A stretch of DNA of 64,000 nt, from positions 727,396 through 791,395 of the forward strand of contig DASVRW010000002.1 of assembly GCA_036388415.1 (NCBI GenBank), in the 5' to 3' direction. Position numbers and translations under genes: made by a program. The notes under the pieces are model-generated. The model was not told where the DNA came from. It worked only from the letters and a program-made list of their open reading frames with translations, and searched no databases. This DNA is from Candidatus Saccharimonadales bacterium. Its GTDB lineage: Bacteria > Patescibacteriota > Saccharimonadia > Saccharimonadales > UBA4665. Position 1 is the first letter of the stretch, and each line of letters begins with the position of its first letter. Positions 1 through 64,000 of the stretch are shown here, piece by piece.

Positions 1-73
1 GGCACCATCGACTTTCGTATCTGTTATTTTTATTGACCCGAACATCACTTCCGAACTTTGCTATAGTTAGGTA

Positions 74-1012
74 ATGAATGAAATCAGAGTAATTGCCCCT
101 TCAGATAGCTGGAAAGTTAAAAGAGAGGGTTCTTATACTAGAGCAAGAGAGCGTTTTGAAGAAGCTGGCTATAGAATTAGTTATAGTCAAAATATTAAAT
201 CTTTATTACATCTAGGTACCGCTTCCGCAAAGCTTAGAGCTGAAGATTTCAATAATGCTTTTGCTGATAAAAATGTCAGTGCTGTTATAGCACTTCATGG
301 CGGATTTTCAGCGAATGAAATTTTACCGCTCATTAACTGGGATATTGTCAAGAACAATCCTAAACCGCTTATTGGATACTCCGACATTACGGTACTGGTA
401 AATGCAGTACATGCTAAAACTGGAAATACCGCGTTTCTAGGTCCAAACTTCGGAACTAATGGCTATGAAGACTTGTGGCAATACAGTATTGAGGGTGTGC
501 TAAAAGTTTTGAGCGGTCAGACGTCATATACTCTACACGCTAGTAAAAAGCATATTGATGATGACGCTATCCATATTTCCAAGCCTTGGAACGTTCTTCA
601 GAAAGGTACCGGAGAAGGAAAATTACTGGGCGGCAACATTCAGAGTTTCTTCCTGCTCCAAGGCACTGAGTATCTCCCTAAGTTTGACTGCGATTATATT
701 TTAGCCATAGAAGATGACTCTTTATCAAAGGAGTACACTCTACACGGACTATCTCGTAACTTGGAATCTATTTTGCAGCTACCTGGTGCTCGTAAAAATA
801 TAAAGGGCATTTTGATTGGTCGCTTTGAGTTAGCCAGTAAGGTAAGTGACTCTGACTTAAGGAGCGTTATCAGTTCCAAAAGTCTTGAAGTTCCGGTAGT
901 TAGCAACGTAGATTTCGGGCACACAACGCCAATGGCAACCTTACCTATTGGCGGCACTTTAAGTATTGAGGCCCTTACAAATACTCCAGTTATAAAAGTA
1001 ATATCTTACTGA
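74..1012 (+). CDS. S66-family (LD-carboxypeptidase / MccF-like) serine peptidase
   Basis: A 312-residue protein of the S66 family, which cleaves L,D-peptide bonds in recycled murein peptides or, in MccF, detoxifies microcin-type acyl adenylates. The presumed triad is visible: Ser103 in the GYSDIT nucleophile elbow, Glu213 in AIEDDS and His283 in DFGHTTP. The length matches the family and there is no signal peptide, so it is likely cytoplasmic. The start follows a TATAGT hexamer at 62-67 by 6 nt, so the mRNA is probably leaderless. Sequence resembles the MccF branch (HGGFSANEIL, PLIGYSDIT) more than classical LdcA, but the substrate cannot be told from sequence. It stands alone; the next gene is 390 bp away. 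Confidence 0.88.
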   Translation: MNEIRVIAPSDSWKVKREGSYTRARERFEEAGYRISYSQNIKSLLHLGTASAKLRAEDFNNAFADKNVSAVIALHGGFSANEILPLINWDIVKNNPKPLIGYSDITVLVNAVHAKTGNTAFLGPNFGTNGYEDLWQYSIEGVLKVLSGQTSYTLHASKKHIDDDAIHISKPWNVLQKGTGEGKLLGGNIQSFFLLQGTEYLPKFDCDYILAIEDDSLSKEYTLHGLSRNLESILQLPGARKNIKGILIGRFELASKVSDSDLRSVISSKSLEVPVVSNVDFGHTTPMATLPIGGTLSIEALTNTPVIKVISY

Positions 1013-1128
1013 TAAACTGACCCTTACTGTTTCGTGAACTACAAATACTGCCTACTCACAGTTAATCCTTTAGATATATCAACAATGGCCTGATAGTAAT
1101 CCGTTCGGAAAACGTCTACTACGGGGCA

Positions 1129-1170
1129 CCAAACTAAAAGGGCTAGCCTTGGTTAGTCCTTTTAGTTTGG
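1129..1170. terminator. Long perfect hairpin, probable bidirectional terminator
   Basis: The arms at 1129-1141 and 1158-1170 are exact reverse complements (13 bp). Inside them CTAGCC pairs with GGTTAG through one wobble, giving about 20 bp of stem and a tiny loop. The outer arms carry A-runs and T-runs. It lies after the S66 peptidase gene and directly abuts the structured repeat at 1185-1291, so it could end transcription from either side. Confidence 0.6.
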
Positions 1171-1184
1171 CTCGAATCGGATGC

Positions 1185-1291
1185 GAACCGGTGACGCAGA
1201 TTTGCTTTAGCAAAGATGCAAGTCACTGGTTTGGTCGCCAAGTCTGCCCGCAGATGCTTGCATCGAGGACGGGTGCAGGCGTGCGCTATCC
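1185..1291. repeat. Structured repeat element, copy 1 (unidentified, tRNA-like 3' end on minus strand)
   Basis: Two blocks recur near 53.7 kb. Block 1 (1185-1241) matches 53702-53758 at 46 of 57 positions. Block 2 (1264-1291) matches 53790-53817 at 20 of 28 and 54768-54795 at 21 of 28. Block 1 holds a hairpin with stem TTTGC/GCAAA whose flanks form GCA/TGC around tandem G-A mismatches; only the loop differs between copies. Read on the minus strand, the end contains GGTTCGCATCC, resembling a tRNA T-arm, and is followed by the palindrome at 1129-1170. I could not fold a complete tRNA. The open frames across it look like by-products. Confidence 0.5.
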
Positions 1292-1402
1292 AGTCCAGGG
1301 CACCACTTCCGGAAACCTACTTTTTAATCAGTTATCCTAGTTCTGATATTAGCTACACCAAGCTGGACGAAAGTACTAAGCACTATCTGTTAATATATTG
1401 AC

Positions 1403-2074
1403 ATGATAGCTGCAGCAATATTTGATATGGATGGCTTGCTTATAGACAGCGAGCCTTTTTGGCATAAGGCCCACATTCAAACCGTACAAACGTACGGTCA
1501 TGAATTGAGCGCTGAGGACGTACGGCTTAAGGCAGGGCATAAGACGATTGAGATTGCACAAAATTGGATTGAGCGCTTTGAATTGGACGTTACTGCAGAC
1601 GACCTATGCGTACAAATCGTAGATAGAGTCATCGTTTTGATAGAAGAGGATGGTCGAACATTACCGGGCGTTTACGAAGCTCTCGAACTATTTGCACGGC
1701 ATGATGTACCTATGGCGATTGCTTCTTCAGCTTCTCCTGAAGTCATAGATGCAGTAATACAGAAACTAGAACTTAGCAAGTATATTCTTTTTGCTTACTC
1801 GGCAGTCCATGAATCCAAAGGCAAACCGGATCCTGCCGTATTCTTAACTACCGCAAAGAAGCTCGGCGTAGAACCCGCTGACTGCCTTGTGTTCGAAGAT
1901 GCTCTTTCAGGCATAAAAGCGGCTAAATCTGCAGGCATGAAGTGCATAGCAGTTCCGGAGAAAATAAACAGTAACAAACGAGAATTCATAGATGAAAGCG
2001 ACTTGATACTTCATAGTTTACGCGAGCTAGATTGGGATGTGGTCAAGGCATTGTTTGAGATAGGCAAGTTCTAA
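1403..2074 (+). CDS. HAD-superfamily hydrolase, beta-phosphoglucomutase/hexitol-phosphatase type
   Basis: A 223-residue haloacid dehalogenase-like phosphatase. Motif I is DMDGLLIDSEP at residues 8-18 with the nucleophile Asp and the acid/base Asp two residues later. Motif II is the Ser in IASSASP, motif III the Lys in ESKGKPDP, and motif IV the acidic VFEDALSGIKAA. The helical cap between motifs I and II has the size seen in the PGMB / YniC (HxpB) / GS1 subgroup, which acts on small sugar or sugar-alcohol phosphates; the exact substrate is not predictable. TAATAT at 1391-1396 ends 6 nt before the ATG, so the message is probably leaderless. Monocistronic. Confidence 0.88.
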   Translation: MIAAAIFDMDGLLIDSEPFWHKAHIQTVQTYGHELSAEDVRLKAGHKTIEIAQNWIERFELDVTADDLCVQIVDRVIVLIEEDGRTLPGVYEALELFARHDVPMAIASSASPEVIDAVIQKLELSKYILFAYSAVHESKGKPDPAVFLTTAKKLGVEPADCLVFEDALSGIKAAKSAGMKCIAVPEKINSNKREFIDESDLILHSLRELDWDVVKALFEIGKF

Positions 2075-2231
2075 CTTGGTACAGAATGCTGCACCACACG
2101 AATTTTAAAATTTTTATCTGCAATTTCGATCCAAGTAGGGCCACCGGCCAGTACAGGCGCACAGCCTGAGACCGCCTCCACAAATCCTCAATAACATGTC
2201 AGATTATACGTACATTTGATACAGTTAAATT

Positions 2232-2909
2232 ATGCTTATCATTTCTTTGATAGCCATCGCTCTCGTAGATAGCTTGAATCCTTCTATCATTCTGATGACG
2301 CTGTACCTGCTGAGCACCGAAAAGCCAATGCGTCGTACGGCAAGTTACATATCAGCAGTCTTTCTCACTAACTGGGCTTTGGGTTCACTGGCGTTCTTTG
2401 GTCTAGGAGCTGTATTTAGCATTTTACTAGATAGGATCTTATCGACGACCGCATGGTGGGTATATGCACTTCAGTTTGTTGCCGCTATTCTATTGTTGTA
2501 CTTTGCGTTTTCAATGAAAAACACACAAGATGCATCATTAAAAAAGAAGCCTCGTGCGATAAATCCGAAAGCAACTTTCGCTTTGGGCATAGGTACAACA
2601 TTCTTAGAATTTTCAACAGCCGCACCTTATCTGGCGGCCATTGCCACACTTACGAGAGCCGATGTATCTGCAGTCTATGCAGTTACTTCGCTTGCCATGT
2701 ATAACATCTTCTACATGATTATCCCCCTCGTGTTCGTAGCCGTGTATATTTTTAAGCGCGAACAAGCCGCCGAAATATTGGTAAGAATAAGCAAACGATT
2801 AAGCCGAATCATTCGTAAGTCGGCTAAAGTTCTCTTTTTTGTACTGGGTATAATTCTGCTCCTGGACTTTGTAGGCTATCTATTCGGCAGACCATTCTTA
2901 GTTTTCTAA
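2232..2909 (+). CDS. GAP/Sap-family (SfLAP, LysE-like) multi-spanning membrane protein
   Basis: A 225-residue membrane protein with about six hydrophobic segments. The first helix carries IALVDSLNPSIIL, typical of the GAP (Sap, sulfolipid-addressing protein) family, which is distantly related to LysE and DsbD-type transporters; in actinobacteria a member is linked to export of glycopeptidolipids. A basic loop KKKPRAINPK separates the two halves, and the second half opens with FALGIGTTFLEFSTAAPYLA. TACAGT at 2220-2225 lies 6 nt before the ATG, consistent with a leaderless message. No partner gene adjoins it, so the cargo is unknown. Confidence 0.7.
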   Translation: MLIISLIAIALVDSLNPSIILMTLYLLSTEKPMRRTASYISAVFLTNWALGSLAFFGLGAVFSILLDRILSTTAWWVYALQFVAAILLLYFAFSMKNTQDASLKKKPRAINPKATFALGIGTTFLEFSTAAPYLAAIATLTRADVSAVYAVTSLAMYNIFYMIIPLVFVAVYIFKREQAAEILVRISKRLSRIIRKSAKVLFFVLGIILLLDFVGYLFGRPFLVF

Positions 2910-3052
2910 TATAGGCTGGATTGTGCTGACTCGATTAACTTCTCTAAGACACATTTATAATAGTCCGTATCATTCCGTCCAGAACTTATGTATTGAGGGC
3001 AGAAATGAAAAAGCTTGGCTTTTGTGGCATCATCTTTTGGTATAGTTATTAC

Positions 3053-3574
3053 ATGTTGTATCTCATCGGTGGTCCTCCTCGAATGGGCAAAAGCACAATG
3101 GCTCAGAGGCTGCTAAAAGACGCTACCCTTCCATACGTGTCGACAGATGGCTTAACGGTTATGTTGGAGCCTGCTGGCCTGTCATCCTTTTATGATGTCA
3201 GGAAGTCTGAATTATTTTTCCCTTACCTTGATTTATTTGTTTCGAGAATAATAAAATCATGTCCCGACTATTTAATTGAGGGTGATGCTTTTGGCCCAGA
3301 CCACGTAGAAATTCTAAAAACGAAATACGATTTAAAGTGTGTCTTTTTGACTATGAATCATACGTCAACTGAAAAGATCGTCCAAAACGTGGGCTTTGAC
3401 AGATGGACGGATGAAGTCTCAAACGAACATCTCGAAGGATTAGTAAAAAGAATACAATTAGCAAGCAAGGACATTCAGCTCAAATGCGAGCTTTACAATA
3501 TCAAATGTATTGATTTGTCAGAAAATTATACTGAAGGATTTGACGAAGCATATCAATTCTTACGGAGCAATTAA
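3053..3574 (+). CDS. Small P-loop nucleotide kinase-like protein
   Basis: A 173-residue protein that opens with a Walker A loop, GGPPRMGKST at about residues 6-15, then STDGL and YLIEGDAFGPDHV, as in small P-loop kinases that phosphorylate nucleosides, sugars or antibiotics. No specific family is assignable. An in-frame start exists 60 nt upstream, but TATAGT at 3041-3046 places transcription start at or near the ATG at 3053, and the fold begins right there, so the shorter form is preferred. A small hairpin (CGGACT/AGTCCG, 3653-3668) follows the gene but lacks a U-run. Confidence 0.7.
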   Translation: MLYLIGGPPRMGKSTMAQRLLKDATLPYVSTDGLTVMLEPAGLSSFYDVRKSELFFPYLDLFVSRIIKSCPDYLIEGDAFGPDHVEILKTKYDLKCVFLTMNHTSTEKIVQNVGFDRWTDEVSNEHLEGLVKRIQLASKDIQLKCELYNIKCIDLSENYTEGFDEAYQFLRSN

Positions 3575-3764
3575 GCCTTCTCCAGTTCACTTCATGTTTA
3601 AAAAGCGGCTGCCAAAGCCGAGAAAAAGGGTAATGAAGCCAGCCAATATTACCGGACTAACAAGTCCGTGCAACGATTATAACTTCAAATAATAGTAGTG
3701 GTTGAGTTTATAATGGTTTTTCCTTGCTTGATTATTGCCCGCTAATGCATACTGTAGACAACAT

Positions 3765-3980
3765 ATGAATATACATTATGCAATATTGTTCGGCGGCTTA
3801 CTCTTATTACCTGTGTTCTACTTTGTGCTGAATAAACTGGCTGATGCTTGGGAGGCTGGCGTCGGTAAGATAATACATCGTACCTATTGGCCGCGTAAGT
3901 TCATACTGCCGTTTCTCGTATTTGCAGGGTTCGTGCATATCGCATTATGGCTTATTATTCCTATCGTAAGATCATTGTAG
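3765..3980 (+). CDS. Small two-helix membrane protein, unknown function
   Basis: A 71-residue protein with two hydrophobic helices (about residues 4-20 and 44-68) around a short loop that contains LADAWEAGVGKIIHRTYWPRK. I do not recognise a family. An in-frame ATG lies 30 nt upstream at 3735, but TACTGT at 3750-3755 sits between the two candidates, so the downstream ATG fits the local leaderless pattern better. The topology suggests a short cytoplasmic or periplasmic hairpin between the helices. No operon partner. Confidence 0.5.
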   Translation: MNIHYAILFGGLLLLPVFYFVLNKLADAWEAGVGKIIHRTYWPRKFILPFLVFAGFVHIALWLIIPIVRSL

Positions 3981-4084
3981 TTCGGGTTGAAGCGCGACAT
4001 CATATTATATTTAATTTTCGCTATTCAGACTCTGTAACTTTTCGTTTATGTAATTATTTGTGATTTATATTGTAAAATATGTGA

Positions 4085-4984
4085 ATGTCTAGAACTACTA
4101 TTGGTGCATCAAATCTGAACATACTGCCGGCAGCGGCGCTCACTCATTCAGCGTCTGATTACGTTTCATTTCTTTCGCAAGGTGAATTTGATACATCTGC
4201 TGGCTTTGAATGGAGCGACCTCAGGCTTCCGGCGGCAAGACGGGCTGGCAGAACTTTAGCTGCAATTGGAATGATTCAAGTAGTTCATGAATCTTGGAAC
4301 GAAAACAGTATCTGGGAAGCTTGCGCAAACCTCGAAGCGTTAAAGATTGCTGCCGCCTTTCCGCGACTCGATAAATCATACGGCCAATTAGACAAACTAC
4401 AAGTCTTAGCCGGCAAAAAGCTGCCGATTATCGTCCACCCTGCCGGACAACATTTGGGCGGCACAGAACCTAAGCAAATTAGACAATCACAGCCGGACGG
4501 TATATTCGATGAAATCTGGTATCAGCCGACTGTCGAATGGGCAGCGGCGCAAGGCATAGCTACTGACAGTGAAGATACGGCTGCAATTGCCGAACAGATT
4601 TCGTCGGCACAGATCCGGAATGGCCTGGACAAAACCGCCGTAGATATACATCACTTGACGGCAGAACGAAATGGTATGCGATTTAGAAATCCTGGTGACC
4701 TGGCGGTTGCTATGGTTCAATCATCAAGTTTTGGTGAATTACAGGTTTCGATTCGGCCTGATTTTGGCGACAACCGCTCTTCGCTCGCTCTAGCCTGCAG
4801 CGGTCGGCTCGTAGATACGCCGACAGGCGAAATCATGAGTGCTATTGCCTCTGCTGTGAAACCACCTCACCCGATTAGAGTAATCAGTGAAATCCCGGCT
4901 ACCGAAATTCGTGCCGCCGGGCAGCGCAATATAGCGGAAGCCCATGCGGTCATCAACCATAGCATACGAACGATACTAGGATAG
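4085..4984 (+). CDS. Hypothetical protein, possibly TIM-barrel (xylose-isomerase-like)
   Basis: A 299-residue soluble protein without signal peptide or membrane segment. Alternating strands and helices end in polar motifs (VVHESWN, IIVHPAGQH, EIWYQPT, AVDIHHLT, QVSIRPDFGDN), the pattern expected of a TIM barrel of the sugar isomerase/AP endonuclease type with His, Glu and Asp at strand ends. That fold is inference only, and no enzyme name is justified. TAAAAT at 4073-4078 ends 6 nt before the ATG, so the message is probably leaderless. The final helix contains AEAHAVINHSI. Stands alone between two small genes. Confidence 0.55.
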   Translation: MSRTTIGASNLNILPAAALTHSASDYVSFLSQGEFDTSAGFEWSDLRLPAARRAGRTLAAIGMIQVVHESWNENSIWEACANLEALKIAAAFPRLDKSYGQLDKLQVLAGKKLPIIVHPAGQHLGGTEPKQIRQSQPDGIFDEIWYQPTVEWAAAQGIATDSEDTAAIAEQISSAQIRNGLDKTAVDIHHLTAERNGMRFRNPGDLAVAMVQSSSFGELQVSIRPDFGDNRSSLALACSGRLVDTPTGEIMSAIASAVKPPHPIRVISEIPATEIRAAGQRNIAEAHAVINHSIRTILG

Positions 4985-5095
4985 TGCTGAACTCAGTATT
5001 CCTGTGCTTATTTGCTAAATGATTACATACTCACAAGCTCGACTATTAATCGCGGATTGTTGATTATTGTTTTATAATATAGTATTATAAGGGGT

Positions 5096-5323
5096 ATGAG
5101 TGCTGAAATATTACGAGACAAAGCAAGTTGCCCAATTAGCCCTGCGGCCGTAGCAGCTGTTGTTCAAGCACGGCGCGAGCAACAGTCAGCGGCCGAAGCA
5201 GACGCACAAGCCCAGCGCACGGAGCAAGAGGCTGCCGAAGCCAATGACCGACGTCGACGCGTACATGCAGTAAGCGTTGCAGTAAGTCAGCTTCTATTCG
5301 AACACCGCAGCCAAAATCCATAA
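5096..5323 (+). CDS. Small Ala/Glu/Gln-rich coiled-coil protein
   Basis: A 75-residue highly charged protein. After a short N-terminal region (CPISPAAVAAVVQ) it is essentially one amphipathic helix rich in Ala, Glu, Gln and Arg (about residues 20-60), probably a coiled coil. The frame is supported by a TATTAT -10 at 5083-5088 ending 7 nt before the ATG and by a GGGG run that could serve as a weak Shine-Dalgarno. Overlapping antisense frames are shadows. No family recognised. Confidence 0.45.
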   Translation: MSAEILRDKASCPISPAAVAAVVQARREQQSAAEADAQAQRTEQEAAEANDRRRRVHAVSVAVSQLLFEHRSQNP

Positions 5324-5470
5324 TCACGATTAGACTTGTCTACTTGCAATACCAATATATTAAAAAATAAGTAAACTGCATTTTGCGCTTGTCAGCGTCG
5401 AGCTATCAAGCGTCTGGATTTGCTATACATCCGACTTCAAACAACTCGAGCACCCTATTTTGAAACAATA

Positions 5471-5499
5471 TTGACCCAAGTGCGTCGGTATGTCATATT
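5471..5499 (+). promoter_or_regulatory. Sigma70-type promoter, leaderless layout
   Basis: TTGACC at 5471-5476, a spacer of 17 nt, then CATATT at 5494-5499, and the ATG of the next gene only 6 nt further. Both boxes and the spacing match the sigma70 consensus well, and the transcription start would coincide with the start codon. Confidence 0.6.
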
Positions 5500-5505
5500 A
5501 CTTGA

Positions 5506-5757
5506 ATGAATAAATTAAAGAGAAATGTAACATTCGCAGCAGCAGGTGCCTGCTTAGGCGGCGTGACCGTGTTCGGGTTTACAGCGAATGAACGTCATAA
5601 TGATATGGTATTGGCCGATACTATGGGCCTCGACGAACTCGCAGATACAAAAAGAATTGACCGAAATGCCGAGTTAGGCAAGGCTGGACTGGGGATTTTC
5701 GTACTTGGCGTCGGAATTGGTGAAAATATTCTTGCACGCCGGCCCGAAGAAGACTAA
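5506..5757 (+). CDS. Small membrane-associated hypothetical protein
   Basis: An 83-residue protein with two glycine-rich hydrophobic stretches (about residues 8-26 and 60-74) around a polar segment with MVLADTMGLDELADTKR. It could be a two-helix hairpin in the membrane. No family recognised. The start is set by an excellent promoter whose -10 box ends 6 nt before the ATG. The secreted deacetylase gene follows 78 nt later with its own Shine-Dalgarno, so cotranscription is possible. Confidence 0.5.
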   Translation: MNKLKRNVTFAAAGACLGGVTVFGFTANERHNDMVLADTMGLDELADTKRIDRNAELGKAGLGIFVLGVGIGENILARRPEED

Positions 5758-5835
5758 TTGAAACAATTATCACATAGACAGCGGGTGTATAGTAGTATGC
5801 ATCAGACAAATGGTCGTCTGGCATAAGGAGATATC

Positions 5836-6630
5836 GTGAAAACATTCGTTACCGCTTTCGTATCGGGCATACTGACATTACTCTGCGTATTCACGCCACT
5901 CGCGTCCGCACAAGCGACTCAGACGCAAAGCAGTGCCATGCAGCGCGATGTGTCCTCAGATGCACTTGACGTAGCCAGCTCATACTCGGTACCACGCTGT
6001 GGTAATACCGGTTCGCGTGTACTGCTATCGTATGACGATTGGTCGTATGGTGCACCGACCCGGATGGTATCACAGGCAAAACTGCTCAAAAGCCGCGGCG
6101 TCGGCGCCATGTTTTTCCCGGTGCAACAGCTGAACATAAATTACCAGAATGCTAATGGCGTTAATCTGGTGACTCAAGTTCGCGATCAAGGCCAGTACGT
6201 CGGCAATCACACCTGGAGCCACCTGAAACTGACGAACTACGGTACCGCAACCATCAAATCACAAATCGGCAAAGGCGCGGGAGGCTATAAATCAGCGACA
6301 AGCAGTCCCGGTTACTTGCGTCCACCGTACGGTGCCTACAACGCGACCGTCAAAAATATTGCCGAAAGCATGGACTATCATGTGTGCACCTGGACGCTAG
6401 ACACCAAGGATTATGCCGGCAAAACAGCCAGTCAGATATGCTCCTATGTCAAAGCCAACGCCAAGCCCGGCTCGGTCGTCCTGATGCATCTGCAGACTAA
6501 GGCGTACGACGCAACAAACTGTATCGTCAATGGCCTGCGCGCCAAAGGGCTGAGCCTGTGCCGGCCGTACAAAGTAAATGGCGTAATTGCCCGTGCGCCA
6601 ATTCGCGCGCCGTATCCATTACAGTGCTGA
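5836..6630 (+). CDS. Secreted NodB-type polysaccharide deacetylase
   Basis: A 264-residue carbohydrate esterase family 4 protein. These enzymes remove acetyl groups from N-acetylglucosamine in peptidoglycan or other polysaccharides. A signal peptide occupies about residues 1-28 (MKTFVTAFV to ASAQA). NodB motifs are present with substitutions: SYDDWS for the usual TFDDGP, HTWSH for the metal-binding H-x-x-x-H, RPPYG, then DTKDY and VVLMHLQ, where the usual last residue is Asp. The GTG start has a strong Shine-Dalgarno (AAGGAG about 6 nt before). Cysteines near both ends may form disulfides. The Gln in place of the motif 5 Asp could lower activity or alter specificity. Confidence 0.85.
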   Translation: MKTFVTAFVSGILTLLCVFTPLASAQATQTQSSAMQRDVSSDALDVASSYSVPRCGNTGSRVLLSYDDWSYGAPTRMVSQAKLLKSRGVGAMFFPVQQLNINYQNANGVNLVTQVRDQGQYVGNHTWSHLKLTNYGTATIKSQIGKGAGGYKSATSSPGYLRPPYGAYNATVKNIAESMDYHVCTWTLDTKDYAGKTASQICSYVKANAKPGSVVLMHLQTKAYDATNCIVNGLRAKGLSLCRPYKVNGVIARAPIRAPYPLQC

Positions 6631-6712
6631 GGTATGCATACCGACCCCTCTGACACTAATGGTTGTCTTGCACGCCACAATCAGGTATAATCACCTCTGT
6701 TCTACACTTTTT

Positions 6713-6790
6713 GGCGAGCGTAGCTCAGTTGGTTAGAGTGCTGGTTTGTGGAACCGGAGGTCGAGGGTTCAAGCCCCTTCGCTCGCCCCA
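6713..6790 (+). tRNA. tRNA-His (GTG)
   Basis: Cloverleaf with acceptor stem GCGAGCG/CGCTCGC, D-arm TAGCTCAGTTGGTTAGAG, anticodon stem CTGGT/ACCGG with loop TTGTGGA (anticodon GTG) and T-arm GAGGGTTCAAGCCCC. The extra G at 6713 (G-1) opposite C73 is the tRNA-His identity element. CCA is encoded at 6788-6790. Confidence 0.97.
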
Positions 6791-6805
6791 TACATAGATT
6801 GTGGC

Positions 6806-6830
6806 AAGGAGACTCATACGAGTCTCCTTT
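6806..6830 (+). terminator. Rho-independent terminator of tRNA-His
   Basis: Perfect 10-bp stem AAGGAGACTC/GAGTCTCCTT with ATAC loop, followed by TTTTG, 16 nt after the tRNA. Confidence 0.8.
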
Positions 6831-6883
6831 TGCTTGTAGCATTATTTCAAACTGACAAGAGCAGCAGCCGACCGCACGAATGC

Positions 6884-6889
6884 TATAAT
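6884..6889 (+). promoter_or_regulatory. Extended -10 box (TGCTATAAT) of uppP
   Basis: A perfect TATAAT preceded by the extended -10 element TGC lies 7 nt before the uppP ATG. No good -35 is visible at the right spacing, as expected for an extended -10 promoter. The mRNA would be leaderless. Confidence 0.6.
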
Positions 6890-6896
6890 CTAGCTT

Positions 6897-7733
6897 ATGA
6901 GTATCCTTGAAGCAATACTGCTTGGCACCATTGAGGGTGTAACTGAATTTTTACCTATATCAAGTACCGGCCACCTGACAATTGTCGAGAAGCTACTTGG
7001 CTATTCGATCGACGATCCTGACATTACGGCTTTTACGGCAATCATTCAAGTCGGCGCCGTGCTTGCGACATTACTGTACTTTCGTAAAGATATATTTACT
7101 ATTGTTTCCGCCTGGCTGCAAGGAGTGTTTCATAAAGACCGAAGACACGAAGCTGGCTACCGCTACGGCTGGGCGATTATTCTCGGCTCCATACCGATTG
7201 GTATAATTGGGCTGCTCTTCAAAGATCAAATCGAAACGGTACTTCGAAGCCTGTGGTACGTCGGGTTTGCCTTGCTGTTATGGAGTGGAGTTATGTGGTA
7301 CGCCGACCATAAAGGCACGCAACGACGAGGCGAAACATCGGTTACCTGGAAAGACACATTAATCATCGGCATCACGCAGTGTCTCGCGCTGATACCTGGC
7401 GTGTCCCGCTCCGGCGCCACTATGTCGGCCGGGCTATTGCGCGGCCTGGACCGCGTGACTGTCACTAAATTATCATTTTTCCTATCAATCCCGGCCCTGC
7501 TTGCGGCCGGCACGCTGCAATCGATCAGTGAATTCAGTAACATTAGCAACGGTGTGGGGTGGACTGCAACGCTGATTGCCACGTTCGTCAGCTTCGTCGT
7601 TGCGTACATAACTGTCGCCTGGCTACTCAAATTCATTGCCGGGCACACATATACGCCATTTATTATCTACCGGCTTATTCTCGGTAGTATTCTGTTGATT
7701 TCACTATTCACTGGCACTATTTCTGCGACCTGA
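6897..7733 (+). CDS. uppP: Undecaprenyl-diphosphatase UppP (BacA)
   Basis: A 278-residue polytopic membrane phosphatase that recycles undecaprenyl pyrophosphate to the monophosphate carrier for peptidoglycan and other envelope polymers, and gives bacitracin resistance. The two signature motifs are intact: EGVTEFLPISSTGHL (about residues 14-28, with the catalytic Glu and His) and PGVSRSGATMSAGLLRGLDR (about 167-186). About eight hydrophobic segments and the length fit the family. TATAAT ends 7 nt before the ATG, so no leader is expected. Together with the PBP and the deacetylase nearby it indicates a peptidoglycan-containing envelope. Confidence 0.96.
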   Translation: MSILEAILLGTIEGVTEFLPISSTGHLTIVEKLLGYSIDDPDITAFTAIIQVGAVLATLLYFRKDIFTIVSAWLQGVFHKDRRHEAGYRYGWAIILGSIPIGIIGLLFKDQIETVLRSLWYVGFALLLWSGVMWYADHKGTQRRGETSVTWKDTLIIGITQCLALIPGVSRSGATMSAGLLRGLDRVTVTKLSFFLSIPALLAAGTLQSISEFSNISNGVGWTATLIATFVSFVVAYITVAWLLKFIAGHTYTPFIIYRLILGSILLISLFTGTISAT

Positions 7734-7812
7734 CGAGTATCCACTGCGACTAAGACCCTGGAGGGAGCCACCGATGGTTTCGTCATACTTATACGAGAAT
7801 ACTTTGTCTGTG

Positions 7813-8055
7813 CTACCCGATGATACTGGCAGCAACAATAATAGAGATCGCGATAAATAATCCGGCAAGCATAATTCCAAACGCCATATTGTGATCATCA
7901 AGCAGCTCTTTTTTTATGTTTAGCTTGAATATGTAATTGGATAACAGTGTGCAACCGACCATTATCAAGACACCGACGACGGAATACGCGGCGATAAGCC
8001 CAAATAAAGCTAACTGATCAGTCAAAGTTGTATTTAGCACGGCAAAGTATGTCAT
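7813..8055 (-). CDS. DUF350-type membrane protein (YjfL-like)
   Basis: An 80-residue membrane protein with the C-terminal DUF350 pattern, LLDDHNMAFGIMLAGLFIAISIIV. The frame is open to 8154, but that would overlap the divergent gene; TATACT on the minus strand at 8065-8070 places the start at the ATG at 8055 (9 nt), with 8064 an alternative. It lies head-to-head with a DUF1190 gene and a glutathionylspermidine-synthase-like gene, the same three families grouped as yjfL-yjfM-yjfC in enterobacteria. Function is unknown in all known cases. E. coli DUF350 proteins are longer, with the repeat doubled; this copy has a single unit. Confidence 0.65.
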   Translation of the reverse strand: MTYFAVLNTTLTDQLALFGLIAAYSVVGVLIMVGCTLLSNYIFKLNIKKELLDDHNMAFGIMLAGLFIAISIIVAASIIG

Positions 8056-8092
8056 AATAATCATAGTATACACGACAAATATCTTGAGGCAT

Positions 8093-8539
8093 ATGGACAA
8101 CAATTCAGACCAGACGAAAACTTTTAAACGGTACGCCACGGCAGCTATTGTCATTGGTGGTGGCGCAATACTTGCGTCCAGTGCTATTACTTCTAGCTTC
8201 TCGCAGAATTACGGCGTGCCCGTATATCATAATGGACAACGTTATTACGTCCGCAATGACAGTAAACGAGTTGTCTACCCATCACGCGAAGCATGTCTGC
8301 AGGAGGTTCCAGCTTACATGCAGGATGAGTGTGAGCCAGTTTCGAATTATCGTAGTGGCGGCTCAGGCTGGTATGGTCCCGTGTATTCGCCGCGTGACGA
8401 CTCCAGCTACCGGCCAAGCAGTCAATATCCATCTGAAACAGCAAACAGCTCCAACGTCGGCAGACAACTTCCACACGTTGCAAACTCGCATGGCTTTGGG
8501 GAAAATGGCAAGGCCTTTACCGGCTCTAAAGGCAGCTAA
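8093..8539 (+). CDS. DUF1190-type (YgiB/YjfM-like) protein
   Basis: A 148-residue protein with an N-terminal hydrophobic anchor (about residues 15-35) followed by a polar domain. Features match DUF1190/UPF0441: an early VYxxxxxCLQE-type segment (SREACLQEVPAYMQDEC with two Cys), a low-complexity Ser/Tyr/Pro middle and a C-terminal HGFGENGKAF resembling the RGGFGES ending of YgiB. Similarity is weak, and the call rests largely on the gene that follows 2 nt after its stop, a YgiC/YjfC-like enzyme, as in enterobacterial ygiB-ygiC. The ATG at 8093 is preferred over TTG at 8084. Confidence 0.6.
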   Translation: MDNNSDQTKTFKRYATAAIVIGGGAILASSAITSSFSQNYGVPVYHNGQRYYVRNDSKRVVYPSREACLQEVPAYMQDECEPVSNYRSGGSGWYGPVYSPRDDSSYRPSSQYPSETANSSNVGRQLPHVANSHGFGENGKAFTGSKGS

Positions 8540-8541
8540 TA

Positions 8542-9729
8542 ATGCGACGAGTCACGATGACACCGCGGCCTGACTGGCCTGAAAAATGCCAGCAAGTCGG
8601 CTTTAACTTTTACGATTTAGCCTCAGAAAATAATGAGCCGTACTGGCGCGAGTCCGCAGCCTACGAGGTAACGATGACGGAGGTAGACGCCATCGAGGAA
8701 GCGACTGAGGAACTTTATGCTATGTGCCTGAAGGCAGTCGATTTTGCAATTTCCAACCAAAGACTACATGAATTTGAGATTCCAGAACAATTTTGGCCGT
8801 ACATCACTGAGGCGTGGCAGCATAAACAGCCGACCGTTTTTGGCAGATTTGACCTGGCTTGGTTACCCGATAATTCTGTAAAGCTGCTTGAGTTCAATGC
8901 CGACACTCCAACATCATTACTCGAAACATCCGTCGTGCAATGGTTTTGGATGAAAGATATGTTTGGTGATAGCAAAGATCAATTCAACAGCCTGCACGAA
9001 CAGCTGATCGACCGCTGGAAAAACATTCGCGTCAAAGATTGGCGGCTGCCCCAAAACGCGCCACTGTACATGGCTTCGCTGCGGGATAACGGCGACGGTC
9101 AGCTCATCGTAGAAGATTATGATAACGTCGCTTACATGGCAGAGGTAGCGAAAGCTGCTGGTTTTTCACCACGCCAGATATTTATGGAAGATATCAGCTG
9201 GAGTGATCAATATCAGTCATTCGTCGATAAAGACAAACAGCCTATACGCCATTTATACAAATTATACCCCTGGGAATGGTTAGTACATGAAGGTTTTTCA
9301 TCTAACATACTCGCTGCCGGGCCGCGGACAATATGGATTGAACCGATTTGGAAAATGCTCCTGAGTAATAAACAGCTGCTTGTACTGCTATGGGAACTAT
9401 ACCCTGGTCACCGTCTACTGTTGCCTGCCTTTAACACCAAGGTCCCGTTGCAAGGCAAAAAGCATGTTCGTAAGCCAAAACTCGGACGCGAAGGTGCAAA
9501 TGTTCATATATTTGGACAGGATGGCAGCCTGCTCGAATCACAAGCAGGTGGTTATGGCGCTGAGGGATACGTTTGGCAGGAATACATATCATTGCCCCAT
9601 TTTGATGGCTGGAATGCGGTCATTGGAAGCTGGATTGTCGGCGACACGCCTGCCGGTATCGACTTCCGGGAAACCTCAACGCTTGTAACAGGCGATATGG
9701 CGTTCTTCGTGCCGCATTATATATCGTAG
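8542..9729 (+). CDS. Glutathionylspermidine synthase-like ATP-grasp protein (YgiC/YjfC family)
   Basis: A 395-residue protein aligned over its full length with E. coli YgiC from memory: N-terminal MRRVTMTPRPDW, GFNFYDLASENNEPYW, the nucleotide/metal segment FNADTPTSLLE, KLYPWEWLVHEGF, LLLWELYPGHRLLLPA, the glycine-rich REGANVHIF and C-terminal AFFVPHYI. The family has the fold of the C-terminal synthetase domain of GspSA and joins carboxylates to amines with ATP; YgiC itself lacks a proven substrate. It is coupled to the DUF1190 gene (2 nt gap) and divergent from a DUF350 gene. This conserved trio suggests joint work on a membrane or secreted peptide target, which is inference. Confidence 0.9.
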   Translation: MRRVTMTPRPDWPEKCQQVGFNFYDLASENNEPYWRESAAYEVTMTEVDAIEEATEELYAMCLKAVDFAISNQRLHEFEIPEQFWPYITEAWQHKQPTVFGRFDLAWLPDNSVKLLEFNADTPTSLLETSVVQWFWMKDMFGDSKDQFNSLHEQLIDRWKNIRVKDWRLPQNAPLYMASLRDNGDGQLIVEDYDNVAYMAEVAKAAGFSPRQIFMEDISWSDQYQSFVDKDKQPIRHLYKLYPWEWLVHEGFSSNILAAGPRTIWIEPIWKMLLSNKQLLVLLWELYPGHRLLLPAFNTKVPLQGKKHVRKPKLGREGANVHIFGQDGSLLESQAGGYGAEGYVWQEYISLPHFDGWNAVIGSWIVGDTPAGIDFRETSTLVTGDMAFFVPHYIS

Positions 9730-9903
9730 CTTGCATGTCGAGTGAACTGTCTTAATAAATGATAATAAACGCCCTTTTAGTCTATGCCGGACGAGGAATA
9801 CGACCTACAATGATCTCAGCATACATACAGTGCTTATGTGGTACTGTACACAGTAAAATATGCCACATACAAAATTAACTTTCAATGATAACATTATGGT
9901 AAA

Positions 9904-12222
9904 ATGTCAATATTAGATCGAAAATGGAACAGTAGTATGAAGAATGCGAGAATTTTCCGTGCATTGACGGCATTTTACGGCTATAGTCTGCGCAAAAAAA
10001 TCCTTATTATCGGACTCGCCGGCATGCTGGGCTTGCTGCTCATATCATTGCTCACCTTTGCCTGGTTTGCACGTGATATAGCAGACCGCGAACGATTGAT
10101 GAACCGCAACAATACCGGTATCCGTTTGCTTGATAAGGACGGCAGGTCTTTCTATACTTTTGGCCGGGTTAAGGAACAAAATGACATCAAACTCGATCAG
10201 ATTTCAGACAATATAGAGCGTGCGCTCGTAGCCAGCGAAGACAAAGACTTTTATGAGCATGGCGGCTTTTCAATCCGCGGTATCGGTGGTGCGATTGTTG
10301 GCAATGCGCTCAATAGGGACGCCACGGCCTACGGCGGCTCCACTATCACACAGCAGCTTGTCAAAAATAATCTCTTGTCAGACAGCAAAACATTCCTTCG
10401 CAAATACCAGGAATTATCCATCGCTATTGCCGTTGATCGTAATTACACGAAAGATGAAATACTCGAAATGTATCTCAATTCAGTCTATTACGGCGAGGGA
10501 GCGTTCGGCATAGACCAGGCAGCCAAAGTCTATTTCAATAAGACACCTCAGGAACTGTCACTCGCTGAAAGCAGCTTGTTGATCGGCATACTACCAGCAC
10601 CGAGTGCCTACTCGCCAATTTCAGGCGATCCAGCCAAGGCCGAGCGCCAGCAGCAACGCGTACTGAACCGCATGGCCAGCCTGAACTATATTAGCCAGAG
10701 CGAGGCCGATACCGCACTCCAAGAACAACTGACGTACGGTACTGGTCTGGATGCGACCAATACGCACGCTCAGCACTTCTCAGAAATGGTTATTAACGAG
10801 CTCAATAAACGCTACGGTGAGGAGCGTGTGACGCGTTCTGGATTTGAAGTGACCACCAGTCTGCAGCTCGACTGGCAGAAGGCAGCCGAGCAACAAGTTA
10901 AAACCCGCGTCGCACAGCTAAGCGCCCAAGGCGGCCGTAATGCCAGTGTTGTTGCCGTCGATCCAGGTACCGGAGCGGTGCGGGCCCTCGTCGGCAGTGC
11001 CGATTGGAACAATGAACAATTCGGTAAGGTCAATATGGCGCTGACTCCACGCCAGCCCGGATCAAGCTTCAAGCCTATCTACTTTGCTGAAGCCATGGAC
11101 CGCAAACTGATTAGCCCGGCGACTATCCTGCGTGATACGCCGCGGACATTCGGCAGCTATGCGCCCGAAAATTACGACTTTAAATACGCCGGCAACATAA
11201 CTGCCCGCAAAGCACTGGCTCAATCACGCAATCTGACAGCAATCGAAGTCATGGAAAAACTCGGCATTGATGATTCTATAACCGAAGCGCAGCAGATGGG
11301 TCTCAAAACAATTAATGGTACATCACAGCAGTACGGGCTGGCGCTGGCGCTGGGAACTGCCGAAACGCCGCTCATGGACATGACGAATGCTTATGCTGCC
11401 TACGCTAATGGTGGCAACCAGTTCGATCCGACAACGATTATTAGTATTAAAGATAAATTTGGTAAAACAATTTATGATTACGCACCTATACAAAAGGAAG
11501 TTCAAAGTCCTGAGGCTTCGTATCTTATATCATCAGTCTTGTCCGACGTGCAAGCCCGCGGCCCGACGTTTAGCAGTTTGAATATACCAGGCAAATCTGT
11601 GGCCGTCAAAACCGGAACTACTAACGACAATCATGACGCCTGGACAATCGGCTACACACCGGGCATTGCCGTCGGCGTCTGGGTCGGCAACAATGAAAAC
11701 CAGGCGATGACCGGTGTTGCTGGCGCATCCGGAGCCGGACCAATCTGGCGCGCTACCATGGAGCGAATTCTCAGCGATATACCATCACGGTCATTTGCCC
11801 GGCCAGCAAATGTCGAAGCCGTCTCAATTTGTAGTGCCAATGGCCGGCGTGCGCTGACTGGTGGTAGCGGCACCTACACTGAATACTTTATTGCTGGCAC
11901 CGGGCCACGCGAAACCTGCAATGCGCCGCAACCAGTCGAAAAGCCAAAGGACGATACCAAGAAAAAACAAGACGACAAACCAGAAGATACCACCGATCAA
12001 GGCACTGATGAAGACACAACCACACCGGCTACTCCACCCCAAAATCAAACGCCCACCCCAACACCGCAACCATTAGCCGCTTGTAATGATAAGTTAGATA
12101 ATGATGGCGATGGCAAGATCGATGCCGCTGACTCCGGTTGTACCGACACGACGGACAATGACGAAACAAATACGCCGACACCGACGACGCCCGTTAACCC
12201 TGTAGCACCTGGCAGGTTATAG
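9904..12222 (+). CDS. Class A penicillin-binding protein (PBP1-type)
   Basis: A 772-residue bifunctional peptidoglycan glycosyltransferase/transpeptidase. One membrane anchor lies at about residues 31-58. The GT51 domain follows (about 75-250) with EDKDFYEHGG, GGSTITQQLVKN and KDEILEMYLN. The transpeptidase domain (about 345-650) has the SxxK nucleophile in PGSSFKP, SRN, and KTGTTNDNHDAW. The C-terminus is a Lys/Asp-then-Pro/Thr-rich tail with a Cys-flanked DNDGDGKIDAADSGC, a calcium-loop-like unit. An alternative ATG is at 9937; TATGGT and TAAAAT hexamers overlap just before 9904, so the exact start is unsure. It follows the ygiC-like gene by 174 nt. Confidence 0.93.
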   Translation: MSILDRKWNSSMKNARIFRALTAFYGYSLRKKILIIGLAGMLGLLLISLLTFAWFARDIADRERLMNRNNTGIRLLDKDGRSFYTFGRVKEQNDIKLDQISDNIERALVASEDKDFYEHGGFSIRGIGGAIVGNALNRDATAYGGSTITQQLVKNNLLSDSKTFLRKYQELSIAIAVDRNYTKDEILEMYLNSVYYGEGAFGIDQAAKVYFNKTPQELSLAESSLLIGILPAPSAYSPISGDPAKAERQQQRVLNRMASLNYISQSEADTALQEQLTYGTGLDATNTHAQHFSEMVINELNKRYGEERVTRSGFEVTTSLQLDWQKAAEQQVKTRVAQLSAQGGRNASVVAVDPGTGAVRALVGSADWNNEQFGKVNMALTPRQPGSSFKPIYFAEAMDRKLISPATILRDTPRTFGSYAPENYDFKYAGNITARKALAQSRNLTAIEVMEKLGIDDSITEAQQMGLKTINGTSQQYGLALALGTAETPLMDMTNAYAAYANGGNQFDPTTIISIKDKFGKTIYDYAPIQKEVQSPEASYLISSVLSDVQARGPTFSSLNIPGKSVAVKTGTTNDNHDAWTIGYTPGIAVGVWVGNNENQAMTGVAGASGAGPIWRATMERILSDIPSRSFARPANVEAVSICSANGRRALTGGSGTYTEYFIAGTGPRETCNAPQPVEKPKDDTKKKQDDKPEDTTDQGTDEDTTTPATPPQNQTPTPTPQPLAACNDKLDNDGDGKIDAADSGCTDTTDNDETNTPTPTTPVNPVAPGRL

Positions 12223-12228
12223 ATTCGC

Positions 12229-14589
12229 TCAGTCCGCTATGGGCAAGGTGATGACAAATGAACTGCCTTCACCGATTTTGGATGACTGCAAATCGATCGT
12301 ACATCCCATGCCTTCGCAAAGCAGCCGCGCATTATACAGCCCCAGTCCAACACTATGCGTGACGTCACGCGTCAGGATATTATCACTGGCTTGTTGAAAT
12401 TTACGGAACAGTAAGAACTGTTTGTCCGCCGCGACACCTTTACCGGTATCGCTGATTATCAGTTGTACTGTACCGTCTTTGCGTTTTCCGCGGATCGTTA
12501 CAACCCCTGCGTCAGTAAACTTGTACGCATTACTAAGCAGTACATCAACGACTTGCCCGAGTGCCGTTTTGTCAGCCAAAACTAGCGGTAGATTGTCTAC
12601 TTGTACGTTTGTTTCGACTTCAGCATGCTTTATGGAAGCTGCTAGCGCGACACTGCGCGGTACAAGCGTCGACAACTGTACTTTTTCAATAGCAAACATA
12701 TGTTTACCCTGCTCGAGCGTCGATGTATCCAAGAAATTATTGACGGTGCTGATTAACCGTACACTCGCCTCATGCATATCATGAATCATTTCTTTCAAAC
12801 TTGAATCCGGTAATTTATCACCGTACATATCGAGTATCATGCTCGTTGTACCCCGGATTGCCGTTAAAGGCGTGCGCAGTTCATGCGAGGCAATTGAGAA
12901 AAATTCATCGCGGGATCTATCCATAACACGCTGCTCTGTGACATCGGCAAGTGTTACGACTGCGCCGTCTATATTTCCATCATGGGCGACAGGAGATATT
13001 GCGATAACAAGTACTTTGTTTTGCAGATTTACATCATAAATCTCTGTTGTCTTGCCTGATAGTATTACCTGGTTCACTCTTTCCCTGAGAGGCACCGTCG
13101 AGCCAAGCGCATGAACAACGGCGTCAAAACTATGTTTGCCAGTCAGCCCAAGAAGTTTTGTCGCGGAAGTATTGAGCGCTTTTATATGCAGGTCTTTTGT
13201 CACGATAACAAAGCCGAATGTCAAACTTTCTATCGAAGCTGTTAGCCGTGCATGTTCCGCATTAAGTTCATCCGTCCGGCGGCGAACTTCACTTTCAATG
13301 TTTTGTTTTTCATACGCGTTCAATCTATAGGACCGCAGCAACAATATTCCGACCGCTATGATCAGAATCATCGTTAGAATAGTACCGGCGGCAAGCGCAA
13401 GCGTCGTTTCACTCTCCGCAACCTTTTCTTTAATTTTTCCATTATTCAATTCGGACATTTTGATATTTTCCAGGCTTGCCAGATTGACGCGGAGTGCGTC
13501 CATCGTATTTTTTCCTTCGTCGCTGAGAACGATTTCTAGAGCCGCCTGCGGCTGGCCCGCCCGGCGCAGCTGTATGGTACTGTTAAGTTCAGCAAACTTC
13601 TGGTCTGACAGAATCCTGATAGTGGCAATTGACTGCTGCATTTCTGGGGCAAGTTTTTCAAGAGTATCAATGTTACGCGATACCGCTACCCGCGCGTTTG
13701 TATACGGTTGCAAATAACGTTCTTTGCCTGTTAGCAAATATCCGCGTTGACCGGTTTCTGCATCTCCGAGCGCAGCCAGCGTCCGGTTTGCGGCAAGGAT
13801 AACATTATACGTTGTGTCCACTTCGGTTCTGGTTTTGATAAATACCTTCGTACCGTGTAGCGTAATCAAACTGACCGCAATGAATAGAACCGGTAATATC
13901 AAAAAACCAATAACAATACTAAGCCGCGAATGTTTGCCGCTACTACTTTTACCAAAAAATAATGTCCCCATAATGCCTTCCTCAGCACGCAGCAGCAGCA
14001 TTGAAGACGCCAACAGCATGAAACAAATTGTCGTATGGAGCGCCATGGGAATGAAGGTGCCGACACCATAGAGTGACTTAACACCGTACAGGTAGCCGTT
14101 CAAAGCCAAAAATGCCAAAAATAGACTGGTAAAGCTCAGGTACTGCGCTAAATGAACCCGGTGAGATGTTGGTCTTGCCAGCAGCATTAATCCACAGCCG
14201 GCAATAAAAAAGTTAAGTGCAGTGTTGGGGGCTATCCGGCTTGGCAAAAAATTGCCGTTGTTGACGAGCTTATCGGTAAACAGCCATTGGTCTACGGGTA
14301 TATCCCATCCGCTGAGCAAGGCTGCCAGCTTCAGAAAGCCGATTGTTGCTATTACAAAACCACTCACCAGCGCTACCTGGTATTTATGTTTGACCAGCGC
14401 TGCCAATGCAACGCCTGCAATCATAAACCCGACAGCCGTCACGGGATTCATAGATAACATGTTGGGCAAGACGCTTTTCAGGTATTGGCTGTCTATTGCC
14501 CAGCCTACCTCGACCAATATTCCGACTAAACCAATAAGCAGGGCAATACAAAGCGGAATGACAGTCTGAAGCTTTCGAATGCGAAACAT
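12229..14589 (-). CDS. Membrane sensor histidine kinase with CHASE3 and PAS domains
   Basis: A 786-residue kinase. An N-terminal block of about seven helices (residues 10-205) resembles MASE-type sensors. A further helix precedes an extracytoplasmic CHASE3 domain (about 255-390, with DAETGQRGYLLTG), then a helix near 395-415, a PAS-like region (about 435-540), HisKA with the phosphoacceptor His in SHELRTPLTAIRG, and an HATPase domain with the N-box LSNAYKFTD, DTGKGVAAD and GLGLYNARLLCEG. It is intact. No response regulator adjoins it, so its partner must lie elsewhere. It ends 7 nt from the stop of the convergent PBP gene. TATACT at 14600-14605 is a possible -10. Confidence 0.9.
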   Translation of the reverse strand: MFRIRKLQTVIPLCIALLIGLVGILVEVGWAIDSQYLKSVLPNMLSMNPVTAVGFMIAGVALAALVKHKYQVALVSGFVIATIGFLKLAALLSGWDIPVDQWLFTDKLVNNGNFLPSRIAPNTALNFFIAGCGLMLLARPTSHRVHLAQYLSFTSLFLAFLALNGYLYGVKSLYGVGTFIPMALHTTICFMLLASSMLLLRAEEGIMGTLFFGKSSSGKHSRLSIVIGFLILPVLFIAVSLITLHGTKVFIKTRTEVDTTYNVILAANRTLAALGDAETGQRGYLLTGKERYLQPYTNARVAVSRNIDTLEKLAPEMQQSIATIRILSDQKFAELNSTIQLRRAGQPQAALEIVLSDEGKNTMDALRVNLASLENIKMSELNNGKIKEKVAESETTLALAAGTILTMILIIAVGILLLRSYRLNAYEKQNIESEVRRRTDELNAEHARLTASIESLTFGFVIVTKDLHIKALNTSATKLLGLTGKHSFDAVVHALGSTVPLRERVNQVILSGKTTEIYDVNLQNKVLVIAISPVAHDGNIDGAVVTLADVTEQRVMDRSRDEFFSIASHELRTPLTAIRGTTSMILDMYGDKLPDSSLKEMIHDMHEASVRLISTVNNFLDTSTLEQGKHMFAIEKVQLSTLVPRSVALAASIKHAEVETNVQVDNLPLVLADKTALGQVVDVLLSNAYKFTDAGVVTIRGKRKDGTVQLIISDTGKGVAADKQFLLFRKFQQASDNILTRDVTHSVGLGLYNARLLCEGMGCTIDLQSSKIGEGSSFVITLPIAD

Positions 14590-14744
14590 ACGTATTCTAA
14601 GTATATAAATACATAAGCGTTATTCCAAATCGAGACACGCCCACACAGTATTACCTCGTTATTGTTCTAATACTGCTATAGCTATACCATATTGATACCA
14701 TTATGCTGGTACGGCGTATGACATTACTGGTATACTTAACAGAT

Positions 14745-16604
14745 ATGAAACGACTATCTGGATTTTCTGTATTGGGTTTTGCGCGCAAATATAAACTCTT
14801 TAGCCTGACATTGTTGGTAGCGATAATCAGCCTCGTCCTGCGGTCACTCGATCAGCAAACGGCAGCAAACTGGCTGTTGGCTGCAACCGCCCTCATCGTC
14901 GCGTTGCCGCTGGTACGCGACATGTACCAGGACATACGGCACGGTACGTATGGCATCGATCTGCTCGCTATCACGGCCATCGTCAGTGCAGTCATACTCA
15001 AAGAATATTGGACGGCTATCGTTATCGTTCTTATGCTGACAGGTGGTGGCGCGCTTGAAGATTATGCTGAAAATCGCTCACGTCGTGAGCTCGATGCGCT
15101 ACTCAATCGAGCACCGCAAAAAGCGCACATTGTGCGTGGACGCAAGGTGGTTGATATCGCGGCTAGCGCCGTTCGGACTGGTGACACTATTCTTATCAAA
15201 CCTGGTGAAGTCGTACCAGTTGATGCTGAAATTATTGACGGCACAGCCAGCTTTGATGAATCTAGCTTGACCGGAGAAAGCCTGCCAGAATCCAAAACAG
15301 TTGGTGATGACATACTCAGTGGATCGATTAATCTTGATGGTGCCATCAGGGCGCGCGCCGTTCATATTGCCGCCGACAGCCAATATCAACAAATCGTCAA
15401 GCTCGTCACCAGCGCCGCCAACAGTCAGGCACCATTCGTGCGTCTGGCCGACCGTTATAGTATTCCATTTACTATCATTGCCTTTGCAATTGCCGGCGGC
15501 GTCTGGATAGCGTCTGGCGACCCGGTTCGCTTCCTGCAAGTTATCGTCGTTGCTACACCCTGCCCTTTGCTGTTGGCAGCTCCAATCGCCATTATCAGCG
15601 GCATGAGCCGCGCCAGCAAACAGGGTATCATCGTCAGAACTGGCTCCGCCCTCGAACGCCTGGCCAAGGTACAAACTGTGGCCTTTGATAAAACCGGTAC
15701 TCTCACGACTGGCAAGCCGGTCATTGCAGACATTATGACGTTTGGAAATTATGACCAGTCAACCGTACTCAGCATGGCGGCCGCTCTTGAATCCTCGTCG
15801 GGCCATGTCCTGGCTCATGCTATCAATGAGGCAGCACTGGAGCGTGCCGTCAAAGTACCGAAAGCCCGTAACATCAACGAATTTGCCGGCAAAGGCATGG
15901 CTGCCATGGTGGCTGGCAAGCAGATTCTGGTAGGCCGCAAAAGCCTGCTCGATGAGCAAAATATACCGATGCCGCCAAAATTCCGGGCCGCCAGCATCAA
16001 GCAGACGGCGACATACGTGGCCATTGGCGGCGAACTGGCGGGCGCTATTACCTTTGTCGATGAAATACGCCCCGAAGCTGAAGCGACGCTGGCTCGGCTG
16101 CAAAAACTTGGCGTCAAACAGTTTGAAATGGTAACTGGTGACAACAAAGCGGTTGCTGCTGCTGTCGCAAGCCAGCTTGGCATTACCCAGGTGACCTCCG
16201 AGGCTCTTCCGGCTGACAAGCTGCTTGCCGTCGAAGCTATGCGCTACCGCCCAGTTGCGTTTGTCGGTGATGGCGTCAATGACGCACCGGTGCTCACCGC
16301 CTCGGATGTCGGTATCGCGCTGGGCGCCCGCGGATCCACTGCCGCCAGCGAATCGGCTGATATGATCATCATGGTCGATGACATCAGCCGCGTTGCGACT
16401 GGCGTCGCCATCGCCAACCGAACCTTCAAAATTGCCCGCCAGAGTATTCTAGTCGGTATCGGCCTCAGCGTTATGCTGATGATCATTTTTGCAACCGGAA
16501 AATTCCCGCCAATCTACGGCGCAGCCATTCAGGAACTGGTCGACATCGTGGTGATATTCAATGCACTGCGGGCGCATACCGGCGGTAGTGGCGACCAGGA
16601 CTAA
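14745..16604 (+). CDS. P1B-type heavy-metal-translocating ATPase with TPC motif
   Basis: A 619-residue P-type ATPase. Landmarks: actuator loop SLTGESLPES, phosphorylation site DKTGTLTTGKP, hinge GDGVNDAP and the metal-site helix with VATPCPLLLAAP. The intramembrane motif is TPC rather than the CPC of Cu/Zn pumps or SPC of Co pumps, which places it near the P1B-5 type, sometimes linked to nickel. There is no N-terminal metal-binding domain. The usual HP signature of the N-domain (SEHPLA) reads SSGHVLA, with His kept and Pro lost. An in-frame ATG exists at 14703, but TATACT at 14731-14736 supports the ATG at 14745. Metal specificity is not certain. Confidence 0.88.
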   Translation: MKRLSGFSVLGFARKYKLFSLTLLVAIISLVLRSLDQQTAANWLLAATALIVALPLVRDMYQDIRHGTYGIDLLAITAIVSAVILKEYWTAIVIVLMLTGGGALEDYAENRSRRELDALLNRAPQKAHIVRGRKVVDIAASAVRTGDTILIKPGEVVPVDAEIIDGTASFDESSLTGESLPESKTVGDDILSGSINLDGAIRARAVHIAADSQYQQIVKLVTSAANSQAPFVRLADRYSIPFTIIAFAIAGGVWIASGDPVRFLQVIVVATPCPLLLAAPIAIISGMSRASKQGIIVRTGSALERLAKVQTVAFDKTGTLTTGKPVIADIMTFGNYDQSTVLSMAAALESSSGHVLAHAINEAALERAVKVPKARNINEFAGKGMAAMVAGKQILVGRKSLLDEQNIPMPPKFRAASIKQTATYVAIGGELAGAITFVDEIRPEAEATLARLQKLGVKQFEMVTGDNKAVAAAVASQLGITQVTSEALPADKLLAVEAMRYRPVAFVGDGVNDAPVLTASDVGIALGARGSTAASESADMIIMVDDISRVATGVAIANRTFKIARQSILVGIGLSVMLMIIFATGKFPPIYGAAIQELVDIVVIFNALRAHTGGSGDQD

Positions 16605-16709
16605 ACTCGGCCGCGCCAATGGGCCACTGGCTCGGCTGCTGCCAGGAAAACAGCTAGCATAACACGATTATCGTCATAGCCACCTCCTCGTACTAGAATT
16701 TAATAGATA

Positions 16710-17348
16710 TCAAGCGGCATACAGTAGCGCCACACCGACGAGGAGTGGGATCAGCAGATTATCAAGTCCAGCTACTCCCACGTTTTCGACTGCCGTCGCC
16801 GTCATTGCCAGGCCCGCAATTGTCAGCGGGCTAAGCACTGTTCCGGACAGTAAGCTGTAAGCAACGAGGATTCCAATCGACACAACCAGGAACGTCGCCG
16901 AGCCGACGATACTCTTAGTTTGCCGGAACACTTTGTATTCTGTCTTACCGCCCCACGTGACACCCGTGACTGCCGCCAAGCCGTCCGCCAGGCTCATATG
17001 CAGCAGCGCTGCCGCATATATCCACGGTTCCTGCGTGACAAGAGCCAAAACGCCCACTGCCATTGCAAAATATACTTCTCCCCATGTAGGCCGCTCAACG
17101 GCGTGAATAGCTTTGAAAATATGAAAGTATTTGGACACCGCAACGACGACAATGAACGCCGCACTCAGCAGCAATATTTGATCCCAAGACAGATAAAACG
17201 GCCAGGTCGCCGCAAAGCTTCCGACAACAATATGTATAAACTTTCGGCTTAGTTCATCGTGCGGTTTGCGGACATACCACCAAATTTCTGACAGCAGCAA
17301 GACGAAGAAGATTCCAAGAACGGTGAGTGCAAGGGCCATGAGCCACAT
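16710..17348 (-). CDS. Dolichol kinase / phytol kinase-like polyprenol kinase
   Basis: A 212-residue integral membrane protein of the SEC59/VTE5-like kinase family (CTP-dependent phosphorylation of dolichol, phytol or related alcohols). Visible signatures are RKFIHIVVGS near residue 35, ADGLAAVTGVTWGGKTEY and KSIVGSATF, within about six hydrophobic helices. In bacteria the substrate is usually unknown; polyprenols or diacylglycerol are candidates. The preceding TrmB-type regulator gene on the same strand ends 68 nt upstream, so the two may be cotranscribed. Confidence 0.8.
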   Translation of the reverse strand: MWLMALALTVLGIFFVLLLSEIWWYVRKPHDELSRKFIHIVVGSFAATWPFYLSWDQILLLSAAFIVVVAVSKYFHIFKAIHAVERPTWGEVYFAMAVGVLALVTQEPWIYAAALLHMSLADGLAAVTGVTWGGKTEYKVFRQTKSIVGSATFLVVSIGILVAYSLLSGTVLSPLTIAGLAMTATAVENVGVAGLDNLLIPLLVGVALLYAA

Positions 17349-17416
17349 TGTACGCTACACGGAGCGAACTAAAAATGGTCTGTGCTTTCTTATAGCAGGA
17401 CGTATCTAAGCAGCCG

Positions 17417-18190
17417 CTATTTCTCATTTGGTAGGGTTTCCCATAGTTGCTCAAACAGCAATCGCTGCATTGCAGCCGCCCCCAGATCATCAACGATAAC
17501 ACCGTACGGCGTATCGTCACTGGTAATCGATATAGTAGCTACCTTTGATCCGTAGACGATCGTATAACTCGATATACTGCCCGATGGAGGTTCGGCAAGC
17601 CATTTGCGAGCTGCTTTTGGTGCCTCGTCGCCGCCTGCTCCAACGGCAATAACCTTGACGCGGATATCTTCGGCAACTCGCCGCTCAGTAAACTGAGGAA
17701 ATTCTTTATACAGATAGCGTCTCACCTGGCTGGAAGAATAAGCATAATACTCAGGGATATCGAGCATACGGCAAGTCTGCAGTACGTCTTTCAGAATCGT
17801 AGTTACGCCGCCGTCACCCTCATAATATTTGACGAGTGGGCGTCCTTCACTATGCGCTTGACGAGCCAACAGACCTGGAACAATTTTTTTGGCGTCTTCT
17901 GCTATATCCACCAGATCACGCCGTTTCTCACGGATGATGTCATATATTCTTTCGGGAGATTCAGCAGTGTATTGTTCACGTTTGCCATTTTGCTTGATAC
18001 TAACCAGCCCAAAAGTTGTCAATTTTTTTAGTGCATCGTAGGTGGTTCCGCGGTTTATCTCAGTCTCAGCAGCGATCTTACGGATCGAAGTCGATTCAAG
18101 ACGAAGTAAGGCCGCATAGGTAGCAGCTTCGTTCTCCGACAGCCCTAGATCAGTGAGGAGCGATATAATCGTTTGAGTGTCGTGGTGCAT
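17417..18190 (-). CDS. TrmB-family transcriptional regulator
   Basis: A 257-residue regulator. The N-terminal winged helix (LLTDLGLSENEAATYAALLRL, then IAAETEINRGTTYDALKKL and GLVSI) is the TrmB signature. A charged helical linker follows (about residues 85-115) and a C-terminal effector-like domain with VKYYEGDGGVTTIL and VIVDDLGAAAM. TrmB proteins in archaea sense sugars; CPR homologues are uncharacterised. Its promoter is one of the best in the window and lies in a 111-bp divergent region shared with the CofD/YvcK-family gene, making that gene and itself plausible targets. Confidence 0.88.
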   Translation of the reverse strand: MHHDTQTIISLLTDLGLSENEAATYAALLRLESTSIRKIAAETEINRGTTYDALKKLTTFGLVSIKQNGKREQYTAESPERIYDIIREKRRDLVDIAEDAKKIVPGLLARQAHSEGRPLVKYYEGDGGVTTILKDVLQTCRMLDIPEYYAYSSSQVRRYLYKEFPQFTERRVAEDIRVKVIAVGAGGDEAPKAARKWLAEPPSGSISSYTIVYGSKVATISITSDDTPYGVIVDDLGAAAMQRLLFEQLWETLPNEK

Positions 18191-18198
18191 AAAATGTA

Positions 18199-18227
18199 AT
18201 ACTATTGCTTAAATGTATTTTTGTCAA
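18199..18227 (-). promoter_or_regulatory. Consensus promoter of the TrmB regulator
   Basis: On the minus strand, a perfect TTGACA (-35, 18222-18227), a 17-nt spacer and TAGTAT (-10, 18199-18204), with the ATG 8 nt downstream. The message should be leaderless or nearly so. Confidence 0.72.
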
Positions 18228-18301
18228 TTTATTGTTGCCATTGTAGATTGTAATATGAGTATAAAGTGTTACAATATATTTGTAATACAGAAAACTATGT
18301 G

Positions 18302-19537
18302 ATGAAAGATATTGAACACATACCACATTTTGAGGGTGCCTTGACAGTCGGTATCTTGGGCGGTGGCACGGCTGGCAAAACAGCAGCTGGCTATATTGAT
18401 GCCGTCGAAGCTGGCTTAGTACCCGGTGTAGCGCATGCCGACGTATTTGTCGGTGTCGCTACTTGTGACGACGGCTCGGCGACGGGACGACTGCGCACAC
18501 TGTACAATACCCCGGCCACTGGTGATATTCGGCGATCAATCTCTGCACTCAGCATAAACCAAGACGCAGCTCAGGATTTTGAAAATCGGTTCAGCTTAGC
18601 ATCAACCGCTGATGACGTGCGCACGACTGCCGAGCAATTGATGGCCACTCTCAGTTACAGCAAACCGGCCGCCGACGGTGTGGATACGGCACGGATTATT
18701 GATATGACTGTCGAGCTTAGCCGTAATATTATCTCGCGGGATCCAAACGGTTTGATGGGCATTGCACTTGGCCATTTGGTCCTGACAGCCTTGACCCTCG
18801 AATCTGATCTCGATCAGGCCAGCCAGACGGCCGGAGACCTGATGATGACCCGCGCCGCGGTCATACCAGTATCATCAATACCCCATTACCTCAAACTACG
18901 TGATGGTGACAAAATTGTCATTGGCGAGCATATGATCGACACCGATTACACACTCGAACATCCGGAAGATTTCGATATTACCGCCTGCAGTGGACCCGAG
19001 GGAACCGACATGATAATCCCGACGACTCCCCGGTTACTCGATCGGCTTCGTACCGCTGATCAAGTCGCTATCGGCCCAGGCAGTTTCCTGACATCAACAC
19101 GAGCCGCCCTGCTCGGCGCTGGCACCTCAGAAGCCCTGCGCGAAATCAGCTTAGCGGACGACCGTGAGTTGTTCCTACTGGCCAATATAAAACTCGACGA
19201 CGAAACCAAAGATTGGACCGTTGCCAAATTTGCGCACGAACACACCAAGGCTATCGGTGGACCGCTCGACGCCGTTATCTGCAACAATGATATCGAAGAC
19301 CTCAGGAGTCCTGTTGTGTTTGACGAACATGATCTAACGACAAGTGGCGAGTTATACAAAGTCATTTCCCTGCCACTTCGTAAACTCAGCCATACGCCCA
19401 AAATTGCTGGTGACCCGCTGGCTCATCGACGTTCCGACGTCGAACACGACATGAATGCCGTTGCCATTGCCATGGGCGAGGAGCGGATGAAGAAACAGTC
19501 AGTCGCAGACAGCCAATACACCCGCGCTGCATCTTGA
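18302..19537 (+). CDS. CofD/YvcK-family protein
   Basis: A 411-residue protein with the hallmarks of the fold shared by CofD (2-phospho-L-lactate transferase of F420 synthesis) and YvcK/MgfK (UDP-GlcNAc-binding envelope factor): GILGGGTAGKT near the start, TCDDGSATGRLR, TGDIRRSISALS, MGIALGHLVLTAL and AIGPGSFLTSTRAALLG. The GDIR and GPGS motifs lean to the YvcK side. An in-frame start exists at 18266, but the ATG at 18302 immediately precedes the conserved domain; TACAAT at 18270-18275 could be its -10, leaving a leader of about 20 nt. A CofE-family gene lies only about 350 bp downstream, which makes a cofactor role worth considering. Confidence 0.8.
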   Translation: MKDIEHIPHFEGALTVGILGGGTAGKTAAGYIDAVEAGLVPGVAHADVFVGVATCDDGSATGRLRTLYNTPATGDIRRSISALSINQDAAQDFENRFSLASTADDVRTTAEQLMATLSYSKPAADGVDTARIIDMTVELSRNIISRDPNGLMGIALGHLVLTALTLESDLDQASQTAGDLMMTRAAVIPVSSIPHYLKLRDGDKIVIGEHMIDTDYTLEHPEDFDITACSGPEGTDMIIPTTPRLLDRLRTADQVAIGPGSFLTSTRAALLGAGTSEALREISLADDRELFLLANIKLDDETKDWTVAKFAHEHTKAIGGPLDAVICNNDIEDLRSPVVFDEHDLTTSGELYKVISLPLRKLSHTPKIAGDPLAHRRSDVEHDMNAVAIAMGEERMKKQSVADSQYTRAAS

Positions 19538-19633
19538 TTAACGTGTCGCCTCTCTCAACTCTATTTACCCAGTTATATATCTTATAGAACGACATAACTA
19601 AATGGTGTTGAATGGGGGTTATAAGGAGCATGT

Positions 19634-19906
19634 ATGGAAGCAAATCGTAGCACAGCCGGAAAATCTCGGTACCTGATTATACTCACCATACTGCTACTGC
19701 TTGTGGCAGGTGTTATAGTGGCGCGTGGTGCCTTGTCGAGCGTCGACAATCGAACGCAGCCAACTCAGCAAAGTCCGCGGACGACGAATCAAAACTCTAC
19801 CGAAAGTACAAACGGTTCAACTCAGGAAACCAATACGCCAAGCGACCGTACCGTACCAAGTCAATCCGGAGGCGAAGCCAACACTATTCTTAATCCTTCG
19901 CAGTAG
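19634..19906 (+). CDS. Single-pass membrane protein with Thr/Ser/Asn-rich tail
   Basis: A 90-residue protein: a short basic N-terminus, one hydrophobic helix (about residues 13-33) and a low-complexity Ser/Thr/Asn/Gln-rich tail likely to lie outside the cell. A good Shine-Dalgarno (AAGGAG, 7 nt before the ATG) supports the start. The last 17 bp overlap the convergent cofE-like gene. No family recognised. Confidence 0.55.
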   Translation: MEANRSTAGKSRYLIILTILLLLVAGVIVARGALSSVDNRTQPTQQSPRTTNQNSTESTNGSTQETNTPSDRTVPSQSGGEANTILNPSQ

Positions 19907-20666
19907 TATCAATTGACGGCTTGTGCCGCCCGCCGGGACGCCAGTCGGCTGTAGTCAAAAATGGCTGAAACAAATCAGTTTCGATCGACAGCGTCGTTTC
20001 GGCGAGTTGTTCAGCAGTTGGATCATGGTTCTCAAATTGAACGGTCGAAGCATCAGTCAATACGCAGAGCGGTGTTTGCTCAGCGCCTTCACCCATAGCC
20101 AGTACCGCAGCAGCCGCTATACCTTCTGCCACATTTGCCTGCGTGACGCCAAATGGCCGCCCGAAGATGTCGGGCTTACCTATGTAATTATTGAGCGCCG
20201 CAAAGCCACTGTGAGCCAGCGATATGCCTGTCGTTCCACGCCGGAGCGGCCTGGTCGTACTGTCTGTTATGACAACTCCAACTTCGCGTATATTGTGTTT
20301 ACGCAAAAGATGCGCGCGGACCTCATTAGCAGTCTGCTGCGAATTCCGCGGCCAAAGAATGTAATATCCTTCGCCGTTCGACTCATCTATACCGGCCATG
20401 GCGATAAGCGTATTGCCGACAATCGTAAAATGATGCCCGTATGCGCTAGCTTCTGCCGGCAAATACAGATCGGATTCACGCACCACTAAATCGGCTTTGC
20501 TAATATCATCATATGGAACGATACTGCCTTCACAGATTGACACGATTTTTGACGTAATGACGACAATGCTTTTCTCGGTCACAACGGGCAAGTATGTATC
20601 GAGTACATCATACAAAGTTTGCTGACTTGCAACAATTTTCGCTGTTTTTATAGCCGATATGATCAT
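19890..20666 (-). CDS. CofE-family ligase (coenzyme F420-0:L-glutamate ligase-like)
   Basis: A 258-residue protein of the CofE family, GTP-dependent enzymes that add gamma-linked glutamates to F420-0. Recognisable segments are VITSKIVSICEG, the metal/GTP region MAGIDESNGEGYYILWP, VVITDSTTRPLRRGTTGISLAHSGF, GRPFGVTQANVAEGIAAAAVLAMGEGAEQTPL. The length matches archaeal CofE. Whether this organism makes F420 is doubtful from this window alone: cofC, cofG and cofH are absent here. It may act on another substrate. It converges with the small membrane protein gene and lies divergent to a GAF-like gene. Confidence 0.85.
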   Translation of the reverse strand: MIISAIKTAKIVASQQTLYDVLDTYLPVVTEKSIVVITSKIVSICEGSIVPYDDISKADLVVRESDLYLPAEASAYGHHFTIVGNTLIAMAGIDESNGEGYYILWPRNSQQTANEVRAHLLRKHNIREVGVVITDSTTRPLRRGTTGISLAHSGFAALNNYIGKPDIFGRPFGVTQANVAEGIAAAAVLAMGEGAEQTPLCVLTDASTVQFENHDPTAEQLAETTLSIETDLFQPFLTTADWRPGGRHKPSIDTTAKD

Positions 20667-20731
20667 ATTCTGACGCGTCCTTGCCTGTCTTTGCGCTCAC
20701 TTGCTATCTACATCAGTGTATACTACAAGGG

Positions 20732-21289
20732 ATGGATCCTCGAGAGATTGATACATTAATCATGGAATGCGCGAAAAGTCTGGCTGTCGCGCATGACAAG
20801 CGTGACTTGTATCAGAAAATTGTAAATACACCGTTTATGTATAAGCGCGAAACCACGCTGCTTGGACTCGGCATCATCGTGCTCCTACTCAAAAACGACG
20901 ATCAGCATACGCTCGACCGTGTCGCCCTGTCCCGAACTGAACGCGCCCAGGGAGCTGTCCAAATATCGGTCAAAAAGTTTGAGGATATTCGCATCCCGCT
21001 GGATGCCAAAGAAAACATCCTGATCCACGCCCTCGATACTGACGAGTTCAAAATGATTACGGACTGGAAATATATGTTTATCCCAGCGCTGACAGCCCAG
21101 GAGGCGCGGCTGAACCAGGCCGGTGCCGCCATCGATTGCAGCGTCGTGTATCCGCTCAGCCGGCTTCCAGGCGGCGGCGTCATGATCTTTAGTTTCTTTG
21201 AACCTATGAGTACACTGACGGGCTTGCATCATCGTTTTATGCGCAGCTATGCCGACGCCTGCACGACAGCACTAAATGTTCTCAAGTAA
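20732..21289 (+). CDS. Hypothetical protein with GAF-like fold
   Basis: A 185-residue soluble protein. The C-terminal half follows the GAF rhythm (AGAAIDCSVVYPLSRLPGGGVMIF, then LHHRFMRSYADACTTAL), where a hydrophobic strand, a variable ligand loop and a final helix alternate. No catalytic output domain is present, so it may be a stand-alone ligand sensor. TATACT at 20719-20724 ends 7 nt before the ATG, which favours this start over one at 20681. Its 3' end overlaps the convergent methyltransferase-like gene by 18 bp. The fold call is tentative. Confidence 0.55.
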   Translation: MDPREIDTLIMECAKSLAVAHDKRDLYQKIVNTPFMYKRETTLLGLGIIVLLLKNDDQHTLDRVALSRTERAQGAVQISVKKFEDIRIPLDAKENILIHALDTDEFKMITDWKYMFIPALTAQEARLNQAGAAIDCSVVYPLSRLPGGGVMIFSFFEPMSTLTGLHHRFMRSYADACTTALNVLK

Positions 21290-22474
21290 TAAGGCTGACG
21301 CATACCTACTAACCCGTATGTTAGTCGCGCGTCCGTCCGTCCAGCTAAACAGGGTTTGAAAGCCTTTTTCAGGACATTTTTTATCATACGCCATCGTTTG
21401 ATACGGATAGGGTTCATCGGGCGGATGCCAGTTGTCCCTAAAATATATACCGCCCGGCCGTGATGGATCGGGTGTGCCAAATTCCTGTTCTAGCAAGACG
21501 CCATTCGGCGCTAAAGGCTGCAGGCAGTTATGCAGTATCCACTTTAGCATTTCGGGCTTATTTTTGTACGGATACCACCAGGTCGATCCAAATCCCAAAT
21601 CAAAACCACCATTTGGTATATACGGCAGGCGAACTTCTGCAGCTGCCATATCAATATTCCATGCAAATTCGACATCGTTCGTTTCCGCGGTCATCGATGT
21701 ATCAAAACGCTCCAAATTTGCAGGATTTCGCAGTTCTATTGGATAGTGTGAATTCGATCGTGTTCGGTGACTCCTCTCAGGAGTTGGCTCGGGCTGAATA
21801 TCAACGCCCAATATGCGGCCAAATTTTCTGCCAGGATTTGTGGAAGTTGCGATATGTATTTGGGATTCTACAAGCGCCTTGTCTCTTTCGGTTAGACTCG
21901 TATCTTCAAAACTAATTTTTTTGAGGCGTGAAAATTCCATGCGCATGGCGAGCTGCTTAACTCCGATGCCGATACTGGTACCGTAGTCAATCAGTGTTGG
22001 TGCTTCGCCAAAACGCTCACCGTAGACCGCTGCAGCCAGACATACGGCCTTATAGCGCCCGACGACGATGCTATCCAGCGGCTGCCCGACGTAATCATCG
22101 ATAAATTCCTTGCGTTTTACGGGGTCAGCGGCAATCTCTGTGATGACGCCACTCCACCGCTCCGGCTTATCATAGCTGTACGGGTAATCCGGGTCTTCGT
22201 AGCGAGGATACTGGAGAACGGCCAGTGCCTGTTTGATCCGGTGTGAAGTCGAGCTATCAAGCTGCGACATCGCCTGATCCATCATAGATCTGACATTGCC
22301 GTCAGGCTCAAGGTAGGCATCCCGCAGCCCTCTCGCAAAGCTAGCATAATATTCGTCATCGAGTGGCGGACTCTGCGCCAAGTCATCAAGCGTCCGTAAA
22401 AATCGCCGTTCGTTATCCGTCTGTACTGACGAACGCTCTGATTGTTGTCGTAGTGTAGGTATATGTTCGTTCAT
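21272..22474 (-). CDS. SAM-dependent methyltransferase-like protein
   Basis: A 400-residue protein. The N-terminal third is helical and polar (long runs of Asp, Ser and Arg). The middle holds a class I methyltransferase-like core: PTLIDYGTSIGIGVKQLA as motif I, GRILGVDIQPEP as the acidic motif II, FDLGFGSTWWYPYKN near motif IV, and PNGVLLEQEFGTP near motif V. The binding loop is YGTSIGIG rather than the usual GxGxG, so activity is uncertain. The start codon is embedded in a 12-bp inverted repeat, which suggests regulation. Substrate unknown. Confidence 0.6.
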   Translation of the reverse strand: MNEHIPTLRQQSERSSVQTDNERRFLRTLDDLAQSPPLDDEYYASFARGLRDAYLEPDGNVRSMMDQAMSQLDSSTSHRIKQALAVLQYPRYEDPDYPYSYDKPERWSGVITEIAADPVKRKEFIDDYVGQPLDSIVVGRYKAVCLAAAVYGERFGEAPTLIDYGTSIGIGVKQLAMRMEFSRLKKISFEDTSLTERDKALVESQIHIATSTNPGRKFGRILGVDIQPEPTPERSHRTRSNSHYPIELRNPANLERFDTSMTAETNDVEFAWNIDMAAAEVRLPYIPNGGFDLGFGSTWWYPYKNKPEMLKWILHNCLQPLAPNGVLLEQEFGTPDPSRPGGIYFRDNWHPPDEPYPYQTMAYDKKCPEKGFQTLFSWTDGRATNIRVSRYASALLLENI

Positions 22475-22507
22475 AGAGGTATTACAGGCTCAGCGATACC
22501 TCTATGA
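22471..22507. promoter_or_regulatory. 12-bp inverted repeat across the start codon of the methyltransferase-like gene
   Basis: TCATAGAGGTAT at 22471-22482 and its exact complement ATACCTCTATGA at 22496-22507 flank a 13-nt spacer. The left arm contains the minus-strand ATG (22472-22474). A TATCAT hexamer at 22504-22509 lies on the other arm, so the repeat spans the core promoter. It may be an operator, or an RNA hairpin masking the start if transcription begins further upstream. Confidence 0.55.
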
Positions 22508-22549
22508 TAGCAAATTGAGGCTAACTGCGTATAACAGAAACTGCTCAGG

Positions 22550-24010
22550 TTAACGGGCGTAGCGACCGAAGCCTCTGGCTGCACCATTTTGTGGCTTAAA
22601 CTTGCCACATCCAATTCCGTCAAAGTTGGGGTTAGCTTGAACTTTGAGTGAGGAGTCATCTACTTTAAACATTGCCTTGTATTTTTTCATGTTGTTCGTT
22701 TTAATTGCTTTGACCTGTTCCGGCGTTTTGCCTATCAGTTGCCTTTTGTTTTCGGGGACTGCGTAGGATACACCGGTTTTCATGTCGTTAGGCTTCGTGG
22801 TCGAGCGTCCGGCATAATTGCTTCGAGCGATGACCGTGTCGCCTCTACTTGCTCTATCGGCTATGCCTACAAGGTGTATGCCGACGGGGTTGTTTTCATC
22901 AACCATTTTAGCTGTAAGGTTTTTTTCGATCACCAATTTTGCGACCTTGCCAGCTGCAAGAATACCATGCCTAGCGTAAGCGGCTGTAGTGTGGTCAATC
23001 TTTATACCACTACCGCCATACTCAGGAACAGTTGGAGCACCAGCTCCAATCTTGATAGCGGATCCACTTGGCGCACCGTAAAGTATGTTACGACTCATAC
23101 GGCCATTAGAGTATTCCTTGAGTCTATTAGCTATATTTATATATACAAGGTGATGCCGATCCTGCTCCGCATACGTAAGCGTCTCGGGATGTTCTGGAGT
23201 ACTTGCGTCATGGACACAACTATTAGAGAAATTCCAATCTTTTGGGTTCTGTTTTCCGGAACTTATTGCGACCACAGCAAGAGCATGGACCCCTTTTGCG
23301 TTAAAGAATTCACTATCGACAATACTCCATTTTTTGCCCCCGGCCACCGCGAAAGCATGACTGCCCCGTCTGATTCCCTCAACACGGATATTACTAATTT
23401 TTAGATATTCAGGATTATTAAATGTAATGCCGCCACGAAGCAGTGCGGGTTTCTTTTTATCCAATGAGCTAATTGTGATCGGCTCATTTGAGGTACCTTT
23501 TAAGTCATTTATGACCATACCGCCGATGTCGTACGTACCTTTAGGGAATAGCAGCTTATCGCCAGGGTCAAGTCCTTGAATTACTTGTTTCACACTTCCC
23601 TGCTTCTTCGAGTAGACATGTCGTTCACCGGCTTCGGCTTTAGAAGCATTCATGACTGAAATACTTGTGAAGGCCGATAAAGCAAGCAGAGCGGCGCCAG
23701 CGCGGCGACCGAGACGACTTTTCGTACTACTTCGTTCAGCACCTGATCGTCTACGACCAGCCGAGACGATATGCACGTCTTCTGAAACATCGTGCGGTAC
23801 ATCGCTCGTATGTTGTAAATCATGGCTTTCAATAGCTTCGTTAACTGCTCGTTGATTTTTTATATCTGAGTTAACATTTTCTGTGGGGAATGGGCCATTC
23901 ATAAGGTCGATATTGGATAACTTAGTTGTAGCCTCAGAGGATAATAAAAAAGGAGAAGTAGTAAGAGGTTCGTCAATAACTGCGTATGGTGTATTTCGTG
24001 ATTCTTTCAT
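22550..24010 (-). CDS. Secreted right-handed beta-helix protein, paralogue A, with long N-terminal extension
   Basis: A 486-residue protein. About 100 polar residues, including KLSNIDL, precede an Arg-rich stretch (GRRRSG, RLGRRAG) and a hydrophobic segment (AALLALSAFTSISVMNAS) that ends in KAEAGER, a plausible signal-peptidase site. The remainder is a parallel beta-helix of the pectate-lyase-like superfamily: GDKLLFPKGTYDIGGMVI, EPITISSLDKKKPALLRGG, YLKISNIRVEG and further strand repeats. No lyase catalytic residues can be assigned. The start is fixed by TATTAT 7 nt before the ATG at 24010; the frame is open 36 nt further. Paralogue B is the next gene upstream. Probably a surface adhesin or glycan-binding or -cleaving protein. 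Confidence 0.75.
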   Translation of the reverse strand: MKESRNTPYAVIDEPLTTSPFLLSSEATTKLSNIDLMNGPFPTENVNSDIKNQRAVNEAIESHDLQHTSDVPHDVSEDVHIVSAGRRRSGAERSSTKSRLGRRAGAALLALSAFTSISVMNASKAEAGERHVYSKKQGSVKQVIQGLDPGDKLLFPKGTYDIGGMVINDLKGTSNEPITISSLDKKKPALLRGGITFNNPEYLKISNIRVEGIRRGSHAFAVAGGKKWSIVDSEFFNAKGVHALAVVAISSGKQNPKDWNFSNSCVHDASTPEHPETLTYAEQDRHHLVYINIANRLKEYSNGRMSRNILYGAPSGSAIKIGAGAPTVPEYGGSGIKIDHTTAAYARHGILAAGKVAKLVIEKNLTAKMVDENNPVGIHLVGIADRASRGDTVIARSNYAGRSTTKPNDMKTGVSYAVPENKRQLIGKTPEQVKAIKTNNMKKYKAMFKVDDSSLKVQANPNFDGIGCGKFKPQNGAARGFGRYAR

Positions 24011-24017
24011 AAGTTTT

Positions 24018-24046
24018 ATAATAGCATAAGCTGTATTATTTTGCAA
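24018..24046 (-). promoter_or_regulatory. Promoter of beta-helix paralogue A
   Basis: On the minus strand, TTGCAA (24041-24046), a 17-nt spacer and TATTAT (24018-24023), with the ATG 7 nt later. The spacer and -35 lie in a block duplicated upstream of paralogue B. Confidence 0.6.
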
Positions 24047-24119
24047 GTGTATTTTATAATTAGACTATAAAACAACATGCGTAATAGATATGCAACATTT
24101 TATTGCAGTATTGTAACAA
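24025..24119. repeat. 95-bp duplicated upstream block, copy A
   Basis: Aligns without gaps to 25661-25755 at 79 of 95 positions by my count. The distal 23 bp (ATTTTATTGCAGTATTGTAA and the next 3 bases) are identical. Both copies sit just upstream of the paralogous beta-helix genes, so the gene and its control region were duplicated together and the distal block may bind a shared regulator. Confidence 0.75.
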
Positions 24120-24218
24120 CGCCATTAAGTTTGAGACATTACTTAAGGCTTATAACGTATCTGCTTGCCGGCATTTAGCTTATCGGTGTATACCGTATGT
24201 ACTGTGTATGAAACTACG

Positions 24219-25613
24219 TTATCTAGGATGCTTGGCTAGGGCACCATAAGTCTGTCTAACTTTTACATTCGCTACTGCGCCAGAACAATTTACGCGTAAG
24301 CCAGGATTAGACGTGGCTTTGATATTAGTCTTATTGTCTATTCTGAATTTTTTTAAATATTCAGACATAGGTATTTTGACGGGTTTTTGCGGAGGGGGCG
24401 TTGCTACGACCGTATCGACACCGTAGGCATAATTTGCAGCTACTTTTGCGACTGATCCGTCCTTTACATCGGTAGTAATGTAATTCATATATATCGCGGC
24501 TGAGATATTTTTATCAAGGGCGCGGACTACGAGATTGCGCATCACGATATTGTGACGGGTTTCACCAGAGAACATAATGCCACGCTTAACCTCTGAAATT
24601 GTGTTATTGACAATTGTTATACCGCTCGCGCTCGGTGTCTTATTTGGAACTACAACACCATTCCTTTCAGTATATGGAGCACCAAATCCCACCTTTATAC
24701 CGGCTCCGGCAAATGCATGGAATATGATATTTCCTGAAATCAGCCCTTTTAGGCTTTGTCCTGTCCTGGGAGATCCTTCGTTGACATAGATATTATGTTT
24801 TCGATCAATCGACCCTTTGGCAGCGTCATGAATACAGTTATCGAGTACTTTCCAGTTTGAAGCAGGTCGCTTCGGCCCATACTTCGACGTAGAGATGGAA
24901 AGATTAGCATCGGCGCCTGTTTTGTTGGCGCCCGTGATTTCATTGTTTCTCACCGTAATGTGATTACCGCCGCCTATCGTTAGCGTGACGGAATTTTTTC
25001 GTGTGCCCAGCAACTTCAGATTATCGATCTGCGTATACTTAGAATCGTAGAGAGTGGTGTTGCCGACGAGTATAGGTTTGTTGCGAGGGTCCAGGGCAGT
25101 AATCCGAATTGGTTTTTTGGCAGTACCGGGGTGCATTCTTACGACCATACCGCCAATATAGTGCGGACCGCGAGGCAGACGCAGGGTATCTCCGGCACGC
25201 AGGTTGCCAATAGCAGACTTAACGGTTTGACCGGGCTTCAGTCGTCGTTCGGCAGCCTCCGCGCTTGAGGCATTTGATACTGAAATACCTGCAAATAGAG
25301 CGGTAGCCAATGCAGTACATACTAACCGGCGTCTGTTGCTGCTCGACGGTGTCTGAGATATGTTCGGATTTGCTGCTGCAAATGGTATACGTAGCTGCGG
25401 CGTGTGTAGACGCTCCATATCGTCTGGGCATGTAATATCTCCTGCAAAATTATCCGCAGAACCAGAACTGACTAATGAACTTGCAGTAACATCGCTTTGA
25501 ATAACCTCGGGGTCCCGTGCGTAGAATAATTCAAGATTTGTCAGCTTATTAGCTGGGTCGGTTAATGGTAGAAAAAGTGTTGGTGTAAGTGTCTCAGAAT
25601 TTGATGTCTTCAT
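24219..25613 (-). CDS. Secreted right-handed beta-helix protein, paralogue B, with long N-terminal extension
   Basis: A 464-residue paralogue of the gene downstream. The same plan is seen: about 95 polar residues with KLTNLELF, an Arg cluster (NRRRL), a hydrophobic segment (VCTALATALFAGISVSNAS) ending SAEAAER, and a beta-helix beginning GDTLRLPRGPHYIGGMVV, then PIRITALDPRNKPILVGN and a run of short strands (VRNNEIT, IVNNTISEV, VMRNLVVRA). Conservation of ISVxNASxAEA and of KLxNxxL in the leader shows that the extension is a shared element. ATG at 25613 is preferred; GTG at 25622 is in frame. There is no close -10, so a leader of some 50 nt is likely. Confidence 0.75.
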   Translation of the reverse strand: MKTSNSETLTPTLFLPLTDPANKLTNLELFYARDPEVIQSDVTASSLVSSGSADNFAGDITCPDDMERLHTPQLRIPFAAANPNISQTPSSSNRRRLVCTALATALFAGISVSNASSAEAAERRLKPGQTVKSAIGNLRAGDTLRLPRGPHYIGGMVVRMHPGTAKKPIRITALDPRNKPILVGNTTLYDSKYTQIDNLKLLGTRKNSVTLTIGGGNHITVRNNEITGANKTGADANLSISTSKYGPKRPASNWKVLDNCIHDAAKGSIDRKHNIYVNEGSPRTGQSLKGLISGNIIFHAFAGAGIKVGFGAPYTERNGVVVPNKTPSASGITIVNNTISEVKRGIMFSGETRHNIVMRNLVVRALDKNISAAIYMNYITTDVKDGSVAKVAANYAYGVDTVVATPPPQKPVKIPMSEYLKKFRIDNKTNIKATSNPGLRVNCSGAVANVKVRQTYGALAKHPR

Positions 25614-25660
25614 AGTATTCACGTAAACCGTGCCTCTTAATTAATAGTGTTGTTACATTA

Positions 25661-25755
25661 CATAAGCTGTATTAATATGCAAGACTATTTTCTAATCAGT
25701 CTTTAATACAACATGTTTAACAAATACACAATATTTTATTGCAGTATTGTAACAA
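25661..25755. repeat. 95-bp duplicated upstream block, copy B
   Basis: Counterpart of 24025-24119, same length and orientation relative to its gene. The -35-like TTGCAT and the following CAGCTTATG segment are retained, but the -10 region has diverged and moved away from the start codon. Confidence 0.75.
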
Positions 25756-25792
25756 GTTCTACTCAAAATAAAAACATCGAAATGCCTCGCCC

Positions 25793-25853
25793 GGCGATAT
25801 AGCGGAAATTGTCGTAAAAAGCCAGCCGTAGGATTAGGCGATATAGCGGAAAT
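25793..25853. repeat. Two 17-bp direct repeats in the intergenic region
   Basis: GGCGATATAGCGGAAAT occurs exactly at 25793-25809 and 25837-25853, 44 bp apart. They lie in the 400-bp gene-free stretch (25614-26012) between paralogue B and the next gene. Apart from these and the duplicated promoter block I see nothing else in that stretch. Confidence 0.6.
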
Positions 25854-26012
25854 AACCCCTGTGGAAAGTAGAAATTCTACTATACAATATGATGTTGTAA
25901 TATTCTATTGGTCGACCAACGGATCCAACCGAATTACGGCGCAGTTTATTATGGCTGTTAAATGCAAAAATAGCACATTCTGTAAATATACGACAAATTT
26001 GTTGAACCTCTA

Positions 26013-26768
26013 TTAGGATATGGCCGTGCTCACTAAGCGTAAATCTTCTAACGCACTAGTGAGCATATCTGGCCCATTATTCGTTGTAGCACTAAAAGCC
26101 TGGTAATAAGGGATCTCTGTAAGATGAGCTTGTAGGCCAGCTAGGTCCACAAGCCCAGCTAGGTTATAAGATTGGATCGCCACGTTGAGGTTTTCGTCAA
26201 ATCCTACTTCATCGAGTGCTATTTCGTCCATTTTTAGACCCCTAAGACCTTTTAGTAAAGCATCGGCGCCATAAGCCATAATCGCCACCTGGCCACGCCT
26301 TACGTGAACAGCTTGCGCCTTGTCCCATTTTTCTTTTAATTCGTCTGTGATAGAAGAGTCCGCTGCAAGTGGTGCGTCAAACATTTTGGGTAATTCACTA
26401 TCTGCGAGTTCCATACTCGGCCATATGATAGCTAAGTCAGCACGTAAGGCTTCGCCCGTTTCAAATGGAGATATTTCTTCAATTACGTCTAAGGCGACTT
26501 CCCTGAAAGGATTTGGATCTTGTAGTCGCTCTGGTAATTGCTGCAGGTAATGACTTGCCGCCAGATAGCCAAGTCCTAAAAAGACTTCGCCGGCGTAGAG
26601 GCTGGTTTTATCTGCCTCGGTGATCGGTTGGCCGTCATACCATGTGGTTTTACCATTCCTGACGTACCAAAGCCCTTGGTCAATATCTTCATGATTATAA
26701 TGTGGAGCTTCTTGGGCAATCAAATGGCTATGACCTATGATTACAAGAGCATCAACTTCTTTAGACAT
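26013..26768 (-). CDS. Hypothetical protein, unknown function
   Basis: A 251-residue acidic, mostly helical protein. It starts with a hydrophobic strand ending VIIGHSHLIAQEAP, where GHSH resembles a phosphoesterase or hydrolase loop, but no further motifs support that. Later parts (IEEISPFETGEALRADLAIIWPS, AVHVRRGQVAIMAYGADALLKGL) show no signature I recognise. TAAAAT at 26776-26781 on the minus strand ends 7 nt before the ATG, supporting this start and a leaderless message. No signal peptide. Monocistronic by spacing. Confidence 0.6.
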   Translation of the reverse strand: MSKEVDALVIIGHSHLIAQEAPHYNHEDIDQGLWYVRNGKTTWYDGQPITEADKTSLYAGEVFLGLGYLAASHYLQQLPERLQDPNPFREVALDVIEEISPFETGEALRADLAIIWPSMELADSELPKMFDAPLAADSSITDELKEKWDKAQAVHVRRGQVAIMAYGADALLKGLRGLKMDEIALDEVGFDENLNVAIQSYNLAGLVDLAGLQAHLTEIPYYQAFSATTNNGPDMLTSALEDLRLVSTAIS

Positions 26769-26912
26769 AAGTTATATTTTACAACTATTCATACACTACG
26801 CAAGTAGATGCAGTGTCCCACAGTCGATGCTGAAGTTAAAACAATTACTATTTCGATAATTTATGTATGAAGTTAAGCGATGTTGTAAAAGACTGACTTT
26901 TGCTAGGTATAG

Positions 26913-27524
26913 TTATAGCTGTTCAGCCGAACTAAAGGCTTGTTTTACCGCCGTATTTAGACTGGCGTAAGCAGCATTAAACTTATCCTGGGCTAATGTA
27001 TCCTCAGATTCACATCCGATCGGAGCGTTCATCGAAATGTAATAATCGGGAAGTTGTTTAAGTACATTTGCGCTTGTCATCCTGGTAGCCGTACTTGCTT
27101 CATAATCGCCCTCTTCACGCGTCAGACCCGGGCCAAACTTGTCGGCATCACGAATAAGATCATCGGCGGTTGGCGTCATGAACTGTGAAGGATCAGAAGA
27201 TTCTATACATTTTTTATAGGCATTGACTAATTCATCAGTGTTTACCAGTGTATATTTTGTATCTCCAGCAATCTGTTCGCTGAACTGCAACTTTAAATTT
27301 TTCTCATTTCTTACGATTTTAGTATTTAAACCAGGAACAATAATATATTCTTTGCTCGTATCGGCAGCGGTTTGGCGTGACGCACTATTGGCTGTAGTCG
27401 CAGTCTTAGTGTCTTTATTGCCGTTCATGACATAAAAGCCAACGCCGACAATAAGTGTGAGCGCAATGATTACGAGTAATCCTTCTATCGCACCGAATCC
27501 ATTTTGATTAAATTTTAGTTTCAT
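26913..27524 (-). CDS. Type IV pilin-like (pseudopilin) protein
   Basis: A 203-residue protein with a class III signal: a short basic leader MKLKFNQNG, then FGAIEGLLVIIALTLIVGVGFYVM, where Glu at position +5 after the cleavage Gly and the following hydrophobic helix are the pilin hallmarks. The C-terminal domain is polar with one Cys pair (KKCIESSD, IGCESED). The frame is open 132 nt upstream, but ATG at 27524 sits at the pilin leader and has an AAGG Shine-Dalgarno. It is remote from the main pilus cluster at 37.7-44.2 kb and could be an accessory or competence pseudopilin. Confidence 0.7.
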   Translation of the reverse strand: MKLKFNQNGFGAIEGLLVIIALTLIVGVGFYVMNGNKDTKTATTANSASRQTAADTSKEYIIVPGLNTKIVRNEKNLKLQFSEQIAGDTKYTLVNTDELVNAYKKCIESSDPSQFMTPTADDLIRDADKFGPGLTREEGDYEASTATRMTSANVLKQLPDYYISMNAPIGCESEDTLAQDKFNAAYASLNTAVKQAFSSAEQL

Positions 27525-27750
27525 ACCAGCCTTTTTATTATGCTTATGTTTGATTCGATAGTACTTTATACATGCTGATAATTCAATAGTTTTGATGCTC
27601 AGCGCCACGATGCAAGTGAATTTCATGAATAGCGACTGAGAGGAGTTGGCGACCATACACCGATTTATACAAAATTAGTACTTCGAATACGACAATCTTT
27701 TCAAGTATTAAATCACTCAAGTTATGAAACGAATATTTTCAATGAGTATA

Positions 27751-28851
27751 TTAGAGGACATTTATAAGCGGTTCGAAGTTGTAAAGCTTATTGCGTTCTC
27801 TGGTAGGCGTAAGATCCCTGATCAAACCTGCTTTCACAAATTTTGCAATGAGGTTCAACGTGGTTTGCGTATTTTGAATATTGGCTCGTTTCGCGATGGA
27901 TGTAGGAGTAAATGTCGGTTGCGTAAATAGAGCATCGAGTAAGCTTGATGCGTAAATCGAATTAAATTCAGGCAATCTTTCGCGAAGCCGTCTGTAGAGG
28001 TTTTCGATTCTATCAATTCGTTCTTTAGAAACCTTTGCCTGCTCACGTACAGCTCTCAAGAAAAACTCAATCCACTCTAGCCATTCATCCTGTTCGCTTA
28101 CACCATTTAGTCGCTCATAATAGTCGCGGCGGTGAGTTTCAAGAAATTCTGAAACGTACAAATTTGGATACTTTGTTAAGCCTTTTTCATATAGATATAG
28201 AGGTATTAGCAACCTACCAACCCGCCCATTACCGTCAGCAAAAGGGTGTATTGCTTCGAACTGGTAATGCATGACGGCAGCTTGGATCAATCTATCTGGT
28301 TGGTCATCGCTATGCATATAATGCGCGAGGTTAGAGACAAGAGCGGGAATTTCAGTATGAACAGGCGGAACATAGCTCGCTTCGTCTATGGTTGCGCCTG
28401 GGGGGCCAATATGTACCTGGTGAGTCCTGAATTCACCGGGATTTTTGTTTTTGCCACGTACAGAATTCAAGAGCTCCTTGTGTAGCTCTTTGAAAACATT
28501 TTCATCAAGCGGTTTGTCCTTGAGGAGTTCTTTTCCATAATCTATCGCCAGACGATAGTTGGCAATCTCCCGGTAATCCCTTTGCTTCTCATTTTCTTCA
28601 GTTTCTAGTTCGTCTGCATCGAACTCCAAAACTTCTTCAAATGTTGCTTGCGTTCCCTCGATTTTTGAACTCAAGACAGCTTCTTGTGTCTCAAATGTTC
28701 TACGTATGATGGTTGGATTCAATAACCGATTAACCGCTTCATCATATCTTGCTACCGCATCCCTAGCATCAGTTAATAAACTTATAAGAGGCGTAAGATC
28801 AATATGGGGCGGTAGCTGAGGAGGTGTAAAGGGTTGTTTTGTCATAATCAT
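27751..28851 (-). CDS. Fic-family protein with N-terminal inhibitory helix and winged-helix tail
   Basis: A 366-residue Fic protein. Residues 60-66 carry the inhibitory motif (SSKIEGT, with Glu65 expected to block the ATP gamma-phosphate), and the active loop HPFADGNGRVGR starts at His202. The C-terminal region (about 300-366) resembles a winged helix (TPTSIAKRANIQNTQTTLNLIAKFVKAGLI). This architecture is common in class II Fic proteins, often annotated as Fic/DOC or transcriptional regulator; they AMPylate themselves or other proteins. Two palindromes directly upstream (28859-28904) suggest autoregulation. No antitoxin gene is adjacent, as expected when inhibition is in cis. Confidence 0.92.
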   Translation of the reverse strand: MIMTKQPFTPPQLPPHIDLTPLISLLTDARDAVARYDEAVNRLLNPTIIRRTFETQEAVLSSKIEGTQATFEEVLEFDADELETEENEKQRDYREIANYRLAIDYGKELLKDKPLDENVFKELHKELLNSVRGKNKNPGEFRTHQVHIGPPGATIDEASYVPPVHTEIPALVSNLAHYMHSDDQPDRLIQAAVMHYQFEAIHPFADGNGRVGRLLIPLYLYEKGLTKYPNLYVSEFLETHRRDYYERLNGVSEQDEWLEWIEFFLRAVREQAKVSKERIDRIENLYRRLRERLPEFNSIYASSLLDALFTQPTFTPTSIAKRANIQNTQTTLNLIAKFVKAGLIRDLTPTRERNKLYNFEPLINVL

Positions 28852-28858
28852 TCTTCAT

Positions 28859-28904
28859 TTCTAATCGATTAGAATTAGCATACACGTAACTCTAATCGAT
28901 TAGA
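28859..28904. promoter_or_regulatory. Two palindromic operators upstream of the fic gene
   Basis: Perfect palindromes TTCTAATCGATTAGAA (28859-28874) and TCTAATCGATTAGA (28891-28904) have centres 31 bp apart, about three helical turns, so dimers would bind on the same face. Further half sites (TCTAAT near 28931, ATTAGAATTAG near 28950) follow. The first palindrome begins 8 bp before the fic start codon, a repressor-like position. Confidence 0.75.
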
Positions 28905-29071
28905 ATTATACTCTCATTAACTCTAATATCAAGCCCTAAATTAGAATTAGGGCAAATGTATCTCTAAATATGCGGTGTCTGACAAGGTGAAATGTTGGCT
29001 ATTACATTATTGTAGAAGGAGTGCATATGTACCGACGAAGAATAAGGTTACGGCACAGTAAGCACACGGCA

Positions 29072-29109
29072 TAAAATAAAAGAACTCTGTGCAGAGTTCT
29101 TTTATTTTA
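29072..29109 (-). terminator. Terminator of tRNA-Pro
   Basis: Perfect 18-bp inverted repeat (29072-29089 with 29092-29109). On the minus strand it runs from an A-rich arm through GAACTCTG/CAGAGTTC into TTTTATTTTA, 14 nt after the tRNA. It can also act on the plus strand. Confidence 0.82.
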
Positions 29110-29122
29110 AAGGTTTCAATTG

Positions 29123-29198
29123 TGGTCGGGGATAAAGGACTCGAACCTTCGACCTCGCGGTCCCAAACCGCGCGCGCTACCAACTGCGCCAATCCCCG
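29123..29198 (-). tRNA. tRNA-Pro (TGG)
   Basis: Minus-strand cloverleaf: acceptor CGGGGAT/ATCCCCG, D-arm TGGCGCAGTTGGTAGCGC, anticodon stem CGCGG/CCGCG with loop TTTGGGA (anticodon TGG), T-arm GAAGGTTCGAGTCCTTT, discriminator A and an encoded CCA at 29123-29125. Confidence 0.97.
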
Positions 29199-29322
29199 TT
29201 ACTACGATGCGTAACAGATAGGAATTATACTGTAATTGTCTGCAAATAGCCAACTTTTCTGTGAGTGTCGTCGATGTGCTTGAACTTAGACAGCCACTGC
29301 TACGTATCTGTTCAGTAGGTCT

Positions 29323-30123
29323 CTAATCGCTAATCTTGCGGATATATTGGATTGAGCGGGCTTGTCCAGTTGTTTCATCGATATCAGCAAGGACTGCGTT
29401 GCATTGCAGACGACCAGTAGATTCAAGCGTATTGCGGCTAGCCTGGCCTGTTTTCCAGCGATTTATAATGACATCGAATTCGACGCCGAGGCACGAATCC
29501 ATGCTGCCGCACATACCGACATCACTGATGTGCGCCGTGCCGCCCGGTAACACCATGGCATCAGCTGTCGGCACGTGCCAGTGATCGCCAACGACGAGGC
29601 TGGCCCGGCCGTCGAGATAGCGGCCGATGACAAACTTTTCGCTGCTGTAATCGCCATGAAAATTAACGATTGTTGCTATCTTCGGCACGTCTTTTTGACT
29701 GTCGATAATTTGATCTACAATAGTGAGCGGATTATCGACAGGCTTGGCGGCATCGCGGCCAACAATCTGACCGAGTAAGCTGACGATCAATATATTACCT
29801 TTGCTGGTATTCAGATATTTATAACCTAGGCCCGGCGTACCTTCGGGATAATTGGCTGGTCGGATAATAGGCTGAGCCGGATCGTTCATAGCTTGAATAA
29901 TTTCATCACGGTACAAACTCCAGTTGCCGCCGGTACAAAAATCAATTCCCATCTTTCGTAACCTGGCAAAATCTTGCAGTGATATACCCTTGCCTTCGGT
30001 TGTATTTTCGGCCTGCGCGATGACCACGTCTACATTGCACGAGCGGCGTATTTCCGACAGCATTTTTTCGACAGTCTGCATGCCGAGTTCACCCATTATG
30101 TCGCCGAGGTAGAGAATATTCAT
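29323..30123 (-). CDS. YmdB-family metallophosphoesterase
   Basis: A 266-residue protein of the TIGR00282/YmdB family, dinuclear-metal phosphodiesterases; B. subtilis YmdB hydrolyses 2',3'-cyclic nucleotides and affects biofilm and motility decisions. Metal-site motifs: GDIMGE near the start, QAENTTEGKG, GGNWSLY (usually GNHTWD), VNFHGDYSSEK and GDHWHVPTAD with GGTAHISDVGMCG. The first domain motif GGNW lacks the usual His after Asn, a deviation. ATG at 30123 overlaps the CYTH gene stop as ATGA, so the two are translationally coupled. The block ends with rny upstream; rny-ymdB pairing is widespread. Confidence 0.92.
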   Translation of the reverse strand: MNILYLGDIMGELGMQTVEKMLSEIRRSCNVDVVIAQAENTTEGKGISLQDFARLRKMGIDFCTGGNWSLYRDEIIQAMNDPAQPIIRPANYPEGTPGLGYKYLNTSKGNILIVSLLGQIVGRDAAKPVDNPLTIVDQIIDSQKDVPKIATIVNFHGDYSSEKFVIGRYLDGRASLVVGDHWHVPTADAMVLPGGTAHISDVGMCGSMDSCLGVEFDVIINRWKTGQASRNTLESTGRLQCNAVLADIDETTGQARSIQYIRKISD

Positions 30124-30719
30124 GTGATGTGCTTTGCCTGTAGCCACTGCGGCGCGGGGTCATTGAAGCTGATTATAGACAGTGTGTTGAACTCGTCATC
30201 CGATACATTGTATTCAGCTCGATACACTACCTCGACTGTCCCATGCACCCTTCTTTCCCAATCTAAATCTAGTTTATGGGCCAAATCAGCTAGAGACTGC
30301 TCGTCGGAACCTTCGATTTCAATATAGGGCTGTGCCCACGGCCATTCGTCCAACTCAATCTCAAAATTATTAAGACGCCAGCTTTCACGCCTCGTTTCCT
30401 GATATGATTTTGCGGTTAATCCCAGTTGTTCGAGGAACGTACAAGCCTGCTCAAAACTATCGACCTGCATATTAACCTCAAGTGTGCCATGTAGACTGCG
30501 GTCGTTGAGTTGTTTATAGGTCATTGTAACCTTATTCCCCTCATCCCGAACTCTGGCTAAGCCATTTTTGCTCGTATACAACCGACCATCGGGAAAATCA
30601 TACATCCGGCGGCGCATGAGCCGCATGGGCTGGGCACACACAGCGCCGAGCGACAAAAGCTTGGCGCGGAGTGCATCATGATCAGCGTGGAGGAATTTTA
30701 CTTCAATTTCAGGCTTCAT
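30120..30719 (-). CDS. CYTH-domain protein (CyaB / thiamine triphosphatase-like)
   Basis: A 199-residue protein with the CYTH signature EIEVKF at residues 4-9 and the charged beta-tunnel strands that follow: LYTSKNGLARVRDEG, VTMTYKQ, LEVNMQVDSFEQAC, RRESWRLNNFEIELDEWPW and PYIEIEG. CYTH proteins bind triphosphate compounds and metal; members hydrolyse triphosphates or act as class IV adenylyl cyclases. The exact reaction cannot be deduced. It sits 11 nt downstream of rny and overlaps ymdB by 4 bp, so it belongs to one RNA-metabolism-like operon. Confidence 0.88.
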   Translation of the reverse strand: MKPEIEVKFLHADHDALRAKLLSLGAVCAQPMRLMRRRMYDFPDGRLYTSKNGLARVRDEGNKVTMTYKQLNDRSLHGTLEVNMQVDSFEQACTFLEQLGLTAKSYQETRRESWRLNNFEIELDEWPWAQPYIEIEGSDEQSLADLAHKLDLDWERRVHGTVEVVYRAEYNVSDDEFNTLSIISFNDPAPQWLQAKHIT

Positions 30720-30730
30720 AAGCTATCTGA

Positions 30731-32245
30731 TTATTTAGCAAACTCGATGGCCCGTGTCTCACGGATGACATTGACTTTGATCGTACCAGGATATTGCATG
30801 CTTGATTCAATTTTAGTGGCGATATCACGGGCCAGCTTGATGGCAGTTAGGTCGTCGACCTGGTGCGGTTTGACGAAAACGCGGACTTCCCGCCCGGCGC
30901 TGATGGCATAGGATTTTTCAATACCGGGAAAGCCGTTGGCAACGTTTTCGAGGTCACGCATGCGTTCGCCGAAGTTTTCGGCAGATATGTTGCGGGCACC
31001 GGGTCGTGATGCACTAATCGCGTCAACGACGCGGATAATGAGCGCTTCGACGCTGGTGGCTTCGATGTCGTCATGGTGTTGTTCGGCAGCGAGGGCGACC
31101 TCTTCGGGCGCGCCGTATTTGCGGAGCATCTCACCGCTGATGTGGTGGTGCTTGCCTTCCATTTTGTGCGTCAGCGCTTTGCCGAGATCATGCACTAGGG
31201 CCGCATATTTGGTGATTTTGACATTTGCGCCGACTTCTTCAGCAATCATCCCGGCAATATGCGCCATTTCGGTACTGTGCTTCAGGACATTCTGACCGTA
31301 ACTGGTGCGGAATCGCAGCTCGCCAAGTAAGTGTAAAACTTCTTTTGGAATACCAATTATGCCGACTTCACGAGCGGCGTCTTCACCGGCCCGGAGCACA
31401 TCTTTTTCAACGTTTTTTTGTGCTTTTTCGACAACTTCCTCAATGCGGCCAGGATGGACGCGGCCGTCTTTTAATAAAAGTTCGAGAGCCTGGCGGGCGA
31501 CTTCGCGGCGAACGGGATCGAATGAACTGAGGACAATATAGCCTGGAGTATCATCGACCATAATGTCGACGCCGGTCGCCCGTTGCAAAGCTTGAATGTT
31601 GCGGCCTTCTTTGCCAATAATACGGCCTTTCATTTCTTCGTCTTCGAGCTTGACGCTCGTGACCGTACGCTCAGCCGTGACTTCACTGGCCATACGCTCC
31701 ATGGCGGTGGTGATAATCAGCGCGGCCTTTTCTTCAGCATTGTCGCGGGCTTCGTTTTGCATTTTATTGATCATACCGACAAGGTCATTGCTGATGTCAC
31801 GCTCGGTCATTTGCATTAATTTTTCTGCTGCATCGGCCTTACTCAGTTTGGCGACTTTTTCAAGTTTTTCCTGCTGTCTGATACGAATATCACGAATTTC
31901 ATTTTTGAGTTTTTCAACTTCTTCTTCGCTGTTGCGCAGGCTGGTGGTGCGTCTGTCGAGTTCGTCGAGCTTTTTATCAAGTGATTCCTCGCGGGTGATA
32001 ATGCGGGCTTCAAGATCTTTGAGCTCGCTACGCCGTGTTTGCTCGTCCCGGCGGGCTTCGTCTGCCAATTTTGCGGCTTCCTCGCGAGCCTTGGAAAGTG
32101 TTTTTTCGGCCTCTTTCTTAGCTTTTTCCTGTTCTTTGAGAGCCTGCTCTTGGGCTGAGCCAACTTTTTTGTTGTTCAGCACGGTATGCGCCCCGAATCC
32201 TATTCCTAACCCTATCAGGGCAAGAATAATGGTAATTGGATCCAT
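30731..32245 (-). CDS. rny: Ribonuclease Y
   Basis: A 504-residue membrane-anchored endoribonuclease that initiates mRNA decay. Order: N-terminal hydrophobic helix (about 3-20), a long Lys/Glu/Ala coiled coil (about 25-190), a KH domain with GRIIGKEGRNIQALQRATGV, and an HD domain with HSTEMAHIAG and HDLGKALTH carrying the metal-binding His-Asp. The C-terminus EFAK is intact and the length is typical. The Shine-Dalgarno AAAGGA stands 8 nt before the ATG. It is the first gene of rny-CYTH-ymdB. Confidence 0.96.
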   Translation of the reverse strand: MDPITIILALIGLGIGFGAHTVLNNKKVGSAQEQALKEQEKAKKEAEKTLSKAREEAAKLADEARRDEQTRRSELKDLEARIITREESLDKKLDELDRRTTSLRNSEEEVEKLKNEIRDIRIRQQEKLEKVAKLSKADAAEKLMQMTERDISNDLVGMINKMQNEARDNAEEKAALIITTAMERMASEVTAERTVTSVKLEDEEMKGRIIGKEGRNIQALQRATGVDIMVDDTPGYIVLSSFDPVRREVARQALELLLKDGRVHPGRIEEVVEKAQKNVEKDVLRAGEDAAREVGIIGIPKEVLHLLGELRFRTSYGQNVLKHSTEMAHIAGMIAEEVGANVKITKYAALVHDLGKALTHKMEGKHHHISGEMLRKYGAPEEVALAAEQHHDDIEATSVEALIIRVVDAISASRPGARNISAENFGERMRDLENVANGFPGIEKSYAISAGREVRVFVKPHQVDDLTAIKLARDIATKIESSMQYPGTIKVNVIRETRAIEFAK

Positions 32246-32471
32246 TATTGGTCCTTTCTATTCAGTTCAGATGTTTTAATACCGCAACGTATGAGCAATC
32301 GCTATCACTTCACTAGCTATATGGAGGGATTATTATCTGAAAATCGAATGTCGTTATGGTGATTATAGAAAATGTCGTCAGGATGTACTTATGAAAAAGT
32401 AGTTAACCCTACCATAAACTATACGCTTTACGCCTGCAAACCGTCAAACTTTCGCTGATGGCAGCAGCAAA

Positions 32472-32864
32472 TCAGCCTTTTGGCTGGGTAATATGGACTT
32501 CAGTACCGTATACTGGCATGGCTATACCGTCAGTTTCTCCTGCCAACAAACGCGTTATGGCATCCGAGCGCCATTCGTCGCCGCTGGTTGCAATAATCGG
32601 CGCATGCAGGGCATATGACAGTGCGTTGGCAACGGTTAGCCCTATCCGAAGACCAGTAAAGCTGCCAGGTCCTGCGTAGCAGGCGATTGCATCGATATCG
32701 TTTAGGTTGTAGGAATGAGCACTTAGCATATGCCGTACGGTGTCATGAAGCGTTTCAGCAAGTTGCCGGTGGGCCATCCACGTCTGACTGGCAAGCTGGC
32801 GGGTGTCCTCATACAGCCCTATTTCGGCCTCCGGTTTATCAGTTCGTATCGTGAGAATGATCAT
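32472..32864 (-). CDS. tsaB: Short TsaB-like protein (tRNA t6A modification)
   Basis: A 130-residue protein matching the N-terminal ASKHA domain of TsaB, the scaffold partner of TsaD in threonylcarbamoyladenosine formation on ANN-decoding tRNAs. The signature CYAGPGSFTGLRIGLTVANAL is followed by a short variable region and the frame ends, whereas E. coli TsaB is about 230 residues. No frameshift or remnant of the second half is visible downstream, where a 226-bp gap to rny follows. It starts 2 nt after tsaE. It is either a reduced but functional form or truncated. Confidence 0.85.
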   Translation of the reverse strand: MIILTIRTDKPEAEIGLYEDTRQLASQTWMAHRQLAETLHDTVRHMLSAHSYNLNDIDAIACYAGPGSFTGLRIGLTVANALSYALHAPIIATSGDEWRSDAITRLLAGETDGIAMPVYGTEVHITQPKG

Positions 32865-32866
32865 GT

Positions 32867-33331
32867 TTATATTTCTCCGTCCGGCATAAGATACGACTGA
32901 CCCGGCTGATATTCAATCGTAATGTCCCGTTCGTGTTCGCTCTTGCTAATAATATTGATACTCAGTCTGGTGCTAGGCAGTACGCCGGCAACAATTTCAC
33001 TCCATTCAATGACAGTAACTGCCAACGGATCTTCGAGTGCTTCGGCTAGTTCAAGCGTCATAATTCCAGCTTCGTGAAGCCGATAAAAGTCAAAGTGATA
33101 TAGCGCCAGCTTTTTGCCCGGGGATGTGTATTGGCGACCGATCGTAAATGTCGGACTGGAAACATGGTCCTGACTTCCCATACCGCGAGCGAGCCCACGC
33201 ACGAATGTAGTTTTGCCGCCACCGAGATCACTATTCAGTGCTATAACCTCGCCGCCACGCAGTTTGGCTCCGATCTGAGCGGCCAGACTTTCGGTTTGCT
33301 CTGAACTGTGCGATTTTATTTGAAATGTCAT
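32867..33331 (-). CDS. tsaE: tRNA t6A biosynthesis ATPase TsaE
   Basis: A 154-residue P-loop ATPase of the t6A pathway that recycles the TsaB-TsaD complex. Walker A is LGGGKTTFVRG; downstream are SSPTFTIGRQY, HFDFYRL and VIEWSE, the family signatures. Start candidates are ATG at 33331 and 33343; both lie inside the preceding lamin-tail gene, giving an overlap of about 100 bp in another frame. Codon-level conservation up to the P-loop requires such a start. tsaB follows at once, so the two are cotranscribed. Confidence 0.93.
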   Translation of the reverse strand: MTFQIKSHSSEQTESLAAQIGAKLRGGEVIALNSDLGGGKTTFVRGLARGMGSQDHVSSPTFTIGRQYTSPGKKLALYHFDFYRLHEAGIMTLELAEALEDPLAVTVIEWSEIVAGVLPSTRLSINIISKSEHERDITIEYQPGQSYLMPDGEI

Positions 33332-34883
33332 GACGGTATTCATACAGTCCGTATAGTACCGCACAGGCCGCTACAGCGACAAGTATCCCTGGGTGAATTG
33401 GCGGCTTCGGTTTTACGTCGCTCGTTGCGCTGAATGTCGCGGTATTAGCTTTTTTGGTTTTTTCAGTTTTTTTGGGTGCTTTAGCTTTTTTGGTCGCTGA
33501 GGTGCCCTTGATTTTGGGAGTTGACGTTTTGGCAGTCGATTTTTTGGCAGTCGCTGCCTTGGTAGATTGCTTCGTAGTAGCAGCGGTTGCTTTTGCGTCC
33601 GCTGCCTTGGATGTCGATTCAGCCGTTATTACATTAACAGCTCCGGGTGTCGCGCTCGCAGTCCACTGCCAAATGCCGCCACTGAGCGCCCAAGCCATGT
33701 TGTCGCTTGCGGCGCTGTATGCTGTTGCCTGACTGGCAATCGATTTTGATGGATCGCGTAACCTGACTTGGCTGCCGGAATTTGTGAGAGAAAGCCGGGT
33801 ATCGCGAGCATAGAATGCTCGGTAGCTCTGTGCAGGGACGATGGTAGCGTCAGTAAATGTGAAACTGCGCAGTGTGGTCGTGCCGACCTCAATACTATAG
33901 CCGCGCAGGTCAAAATCAGTCCTATTCGAGTTGTATAGTTCAATGAATTCATCGGCAGAGTCAGTCAGCGGGCTAGCCGGGTTTGGCAATATCTCTGTAA
34001 TGAGCGGGGCCAATATTGTAGTGGTTTCAGCCGTTTCATTCGCAGGCTGTAGCGGTAGTGTCGTCCCGCCTTCGTCAACAGGCGGATCAATTGGATTGTC
34101 GTCAGGGTTATCGGTGTCATCAACCGTGGTCTCGCCCGATGAAGGCGGTTCCGGAGTCGGTGTCACGATGACTAGAATAGGTGGCACCCAGGCTGCAAGC
34201 GGCGTGAGATCATCTTTAATCATAAAGCTAGTCAGATTATTGTCGATAGTGGTGTATTCATCATCGTCATTTGGAATGCGCTGCTGGCTCTTGCCGGTGC
34301 CGGGCTTTGACATGACATTCCATGGCATAACCGGGTTTGATGCCGGATCGAGCCACATGATCCGGTCATGGGCCACGGTATCTATCGCCGTTGCTGTTGG
34401 CGTCATACTGAGTAATTGTAATCCGCCACCCGTATCGGTCATGAGGTGCGAACTGGACGGATCATATACTTGATCCGGCTGAACGTTGTTCGGTTCGTAG
34501 TCAGTACTACTAATCAGATAATAATCGTGGGCCGCAATGACGCCCGATAGCGTAATGGAATTACTTGCAGTGATGGCTGTATTCCAATTCGGCAAGCCTG
34601 TCTTGACGGCTGTGGAGTTATAAAACTGGATTTTCCACTGCGAACCAGTCGTGTCTGCGGAGTCACTAAAATCAATGTCCGTGTCAGTCGCATTGTATAA
34701 CTCGATATACTCCTCGGAAGCACTACCACCATTAGTCTGGAACTCGGTAATAAACACATCTGGCGTGCTCCGTACGGTGACACTGGGCGATGTGTTTGCC
34801 GACGCATAAACCGGTAATGCGGTGAGTAATACACATAGTAGAGTTACAAATCCTACCCTGAGCCGTCTGGTAATCTTCTGCAT
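33231..34883 (-). CDS. Surface protein with two lamin-tail (LTD) domains
   Basis: A 550-residue secreted, membrane-anchored protein. A signal peptide (FVTLLCVLLTALPVYASA) is followed by LTD domain 1 (VFITEFQTNGGSASEEYIELYN) and, after a Thr/Pro/Asp-rich linker, LTD domain 2 (PLITEILPNPASP with DEFIELYN). Then comes a Lys/Ala/Thr repeat zone rich in KKAKAPKK, a hydrophobic helix (ILVAVAACAVLYGLYEY) and a basic cytoplasmic tail. LTD domains are immunoglobulin-like and common in CPR surface proteins. TACTAT at 34891-34896 ends 7 nt before the ATG at 34883. The last 100 bp encode the tail and the start of tsaE in two frames. Confidence 0.85.
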   Translation of the reverse strand: MQKITRRLRVGFVTLLCVLLTALPVYASANTSPSVTVRSTPDVFITEFQTNGGSASEEYIELYNATDTDIDFSDSADTTGSQWKIQFYNSTAVKTGLPNWNTAITASNSITLSGVIAAHDYYLISSTDYEPNNVQPDQVYDPSSSHLMTDTGGGLQLLSMTPTATAIDTVAHDRIMWLDPASNPVMPWNVMSKPGTGKSQQRIPNDDDEYTTIDNNLTSFMIKDDLTPLAAWVPPILVIVTPTPEPPSSGETTVDDTDNPDDNPIDPPVDEGGTTLPLQPANETAETTTILAPLITEILPNPASPLTDSADEFIELYNSNRTDFDLRGYSIEVGTTTLRSFTFTDATIVPAQSYRAFYARDTRLSLTNSGSQVRLRDPSKSIASQATAYSAASDNMAWALSGGIWQWTASATPGAVNVITAESTSKAADAKATAATTKQSTKAATAKKSTAKTSTPKIKGTSATKKAKAPKKTEKTKKANTATFSATSDVKPKPPIHPGILVAVAACAVLYGLYEYRHDISNKIAQFRANRKSGRSDRSQTAWRRGYSTE

Positions 34884-35002
34884 GGGCATCATAGTAATCA
34901 GCACTCGGCGCCATCGCAAGCAATAGCGTCATATATTTCATTTTTCTACAACAAATTACTTCGTGAACAGCGCCGTATTATATTCCGCGCTATACTGTGA
35001 GT

Positions 35003-35518
35003 ATGTTACAACTATCCGGAACTATGCTGAACCGCGACGTACTATCACTACGTACCGGCAGTCCTATTGCTCAAATTACCGCCAGTATCATCAATCCTGA
35101 TAATTTAAAGATCGAGGGCTTTTACTGTACAGAGTTTGATACTAAACAACAGATGGTATTGCTGTATCAGGATATTCGCGACATCCTGCCGCAAGGCGTC
35201 GTTGTTAACGATCTCGATGCACTGTCGGAACCAGAAGAATTGATACGCCTCAAAAAAATCCTTGAAATGGATTTTGAGTTACTCGGAAAACCAGTCGTAA
35301 CAATCAGTAACGAAAAAATAGGCAAAGTTAGCGACTATGCGTTCGAAACAGCGACGCTGTATATCCAAAAGGTGTACGCGTCGCAGTCACTGCTCAAAAG
35401 CTTGACCGTCGGCAGCCTGAGTATAGACCGTAATCAGATTCAAGAAATTACACCGAAAAAAGTCATCATACAAGACCTGCTGCAAGGCACGCCAGCTGGC
35501 GCTGCGGCCACCGCCTAG
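35003..35518 (+). CDS. PRC-barrel domain protein
   Basis: A 171-residue protein with two PRC-barrel-like repeats: the first about residues 5-80 (VLSLRTGSPIAQITASII, then FYCTEFD and DIRDILPQGVVV), the second about 90-160 (LLGKPVVTISNEKIGKVSDYAFE, SLSIDRNQIQEITPKKVII). PRC barrels occur in RimM and the photosynthetic reaction centre H subunit; stand-alone ones bind RNA, proteins or membranes. TATACT at 34991-34996 ends 6 nt before this ATG; another ATG lies at 34997. It converges with recX, overlapping by 4 bp. Confidence 0.8.
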   Translation: MLQLSGTMLNRDVLSLRTGSPIAQITASIINPDNLKIEGFYCTEFDTKQQMVLLYQDIRDILPQGVVVNDLDALSEPEELIRLKKILEMDFELLGKPVVTISNEKIGKVSDYAFETATLYIQKVYASQSLLKSLTVGSLSIDRNQIQEITPKKVIIQDLLQGTPAGAAATA

Positions 35519-36213
35519 CCATCAGTATCTTCAGCCTTCAAAGCTTGTTTGATATCGTCATAGCCATAGCCCTGCCGGGCTAAGTATTGCATGAGTTTCG
35601 TCGGATCTTGATAGCGGCTTTGGCGGCGCTTCTTGTTAATGAGCTGCCGGATTGTATCACTATCTGTCGTCGGATCGTCCTCCAGGACTTGCTGAACTAC
35701 TGTATCTGGCACGTGCTTTTGACGTAATTCCTGCATCAGCCGTCGCCGGCTTACAGATTTGATTGCCCGCCGGTTATCCACCCAGCTGCGGGCAAAATTC
35801 AAATCGCTGACATATCCAAACTTGCGCAACTTATCTAGAATTTGATCACCAGCGTCCTCATCAATATCTTTGCGCCGGAAATAGTCACGTAGTTCCCATT
35901 CACTGCGCAAGCGACGTGCTACGTAGGCCAGCGTCAGACCATATGCTTTATCAAGCTTCGACGTGTCTTTGTAGGTCACGAGCTGTTCGGGAGTAACTTC
36001 TTGGCCGATATATATTTTCTGGTCAAGCAGTGCGCCTTCGCTAAGTGAGAAAGCGTATTTGTCGTTTACATATATAGAATAACGGTGCTGCAACTTGATC
36101 TGCTGCTTGATGGCACTGATTTTCATGCCAGCAGCAGCTGATTTTGATCGGCTTGGTCCACGAGCGGACAGCTCGGCGCTGTCCGCTCCGTGAATGATGG
36201 AACCTGTACTCAA
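35515..36213 (-). CDS. recX: Regulatory protein RecX
   Basis: A 232-residue modulator of RecA filaments built of three-helix repeats: YAFSLSEGALLDQKIYIG, AYGLTLAYVARRLRSEWELRDYFRRKDI, the canonical YVSDLNFARSWVDNR and LMQELRQKHVPDTVVQQVL, and a final YLARQGYGYDDIKQAL. The start is taken as TTG at 36213, with AAGGA in the recA stop region as Shine-Dalgarno; an internal ATG at 36126 begins nearer the conserved domain. It lies 3 nt after recA in a recA-recX operon. Confidence 0.92.
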   Translation of the reverse strand: MSTGSIIHGADSAELSARGPSRSKSAAAGMKISAIKQQIKLQHRYSIYVNDKYAFSLSEGALLDQKIYIGQEVTPEQLVTYKDTSKLDKAYGLTLAYVARRLRSEWELRDYFRRKDIDEDAGDQILDKLRKFGYVSDLNFARSWVDNRRAIKSVSRRRLMQELRQKHVPDTVVQQVLEDDPTTDSDTIRQLINKKRRQSRYQDPTKLMQYLARQGYGYDDIKQALKAEDTDG

Positions 36214-36216
36214 AGC

Positions 36217-37335
36217 CTATTCCTTGACGACACTGTCACGGACTTTAGCGGCAATCTCTTCCATGATGGACGGATTTTCCATTAAGAAGTTCTTGGAGGC
36301 TTCGCGGCCTTGTCCGACTTTAGCACCTTCGTAGCTGAACCAGGCACCGGCTTTTTCTACGATATTTTTGCTGACAGCCAGATCAAGAATGTCACCGGAA
36401 CGCGATATGCCCTGGTTGTACATGATGTCAAACTCAGCTTCACGGAATGGCGGAGCAATCTTATTTTTAACTACTTTAACGCGGGTGCGGTTGCCAATTA
36501 CGGCATCGCCCTGCTTGATCTGTGACGTACGCCTGATGTCCATTCGGACTGAGGCGTAGAACTTAAGGGCGTTACCACCGGTAGTCGTCTCCGGGTTGCC
36601 GAACATAACGCCGATCTTCATACGGATCTGGTTAATAAAGATGACAGTGGTGTGCGAGCGGCTGATAACACCCGTCAGTTTACGCAGTGCCTGGCTCATC
36701 AGACGGGCTTGCAAGCCCATATGTGAATCACCCATGTCACCCTCGATTTCGGCACGCGGCACTAGTGCAGCGACGGAATCAACAACAATTAAATCAACAG
36801 CGTTGGATCGAACCAATGTTTCAACAATTTCTAGTGCCTGCTCACCGTTATCCGGCTGGCTGAGCAAAAGGTTTTCGACATCGACACCAATGCGCTTGGC
36901 ATATGACGGATCAAGTGCGTGCTCGGCATCGATAAATGCTGCCGTGCCACCTGCTCTTTGAACTTCAGCAATTGCGTGCAGTGTCAGTGTCGTCTTACCG
37001 GAGCTTTCAGGACCGTAGACTTCAACAATACGGCCCTTTGGAATACCGCCGCCAAGTGCGATATCGAGTGACAACGAACCAGTTGGTACGGTTTCGACGT
37101 TGATATGCGTCGATTCACCGAGCTTCATAATCGAGCCCTTACCAAATTGCTTTTCAATTGTCTCAAGCGCCAGGCCAAGTGCCTTGTTTTTGCCCTCAGT
37201 TGCAGCAGCTGATGCTTTTGACACTTTAGCAGCGTCTGCTTTATCAGCCTTACTCGGCTTTGGTGCGTTAGAAGCTGCTGGAGTCGCCTCCGAATTTGTT
37301 GCAGCGTTAGTAGATGTGTTAGCGTCTTCCGCCAT
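36217..37335 (-). CDS. recA: Recombinase RecA
   Basis: A 372-residue RecA. An Ala/Lys/Ser-rich extension of about 45 residues precedes the core. Walker A is GPESSGKTT, Walker B region [10 protein letters not shown], then [17 protein letters not shown], the L2-like segment [23 protein letters not shown] and [11 protein letters not shown]. The acidic C-terminal tail of E. coli RecA is missing, ending RDSVVKE. ATG at 37335 has the strong Shine-Dalgarno GGAGGG; an upstream in-frame ATG at 37350 overlaps it. A -10 box lies at 37386-37391. No LexA-type operator was recognised. Confidence 0.98.
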
Positions 37336-37385
37336 ATGTATACCCTCCATTACCGGTCTTAAAACCCTCTCCGGTCGTTAGTTAT

Positions 37386-37391
37386 ATTATA
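37386..37391 (-). promoter_or_regulatory. -10 box (TATAAT) of recA
   Basis: A perfect TATAAT on the minus strand, 51 nt before the recA ATG; the leader carries GGAGGG. The -35 region is poor. Confidence 0.55.
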
Positions 37392-37741
37392 CCTCAAATT
37401 TCATTGTTTTGCACCTGCCCCATAAGAGTTTTCTCTGTCAGATCCGGCCATATTTACAGATTGTCTATCGGTCTCTGTCTCTTTCTCATCCGGTGCTCAA
37501 ATGTACGAATTGGTAATACCGAAATATATAACAAAGCCAAAATGCTCATGCCAAACTATTCAATAAATATTACTACATGCCATTTGTCGCCCGCACTTCG
37601 GTAAGCGACCATTTTCCTGCCGCAGACAACGGACAGCGCTGCAATCGCATATAACGTTTATGTTTTGCACGATTTTTGCTAAAATGTGACCAGGATGGGT
37701 GGGATTACAATAAAAACAATATTTGGGACGGGCTGGTAGTC
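37392..37741. other. Gene-free divergent region between recA and pilB
   Basis: About 350 bp without a credible gene. On the plus strand an extended -10 (TGCTAAAAT, hexamer 37680-37685) would start a pilB leader of about 50 nt that contains the purine-rich AGGATGGGTGGG. Nothing else stands out; the small open frames here lack start signals. Confidence 0.45.
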
Positions 37742-39556
37742 ATGCGAATTTCCGACGACATGGTCGAGAAACTGCTGAAGGCCAGCGGTACATTCAGCGA
37801 CGAACAGCTGAAACCGCTGCGTGATCAGGAAAAAACTGAAAAAAAGCCGCTGCAGGATATAGTTATAAAAAACAGCGTCATTACTGACAAAGAGCTGACA
37901 AAGCTGTACGCCGCCGAGATTGAAATACCATACATAGAATTTAATCCCCGTGAGCTCAGCCGCGAGATTCTCAAACTTATTCCGGAACGCATTGCCCGCC
38001 AATACAAGGCCGTTGCCTTTAGTGTTGACAGCGAGGGCTCGCGGCTTATCGCCCTAGAAGATCCGGACGATATTCAGGCTATTAATTTCCTTCGCAAACA
38101 ACTCGGCGCCAACATCAAGCTTCATATTACAACTGAAGCAATTATCCAAGGCGCGCTGGACCAATACCGCGGAAATATTTCTAGCGAGCTCACCAAGGTT
38201 ATATCCAGCGACGTAACCGCCGAAGAAGATGAAGAAGAAATCAGCGAAGATGAAGTTGCCGAAGATTCGCCCATAGCTCAAACCGTTAATCTTATTATCG
38301 AGTACGGTGTTAAAGCCGGAGCAAGCGATATACACATCGAACCGCGCGAAGGTTATGTCCTGATCCGCTACCGCGTCGACGGCGTGCTTCGTGAAGCCAA
38401 CAAGCTGCCGCGCAAAGTACTCGGTGCGCTTGTTAGCCGCATTAAGATACTTTCCAATCTCAAAATCGATGAGCACCGAGCACCGCAGGACGGCCGGTTC
38501 AAGGTAGAGGTCGCCGGGCTTGTCTATGCTCTGCGTGTATCCACTCTACCGATCGTGGACGGCGAAAAAGTCGTTATGCGTATTTTGAATGAATCAAGCA
38601 AGCCTTCCACACTCGAAGAACTTGGCTTCTGGGGCGTGGCGCTCAAAGTTATTCAACAAGCTATTGTGCAGCCACATGGTATGGTGCTCGTTACTGGCCC
38701 GACTGGCTCTGGCAAATCGACAACACTATTCAGCGTCCTCAGTATGCTCAATAGTCCTAACGTCAATATATCTACTGTTGAAGATCCCGTGGAATACCGC
38801 ATTTTCGGAGCCAACCAAGTACAGGTCAATCCTGTGGCTGGTATGACGTTTACCAATGGACTGCGGGCGCTCCTGCGTCAAGACCCCAACGTTATTATGG
38901 TCGGAGAGATCCGAGACGGCGAAACAGCGCAACTAGCAGTCCAGGCCGCACTAACTGGACACTTGGTATTCAGTACGCTGCATACCAACAACGCCGCCAC
39001 CTGCCTGCCACGGCTGCTCGACATGAAGATCGAACCATTCCTCATCGCCAGTACCGTTCGGGTCGTTGTCGGACAACGGCTGGTGCGACGGCTCTGCATT
39101 GATTGCCGAAAACAATACACGCCTGACGCTACAACCATGGAACGGGTTTCGGCGACATTTCACCTGGATAAAGCAGAAGTTATGCGCGCGCTGCATGATC
39201 TTGAAAAGCAAGCCTTACAAGGCGGTATCGGCGCGACAATCAGCAAGACGGCCGGCGCACCGGCGTCAACTGAACTTGGCAGTACCGAATCGGCTATAAA
39301 ACAGCTTTGGAGTGCAAATATCCAAGGCTGTGAATCGTGCAATCACACCGGCTACCGCGGTCGTATCGGTATTTACGAAGTGCTCGATAATACTTCAAGC
39401 ATCCAGAAAATGATCGTAACAAACGAAACCAGTGAAAATATACAAAAAGCCGCAATTGAAGGCGGCATGGTAACTATGCAAATCGATGGGCTAGTCAAAG
39501 CGCTGCGTGGTCAGACTACGGTCGAAGAAGTCCTACGCGTAACGGCCACAGAATAA
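37742..39556 (+). CDS. pilB: Type IV pilus assembly ATPase PilB
   Basis: A 604-residue secretion ATPase that powers pilus extension. An MshEN/T2SSE N-terminal domain (about 1-150) is followed by an acidic linker (EEDEEEISEDEVAEDS) and the ATPase core: Walker A GPTGSGKSTT, Asp box IEDPVE-like VEDPVEYR, Walker B VGEIRDGETAQLAVQAALTG and the His box FSTLHTNNA. A zinc tetracysteine is split between CIDC and CESCNHTGYRGR, with a longer than usual insert between (about 60 residues). The frame opens at 37676, but ATG at 37742 matches the domain start. pilC follows after 10 nt. Confidence 0.96.
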   Translation: MRISDDMVEKLLKASGTFSDEQLKPLRDQEKTEKKPLQDIVIKNSVITDKELTKLYAAEIEIPYIEFNPRELSREILKLIPERIARQYKAVAFSVDSEGSRLIALEDPDDIQAINFLRKQLGANIKLHITTEAIIQGALDQYRGNISSELTKVISSDVTAEEDEEEISEDEVAEDSPIAQTVNLIIEYGVKAGASDIHIEPREGYVLIRYRVDGVLREANKLPRKVLGALVSRIKILSNLKIDEHRAPQDGRFKVEVAGLVYALRVSTLPIVDGEKVVMRILNESSKPSTLEELGFWGVALKVIQQAIVQPHGMVLVTGPTGSGKSTTLFSVLSMLNSPNVNISTVEDPVEYRIFGANQVQVNPVAGMTFTNGLRALLRQDPNVIMVGEIRDGETAQLAVQAALTGHLVFSTLHTNNAATCLPRLLDMKIEPFLIASTVRVVVGQRLVRRLCIDCRKQYTPDATTMERVSATFHLDKAEVMRALHDLEKQALQGGIGATISKTAGAPASTELGSTESAIKQLWSANIQGCESCNHTGYRGRIGIYEVLDNTSSIQKMIVTNETSENIQKAAIEGGMVTMQIDGLVKALRGQTTVEEVLRVTATE

Positions 39557-39566
39557 TAAATCTATC

Positions 39567-40787
39567 ATGAAATATAGCTACAAAGCACTCAGAAGCGGTA
39601 AAACTGTCGAAGGTACGGCCGATGCAGCCAGCCGCGAAGCGCTCGTTGCCAGCCTGACGCATCAAGGTATTCACCCGCTCGCGATCAAGGAGCTTGGCCA
39701 AAGCGGCAAATCAGGCCGCTCATTCAGCTTTGGTGGCAAAAAGGTCAAACTGCAAGATTTGGTTATTTTTACGCGCCAATTGTCGACGATGATCAGTGCC
39801 GGCGTGCCGCTAACGCGTTCGCTGGCGACACTCGGTGCAGACACCCAAAGCCCGGTGCTCAAAGAAGCGATTACGGCGATTACGAAAGAGGTTGAGGGCG
39901 GCGCTCCGCTCGGTGCAGCCTTTGCGAAGTATCCAAATATTTTTTCTGACGTCTACGTCAATATGGTTAAAGCCGGCGAAGAAGGTGGTATCCTCGACGA
40001 GATTCTTAAACGGCTCGCACTCCAGGTTGAGCTCGACGCGACTATCCGCAAGAAACTCAAGAGTGCCATGGCCTACCCGGTGGTATTGATGTTCATAACC
40101 ATTTTCGCATTTTTCGGAATTATGCTCGGCGTACTGCCAAAAATTGGGAAAATTCTGACCGACCTTGGTGGGCCTGATGCCAAACTGCCGGTATACACGC
40201 AGTTTCTTTTGAATGCCAGTGATTTTATGGTGAACAACATTATCTTCATATTTGGATCGCTTGGATTAATTATATTTCTGACGCTCCGCTATATTCGTAC
40301 GCCAAAAGGGAAATATAATTTCCATCTCCTACTACTCAATGCACCAATCGTCAAAAATATTACCATGAAAATGGCTGTTGCTCGCTTTTCGAGAACTTTC
40401 GCTTCACTTATGTCAGCCGGTGTCAGTGTACTCGATGCACTGGAAGTCACCGGTGGCGCCATCGGCAATAAAGTAATTGAAAAAGAATTGCACGAAGCGG
40501 CAGTCCAGGTTCGTAATGGTAAGCCGCTCAGCGACCCGATCAGCAAAAGTCCACACTTCCCTCCTATCGTCAGCCAAATGCTCGCCGTTGGAGAAGAAAC
40601 TGGCCAGATTGACACTGTTCTTATCAAAGTAGCTGATTTTTATGAAGAAGAGGTTAACACTCTCATCGATGGACTGGCTGCTGTTATTGAGCCAATCATG
40701 ATCGTCGTACTCGGCGGCGCGGTTGGCTTGATCGCCGCCAGCGTCATGGGTCCTATTGCCAGTCTGAGCAAAAATATTGGCGCATAG
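39567..40787 (+). CDS. pilC: Type IV pilus inner-membrane platform protein PilC
   Basis: A 406-residue PilC/GspF protein with two T2SSF repeats. After an N-terminal YSYKALRSGKTVEGTADAAS, repeat 1 (about residues 60-185) begins LVIFTRQLSTMISAGVPL and repeat 2 (about 265-390) begins VARFSRTFASLMSAGVSVLDAL; each ends in hydrophobic helices, three in total. It sits under the pilus and works with the PilB motor. Length and order are typical. Cotranscribed with pilB. Confidence 0.96.
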   Translation: MKYSYKALRSGKTVEGTADAASREALVASLTHQGIHPLAIKELGQSGKSGRSFSFGGKKVKLQDLVIFTRQLSTMISAGVPLTRSLATLGADTQSPVLKEAITAITKEVEGGAPLGAAFAKYPNIFSDVYVNMVKAGEEGGILDEILKRLALQVELDATIRKKLKSAMAYPVVLMFITIFAFFGIMLGVLPKIGKILTDLGGPDAKLPVYTQFLLNASDFMVNNIIFIFGSLGLIIFLTLRYIRTPKGKYNFHLLLLNAPIVKNITMKMAVARFSRTFASLMSAGVSVLDALEVTGGAIGNKVIEKELHEAAVQVRNGKPLSDPISKSPHFPPIVSQMLAVGEETGQIDTVLIKVADFYEEEVNTLIDGLAAVIEPIMIVVLGGAVGLIAASVMGPIASLSKNIGA

Positions 40788-40809
40788 TTGGTCATATGAC
40801 ATTTAAAAC

Positions 40810-40837
40810 TTGACGTTGTAGTGCTTATGTCTATAAT
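40810..40837 (+). promoter_or_regulatory. Promoter of pilA
   Basis: TTGACG (40810-40815), 16-nt spacer, TATAAT (40832-40837). It would give a leader of about 85 nt ending in the very strong Shine-Dalgarno AAGGAGGGTGGG, in contrast with the leaderless genes around it. Confidence 0.75.
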
Positions 40838-40928
40838 CATAATCAGATACTGGCTACTTCCCTGAAGAGGGCCTGGTAGTCCAAGATCAAAACAACCAAA
40901 TAACTAACAACAAGGAGGGTGGGTCCTA

Positions 40929-41423
40929 ATGAGCTCACTAAGCAAACGAACTCAGCAGGGTTTCACTATTGTGGAACTTCTCATCGTAATCGTCGTGATC
41001 GGTATTTTGGCCGCACTCGTCATTACGACTTACAACGGTATTCAACAAAAGGGGCGCAACACCGAGCGCACAACCGATCTAAAAGCTATCCAAGGACAGC
41101 TTGAAGCGTTCTACGCAACAAATGGCCGATATCCAACGTCTGCAAACCTTGGTTCAACGAGTGCGACAAACGTAGCTTTCATTCAGAGCGAAATGAAAGG
41201 TCTTGACAAGGAAGCACTACGCGACCCGAAGGCAACGGCAACTCCGCTTGACTACTCGCTTGCTTCCAGCCCGACCGCTAACAAGTACTCATACGCACCA
41301 TCCGGTGATGCAGCGGGCAGTACTTGTGACAACACCCCTACAGGTGGCGATTGTACGAAATACGTTCTCACGGCCAAGCCTGAAGGCAGCGGTGCTGACA
41401 TCGTACAAAACAGCTTGAACTAA
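40929..41423 (+). CDS. pilA: Major type IV pilin PilA
   Basis: A 164-residue prepilin. The leader MSSLSKRTQQG is followed by the cleavage and methylation motif FTIVELLIVIVVIGILAALVI with Glu at +5, then an N-terminal helix, KGRNTERTTDLKAIQGQLEAFYATNGRYPT as in many Gram-positive and CPR pilins, and a C-terminal domain with a Cys pair (TCDN, DCTK) likely forming the disulfide loop. It has its own promoter, a strong Shine-Dalgarno and a downstream terminator, consistent with high expression. Confidence 0.95.
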   Translation: MSSLSKRTQQGFTIVELLIVIVVIGILAALVITTYNGIQQKGRNTERTTDLKAIQGQLEAFYATNGRYPTSANLGSTSATNVAFIQSEMKGLDKEALRDPKATATPLDYSLASSPTANKYSYAPSGDAAGSTCDNTPTGGDCTKYVLTAKPEGSGADIVQNSLN

Positions 41424-41448
41424 GCATAGTTTGTTCTGATGAATAACT

Positions 41449-41485
41449 AAAAAATCCGGCGTCCATATGGTCGCCGGATTTTTTT
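41449..41485 (+). terminator. Rho-independent terminator of pilA
   Basis: Stem AAAATCCGGCG/CGCCGGATTTT around a short loop, followed by a T-run; 26 nt after the pilA stop. pilM then has its own -10 at 41498-41503. Confidence 0.88.
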
Positions 41486-41497
41486 AAGGATAAGTGG

Positions 41498-41503
41498 TAT
41501 AAT
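41498..41503 (+). promoter_or_regulatory. -10 box (TATAAT) of the pilM-pilN-pilO operon
   Basis: TATAAT directly after the pilA terminator, 24 nt before the GTG start of pilM, leaving room for the AGAAGGA Shine-Dalgarno. Confidence 0.55.
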
Positions 41504-41527
41504 TAATCGGAGAAGGATACGCTACCG

Positions 41528-42610
41528 GTGGGTAACACTAAATCAACATTTTTTTTCAAAGATAAACCAATTTTCGGACTCGATATCGGGCATGGGTCTC
41601 TGAAGGTTATGCAAACCGAACGCCACGGCAAAAAATCCCGTGTCGTCGGGTATGGCACGGCTTCATTCGACGCATCCGCAATTCAGGACGGTGTTATCGT
41701 CAATCCAAAAGCTATCGCTAAGGCGACGCGCGAACTTTTTGAGCATCGCCTGATAGGCGACATCACGACGAAACGTGTGGTTGTCGCTATTCCAGCTTAT
41801 CGTACATTTACGCGGCTCATTAACTTGCCAGTCATGTCCGGCAACCAGCTGCAGGAAGCCGTCGAACTGGAAGCCGAGCAGTACATTCCAATGCCACTTG
41901 AGGAACTATATCTGGACTATGATGTCGTTGGCCGCACAACTGAAAAGGGCGAGGAGAAACTGGATGTCTTTGCCGTCGCCGTTCCACGCAAAACTGTTGA
42001 TTCGCAGCTGCAGCTGATGCAGCTACTCGGGCTTGAAACAGTCGGTGTGCAGACAACAATTGATGCCGCCGGGAAACTATTTCTACAAGACAAACAAAGC
42101 GATGTCCCTGCCGTACTTATAGACTTCGGTTCATTATCAGCCGATATTACGATTTTTGACAAACACATGCTCGTCAGCGGTACCGTCACTGGTGGTGGCG
42201 AGGTCTTCACAAACCGTATCCGCGATAAACTCGGCGTTACCCAAGCCGAAGCTCAAATTATTAAAACAAAGTACGGACTCGGCCCAAGCAAACGCCAAGC
42301 GGAGATCGAAGCCGCGCTTGAACCAGTCTTGTCGCAGCTGGCGCAGGAAATTCGGCGTATGATTCGCTATTACCAAGAGCGCTACGGCGACAAACGTAAG
42401 GTTACGCAGGTTATCACACTTGGCGGCGGTGCGAACATGCCAGGATTATCAGGCTACATGACCAACTCACTGCGCCTGGCAGTCCGCTCCTGTGATCCAT
42501 GGGAGTACTGCGAGCACAAAGGTCTACAGCCCCCGTCAAAGGCTGACAAACCGATGTTTGCCACTGTCATGGGACTCAGCTTGATTCCACCGCAGGAGCT
42601 ACTAGTATGA
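41528..42610 (+). CDS. pilM: Type IV pilus assembly protein PilM
   Basis: A 360-residue actin-like protein of the pilus alignment complex. FtsA/actin-type motifs: FGLDIGHGSLKVMQ (phosphate 1), AVLIDFGSLSADITIF (phosphate 2) and ITLGGGANMPGLSGYM (adenosine). The GTG start follows an AGAAGGA Shine-Dalgarno. In known systems PilM is cytoplasmic and binds the N-terminus of PilN; here pilN begins 10 nt after the pilM stop. Confidence 0.95.
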   Translation: MGNTKSTFFFKDKPIFGLDIGHGSLKVMQTERHGKKSRVVGYGTASFDASAIQDGVIVNPKAIAKATRELFEHRLIGDITTKRVVVAIPAYRTFTRLINLPVMSGNQLQEAVELEAEQYIPMPLEELYLDYDVVGRTTEKGEEKLDVFAVAVPRKTVDSQLQLMQLLGLETVGVQTTIDAAGKLFLQDKQSDVPAVLIDFGSLSADITIFDKHMLVSGTVTGGGEVFTNRIRDKLGVTQAEAQIIKTKYGLGPSKRQAEIEAALEPVLSQLAQEIRRMIRYYQERYGDKRKVTQVITLGGGANMPGLSGYMTNSLRLAVRSCDPWEYCEHKGLQPPSKADKPMFATVMGLSLIPPQELLV

Positions 42611-42620
42611 GGACCGCGCA

Positions 42621-43223
42621 GTGATTAATCTATTACCAACAGACCTCAAGCAGGAATATTTGTACGCCCGGCGGAATACGCAACTTCGCCGCTGGGTATT
42701 TGCTTTGCTGTTTGGACTGATGGGCGTTGGCCTCGTTGCAACTGCTGGCATGCTCTACATGCAGCAGTCGATCGATACCTACAGCAAGCTGGTCGTCACC
42801 TCCGAAGATTCTTTAAAGCAGCAAAAACTAAGCGAAACCCGCAAACAAGCCGAGGATATCACGAGTAGTCTCAAACTCGTCGTGCAAGTCTTGTCGCGTG
42901 AAGTCCTATTCTCTAAGCTGCTGACACAGGTTGCAGCCGTAACGCCACCCGAAACCAGTCTGACTGATCTGACTATCAGCAAAGTACAGGGCTCGCTGGA
43001 AATCACTGCTATATCCAGCGATTATAAGAGCGCCACACAGTTGCAGGTAAACCTGGAGGATCCAGCAAACAAAATCTTTAGCAAAGCCGACATACAAACT
43101 ATTTCGTGCAATGCGACTGCAACCAATGCCAAATACCCTTGTACAGTTACCCTCAAAGCATTGTTTGCCGACGACAATCCATTCTTATTTATTAACAAGG
43201 ACAAAGGAAGCACGACGCCATGA
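42621..43223 (+). CDS. pilN: Type IV pilus assembly protein PilN
   Basis: A 200-residue bitopic protein. The N-terminal cytoplasmic motif INLLPTDLKQE is the PilM-binding INLLP signature. One membrane helix (about 28-48), a coiled coil (about 50-95) and a PilN-type ferredoxin-like domain follow (TPPETSLTDLTISKVQGSLEITAIS). GTG start. The stop overlaps the pilO start by 4 bp. Confidence 0.93.
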   Translation: MINLLPTDLKQEYLYARRNTQLRRWVFALLFGLMGVGLVATAGMLYMQQSIDTYSKLVVTSEDSLKQQKLSETRKQAEDITSSLKLVVQVLSREVLFSKLLTQVAAVTPPETSLTDLTISKVQGSLEITAISSDYKSATQLQVNLEDPANKIFSKADIQTISCNATATNAKYPCTVTLKALFADDNPFLFINKDKGSTTP

Positions 43224-43864
43224 ACAGTAAGCGCACATTTTATGTCATGATTTGTGTTATTGTCCTGCTAGTCCTCGCGATTATCGGCAGCGCGTATATT
43301 GCAAATTTGCAGCTGCAAAAACAATCCACCAAATTAGTTGAGTACAAGATGCAAAGTGAAGTTCTTAGCAAAGAGCAAATTGGCCTGACGAAAGCAAAAA
43401 AGGATGTTGCCACTTATAGCTCACTCGAAAAAATTGCCAAAACAATTGTGCCGCAAGACAAAGATCAGGCACAAGCAGTTCGTGAGATTGTCAACATTGC
43501 CGCCGCAAGCGGTATCAAGCCGACTGCCATCGCCTTCCCTATATCGACCCTTGGCGCCACAACGTCTTCAGGCGCAGTTAGCCCCGCTGCTGGCAGCGCA
43601 GTCCCAGGAGCGGTAGCAACACCAAAAAAGTCCTTGTCACAGCTAACCCCTGTCAAAAACATACCCGGTGTCTACAATCTCCAAATTACCATTCAGCTCG
43701 ACGCTGCCGCAGCTGTGCCGTATGCTAAATTCATTGACTTTCTGAGCCGCTTGGAGCAAAATCGGCGAACCGCCCAAGTAACAGGAATTGTGCTGCAGCC
43801 ATCACCTCAAAATCCTGACTTGGTATCATTCACATTAACCGTAGACGAGTTTATAAAGCCATGA
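43220..43864 (+). CDS. pilO: Type IV pilus assembly protein PilO
   Basis: A 214-residue bitopic protein: membrane helix at about 8-30, coiled coil (31-75), a flexible Ala/Ser/Gly/Val linker and a PilO-like domain (VYNLQITIQLDAAAAVPYAKFIDFLSRLEQNRR, then VTGIVLQPSP). It pairs with PilN in the inner-membrane alignment complex. It overlaps both neighbours by 4 bp. Confidence 0.88.
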   Translation: MNSKRTFYVMICVIVLLVLAIIGSAYIANLQLQKQSTKLVEYKMQSEVLSKEQIGLTKAKKDVATYSSLEKIAKTIVPQDKDQAQAVREIVNIAAASGIKPTAIAFPISTLGATTSSGAVSPAAGSAVPGAVATPKKSLSQLTPVKNIPGVYNLQITIQLDAAAAVPYAKFIDFLSRLEQNRRTAQVTGIVLQPSPQNPDLVSFTLTVDEFIKP

Positions 43865-44160
43865 ATATAACTACTAGCAGCATTCGAGACGGCCTGGTTC
43901 GTACTTTGCAACGAGTCCGTCGTCACACCCTACTACTATTTGTACTTTTTCTACTGTCAATTTACGGCTTTCTTAGCTGGCGTATTGTGACGCTTAATCA
44001 AGTTCAGCCAGACCAAAACGCTATCGCTGCCAAATTGAAAACGGCTGGCGTGCCTCGGATTGACCCCGACGTCCTCAGCAAAATCCAACAGCTGCAAGAT
44101 AACAGTGTCGGTGTACAAACATTATTCGATGAAGCTCGTCGCAGTCCATTTCAAGAATAA
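43861..44160 (+). CDS. Small single-pass protein at the end of the pilMNO operon
   Basis: A 99-residue protein with one membrane helix (about residues 23-42) and a short extracytoplasmic domain (VPRIDPDVLSKIQQLQDNSVGVQTLFDEARRSPF). Its ATG overlaps the pilO stop, so it is cotranslated with the alignment complex. It occupies the position of pilP in Gram-negatives but lacks a lipobox and shows no clear PilP similarity. It could be a CPR-specific partner of PilN/PilO. Confidence 0.65.
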   Translation: MNITTSSIRDGLVRTLQRVRRHTLLLFVLFLLSIYGFLSWRIVTLNQVQPDQNAIAAKLKTAGVPRIDPDVLSKIQQLQDNSVGVQTLFDEARRSPFQE

Positions 44161-44247
44161 ACCGTACAGCACGCCGAGACGGGCCGGTATTTGTCTACTC
44201 CGCAAACTGCCTTTTCACCATAAAGGTTTTGTAGAATTAGGTAGGCG

Positions 44248-45009
44248 TCAATCGTCGCCGGTAACCGGGCGGCCGTTTTTGAAAGCCTCAACGGCGTTAT
44301 TCAGTACGGCGATTTGTCGTTTTGGATTGCTGGCGTAATTGAAGCGGTACGTCGTCTCATCTCCCTCTGTCGACAATCGGATCATTCCATAGTGAAACAG
44401 ATGCGTCATGACCCCGTCCTGGGTATAGCTGGCATCCTCGATATTAGCTAGACTCACCGTTTGTTCGCGCTTGGAAAATAAGCTGGTCTGAATCTGCTGA
44501 ATGACACTTTCGTTCGTCAAAAAGAATTTGTTGGCGTTATAAATGATTGTCGCAATGAACCCGAATATCAGCGCAAGTAGCGATATCAGTACGACCGGGA
44601 TCGCCAAGAGCTCTAGCGATGGCGCTGTTCCGCCTTCCAAGCTACTACTTGAAGCCGTGCTCGATAGTATTGCAGCCAGTGCGACAAGCGCCAGGATAAT
44701 GGCACCGACGGAGAACCAGATGCCGATCAGGCCAATTGGATGACGGTCGATTGCGCTAATGATAAACTCCCCTTCACTCAGGTTGAGATCAGGGTATTTT
44801 CGCTTTGACTCTTCGTGACGCTGTCTCGAGGCCGGACTCATTTCCGGCTTGAGCGGTTCATGTGGCCGTGACATGTAGACAATTTGCGGCTGTGTACCTT
44901 GGGCTGGCTGGTTGGGCTGGCTGTTGGACGAGTCAGTACTGTCCGGCGATTGCGGGCTCGGCTGCTGAGGTGTTTGTGGTGAAGCGGGCGGCTGGTCTTG
45001 TGGATTCAT
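44248..45009 (-). CDS. Membrane protein with bacterial PH (bPH2) domain
   Basis: A 253-residue protein. The first 65 residues are Pro/Gln/Ser-rich and disordered. Two membrane helices (about 95-118 and 133-160) precede a YdbS/YdbT-type PH domain (IYNANKFFLTNESVIQQIQTSLFSKREQTVSLANIEDASY), where the arrangement of a membrane hairpin followed by a PH beta-sheet is typical. Function unknown. TATAAT at 45017-45022 on the minus strand ends 7 nt before the ATG; leaderless. Confidence 0.8.
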   Translation of the reverse strand: MNPQDQPPASPQTPQQPSPQSPDSTDSSNSQPNQPAQGTQPQIVYMSRPHEPLKPEMSPASRQRHEESKRKYPDLNLSEGEFIISAIDRHPIGLIGIWFSVGAIILALVALAAILSSTASSSSLEGGTAPSLELLAIPVVLISLLALIFGFIATIIYNANKFFLTNESVIQQIQTSLFSKREQTVSLANIEDASYTQDGVMTHLFHYGMIRLSTEGDETTYRFNYASNPKRQIAVLNNAVEAFKNGRPVTGDD

Positions 45010-45067
45010 ACTTGCTATTATAGCTCAAAAATACCAAAGTAGACCATCCGTGTCGCCACTGTATCTA

Positions 45068-46096
45068 TTATCGCTGCGAGGTAATATGTTCGGCGCGGCC
45101 CAAATGTTTGTAGGCCTTGGGCGTTACTTTGCGGCCGCGGGGCGTGCGCTCCAGCAGGCCGATCTGCATGAGGTATGGTTCGATAAAATCCTCAATCGTT
45201 GAACGTTCTTCGGCAGTCAGCGCAGCAATCGTTTCCACACCGACTGGTCCGCCTTTGTAGTTATCAATGATGGCGAGCAGTAAGATCCGATCAGCCGGAT
45301 CAAGACCAAGGTCATCGACATCGAGCAGCGCCAGGGCTTGTTTGCTGATAACTGTATCAATGATGCCGTCACCGTTAACGTCAGCAAAGTCGCGCACCCG
45401 TTTGAGCAGCCGGTTGGCTATCCGCGGCGTCAGGCGCGACCTTTTGGCCAGCTCGTGGGCGGCCTCGTCATGAATTTTGACATTTAGTATATCTGCTGTC
45501 CGGCCGATGATCTGGCCGATCTGGTCATGATTATAAAATTCCAAACGGTGGATCATCCCGAAACGGTCGCGCAGCGGCGCAGCCAGTGCACCCGTCCGTG
45601 TGGTGGCACCGATCAGCGTAAACTTCGGCAAATCGAGCCGCAAGCTGCGCGCCGATGGACCTTTGCCGATCATGATGTCGAGCTTGAAATCCTCCATGGC
45701 ACTATACAGTACTTCTTCGACTGTGCGGTGCAACCGGTGGATCTCGTCAATAAACAAAATGTCACCGTCCTGTAGATTGGTCAACAGACTGGCGAGATCA
45801 CCTGCCCGTTCGATGGCCGGACCACTGGTAATACGGATTTGGGCGCCCATTTCATGAGCGATGACGCTGGCCATGGTCGTTTTGCCCAGTCCCGGCGGCC
45901 CGTATAGCAGCACATGGTCTAGCGGTTCACCGCGTTTCTGGGCGGCAGCAATTGCCAACTGCAAATTCTGTTTTAGTCTGTCCTGACCGATGTAATTTGC
46001 AAAATCCTGCGGGCGAAGTTTGTTCTCGAATTCCTGTTCGACAGGATCTGGCTCATCGTGATCAGCGGCAGTGCTGACGATTCTATTGATAGCCAT
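45068..46096 (-). CDS. ruvB: Holliday junction helicase motor RuvB
   Basis: A 342-residue AAA+ ATPase that drives branch migration with RuvA. Walker [10 protein letters not shown], Walker [10 protein letters not shown], sensor [12 protein letters not shown], and a C-terminal winged helix with [21 protein letters not shown]. The ATG shares one base with the ruvA stop (TAATG), so the two are coupled. Confidence 0.98.
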
Positions 46097-46680
46097 TAGA
46101 AAGTACCTTTCAGGGCATGCTTGATCCTATCTTCTGTCGGCAGTGTGTCATCGATTGCACTGAGTGCCACCGCTGCGTCCTGCGGAGAATAACCGAGACT
46201 AACCAGTGCCTCGACGGCTTCGTCTTTCATGAGCAGTCCCTCGCCCTGCAATATGCCGGTCGTACTGAGATCGACGCCTTCCAGTCCTACTTTGTCCTTC
46301 AGTTCAACTACGATCTGCTCGGCGGCTCGTTTGCCAACTCCCTTCGCAGTCTGTAGCTGCTTAACGTCGCCGCCGGCTATCGCCACCCGGACAGCATTAG
46401 CGCTACCGATATCAAGTACTGCCATCGCTACCTTGGGTCCAACGTTTTTGACGCTCAGCAGTTGCTCGAACAACCGTTTATCGTCGAGAACTAGGAATCC
46501 AAACAGATCATGGCTATCTTCTTTAATATTTTCATAAATATATAATTTTGTCCGTTCGCCCGTGTGGACGCGGCCAAGATCGCTGAGTGTCAGCAAGACA
46601 CCATAGCCGACACCAGCCGCGTCAAGCACGGCCTGCGAACCAATTTTCTCTGTAATTACCCCCGTGAGTGTTGCAATCAT
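46096..46680 (-). CDS. ruvA: Holliday junction DNA-binding protein RuvA
   Basis: A 194-residue protein with the N-terminal OB domain ([20 protein letters not shown]), tandem helix-hairpin-helix motifs ([35 protein letters not shown]) and the C-terminal RuvB-contact domain ([20 protein letters not shown]). TATAAT at 46688-46693 on the minus strand ends 7 nt before the ATG, so ruvAB has its own leaderless promoter despite following ruvC by 46 nt. Confidence 0.97.
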
Positions 46681-46726
46681 TTATTCTATTATACCACTAG
46701 CAAAATGAACTGGGCTGTTGTCAAAA

Positions 46727-47203
46727 CTATATCCGCATTTGCATAGACTGCGTGATGGCGGCGGCCAGGGCGTCGGCTGCGTCGTCCGGACGGGGAATTT
46801 CTTTGAGTTTCAGTATAATCCGCACCATTTCCTGCATCTGCTTCTTGTCGGCGCTACCATACCCGGTTATAGCTTGTTTGATCTGCATCGGCGTGTATTC
46901 ATATATTTTCATGCCAGCTTGCATGGCCGTCAGCAGTACGACGCCGCGGGCCTGTGATACCGTCATGGCGGTCGTGACATTCCGGGCAAAAAACAGCTTT
47001 TCGACTGACATGATTGTCGGCTTGGTCTCACTAATAATTTGCGTTAGCTCGTCATAAATAGTCAATAGCCGGACAGCGTCATCTTCGTGGACTGGCGTTC
47101 GGATGACGCCGGCATCTACCAGTACCGGCTGTGTCCGGACAATATCAATGACGCCAAATCCCAAAATTCCCGTGCCGGGATCAATCCCCATGATCCGTGT
47201 CAT
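46727..47203 (-). CDS. ruvC: Holliday junction resolvase RuvC
   Basis: A 158-residue RNase H-fold nuclease. The first catalytic Asp is in GIDPGTGILGFGVI, the Glu in MSVEKLFFARN, and the final Asp pair in RPDDAADALAAAI. It is upstream of ruvA-ruvB, completing the resolvasome. TATACT at 47210-47215 (minus strand) ends 6 nt before the ATG and overlaps the -10 of the divergent gene. Confidence 0.97.
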   Translation of the reverse strand: MTRIMGIDPGTGILGFGVIDIVRTQPVLVDAGVIRTPVHEDDAVRLLTIYDELTQIISETKPTIMSVEKLFFARNVTTAMTVSQARGVVLLTAMQAGMKIYEYTPMQIKQAITGYGSADKKQMQEMVRIILKLKEIPRPDDAADALAAAITQSMQMRI

Positions 47204-47206
47204 ACA

Positions 47207-47217
47207 TATAGTATAGT
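47207..47217. promoter_or_regulatory. Overlapping divergent -10 boxes of ruvC and the PLD-like gene
   Basis: Only 21 bp separate the two start codons. On the plus strand TATAGT occurs at 47207-47212 and 47212-47217, the second 7 nt before the ATG at 47225. On the minus strand TATACT at 47210-47215 is 6 nt before the ruvC ATG. The polymerases would occupy the same bases, so expression should be mutually exclusive at any instant, and each -35 must lie inside the other gene. Confidence 0.65.
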
Positions 47218-47224
47218 ACTAGTT

Positions 47225-48307
47225 ATGATAGGCACCGAATCCCGCCACCCCAAATATGCCTTTTATACGACCCGCGAATACTGGTCTGAACTGCGTAACC
47301 GTCTAGATAAAACAATACGCGGTGACAACGTACTGCTCATGACGATGTCATTCGATCATACCGATAGTATGATCACTCAAATTCTCAAGTCGTTGCACCA
47401 GGCTCTAGCACGTGGCGTACGAGTACAGATCGGTATAGACGGCCATAGCTTCTTGACTGACCACGGACGAGCAGGACCGCTCTGGACACATGGCCGGCTG
47501 CGCTCACCCATGCGAAAAGTGTTTCGAGACAAGCTGTCTGCCATAGAAGCGCTGCGGACATACGACACGTGCACGGTTACAATACTCAACAAACCAAACC
47601 ACAGATTTAGCGTCCCGATCGTGGGACGCTCTCACATAAAAATCGCGCTGATCAACGATAATATTTTCATTGGTGGCTGCAATATGGACTACAGCGGTTC
47701 GATTGACCTGATGGTCGGCTTGCAGGATTCGAAAACTGCTAAATTTCTGTACGACATAATGTCCGGAATTATCCAGGCTGAGCGGACTGGATTCGCGATG
47801 CGTGGCGCCGATGTCCTTCGTCAAGTGGACGCTCAAACCCGTGTACTTATTGACGCTGGGGTAAAACGTCAATCGATTATATACGATCAGGCCATCAATT
47901 TGATTGATTCAGCCGAAAAATGGCTTACTATCACCTGTCAATTTTTGCCCAATAGCAAAACCGCTGAACATTTGGTGATGGCCAAGAAGCGCGGCGTCAT
48001 TGTCGATGTCATCTACGGACATCCGTGGCACCAAGGCATGATGGGCGGCTTGTTACAGCACGTCAGTAAGCTGCGCGAACGAATGCGCGTACCGGCAGAT
48101 TACTTTGGGCACCGGCTTAACCGGTCTGATCCCATGCTGCATGCAAAGCTCATCGCCTGCGACAAAGGCATGATGATTGGCAGCCATAATTACGTCCAGG
48201 CTGGGGTTACTTTCGGCACCGCCGAGATTGCGCTGCTTGTACAAAACGAAAAAACCGCCCTGCAATCACTGCGTAGCCTGGAGCGGTCTTTGAAAACATC
48301 TGCCTGA
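47225..48307 (+). CDS. Phospholipase D-like protein (cardiolipin synthase type)
   Basis: A 360-residue protein with two HKD motifs: SHIKIALINDNIFIGGCN (about residues 138-155) and LHAKLIACDKGMMIGSHN (about 305-322). These build one active site in phospholipase D, cardiolipin synthases and related phosphodiesterases. It has no N-terminal membrane helices, unlike classical Cls, so it could be a soluble cardiolipin-synthase-like enzyme or a nuclease. The frame opens at 47087 but the -10 boxes fix ATG 47225. Confidence 0.85.
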   Translation: MIGTESRHPKYAFYTTREYWSELRNRLDKTIRGDNVLLMTMSFDHTDSMITQILKSLHQALARGVRVQIGIDGHSFLTDHGRAGPLWTHGRLRSPMRKVFRDKLSAIEALRTYDTCTVTILNKPNHRFSVPIVGRSHIKIALINDNIFIGGCNMDYSGSIDLMVGLQDSKTAKFLYDIMSGIIQAERTGFAMRGADVLRQVDAQTRVLIDAGVKRQSIIYDQAINLIDSAEKWLTITCQFLPNSKTAEHLVMAKKRGVIVDVIYGHPWHQGMMGGLLQHVSKLRERMRVPADYFGHRLNRSDPMLHAKLIACDKGMMIGSHNYVQAGVTFGTAEIALLVQNEKTALQSLRSLERSLKTSA

Positions 48308-48316
48308 CATCACTGT

Positions 48317-49057
48317 CTAGGCCGGTAACAAATCTTCTGCTATATCGAAGTTGACGTAGGTATTGCTGACGTCGTCCAAACTTTCCAACGCGTCCATCAG
48401 GCGCATGATTTTGCCAGCGGTTGCAGCGTCCGTTACTTCAACGGAGGTATTAGGGACGTATGTCAGCTCAGCCTCGGTAATCTCAATACCGGCTGCCTTA
48501 AGGGCATCCCGGACTTTGGCAAGATCAGTTGCGGCGGTGTAGATAACCGATTCGGCCGATTCGGCGTCAGTGTCCTCTTGCATGTCTTCAGCACCGGCTT
48601 CAATCGCCTGCATGAGCAGCTCGTCGCCAGAGCCTTTGACGCGTATCATACCTTTGCGGTCAAACTGAAAGGCCACTGCACCCTTTTCGGCAATATTTCC
48701 GCCGTGTTTGCTAAAGGCCAGTCGAACTTCCGGATAGGTGCGGTTGAGGTTGTCGGTGGCACACTCAGCTAGAATGGCAACACCACCCGGGCCATATCCT
48801 TCGTACAAAACTTCTTGCAACTGGGCGGCGTTTTTGTCTTTGACACGGTCAATGGCCCGCTGGATGTTGGCGCTCGGCATATTGGCAGCTTTGGCTTTGT
48901 CAATCGCCAGACGAAGCGTGAAGTTAGTGTCCGGATCGGCACCACTGCGGGCTGCCATGGCAAGCGCATTGCCGAGCTTAGTAAAGACCGCTCCACGGGC
49001 TGCGTCTTTGGCGCCTTTTTCTCGTTTAATTGTTGACCACTTTGAATGTCCGGACAT
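48317..49057 (-). CDS. yebC: YebC/PmpR-family protein
   Basis: A 246-residue protein with MSGHSKWSTIKREKGAKDAARG at the start, the family hallmark, and three domains as in YebC (NMPSANIQRAIDRVKDK; YEGYGPGGVAILAECATDN; EITEAELTYVPN). The family was long listed as transcriptional regulators; more recent work links YebC to translation of proline-rich stretches. A Shine-Dalgarno AGAGGAAA precedes the ATG. It ends 9 nt from the convergent PLD-like gene. Confidence 0.96.
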   Translation of the reverse strand: MSGHSKWSTIKREKGAKDAARGAVFTKLGNALAMAARSGADPDTNFTLRLAIDKAKAANMPSANIQRAIDRVKDKNAAQLQEVLYEGYGPGGVAILAECATDNLNRTYPEVRLAFSKHGGNIAEKGAVAFQFDRKGMIRVKGSGDELLMQAIEAGAEDMQEDTDAESAESVIYTAATDLAKVRDALKAAGIEITEAELTYVPNTSVEVTDAATAGKIMRLMDALESLDDVSNTYVNFDIAEDLLPA

Positions 49058-49067
49058 GTCTTTTCCT

Positions 49068-50552
49068 CTATTTATACGTTGCCCTCAGCAGCGTATTTTC
49101 ATCTCGTAATGCTGTTATTATAGCAGGATTTCGCTTCAGCCGCGAGTGCAGCAGCCAGTTCATGGCGATGAGTATGACATACATAGCAACCATGCCGGTC
49201 AGCGTTATGTAGACATTTTCCTTAAAAACGTAGGGGATGCTGGCTAGAATATGCGCCGCATCGAGCATGTAGGTCAGCACCATCGTTGCCGGCCAGGCGA
49301 ACCAGCCGACAAATGGCGTAATCAACATACCAGCCAGCCCGGCAACAAGTGACAGCAGCATCGCTATCGGCACAAAGGCCGCGACTGCAACATTCGCAAC
49401 CAAGCTGATGGCTGACAATTGCCCGAATATATATAGCACGAGCGGCAAAGTCGCGACTTCGGCAGCCAAGCTCTCTAGGCCTATTCCTATTAGCACAGAA
49501 TTTTTGAAACGGCCTGTCAGGAAACGGTGATGCACCTGGGGCGATATGATCAGCACACCGTAAAACGCCAAAAAGGACAGATACCATCCAATGTCACACC
49601 ATGGATACAGCGGGCTGGCATAGCTGGTAATAGCGGCGGCAAGCAATATGAGTAATATTGGCTTAAATGTGCGGCCGTAGTACCAAGCCGCCAGGCTCAG
49701 CGCACTGACAATTGAGGCCCGCACGATTGATGCGCTGGCGCCAGTAATCAACAAAAACACCGCAATCAGCGTGATGGCAACTGCAAATGTTTGATACTTT
49801 GACCGATCACCCAGTAGCCGCATGCAGGCCCGCAGAATAATAGTCAGATTATAGCCTGAGACTGCAATGATGTGCACGAGGCCGACCGTCACAAGATCAT
49901 CATAGACAGATTCTGGTAATGTTGCCCGCTGGCCAATCAATATACCCATTGCGAATGACGCTGCCGGTTCGGGTAATGCTGACTGCATGCCGGCAGCAAA
50001 CTTCCGGCGAAAAGTATCAATTGGCGTCATATGCGACGAAACTTGCTGCAACGTCGCATAACTCATGTAGCCTTGCCGGGCACCCTTGTCGGCTGGACGC
50101 AGCTTGCCTTCGACGCGTACCGTGTCTCCGCGGAATATGACGTTCGTACCAAATCCGCTGACACCAATCCGGCCAACCAGCGGTTCGCCCTTGCCTTCGA
50201 CGCGGGCGTCGGTCAGATCGAATGATAGCTGCGATTGCCGGCCATAACCAGCGTCATCGACAGCCGTACCGATTAGCACAACTTTTTGATTATAGACGGT
50301 GTCATATTGAGCCAGTCTCTGCATGTATACCGTGCCACGCAGTCCGCCGACGCTGACACCGAGCAGCGCAACTGCCAGGAGTGCGGCTAAGCCCTGTCTG
50401 CGAACGCACGCCAGCAGCAGACACAGGCTAAGCACAATCAATGAATAATCAAAGCTCATGCCCCTCGCCAGCCCGATGCCGCCGAGCAGCGCTGCACAAA
50501 ACACTGCCGCTAGTGTCGTCCGCCTAAACCGGTGGCTGAGAAGCCGTTTCAT
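49068..50552 (-). CDS. comEC: ComEC/Rec2 DNA channel lacking the metallo-beta-lactamase domain
   Basis: A 494-residue membrane protein with the OB-like DUF4131 region (about 60-165, GTAVDDAGYGRQSQLSFDL) and the competence core (about 175-450), including GILIGQRATLPESVYDDLVTVGLVHIIAVSGYN, VRASIVSALSLAAWYYGR and YPWCDIGWYLSFLAFYGVL. About ten hydrophobic helices. The C-terminal nuclease-like metallo-beta-lactamase domain present in the 750-residue forms is absent and no remnant follows. TAGTAT at 50559-50564 ends 6 nt before the ATG. Probable route for single-stranded DNA uptake alongside the pilus genes. Confidence 0.93.
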   Translation of the reverse strand: MKRLLSHRFRRTTLAAVFCAALLGGIGLARGMSFDYSLIVLSLCLLLACVRRQGLAALLAVALLGVSVGGLRGTVYMQRLAQYDTVYNQKVVLIGTAVDDAGYGRQSQLSFDLTDARVEGKGEPLVGRIGVSGFGTNVIFRGDTVRVEGKLRPADKGARQGYMSYATLQQVSSHMTPIDTFRRKFAAGMQSALPEPAASFAMGILIGQRATLPESVYDDLVTVGLVHIIAVSGYNLTIILRACMRLLGDRSKYQTFAVAITLIAVFLLITGASASIVRASIVSALSLAAWYYGRTFKPILLILLAAAITSYASPLYPWCDIGWYLSFLAFYGVLIISPQVHHRFLTGRFKNSVLIGIGLESLAAEVATLPLVLYIFGQLSAISLVANVAVAAFVPIAMLLSLVAGLAGMLITPFVGWFAWPATMVLTYMLDAAHILASIPYVFKENVYITLTGMVAMYVILIAMNWLLHSRLKRNPAIITALRDENTLLRATYK

Positions 50553-50601
50553 TCCTAGATACTAGACAGCTAAACGAACGGAAGCAAGCATGAGCACGCT
50601 A

Positions 50602-50747
50602 CAATTGTAAATCTGAATTCTAAAACCTATCCATGAGCCTCGTCAACCTGTCCGCCCCTAAAATTTTCATTTAAGATGAAACAATTTTGGGGCCGCCCCG
50701 CAGGTTGCCACTCAAGGTAGAGATTTTAGAATTCAGATTTACAATTG
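50602..50747. repeat. 146-bp nested palindrome (MITE-like or large cruciform)
   Basis: Terminal arms of 24 bp at 50602-50625 and 50724-50747 are exact reverse complements. Inside, CAACCTG (50644-50650) pairs with CAGGTTG (50701-50707), and the centre forms a hairpin from GCCCC (50654-50658) to GGGGC (50689-50693) with AAAATT/AATTTT and further pairing broken by single bulges. The unit separates comEC from the minor-pilin operon. No transposase and no clear target duplication are visible. Confidence 0.7.
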
Positions 50748-50754
50748 CTTGCGG

Positions 50755-52185
50755 TTACAAACGGCGGTAGCGCGCAGCATGCCAGGACAAATCAATCGGC
50801 ACCGCATCGAACGGAAATGTCGTGTTCAACGATGGATCGAACGGGCTGCCAGAGTTCGTCGAAATGTAGATATTCTTGCCAGACATGCCGCCAAAGCTTG
50901 GATTGCTATTAAACTTTGCCTTGTCGAAACACAGTCCGTTGATGGCCAACATGTAAATGTTTGGTGCGCTGACGTTGCCGTTTAGGAACATCGATCCACC
51001 GAGCGGACAAATACTGGTCTTCGATGCGGGGTCGGCGCCGTATGTGACCAGGACGATAGGACCGCTGCCGCTGGCCGTGGCAATACCGTTGAAGAACGCT
51101 GTGCCTTCGATAAATATATAGCGCGGCGTCGAGGTAGGATTGTTGAAGGTTGGCGAGCAGTTACTGCTAGCACACAGATTGGCTCGAATATGGACATTAT
51201 CTGTGATGTTATACTGGCCGGTGCCAAGGTTCAAATCGCCGGATACGCCACATGACGTACTGACATTACTAGCTGAATCAGGATAATGCGTTTGCTTGGC
51301 ACGGCCAGCTGACGGTATCGTCCGCGGAAATGCCCCGGTCGTCCAGTCGGCGCAGCCAGATGAAGAATTTTGATACGAGCTGTCCATATACTGCGACCAC
51401 GGAATGTAGGTGGATTGAATCTTGCCGAGTGTTGTTTGATTGGTCAATACGTCAAAATTAGCGTTGCTGCTGTTGCCGGGCGGACTAATACAGTTATTGT
51501 AGGCCGTGATAATTTTGGTTTTGGTTTGGCCGGGCGTCGAAAACGAGGTTGGCTTGACGAGATTACCAGTGCCACCGATCGAGCAGTTGGACGCTCCGGT
51601 ATCCTTGCCGGCAACAGTGATTGTTTCTGCATGGAGGTTGGTCGTGTTTTTGTTCATCTTGAAATAGCCGTTTACGTACAAATCACGGGCGTATATGTCT
51701 TTGACGCTACTGGCCACTTCGATAATGTTCCGACTGAGCATTCCTGCCACTGCAACCGAGCTAGAAGTCCGCTGCGCAGTAATTTCAATTTTGCGCGTAT
51801 ATGCCGCCGCCGTGGCTGTTTTTGGCCGGTACACTTTGCCAACAGCCGTAATAATCCGTTCGTTCAATGTCGAGCCGGCCGTGACTGTCGTACTGTAGGT
51901 CGACCGGTACTTTGCGTTGTTTAGTATCGTGATCTCCGTTCCACCCGTACCGCTGTAACTTCCAGTAGAATCAGCATTCAGCTTTGCGATTGCCGAGTCA
52001 GCGCCGGATTCAGCTGCATACTGTGATTGCAGCAGATAGATTCTGCCTTTGGCGCGCGACAGATTTGCATTCGCCAGGACGATTAGGGCGAGAACGATTG
52101 TCGTTAGGAAGACAGCCACAATAAGCATTGAGATGATTATTGAGCCACCTTGTGAAGCACGCGGCAACCTGTATTGTTTATGCAT
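50755..52185 (-). CDS. PilX-like minor pilin / pilus-tip protein
   Basis: A 476-residue protein with a short basic leader (MHKQYRLPRASQG), then GSIIISMLIVAVFLTTIVLALIVL and QYAAESGADSAIAKLNAD, which resemble the PilX N-terminus. Glu at +5 is missing, as in PilX/GspK-like proteins. The large C-terminal domain contains short Cys pairs (SNCSIGG, NNCISPPG, CADWTTG) and glycine-rich turns, possibly an adhesin. The ATG overlaps the stop of the preceding gene, so the three genes form one operon. Confidence 0.72.
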   Translation of the reverse strand: MHKQYRLPRASQGGSIIISMLIVAVFLTTIVLALIVLANANLSRAKGRIYLLQSQYAAESGADSAIAKLNADSTGSYSGTGGTEITILNNAKYRSTYSTTVTAGSTLNERIITAVGKVYRPKTATAAAYTRKIEITAQRTSSSVAVAGMLSRNIIEVASSVKDIYARDLYVNGYFKMNKNTTNLHAETITVAGKDTGASNCSIGGTGNLVKPTSFSTPGQTKTKIITAYNNCISPPGNSSNANFDVLTNQTTLGKIQSTYIPWSQYMDSSYQNSSSGCADWTTGAFPRTIPSAGRAKQTHYPDSASNVSTSCGVSGDLNLGTGQYNITDNVHIRANLCASSNCSPTFNNPTSTPRYIFIEGTAFFNGIATASGSGPIVLVTYGADPASKTSICPLGGSMFLNGNVSAPNIYMLAINGLCFDKAKFNSNPSFGGMSGKNIYISTNSGSPFDPSLNTTFPFDAVPIDLSWHAARYRRL

Positions 52186-52984
52186 TGCGAAGTGCCACCC
52201 GAATAATCGTGCTGTTCTGCGTCGCATTGGTTTGCTGCAAAAACGGCTTTTTAGTTAAATTGATATTAAACTCTACGACTTCGACCGCCGTAAAATCCGG
52301 TCCGATATAATTCCCTGTTGTGCTGTCGACAATTGATGTGTAATTGATAAGGTTACCAGCGCGGGAAAAATAGCGCATATCAATAGAGGCCAGATCAGTC
52401 GCAATCGTTTTGTCAGCCGGACAACTAGCAGTCGCCGAGCTCGGCGGACAGCTTGTTTTGACTCTGTTGCCGACGGCGTTCGGATTCGCCAGGGTTCGCT
52501 GCATCAGTGACTTAGTTGATCCATCCAAATAATAGATAAACTCATCTTCGTACGGCTGCGTACCGTTCATAATAAAAGCTTTTGATGCGTCCAGGCTCGG
52601 CCGGCGATAGTATACCAACGGCGTCTTTACCCCGTTGCCGCCAATAGGCTTATTACCGGGGATAGCATGTATCGGTTGCCAAAATAGGCCAGAACTAATC
52701 GTACTGTCGGCTAGGCCCGGATTGTTGTCGGGGATACTATTTTGCGAAACGAGACCAGTTGACGTGGCAATGTTTTCGCGTATAAAGTCGCCAGCGTTAA
52801 GCCGTGTCGAGAGAGTGGTAAGATCTGCTTCGAGCAACGCGCTATACCGCCAGTAACCAATCATAAAGTTACTGATAATACCGGTAAATATCAGCGTCAT
52901 GACCATAACAACAATTAATTCAACCATTGTGACGCCCCGTTGGTCCAGCCGCCTCAGCCAGTTGACACAAATCAGCAGTCTCAT
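52178..52984 (-). CDS. PilW-like minor pilin
   Basis: A 268-residue prepilin. The leader ends in LDQRG, followed by VTMVELIVVMVMTLIFTGIISNFMIGYW with Glu at +5. The C-terminal half (DLASIDMRYFSRAGNLINYTSIV, FTAVEVVEFNINLTKK) resembles PilW/ComGF-type minor pilins. It overlaps the gene on either side by a few bases (ATGA at 52981-52984, ATGCATAA at 52178-52185). Likely part of the initiating tip complex. Confidence 0.78.
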   Translation of the reverse strand: MRLLICVNWLRRLDQRGVTMVELIVVMVMTLIFTGIISNFMIGYWRYSALLEADLTTLSTRLNAGDFIRENIATSTGLVSQNSIPDNNPGLADSTISSGLFWQPIHAIPGNKPIGGNGVKTPLVYYRRPSLDASKAFIMNGTQPYEDEFIYYLDGSTKSLMQRTLANPNAVGNRVKTSCPPSSATASCPADKTIATDLASIDMRYFSRAGNLINYTSIVDSTTGNYIGPDFTAVEVVEFNINLTKKPFLQQTNATQNSTIIRVALRNA

Positions 52985-53433
52985 TGCTGCCCTATCCCAT
53001 TTCGAGTAATCAACATGCGTAGTTCAAGCGGCGAAGCCGTACTGTGCTGATAGCCAACCGTTATGTTTATGACCTTTGAGTCGGGCACATCACGCAGCGG
53101 GTCGGATGCTGCCAATGTAGGCGTCGATGTCACAGTCAGATTTGGCGAATAGCTGATGATGCGACTGCCGCCACCTTCTGCCTTAAAAGTGTTGTTCGGA
53201 TAGCAGTTGGTTGCACTGCTCACCGAGTCGTACTCTAGCGCTCGATCAATCTCCGGACAGGCGCTCAGCACCGCATACATCTCGTTTAATTCCTTAGCAA
53301 TTGTGTACGATTTGCGCACTGCGTCATAACCGCTGACAAGACCTGCGACAATAATCGGAAAGATAGCCAGCGCCAATATAAATTCTACAATACCGAACCC
53401 GGATTGATCTGACAGTTTCGCGAAGCGCTTCAT
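52981..53433 (-). CDS. PilV-like minor pilin
   Basis: A 150-residue prepilin: leader MKRFAKLSDQSG, then FGIVEFILALAIFPIIVAGLVSGYDA with Glu at +5, a helical region with one Cys (AVLSACPEID), a second Cys in TNCYPN, and a beta-rich end. It is the first gene of the minor-pilin operon. TATAAT at 53442-53447 on the minus strand ends 8 nt before the ATG at 53433; a GTG two codons upstream is in frame. Confidence 0.78.
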   Translation of the reverse strand: MKRFAKLSDQSGFGIVEFILALAIFPIIVAGLVSGYDAVRKSYTIAKELNEMYAVLSACPEIDRALEYDSVSSATNCYPNNTFKAEGGGSRIISYSPNLTVTSTPTLAASDPLRDVPDSKVINITVGYQHSTASPLELRMLITRNGIGQQ

Positions 53434-53567
53434 CTCCACACATTATAAGACATAAGTACTTTGGTAGCACGCTATTACACACGATCCGGCTTCATAGATT
53501 GACTTTTGCCCCAAAATACGGATAATGTAAGGAGTTATTTGCGCTAATAAGCGCTAATTCCACATAA

Positions 53568-53644
53568 GGGTCCATAGCTCAGCCGGTTAGAGCACCTGCC
53601 TTTTAAGCAGGGTGTCGTGGGTTCGAGTCCCACTGGACCCTCCA
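53568..53644 (+). tRNA. tRNA-Lys (TTT)
   Basis: Acceptor GGGTCCA/TGGACCC, D-arm TAGCTCAGCCGGTTAGAG, anticodon stem CTGCC with loop TTTTAAG (anticodon TTT), T-arm GTGGGTTCGAGTCCCAC. The discriminator is T rather than the usual A, followed by encoded CCA at 53642-53644. Confidence 0.96.
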
Positions 53645-53680
53645 ATTAAAGAACGTCAGCTGGTCTGGCGTTTTTTAATT
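53645..53680 (+). terminator. Terminator of tRNA-Lys
   Basis: AATTAAA and AACGTCAG pair with CTGGCGTT and TTTAATT around loop CTGGT, with T6 in the descending arm; immediately after the tRNA. The outer A/T arms make it usable on both strands. Confidence 0.82.
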
Positions 53681-53701
53681 GCTAGAATGTACGATGAGCT
53701 A

Positions 53702-53817
53702 GAACCTGCAACGCAGATTTGCCCTAGCAAAGATGCAAGTCGTGAGTTCGGTCGGCAAAAGCAACGCGCAGATGCAGCGAAGAATGCTTCGAGCATGGCT
53801 TCAGCCGTGCATTGTCC
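53702..53817. repeat. Structured repeat element, copy 2
   Basis: Block 1 (53702-53758) and block 2 (53790-53817) match the element at 1185-1291 in the same order; the distance between blocks is 31 nt here and 22 nt in copy 1. The hairpin TTTGC/GCAAA is unchanged while its loop reads CCTA instead of TTTA. Read on the minus strand, GCAGGTTCTAGCTC resembles a T-arm and is followed by the palindromic terminator of tRNA-Lys, just as copy 1 is followed by a palindrome. Block 2 here can form GCATGGC/GCCGTGC. Confidence 0.5.
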
Positions 53818-53885
53818 TCCTGGGCCCACTAATAAGTTTGTGCTTAAACAAAAGTAAATTGCTCTTTTTTTGTTATTATCTAGCT

Positions 53886-54635
53886 ATGAACCCTGAGCAA
53901 AATAAACCTCCTAAAAATAATAGAAAATTGAAAAAGATATTAATTATAGTTTCTTTGATTATTATTGCTATTCCTCTTTTAGGATATTTATTTATAGTTA
54001 TTAGCTTCTCCGGCGGCATCGGCGGCATGATTAGTGATATGAAGTCTGCCCCCAATCCTAGAAGCTCAGGCATCTCAGCGAAACGAACTACAGCACAAAG
54101 TGATATTGAAGCAGCATACAATCAATTGCAGCAATCCACGGGTTTTAAAGAGTATAAAAATGCTACCTATGATCAGTGTTATGAAGGGCAGAATAACTGG
54201 AAAGTAAAAGATGGGTACGCACATCGCTGTGATTATCGAGTTACAAAATACTACGGATTCAATGGCGACTTTCGCCAAGAGATGTTAGATCTTGAGCGAA
54301 AACTTTTCGCGCTTAATTGGCAGATATCGAATGGCGACCGAAACCAGCTAACATACTATATTGAGGAATATTACGACCAGTCCTATCTAGTGTCTAATAT
54401 GCCGACTGTGATTTACGGATATGCAAAGAGTGGCATTACTATGGATATTGCATACAGCGAAAGAGACAGCGAGGATATATTTTGGCTAGAATCTGCTCAA
54501 GACGGCATTGGTAAAGGATTCCCTACATACGAGCAAAAAAACTTTATAGACGTAAAGTCGGCTTTTGCAGAAGTAACTCAGACCAATAAATACATTGTGG
54601 CTATCTCATTAGAGAAGAATTATTTTGAAAATTAA
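53886..54635 (+). CDS. Membrane-anchored hypothetical protein
   Basis: A 249-residue protein with a Lys/Asn/Pro-rich N-terminus, one hydrophobic helix (about residues 16-40) and an extracytoplasmic domain with a Cys pair (DQCYEGQNN, HRCDYRV) and many aromatic residues. Base composition is more A+T-rich and codon choice is plainer than in the flanking genes, as if acquired or young. TATTAT at 53874-53879 ends 6 nt before the ATG; the open frame continues upstream through the repeat element and should not be included. No family recognised. Confidence 0.6.
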   Translation: MNPEQNKPPKNNRKLKKILIIVSLIIIAIPLLGYLFIVISFSGGIGGMISDMKSAPNPRSSGISAKRTTAQSDIEAAYNQLQQSTGFKEYKNATYDQCYEGQNNWKVKDGYAHRCDYRVTKYYGFNGDFRQEMLDLERKLFALNWQISNGDRNQLTYYIEEYYDQSYLVSNMPTVIYGYAKSGITMDIAYSERDSEDIFWLESAQDGIGKGFPTYEQKNFIDVKSAFAEVTQTNKYIVAISLEKNYFEN

Positions 54636-54767
54636 CAATAAATAATCGACCGATAATTTTGACGTATTCGACATGTGGACAGTTCCGGCTCTAAAATTTG
54701 ATGTAGTTTCATTGCAATAGATACCACATGCTCCTCCAAAGTAAAAGCCACACCAAGGTATGTATAC

Positions 54768-54795
54768 CGAGCATGGCTACAGGCGAGCACTGTCC
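54768..54795. repeat. Partial copy 3 of the structured repeat (block 2 only)
   Basis: 28 nt aligning to 53790-53817 at 24 positions and to 1264-1291 at 21. Shared core: CGAG, GG, CAG, CG, GC and TCC at fixed spacing. Block 1 is absent; the preceding AAAAGCCAC also resembles copy 2. Confidence 0.4.
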
Positions 54796-54874
54796 CATTT
54801 ACCCCGCATCGTCCCTCTCGTGTAACCTAGATATCGATTACCCTGCCCATTTCCTTCTATGCTACACTGTCCGC

Positions 54875-55321
54875 ATGTTCGGAAAATCAAAAAAGTTCCA
54901 GCCACTCAATGAATACCCGGAGAACTGGGTAATGATTCAAGATACCAATGAGGGAAAACCAATGTTTGTGAGAGTACAAGCATCTTTAAAAGATGCGGTA
55001 GGCCATCCTGAATACCCCTATCAAATCGGGGTGGCAGTACCGTTACATAATCAAACCTCAAATGGATTGCCACGAGAAAATGAGTTCAATGACCTCAATG
55101 CAATCGAGGATACGCTTTGCGATACATTAACTGATGCGGTGCTAGTAGCAATAATCACTACAGATGGCATGCGAGAATTTGTGTTTTATGCCAAACAATG
55201 GAAACCGGAAGAATATGAAGCCCGAGTCAACGAAATCGAAACACAGCAAGGTACGCATCAGCTCCAGTTTGTAATGCAGCATGATCCGGAGTGGTCGACA
55301 TTTAAAGCTCTCCTTCCTTAA
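54875..55321 (+). CDS. DUF695-type protein
   Basis: A 148-residue soluble protein with the DUF695 pattern: ENWVMIQDTNEGKPMFVRV near the start, YQIGVAVPL, and TTDGMREFVFYAKQ. Function is unknown in the family. The frame is open 147 nt upstream, but TACACT at 54863-54868 ends 6 nt before this ATG and the domain begins here. It stands alone between an unknown gene and the ABC transporter. Confidence 0.78.
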   Translation: MFGKSKKFQPLNEYPENWVMIQDTNEGKPMFVRVQASLKDAVGHPEYPYQIGVAVPLHNQTSNGLPRENEFNDLNAIEDTLCDTLTDAVLVAIITTDGMREFVFYAKQWKPEEYEARVNEIETQQGTHQLQFVMQHDPEWSTFKALLP

Positions 55322-55429
55322 TACAGCTGAGACTTCTACGCATTTTAGATAGGATGAGATTTGTGACAGATATGCGTCTGCGGGCATATCTGGTGTATAA
55401 TTATCTCTAACTACTTAAACACCTTCACT

Positions 55430-56392
55430 ATGTCAAGCAAAACTCCAGCAATACAAGTCAAAAACCTCACAAAATCCTATGGCACCAACAACGTGCTGCG
55501 CGGCGTTAGTTTTGAGGTCGAGCCAGGCACGATGCTGGCGCTGCTTGGCCCAAATGGCGCTGGTAAAACCACGACTGTTCGTATCCTGAGCACACTGCTG
55601 GAGCAAGACGGTGGCACGGTAACTATCGAAGGTCACGATCTCACCCGCGAGGCAGACAAAATCCGCCAAGTTATCGGCCTGACCGGCCAATCCGCGTCGG
55701 TCGACGAACTGCTGACTGGCCGCGAAAACCTGATCATGATGGGGCGATTGTATCGCCTTACTAAGAACAGCGCTGTTGCCCGTGCCAGCGAACTGCTTGA
55801 AGACTTTGACCTGGTTGATGCAGCCGACCGGCAGGTAAAGACATACTCGGGCGGTATGCGCCGCCGGCTTGATCTGGCAGTTAGCCTTATTGCCGTGCCG
55901 CCAATTATTTTTCTTGACGAACCAACGACCGGGCTTGATCCGCGTTCCAGAATCGCCATGTGGGAAATCATCAAAAAACTGATGTCGACTGGTACCACTA
56001 TACTTCTGACGACACAATACCTCGAAGAAGCCGATCAGTTGGCCGATAAGATCATTGTCATTGACGGCGGCAAAGTCATTGCCGAAGGTACGGCTAACGA
56101 CCTCAAGAGCAAAGTCGGTAAAGACCGTTTGGAGCTTGTCTTTCCAAACGCCAAAGCACTGAATGCCGCTACGGCAGAGCTTGGCAAAGATCTAGTCGAT
56201 GTTAACCACAAACAAAACACGCTTTCACTGCCGATCAGCAATACCAGCCAGGATATCAAGGACGTTCTCGACAAGCTGTCACTGAAGTCCATTCCGTTCG
56301 AGTCGCTGTCCGTGCACAAACCGACGCTTGACGACGTATTTTTATCTCTTACTGGCAAACAAAGTGATAGCGACGAAAAGGAAGTTCTATGA
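55430..56392 (+). CDS. ABC transporter ATP-binding protein (DrrA type)
   Basis: A 320-residue ATPase. Walker A GPNGAGKTTT, Q-loop near GLTGQSASVDELLTGRENL, signature YSGGMRRRLDLA, Walker B IIFLDEPTTGLDP, H-loop TTQY. The C-terminal extension (about 225-315) with KPTLDDVFLSLTGK is typical of DrrA/daunorubicin-resistance exporters. The YSGGM signature and TQY replace LSGGQ and TH, as in that group. TATAAT at about 55396 gives a leader of some 30 nt without a clear Shine-Dalgarno. It overlaps the permease gene by 4 bp. Confidence 0.93.
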   Translation: MSSKTPAIQVKNLTKSYGTNNVLRGVSFEVEPGTMLALLGPNGAGKTTTVRILSTLLEQDGGTVTIEGHDLTREADKIRQVIGLTGQSASVDELLTGRENLIMMGRLYRLTKNSAVARASELLEDFDLVDAADRQVKTYSGGMRRRLDLAVSLIAVPPIIFLDEPTTGLDPRSRIAMWEIIKKLMSTGTTILLTTQYLEEADQLADKIIVIDGGKVIAEGTANDLKSKVGKDRLELVFPNAKALNAATAELGKDLVDVNHKQNTLSLPISNTSQDIKDVLDKLSLKSIPFESLSVHKPTLDDVFLSLTGKQSDSDEKEVL

Positions 56393-57195
56393 GCGCACAA
56401 TTAGAATATTCAAATAAATCGAAAATGCTGCAGAGCATCAGCGATTCCCTGCTCATGGTCAAGCGCAGCAGCACGCATATCATACGCAATACTGATCAGT
56501 TACTCGGTACTTTCTTTCAGCCAATTATGTTTCTAGTATTGTTCTCAGCCGTTTTTGGCGGCGCGATTTCGAAATCACTGCCAGCAGGCATTCCGTATCT
56601 TAATTTCCTGATGGCCGGTATCATTGTCCAGACACTTGCCTTCGGCTCGACGACGACCGCAATCGCTGTCAGTAATGATTTGCAAAAAGGCATAATGGAC
56701 AGATTCAAATCATTGCCAATGAGCAACATCGCAGTCCTGAACGGTCATGTAATTTCTGATTTGTTCCGTAATGGTATCTCGACGGCAGTCATTATTCTTG
56801 CGGGAATAGTTATGGGATTTCGAAGCCAAGCGACCGTCGCGGAATGGCTGGCAATTATTGGTATACTAGCTCTATTTACGCTGACGTTTTCGTGGCTGGC
56901 AGTCATCGTTGGCATCAAAGCCAAGAGTGTTGAAGCCGTACAATGGCTATCATTTATTATTGTATTTCCGTTAACCTTCGCAAGCAGCGCTTTTGTGCAG
57001 ACTGAGGGCATGAACAAGTACCTCAAAGCCTTTGCCGAGAACCAGCCAATCACCCACATCATTGAAGCTGTTCGCGCATACATGATTGGCACACCTGTCG
57101 GCAATCACGCCTGGATAGCCGTTGCCTGGTGCGTTGGCTTACTGGCTATCGCAATCCCGATCTCACTGTATCTCTACAATAAAAAAGCCTCTTAG
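56389..57195 (+). CDS. ABC-2 type transporter permease (DrrB type)
   Basis: A 268-residue permease with six hydrophobic segments and the ABC-2 motif region FLMAGIIVQTLAFGSTTTAIAVSNDLQKGIMDRFKSLP, followed by VLNGHVISDLF and a C-terminal FAENQPITHIIEAVRAYMIG. With the ATPase it would form an exporter of a lipid-like or drug-like compound. ATG overlaps the ATPase stop. Confidence 0.92.
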   Translation: MSAQLEYSNKSKMLQSISDSLLMVKRSSTHIIRNTDQLLGTFFQPIMFLVLFSAVFGGAISKSLPAGIPYLNFLMAGIIVQTLAFGSTTTAIAVSNDLQKGIMDRFKSLPMSNIAVLNGHVISDLFRNGISTAVIILAGIVMGFRSQATVAEWLAIIGILALFTLTFSWLAVIVGIKAKSVEAVQWLSFIIVFPLTFASSAFVQTEGMNKYLKAFAENQPITHIIEAVRAYMIGTPVGNHAWIAVAWCVGLLAIAIPISLYLYNKKAS

Positions 57196-57220
57196 TCTTT
57201 TTTGCTAGATTTATTGGCTA

Positions 57221-57715
57221 CTATTTGTCATCGTGCACTGGCTTTGGCCGTTGCATCCAGAGATACAGTAATGTCAGCAAAGCATTGACACTAATAATAA
57301 GCGTTTGTAGACTTTCGAGTTTACGCCATAGTTCAAGCTGAACGATTGAAGCTGTCAGTCCATATGACATTAGCGGTACTGCGAGCAATGCTACTAGTAC
57401 CCCGACGCCAACTGCTGGCAGAAAATTGTATGCCAGCCTGGCTTTGCCTTTGACGGACTTGATCATAAATATCGTCGTCAGAACGACCGGCAACAGCAGT
57501 AGGAACAGATTTACATATGATTGACCTGCCAGCATGCCTGGTTGCCGGGCTGACGTACTCGCGACAATTGTTGCCGCATCCGGACCGACAAACTGCACAA
57601 GTACCGCTCCCAGGCACAGGCTCAAGAATACCTGTGCAGCATTAACGCGGAGCACCATGAGCAATAATACTGGCGCAGCCAATAGCGCAATAAGGATAAT
57701 CGTCGCGTCCATCAT
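57221..57715 (-). CDS. Four-helix membrane protein, unknown function
   Basis: A 164-residue protein with about four to five hydrophobic segments and a conserved-looking polar loop STSARQPGMLAGQSY after the second. No family recognised. TATAGT at 57721-57726 on the minus strand lies 5 or 8 nt before the two tandem ATGs (57715, 57712). It converges with the ABC permease. Confidence 0.55.
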   Translation of the reverse strand: MMDATIILIALLAAPVLLLMVLRVNAAQVFLSLCLGAVLVQFVGPDAATIVASTSARQPGMLAGQSYVNLFLLLLPVVLTTIFMIKSVKGKARLAYNFLPAVGVGVLVALLAVPLMSYGLTASIVQLELWRKLESLQTLIISVNALLTLLYLWMQRPKPVHDDK

Positions 57716-57769
57716 TGCTTACTATACCATAAGCGTTGTGCAGACGGCAGCCGGTGTATGCACACCAAG

Positions 57770-58237
57770 CTAGAGATTGACTGATTGTCCGACTTTGAGC
57801 TGATGCTTCGCGGCGCTACCAGACGGCAGCTCTATAACATACCGGCCATTGGCGCAGAAAACTTTGGGGTACGACGACGGACTAAGATTAGCTTCAATCT
57901 GCGTAATCTTCTGATGGTCGTCAAGCCAAATAATATCGATGTTGAAGCGCATATCCTTCATCCACATACAGCGCTCCGCGGTTTGATCATAACTGAACAA
58001 CATGCCAGACTGGGCGCCGAGCGACGACCGGTCACTCAGACCCTGACTCTGCTGATCGGCAGTGGTAACCGTTTCAAGCGTATAGGTGGTTATCGATGAG
58101 GTATCTTTACCAAGAATCAGCACTCTATCGGTGCCAGATTTATTGAAATAGAGAGATAGCAACAATATGACTACTGCAAGAATTACGACTATCGATCCTG
58201 CGACGAATAGTTTCTGCGATTTCAGCTTGTCATTCAT
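57770..58237 (-). CDS. DUF192-family exported protein
   Basis: A 155-residue protein: N-terminal hydrophobic helix (about 10-30) and a DUF192 domain with TADQQSQGLSDRSSLGAQSGMLF, CMWMKDMRFNIDIIWLDD and VIELPSGSAAKHQLKVGQSV. DUF192 proteins are small extracytoplasmic proteins of unknown role. The usual MxxTxFPLD run is retained as MKDMRFNID. It is on the same strand as the rimK operon but follows it by only 44 nt, so read-through is possible. Confidence 0.9.
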   Translation of the reverse strand: MNDKLKSQKLFVAGSIVVILAVVILLLSLYFNKSGTDRVLILGKDTSSITTYTLETVTTADQQSQGLSDRSSLGAQSGMLFSYDQTAERCMWMKDMRFNIDIIWLDDHQKITQIEANLSPSSYPKVFCANGRYVIELPSGSAAKHQLKVGQSVNL

Positions 58238-58281
58238 ATTGTCATTCTGACAGGTGTGTCGAATCAGCGCTATAAGCTGCG

Positions 58282-59187
58282 CTAAGCGCCGACTTTATCT
58301 TTCTTCGGCTTGCTCTTAGCAGTGTGCTCGATATATTCGATAATTTTTGTTGCCACGTCTCGGCCTGTCACTTTTTCGGGCGTCATAATACTAGCCGATG
58401 AATTGACTTCTAGCACTTTAGGTCCGTCCTTGGATCGCATCATATCGACGCCGCAGACAGGCAGGCCCATGGCCTTGGCGGCACGAATGGCCATCTTTTC
58501 CTCTTCGGCAGTTAGCTTGACGGCCTTGCCGATGCCGCCTTGGTGCGTATTGGAGCGGAAATCGTCATCGAGGCTTTGGCGTTCGATGCTGGCGATAACG
58601 CGGCCACCGACAACAAGCGCCCGGATGTCAGTACCGGCAGATTCGGCCACGAATTCCTGCACCATAAAGTTCACACCTTCGACATAGAAGGCCTGCATAA
58701 CCGCCTTGGCAGCCTTGCGGGTTTCAGCCAGCACTACTCCATTGCCATGCGTGCCGCGGGCGACTTTGATAATAACCGGTGCACCACCAGCTAGCTCAAC
58801 AACCTCATCCAGGTTCGCTGTTTCGCGGGCGAAAACAGTCTTCGGGATGCCAACATCATTGCGGGCCATAATCTGATACGAGCGTAGCTTGTCACGTGAC
58901 CTGTTAATCGCGATTGAGCTGGCAGTCGTGAAACTTCCTTGCATTTCAAACTGGCGTACAACTGCGGTACCGTATTTGGTATAGCTCTGCGCTATACGAG
59001 GGATGATGGCGTCAAATTTCGCTAGGATCTCACCTTTATAATAAATCACCGGCTTATTGCGCTCCATGGTCATGTAGCATTTAGCGTAATTTACGACAAC
59101 CACTTCGTGGCCACGAGCCTCGGCGACTTCACGAAGGCGTTTGGTCGTATAATTCAGCGATCCTTTGGATAGTATTGCTATTCTCAT
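58282..59187 (-). CDS. rimK: RimK-type ATP-grasp ligase
   Basis: A 301-residue ATP-grasp enzyme that aligns end to end with E. coli RimK, which adds glutamates to the C-terminus of ribosomal protein S6. Shared landmarks: MRIAILSKGSLNYTTKRLREVAEARGH, PRIAQSYTKYGTAVVRQFEMQGS, RDKLRSYQIMARNDVGIPKT, GGAPVIIKVARGTHGNGVVLAETRKAA, RSNTHQGGIGK and the metal-binding LEVNSSASI. It ends in a Lys-rich tail. The start overlaps the rimB stop (ATGA). The acceptor here may be S6 or another protein. Confidence 0.92.
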   Translation of the reverse strand: MRIAILSKGSLNYTTKRLREVAEARGHEVVVVNYAKCYMTMERNKPVIYYKGEILAKFDAIIPRIAQSYTKYGTAVVRQFEMQGSFTTASSIAINRSRDKLRSYQIMARNDVGIPKTVFARETANLDEVVELAGGAPVIIKVARGTHGNGVVLAETRKAAKAVMQAFYVEGVNFMVQEFVAESAGTDIRALVVGGRVIASIERQSLDDDFRSNTHQGGIGKAVKLTAEEEKMAIRAAKAMGLPVCGVDMMRSKDGPKVLEVNSSASIMTPEKVTGRDVATKIIEYIEHTAKSKPKKDKVGA

Positions 59188-59630
59188 CGCGTATTGTCTC
59201 CTTCGTCGTCAAGTTCTTCATTGAATCGCACATCAACAAGTAAATTATTTTCTCTTAAAAATCTTCTTCCTATAAGGACAGAACGCTTCAAATCTGACCT
59301 GTCGGCTAGTCCAATACGTATAGGGTACTTTATACCATGAATTACGATTGTCGTATCAACAATATATCGCTTGATGCGATGGCCAGTTGCGCTACGTACA
59401 TGCGTTTGAACAAACACGTCGGTTTCAGTTGCGAGTGATGACTGTCCCAATGGTGTAAACTTCAGGATTCGCTTACGTACAATCCCGCGCCGTATAATTT
59501 TGATATCCGTACAATGAAGCGCACCTGAATATGCACCAGTATCGATCTTTGCTATCTCGGATTTAACCCCAAGATCAGGTAAATCAACTGGTTCAAAGCA
59601 TCCCACAATTATATTGTCGATTTCTGGCAT
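59184..59630 (-). CDS. RimB-like retropepsin-type protease
   Basis: A 148-residue protein of the family often annotated ATP-dependent zinc protease (PF05618). It has an aspartic protease-like AKIDTGAYSGALHC with Asp30-Thr-Gly, then IRIGLADRSDLKRSVLIGRRFLREN. In proteobacteria RimB trims the glutamate tail made by RimK. Here rimB directly precedes rimK and overlaps it by 4 bp, which supports that pairing. Confidence 0.85.
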   Translation of the reverse strand: MPEIDNIIVGCFEPVDLPDLGVKSEIAKIDTGAYSGALHCTDIKIIRRGIVRKRILKFTPLGQSSLATETDVFVQTHVRSATGHRIKRYIVDTTIVIHGIKYPIRIGLADRSDLKRSVLIGRRFLRENNLLVDVRFNEELDDEGDNTR

Positions 59631-59635
59631 CTGTT

Positions 59636-60565
59636 CTACTCCTCTGCTTTCTGTATCATGTAATCTGCCAGCGCCGCCGCCTTCTCATTTTCAAACATAG
59701 TTCCTTCAATTTGCGGCGCACGGTTCACTTCAAAAAAATAATACTTACCAGTTATGTCATCATTTTCAAATACAACATCTACCCCGGCCACGTCGCGTTT
59801 CAATAGCGCCGCCGCCCTGATACATTCTTCCAACACATGTTGCGGCAATGCAGCACTGTCAATCAGCTGGGCTGGGCTGCCCTGGGAAGTATTATTCAGA
59901 TGGCCCGACAGCCTGGAGCGATACAATATTGGACCGATTGTATCGCCACATATCCACACTCGATAATCTGCAGAGTTTGGAACAAAACTCTGCACTACGA
60001 AGTGTACTTTAGGATGTTGCAACAAGGTAGATTCTAGATCAGTCCGAGATTGAACCAAATAATTATCACTACCCCTACTGCCGCTGACCGATTTCATAAT
60101 TACAGGATATTCGACCGTTTCGGTGTCGATTGCCTTGAGTAGTATGTCATGTGACGATGCATAGATCGTTGCTGGAAACGGTAAACCAGCGAGCGCAAAT
60201 TCCATATACTGCGTCAGCTTGCCCATTGATCCGGGACGGGTGGCAATTTCCTCGTCAATCACTGCTATGCCGCGTCCTCTGCAGTATTTTCCAACCGCGA
60301 TGGCCTGCGCGGTACTTTCCTTGATGCGCCGTAAATAGACAACATCGTAGTCATCAATGGTCTTGCCTGTCGAGTGGACCGTAATTGACTGTTCGGAAGC
60401 ATGAAGCACATACGACAAATCGTCATAAACTGCCATGTCGACGGTAATTGGTTGTGAAGCATTCGACTCTAGCAAGGACTGCAGGCGAGCAGGATGAGCC
60501 TGTCCCATATCAATGCTTTCTTGTGTAAACAAAATCAGCGCTCGTGTCATTTGTGCCGGCTCCAT
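59636..60565 (-). CDS. ATP-grasp ligase, RimK/glutathione-synthetase-like (B)
   Basis: A 309-residue ATP-grasp protein. The core has VIMKSVSGSRGSDNYLVQSRTDLE (phosphate-binding loop and Lys), HFVVQSFVPNSADYRVWICGDTIGPILYRSRLSGHL, VAGVDVVFENDD and the metal site FFEVNRAPQIEGT. The N-terminal domain lacks clear similarity to RimK. Its start overlaps the end of the preceding ligase gene by 19 bp and the rimB gene begins 5 nt after its stop, so it is the second gene of a four-gene operon. The substrate is unknown. Confidence 0.82.
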   Translation of the reverse strand: MEPAQMTRALILFTQESIDMGQAHPARLQSLLESNASQPITVDMAVYDDLSYVLHASEQSITVHSTGKTIDDYDVVYLRRIKESTAQAIAVGKYCRGRGIAVIDEEIATRPGSMGKLTQYMEFALAGLPFPATIYASSHDILLKAIDTETVEYPVIMKSVSGSRGSDNYLVQSRTDLESTLLQHPKVHFVVQSFVPNSADYRVWICGDTIGPILYRSRLSGHLNNTSQGSPAQLIDSAALPQHVLEECIRAAALLKRDVAGVDVVFENDDITGKYYFFEVNRAPQIEGTMFENEKAAALADYMIQKAEE

Positions 60566-61539
60566 ACATCGAGCATATCTACTATTTTTGCAGGCATGTC
60601 GACAATTTTACCGCCGCGCATCCCAAAATACAGCCTTAGTGCTGGCGCGGTATTGAACTCCATAAATACATAATTATCATCAGTTTGAGGAGCTTCAAAA
60701 TTTTCTATCATCAAATCGACAACTAGAAAAGCTGGATTAAGTTCGCGGGCCAGCTTTACGGCTGTTTTCAAATAACTCTCATGTATTTCATCAGAAATAT
60801 CATAGAGCGACGCACCACCGCTTGTCAGTGAATTTTTGCTTAGCTCAACGACTTCGCCCGCTCCCGGAATACTGTTTGACGTCATGAAGTCTGCGGGTAT
60901 AATCGCACTGCTTAGCGGCGGATACGGTATTTGTTCGAATTGTAATCCGCGCCGGGCGTCATTTTCTTGCTCTATTAGCTGCGCTATCGTCGAATGGCCG
61001 TTACCAATAACGCGGGGAGGTTGACGCCAGATAACTGAGACAACTTCACCATCAGCTATAGTTATTCGCACTTCCTGGCCTATGAATTGGCGCTGTAAAA
61101 TTACCTTACCGGAATATTCATGCGCGTAATCAATCGCTTTATGGAGGTCTTCAGTATTTTTGATACCAAGCGTTAATCCGTGCGAGCCGGATCCGTCAGC
61201 TGGTTTTGCAATAATCGGCGCATTTGCGGTTAGAAAATCTGCCATTTTATCATTGTCGCCAGGTAGATATATGGTGCGCGGTATACTGACGCCATAGTGT
61301 GCCGCGAACTCATAACCCAGAGTTTTATTGATGCTGATTTTCTTGGCAGCTACCGACACAAAGGGATAAGACATTGCTGCCCAGCGGCTTAACCATTTTT
61401 TGCCATTTGGGGCCGTGACCTGCATGTAGGTACTAGACAAGGGTAGCATTTGTATTGTATACCCCCGTGCGACAAGCTCTCGCGACAGCAAGTGGTACGG
61501 AGAATAGCTTTTTCTTGGCTTTAAAGCAGAGGTCATCAT
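60547..61539 (-). CDS. ATP-grasp ligase, cyanophycin-synthetase/GshF-like (A)
   Basis: A 330-residue protein resembling the ATP-grasp half of cyanophycin synthetase or bifunctional GshF: PIIAKPADGSGSHGLTLGIKN, ILQRQFIGQEVRITIADGEVVSVIWRQPPRVIGNGHSTIAQLIEQEN, and VVDLMIENFE with the metal site FMEFNTAPALRLYFG. The motif PPRVIGNGHSTI is especially close to the PAxVxGDGxxTI of that group. TATAAT at 61547-61552 ends 7 nt before the ATG at 61539. It leads the operon A-B-rimB-rimK. Free-standing forms of this domain often build peptides or polyamides. Confidence 0.82.
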   Translation of the reverse strand: MMTSALKPRKSYSPYHLLSRELVARGYTIQMLPLSSTYMQVTAPNGKKWLSRWAAMSYPFVSVAAKKISINKTLGYEFAAHYGVSIPRTIYLPGDNDKMADFLTANAPIIAKPADGSGSHGLTLGIKNTEDLHKAIDYAHEYSGKVILQRQFIGQEVRITIADGEVVSVIWRQPPRVIGNGHSTIAQLIEQENDARRGLQFEQIPYPPLSSAIIPADFMTSNSIPGAGEVVELSKNSLTSGGASLYDISDEIHESYLKTAVKLARELNPAFLVVDLMIENFEAPQTDDNYVFMEFNTAPALRLYFGMRGGKIVDMPAKIVDMLDVWSRHK

Positions 61540-61641
61540 TACAATTATTATAACATTTTGATAGTTTATTTTCAATAGTAACATAGTTAGTACTGTGCGA
61601 ACTGCACTTGTGTTTTCAGTTTGCTCTGGTATAACCAGAGT

Positions 61642-62868
61642 ATGCTATGGATTGTCGGTCACGCTTTCGCAGATATTCGGACATACTTACATGACCGTGA
61701 GATTTCGTTTGGCGTGCTCATAAATAAAAATGCACCTCAGCACCGTGCTCTGGCTGAGACACGGGTGGCCCCAGTTGATTTTTCGTCGCCAGAATCACTA
61801 CTGGCATCGGCTGATGCGCTAGATATAGACGTCTCGGGCATACTCGTGGCCGGTTATGAAAATTACGTGTTGCCGGCAGCTATATTGTCCGAGCATTTTC
61901 ATGTACCAGGTCTCAGTCAGGAAGTAGCGGCAGCAACTACAGATAAGGCAATCATGCGGCAAAAATTTATTGAATATAACCCAGCTATTGGTCCAGATTA
62001 TAAAAAGGTAACTGATTGGAATGATATAGACTCATTCATGTCATCCCACCATTTCCCGGTCATGCTCAAACCGACCAACCTTATGAAAAGCCTTTTTATC
62101 ACCAAAAACAATTCTCTCGACGAATTACAGCGTAACTATAATGAAATGGTCAGGCAATTGGCCGGTTTACACGACAAATTATATACTATGACTCCTCCTG
62201 AGATAATCATCGAGGAATGCCTGATAGGCAGCATGCACACGGTTGCAGGTTACGCCGATGCCGATGGTAACCCACATTTATTCGAACAAGTAGTGGACTG
62301 TGTCACGGGACAGGACGTCGGATTCCATGAAAATTATATTTATAGCCGCCAGCTGCCAAGCATACTCAGCCAGCAGCAAATTTCCGAAATTCTTGAGGTT
62401 TCCAGGCAAGGCATGTTGGCGCTCGGCCTGACGAGCACAATGGTGCATATCGAGTTGATGCTGACGTCAGACGGTCCAAAACTGATAGAAATCGGTGCTC
62501 GCATCGGTGGCTATCGTACGCGAATGTATGAGTATTCAAGTCACATTGACTTGAATAAGATCATGATCGATCTCGCGCTCGGCGAACAGCCCAATCCTAC
62601 TTTGGGCAGCCGTACCGATCCGATTGCTGTAATAGAGCTGTTTCCCGAAGCCGAAGGCATGTTCGATCACATTATTAACGAACAGAGCTTAAATCAGCTG
62701 CCGAGCTTACGTCACTTCAGCATCAAAGCAGAATCCGGCAAGGCCGTCGGGCGTACTAGTCACGGTTACAAAGCGACTGCAGTCGTTATTATCGGCAACT
62801 CAGACAGATCCACGTTTGAAGCAGACTTCGCCTACATCAAACAGCATGTTCGAGTCGCAATTAGGTAG
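61642..62868 (+). CDS. ATP-grasp carboxylate-amine ligase (C)
   Basis: A 408-residue ATP-grasp protein of the carboxylate-amine ligase type (BacD/PurK-like). Order: N-terminal Rossmann-like domain (about 1-95), then TTDKAIMRQKF, FPVMLKPTNLMKSLFI, IIIEECLIGSMHTVAGYADADGN, VHIELMLTSDGPKLIEIGARIGGYRTRM with the metal-binding Glu and the GARIGG motif (EINARxGG in relatives), and a C-terminal lid region. TATAAC at 61630-61635 ends 6 nt before the ATG. It is divergent from ligase operon A-B and overlaps the DUF1704 gene at the 3' end by 8 bp. Confidence 0.82.
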   Translation: MLWIVGHAFADIRTYLHDREISFGVLINKNAPQHRALAETRVAPVDFSSPESLLASADALDIDVSGILVAGYENYVLPAAILSEHFHVPGLSQEVAAATTDKAIMRQKFIEYNPAIGPDYKKVTDWNDIDSFMSSHHFPVMLKPTNLMKSLFITKNNSLDELQRNYNEMVRQLAGLHDKLYTMTPPEIIIEECLIGSMHTVAGYADADGNPHLFEQVVDCVTGQDVGFHENYIYSRQLPSILSQQQISEILEVSRQGMLALGLTSTMVHIELMLTSDGPKLIEIGARIGGYRTRMYEYSSHIDLNKIMIDLALGEQPNPTLGSRTDPIAVIELFPEAEGMFDHIINEQSLNQLPSLRHFSIKAESGKAVGRTSHGYKATAVVIIGNSDRSTFEADFAYIKQHVRVAIR

Positions 62869-64000
62869 TTTTGCTATCCATAAGTTTTTGAATATATTGA
62901 TCTTGTCCTGGCTGCAAGGGATTGTACTTTGCAGCAAATAAGCGCAAAAAATGCTTTTCTGGAAGCGGTTGACCATTGTTTTGTAAGTATTCAATGACTT
63001 CGGTGTTATCGTATACTCGGTCTTTGGGAAATACACAGCCAGGAACATCGGTTGGCATACCGCGCCATATCCGTACCAGATTTGAATATGCAGACGTTTG
63101 AGCCGATTCAACTTGCATATCATACGATTTATCCTGTGTATATTGATTGACAGCGCTAAGCCGCCAGAGTATTTCGTAACAATCTCTAAAGTCGCGTTCA
63201 GGATGTGCGTCGTATCCGGCGGCTAAAGCTATGGCGATCGTAAACGGCTCTCCGGCTGATTTTGGCTTACCATGATACATTGAGGCTACCGTTGCGGCAA
63301 ATGGCTCTTCAAACGATCCATAATGCAAAAGCCCAAATTCTGCTAGGCCAGCGCCGAGTTTTTTGCCTTTGGCCTGTCTGCCGGCGTGCACTTCTGCTTC
63401 GTGGATCTCAGATTCAATAACTTTGTTTTGCTTTCTCATACCCGCAGTCCGCTTCTCGCCGATTTCGATGACAGTATCGGTCATTTTGGCAGCACACGAC
63501 GATCGATTTGGTACCAGGATAGCCTTCCAGCCATCTTCAGCATATCCCTGTATCTGCAAATAGCGATTAAACACGTCTGCGCTTTCAGTCGTTTCGAGAA
63601 TATCTTTGCCATTTACTTCTTCAAGTGAATATTCAATCGCTTTTTGGCACATGGTCCGAATAAGGGTTCTATAATGGCTTACCATTTCCTCGCTCATTGT
63701 AGCCTCAGATGTAGCGAATTCGGGTAGCGTTATGGATGCAATCAATTGCTCAGCTATATCGTGCATAGGATGCGACTCATCAGCCACAATGTTTCTGGCT
63801 TTTTGCAGCCTGCGATCGATCAAAGTCAGGGCACGGTTAATGTCCGGCATGCCGTATATTTCCCTGGCGGTTGATTTGAGTGCTTCTGCTTGTCCGGCGC
63901 GCCGTTCAGGTGACAGTATATTTGCCGCAATCGTTGCAGCTGTCTCAACAAAATCAAGTTCTCGGACGCGCGAAGCTATCATACTGTCAAGCAATCCGTC
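62861..64000 (-). CDS. DUF1704 (QEGLA/MATCAP-like) metallopeptidase, 5' end cut by window edge
   Basis: At least 377 residues; the frame is open to base 64000, so the N-terminus lies outside. It resembles DUF1704, called flavohemoglobin expression-modulating QEGLA proteins in bacteria and MATCAP tubulin tyrosine carboxypeptidase in animals. The visible catalytic signature is HEAEVH (HExxxH) near residue 198 counted from 63994, followed by YGSFEEPFAA, where a Glu occupies the place of the zinc-ligand Glu in QEGLA. The middle motif ILVPNRSSCAAKM also fits. Flanked by ATP-grasp ligases, it may remove residues those enzymes add; that is inference. Confidence 0.72.
   Translation of the reverse strand, partial: DGLLDSMIASRVRELDFVETAATIAANILSPERRAGQAEALKSTAREIYGMPDINRALTLIDRRLQKARNIVADESHPMHDIAEQLIASITLPEFATSEATMSEEMVSHYRTLIRTMCQKAIEYSLEEVNGKDILETTESADVFNRYLQIQGYAEDGWKAILVPNRSSCAAKMTDTVIEIGEKRTAGMRKQNKVIESEIHEAEVHAGRQAKGKKLGAGLAEFGLLHYGSFEEPFAATVASMYHGKPKSAGEPFTIAIALAAGYDAHPERDFRDCYEILWRLSAVNQYTQDKSYDMQVESAQTSAYSNLVRIWRGMPTDVPGCVFPKDRVYDNTEVIEYLQNNGQPLPEKHFLRLFAAKYNPLQPGQDQYIQKLMDSKTT

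Follow-up and report, generated by a model that had tools for sequence, protein, structure and literature searches.

A dnaJ-linked locus of Saccharimonadales that groups RimB and RimK with further peptide ligases and a putative MATCAP-type peptidase

Throughout the order Saccharimonadales, a slot bounded by dnaJ on one side and by a DUF192–TM164 pair on the other carries RimB and RimK, accompanied by peptide ligases and MATCAP peptidases in varying combinations. We give an even chance to the view that this locus is an expanded site for writing and erasing C-terminal tails, a growth of the RimB–RimK system specific to Saccharibacteria. It came to attention in one stretch of 64,000 nucleotides from a Candidatus Saccharimonadales bacterium (contig DASVRW010000002.1), which is the window referred to here. 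A sequence-only reading of that DNA had proposed a wider peptide-tag or small-peptide system, and as a functional grouping, an amide-ligase/peptidase system, this has good support: ligases, RimBK and MATCAP recur together, some of the genes are fused and some replace one another within the slot.

The genes of the locus are collected in Table 1. All six genes lie where they had been called, and their coordinates verify the layout first described, an operon of A and B with RimB and RimK, opposed by C, which ends against the DUF1704 gene D. The operon A-B-rimB-rimK is tight: A and B overlap by 19 bp, B and rimB are 5 bp apart, and rimB and rimK overlap by 4 bp. C diverges from it across a 36 bp spacer and converges with D, overlapping it by 8 bp at the 3′ ends. 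The window end truncates D, which is 488 amino acids long when complete (L001, 11257-12723). Among the flanks, TM164 matched no Pfam family above cut-off. An anti-phage defence system was rejected, the six proteins giving 0 matches to PADLOC defence models. The literature that was searched contained no paper on this locus.

Table 1. Genes of the locus and its downstream flank, in window coordinates.
Gene	Position	Strand	Assignment
TM164 (164-aa protein)	57221..57715	-	most constant downstream flank; hydrophobic by eye
DUF192 protein	57770..58237	-	habitual downstream flank of the slot
rimK	58282..59187	-	S6-type alpha-L-glutamate ligase, from profile and structure-sequence matches
rimB	59184..59630	-	retropepsin-like polyglutamate protease, DTGA motif (AKIDTGAYSGALH)
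B	59636..60565	-	RimK-fold/RimK-family ATP-grasp ligase; RimK R211, H215 replaced by L, S
A	60547..61584	-	ATP-grasp ligase resembling the cyanophycin synthetase ATP-grasp half (positions 196-470)
C	61621..62868	+	L-amino-acid-ligase/BacD-like ATP-grasp protein; start TTG, or ATG at 61642
D	62861..64000, on to 64327 past window end	-	DUF1704/MATCAP-family putative metallocarboxypeptidase

When gene order is compared in other Saccharibacteria, the linkage recurs at this one chromosomal slot, which disposes of the objection that relatives might lack it. The arrangement dnaJ-[...]-rimB-rimK-DUF192-TM164 is fixed; the complete genome CP011211.1 repeats the order A-B-rimB-rimK exactly, and a further genome has A-B-C-rimB-rimK. 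RimBK is the commonest content (103 RimB and 100 RimK in 122 slot loci, duplicates counted), and slots that lack it are often occupied by C-, G64- or A/B/C-type ligases; ten RimK-minus genomes carry a C-type ligase there, alone or with others. For the rest the content varies greatly. The slot may be empty, as in G130 and G064, and occasionally holds a glycosyltransferase or a methyltransferase, as would be expected if the region behind dnaJ were a gene-exchange hotspot where unrelated ligases gather and their co-location means nothing functionally. We hold this to be improbable: most classifiable slot genes encode peptidases or amide ligases with one or other of two folds, the A/B/C trio is retained in several gene orders, B is confined to the slot and the fusions, described below, speak for functional coupling. 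One FGase-like slot protein was suspected by eye of being an N-formylglutamate amidohydrolase, an identity that was not confirmed. A GGDEF gene, related to c-di-GMP, is frequently seen near the locus.

The core of the slot is well defined. The rimK product matches the RimK Pfam family (E 3e-54), reaches 302 bits against Pseudomonas RimK (7qyr) and 322 bits against PRK10446, slightly below the 331-bit cut-off of that model. Its catalytic residues are intact and, of the poly-Glu contact residues defined in earlier work (PMC10092738), it retains S7, R64, S68, R189 and N262; K141 is also present, while K8 stands for R8 and T14 for S14. The rimB product scores 54 bits against PF05618, with RimB as its top-scoring model, and its DTGA motif, which bears the catalytic Asp, aligns with that of a solved PF05618 protein. 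RimB is known as a poly-Glu protease that stimulates RimK, and RimK, both in vivo and in vitro, as a source of free poly-Glu (PMC11957791). By homology, addition of glutamate would fall to RimK and its removal to RimB. A RimB–RimK fusion occurs among the loci of the B search presented below, and in the other Patescibacteria classes examined RimB is joined to an ATP-grasp-like half.

The first step of the process that we propose would thus be the transfer by RimK of glutamates to an acidic C-terminal tail, mostly that of S6, which is the sole reported case of bacterial C-terminal protein polyglutamylation (PMC11957791). RimB would then cut the chain back and, to judge from characterised RimB, possibly stimulate RimK. 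At the level of the order there is support for S6 as the target. The S6 tail ends in -EE in 28 of 44 genomes with RimK, against 4 of 18 without it (Fisher p 0.005, kinship ignored). Some RimK-minus genomes are in fact assembly gaps, the dnaJ locus being missing or cut in G011, G053, G066, G096, G107, G108, G125 and G078 and the sequence of G077 stopping after RimB; the S6 test was therefore repeated on a reduced set, with most gaps excluded. The acidic, glutamate-ended C-terminus that was looked for in the S6 of the source genome itself is absent: the protein ends ...RRGRRDDR, and that of its congener G097 likewise ends -RRDDR, which weakens the tail-writing explanation. In Pseudomonas fluorescens, a penultimate lysine abolishes glutamylation of S6 (PMC4741518). 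The -DDR protein of the source species is predicted to be a poor RimK substrate.

Protein B belongs to the slot exclusively. When 84,980 species genomes were searched for it, with no selection by neighbours, it came up in the dnaJ/DUF192–TM164 slot at 51 of 51 loci, with RimK at 46 and RimB at 42 of them, and its strong homologs adjoin rimK in 36/36 genomes. It is fused to RimB in both domain orders (RimB-B and B-RimB), a pointer to functional coupling. The catalytic residues of RimK are intact in B and the substrate loop is altered, R211 and H215 of RimK being substituted in 36-38 of 41 members, so that the amino acid donor is probably other than glutamate. These substitutions bear on the simplest reading of the locus, that it performs S6 glutamylation alone, the other ligases being redundant, RimK-like copies that add glutamate too. 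The predominance of RimBK in the slot would agree with it, but the changed loop of B, the origin of A and C in other ATP-grasp families and the missing glutamate end of the source genome's S6 make it very improbable indeed. The original count of four writers and two erasers is fair for the source genome, but the writers are not one activity.

Protein A had been likened to cyanophycin synthetase and to GshF. The former likeness stands, since A scores best against the ATP-grasp portion of the cyanophycin synthetase profile (TIGR02068 positions 196-470, E 1e-40; E 6e-25 against 7wac), while GshF is less close. Unlike cyanophycin synthetase (CphA), A is a stand-alone protein, with neither the N-terminal domain nor the Mur-ligase half, and the latter was not found in the source genome either at E 1e-20. 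In the congener G097 a Mur half adjoins A; it occurs in 5 of 149 genomes, each time beside rimK. Strong homologs of A adjoin rimK in 13/16 genomes, those of C in 15/15. C is nearest to L-amino-acid ligases and BacD (3wnz, E 3e-9), sharing with BacD and BL00235 the ATP-grasp domain and showing weak similarity to the LAL C-terminal domain; it differs from them in scores far below the family cut-offs (82 of 302 bits for PRK07206, 18 of 29 bits for LAL_C2) and in being linked to RimBK rather than to an antibiotic pathway.

These affinities feed the main rival to tail writing, the synthesis of a free peptide or polyamide. RimK would make soluble poly-alpha-glutamate, A, B and C, joined in some species by the cyanophycin-type Mur ligase, would assemble, cap or branch either a small peptide or a polymer for storage or as an osmolyte, and RimB and D would recycle it. 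The ability of RimK to yield free poly-Glu fits, as do the kinship of A and C and the Mur halves beside rimK. So does the presence of A/B/C-type ligases in slots without RimB or RimK (L255, L273 and L278), where they may work independently of any RimK product, a further point that weakens tail writing. We consider this rival possible, though doubtful: S6 tails track the presence of RimK, no recurrent exporter or storage gene was seen in the slot, the family of D is known for acting on protein C-termini, and the source genome lacks the Mur half. If tails are what is written, B, A and C would add other residues to the glutamyl chain or a related acceptor, or cap or branch it.

Protein D, searched alone, had no match in Pfam or NCBIfam. 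Within a family of D and 26 homologs, 25/27 members match PF08014, and the family profile recovers human MATCAP (7z5g, E 2e-6). Its zinc motif HEAEVH (residues 309-314) and the Glu ligand are conserved, H309, E310, H314 and E341 being invariant in all 27 sequences. The model of D (pLDDT 87.8) returned noise from Foldseek against the PDB, with no significant match whatever, and a HEL model likewise gave only noise. D is a putative MATCAP-type zinc carboxypeptidase. With MATCAP/TMCP (PF08014, DUF1704) it shares HExxxH plus Glu and the motifs EEG and RG...KD..Y..G, and also its setting, beside ligases able to lengthen protein tails, as TTL/TTLL are paired with MATCAP; it differs in being bacterial, without tubulin, and so divergent that the single sequence escapes Pfam. 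MATCAP/TMCP enzymes also act as deglutamylases (PMC10499314).

Thirty-eight genomes are MATCAP-positive, and about 26 of these have such a gene near rimK. Among RimK-bearing loci of the B search, D is present in 5/5 without RimB against 6/41 with it (p 0.0003, kinship ignored): absence of RimB implies presence of D, within these loci. Strict alternation of the two was rejected because they often co-occur. In the last step of tail writing, D would strip C-terminal residues, and it may replace trimming by RimB where this has been lost. A bolder form of the proposal is a ‘tail code’, in which the four ligases write, cap or branch several amino acids on one C-terminal tail and the retropepsin and MATCAP remove them, a counterpart of tubulin tyrosination and glutamylation housed in one exchangeable slot; we advance it tentatively, as somewhat unlikely. 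Iyer et al. are said to have predicted, in 2009, ATP-grasp/peptidase tagging systems in general.

Among the closest known systems is RimABK of Pseudomonas, which polyglutamylates S6 (RpsF), with its RimBK hybrids. Adjacent RimK and RimB homologs, the RimB–RimK fusion and a c-di-GMP-related neighbour (GGDEF here, the EAL protein RimA in Pseudomonas) are common to both. The Saccharibacteria locus differs by up to three more ligases, the MATCAP peptidase, RimB fused to non-RimK ligases and the fixed position at dnaJ, and the source genome by an S6 ending in Arg. The RloABC operon of Pseudomonas aeruginosa also combines a RimB-like retropepsin with an ATP-grasp protein, but the RimB of the window fits the RimB model better than the RloA models, and the neighbouring genes examined had no transglutaminase-family match that would correspond to the RloB-type transglutaminase-like membrane protein.

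Saccharibacteria are tiny, mostly uncultured bacteria with genomes of about 1 Mb, where so many ligases would otherwise be difficult to account for. The locus suggests that their chemistry of protein tails, or of small peptides, goes beyond what has been known from bacteria. It gives a functional context to bacterial DUF1704 proteins and to the split cyanophycin-type ligase of relatives. With RimBK, further ligases and a peptidase of the tubulin-trimming type at a fixed site across the order, it also supplies a defined gene set, with which multi-residue protein tailing, or a novel glutamyl peptide, becomes directly testable.

The genes found at the locus match what the sequence-only reading had described: two ATP-grasp ligases (A, B), a RimB-type protease and RimK, facing a further ligase (C) and a DUF1704 protein (D). 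A, B, rimB and rimK are packed so tightly, neighbours overlapping or lying no more than 5 bp apart, that by layout they would make up a single transcription unit. C diverges from A, with 36 bp between the two start codons as called, and is convergent with D, the two genes overlapping at their 3′ ends. Upstream of D the contig carries an opposite-strand GGDEF gene, dnaJ and an NYN-domain gene, and by eye also dnaK and grpE. The GGDEF gene is so placed in about 20 loci; here its motif is degenerate, HGDEY. Because Pseudomonas RimK is controlled by c-di-GMP, this gene may be a regulator.

Coordinates of features in this genome and in the loci and genomes compared
Feature	Sequence	Position	Strand	Length
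A, B, rimB, rimK	window	61584 down to 58282	minus	
D	window	beyond window end, to 64327		488 aa
GGDEF gene, just after dnaJ	L001 (this genome's locus)	12952-13665 = window coordinates 64556-65269, outside window	opposite	
Separate Mur-ligase half	L146	8667-9944		
Separate Mur-ligase half	L179	8047-9312		
Separate Mur-ligase half	L148	4001-5251		
Helical protein	L033	10461-11384	opposite	~310 aa
Helical protein	L041	8565-9503	opposite	~310 aa
YGSN protein	L234	8605-9807		400 aa
RimB-containing chain	L202	100-2865		921 aa
A, internal TAA	G101	C1:160858-161847		
MATCAP match, TGA	G101	C1:241809-242456		

RimK scores 302 bits against Pseudomonas RimK, and at the positions that contact poly-glutamate (sites from PMC10092738) it has either the same residue or a conservative substitution; judged by its sequence, it is a true S6-type RimK. 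The rimB product has the RimB model as best match. B has the RimK fold, yet is distant from RimK: across 41 aligned members it retains the equivalents of RimK K141, R189, R203, E260 and N262, with R211 replaced by Leu in 36, S212 by Asn in 40 and H215 by Ser in 38. A is closest to the ATP-grasp half of cyanophycin synthetase, and C to BacD and L-amino-acid ligases. D, a putative metallocarboxypeptidase, gave no match when searched singly against profiles; in its family H309, E310, H314 and E341 are invariant, 25 of 27 members match MATCAP, and the family profile retrieves human MATCAP. In G101, of the same genus, A and a MATCAP match elsewhere in the genome carry stop codons and may be decaying.

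Of the 149 genomes examined for the order, 122 have RimK, in one copy each. B has strong homologs in 36 genomes, this one included, and all of them stand together with rimK; strong C homologs do so within about 5 kb in 15 cases of 15, A at a similar distance in 13 of the 16 A-positive genomes, and MATCAP in about 26 of the 38 genomes with a match, coordinates being read by eye. A simple estimate that ignores kinship puts the chance of A, C and D co-locating with rimK at <1e-20. In our own count, no fewer than 68 of the 122 loci with RimK hold at least one of the genes A to D. Where contig ends allow, the locus lies 3′ of dnaJ and 5′ of DUF192 and a 164-aa protein, and every one of the 51 loci returned from 84,980 species genomes by a B-specific motif occupies this slot. 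Their record titles name Saccharibacteria, Saccharimonadia, Patescibacteria or just a 'bacterium', and in one case a Chloroflexi MAG contig; that contig (L292), with its typical saccharibacterial locus, is probably misbinned. The order A-B-rimB-rimK recurs in complete genome CP011211.1, L261 reads A-B-C(opposite)-rimB-rimK, and the full set D, C, A, B, rimB, rimK was seen, among the loci examined, only in this genome. Slots were mostly picked through A, B, C or D, some loci being the same genome present in two collections, and families were assigned through profiles built in this analysis. Most of the 13 picked through RimK alone hold none of the four; in this group L227 holds D together with an ATP-grasp, L228 carries an ATP-grasp and L225 the Mur half.

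The S6 tail is -EE in 28 of 44 RimK-bearing genomes against 4 of 18 in a reduced RimK-minus set (p 0.005), or 6 of 26 when all RimK-minus genomes are counted (p 0.001; kinship ignored in both), a difference that favours S6 as what RimK usually modifies across the order. Here, and in the congener G097, the tail is -RRDDR. Since changing the penultimate residue to Lys abolishes glutamylation of P. fluorescens S6 (PMC4741518), S6 here would be a poor substrate, or be trimmed first, or have been replaced as target.

Besides taking off C-terminal residues, enzymes of the MATCAP family shorten chains of glutamate (PMC10499314). Among the B-motif loci with RimK, D occurs in 5 of 5 lacking RimB versus 6 of 41 bearing it (p 0.0003, kinship ignored), and a PF05618 search found no RimB gene anywhere in G003, G030, G143 and G147; this suggests that D is able to take over trimming. 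RimB itself is found fused as RimB-B, B-RimB, RimB-RimK and, once, with another ATP-grasp; in the B tree, RimB-B falls in a single clade and B-RimB at separate places. RimB-RimK hybrids were already described (PMC11957791); a limited literature search found no earlier report of RimB fused to B. Outside this class, the phylum mostly has RimB within reading frames of about 420-920 aa, where it is C-terminal to an ATP-grasp-like half in those examined (L202, L206, L207, L209, L210, L211). The L202 chain, from another Patescibacteria class, also contains a second ATP-grasp domain; in G388, RimB sits inside an 856-aa frame.

Ten genomes without RimK keep a C-type ligase in the slot, alone or with other slot genes (G012, G036, G040, G046, G059, G073, G084, G098, G104, G142), and A, B and C occupy it without RimB or RimK in L255, L273 and L278; the function of the extra ligases therefore does not depend on RimBK in every case. 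The RimK-less slot of G136 holds another ATP-grasp; those of G130 and G064 are empty. Beside an ATP-grasp gene in the RimK-less slot of L234 stands a gene whose product carries a YGSN motif, looks by eye like a gamma-glutamylcyclotransferase and has no Pfam match. An all-helical family is encoded between B and rimB in the two loci tabulated and about 18 more; its EHRNVL motif is invariant in 12 aligned members, it has no Pfam match, and its AF2 model (pLDDT 93.8) found no significant fold match.

Five of the 149 genomes encode a cyanophycin-type Mur-ligase half on its own, always next to rimK; this genome lacks it. In G097 it directly precedes A, so that there the two make up a split cyanophycin-synthetase-like pair. 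That the slot makes a free glutamyl peptide or polyamide is the main rival to a role on proteins, and we regard it as possible but rather doubtful. The slot genes very probably form a functional grouping, and our first choice for its role, to which we give about an even chance, is that residues would be written on, and erased from, protein tails.
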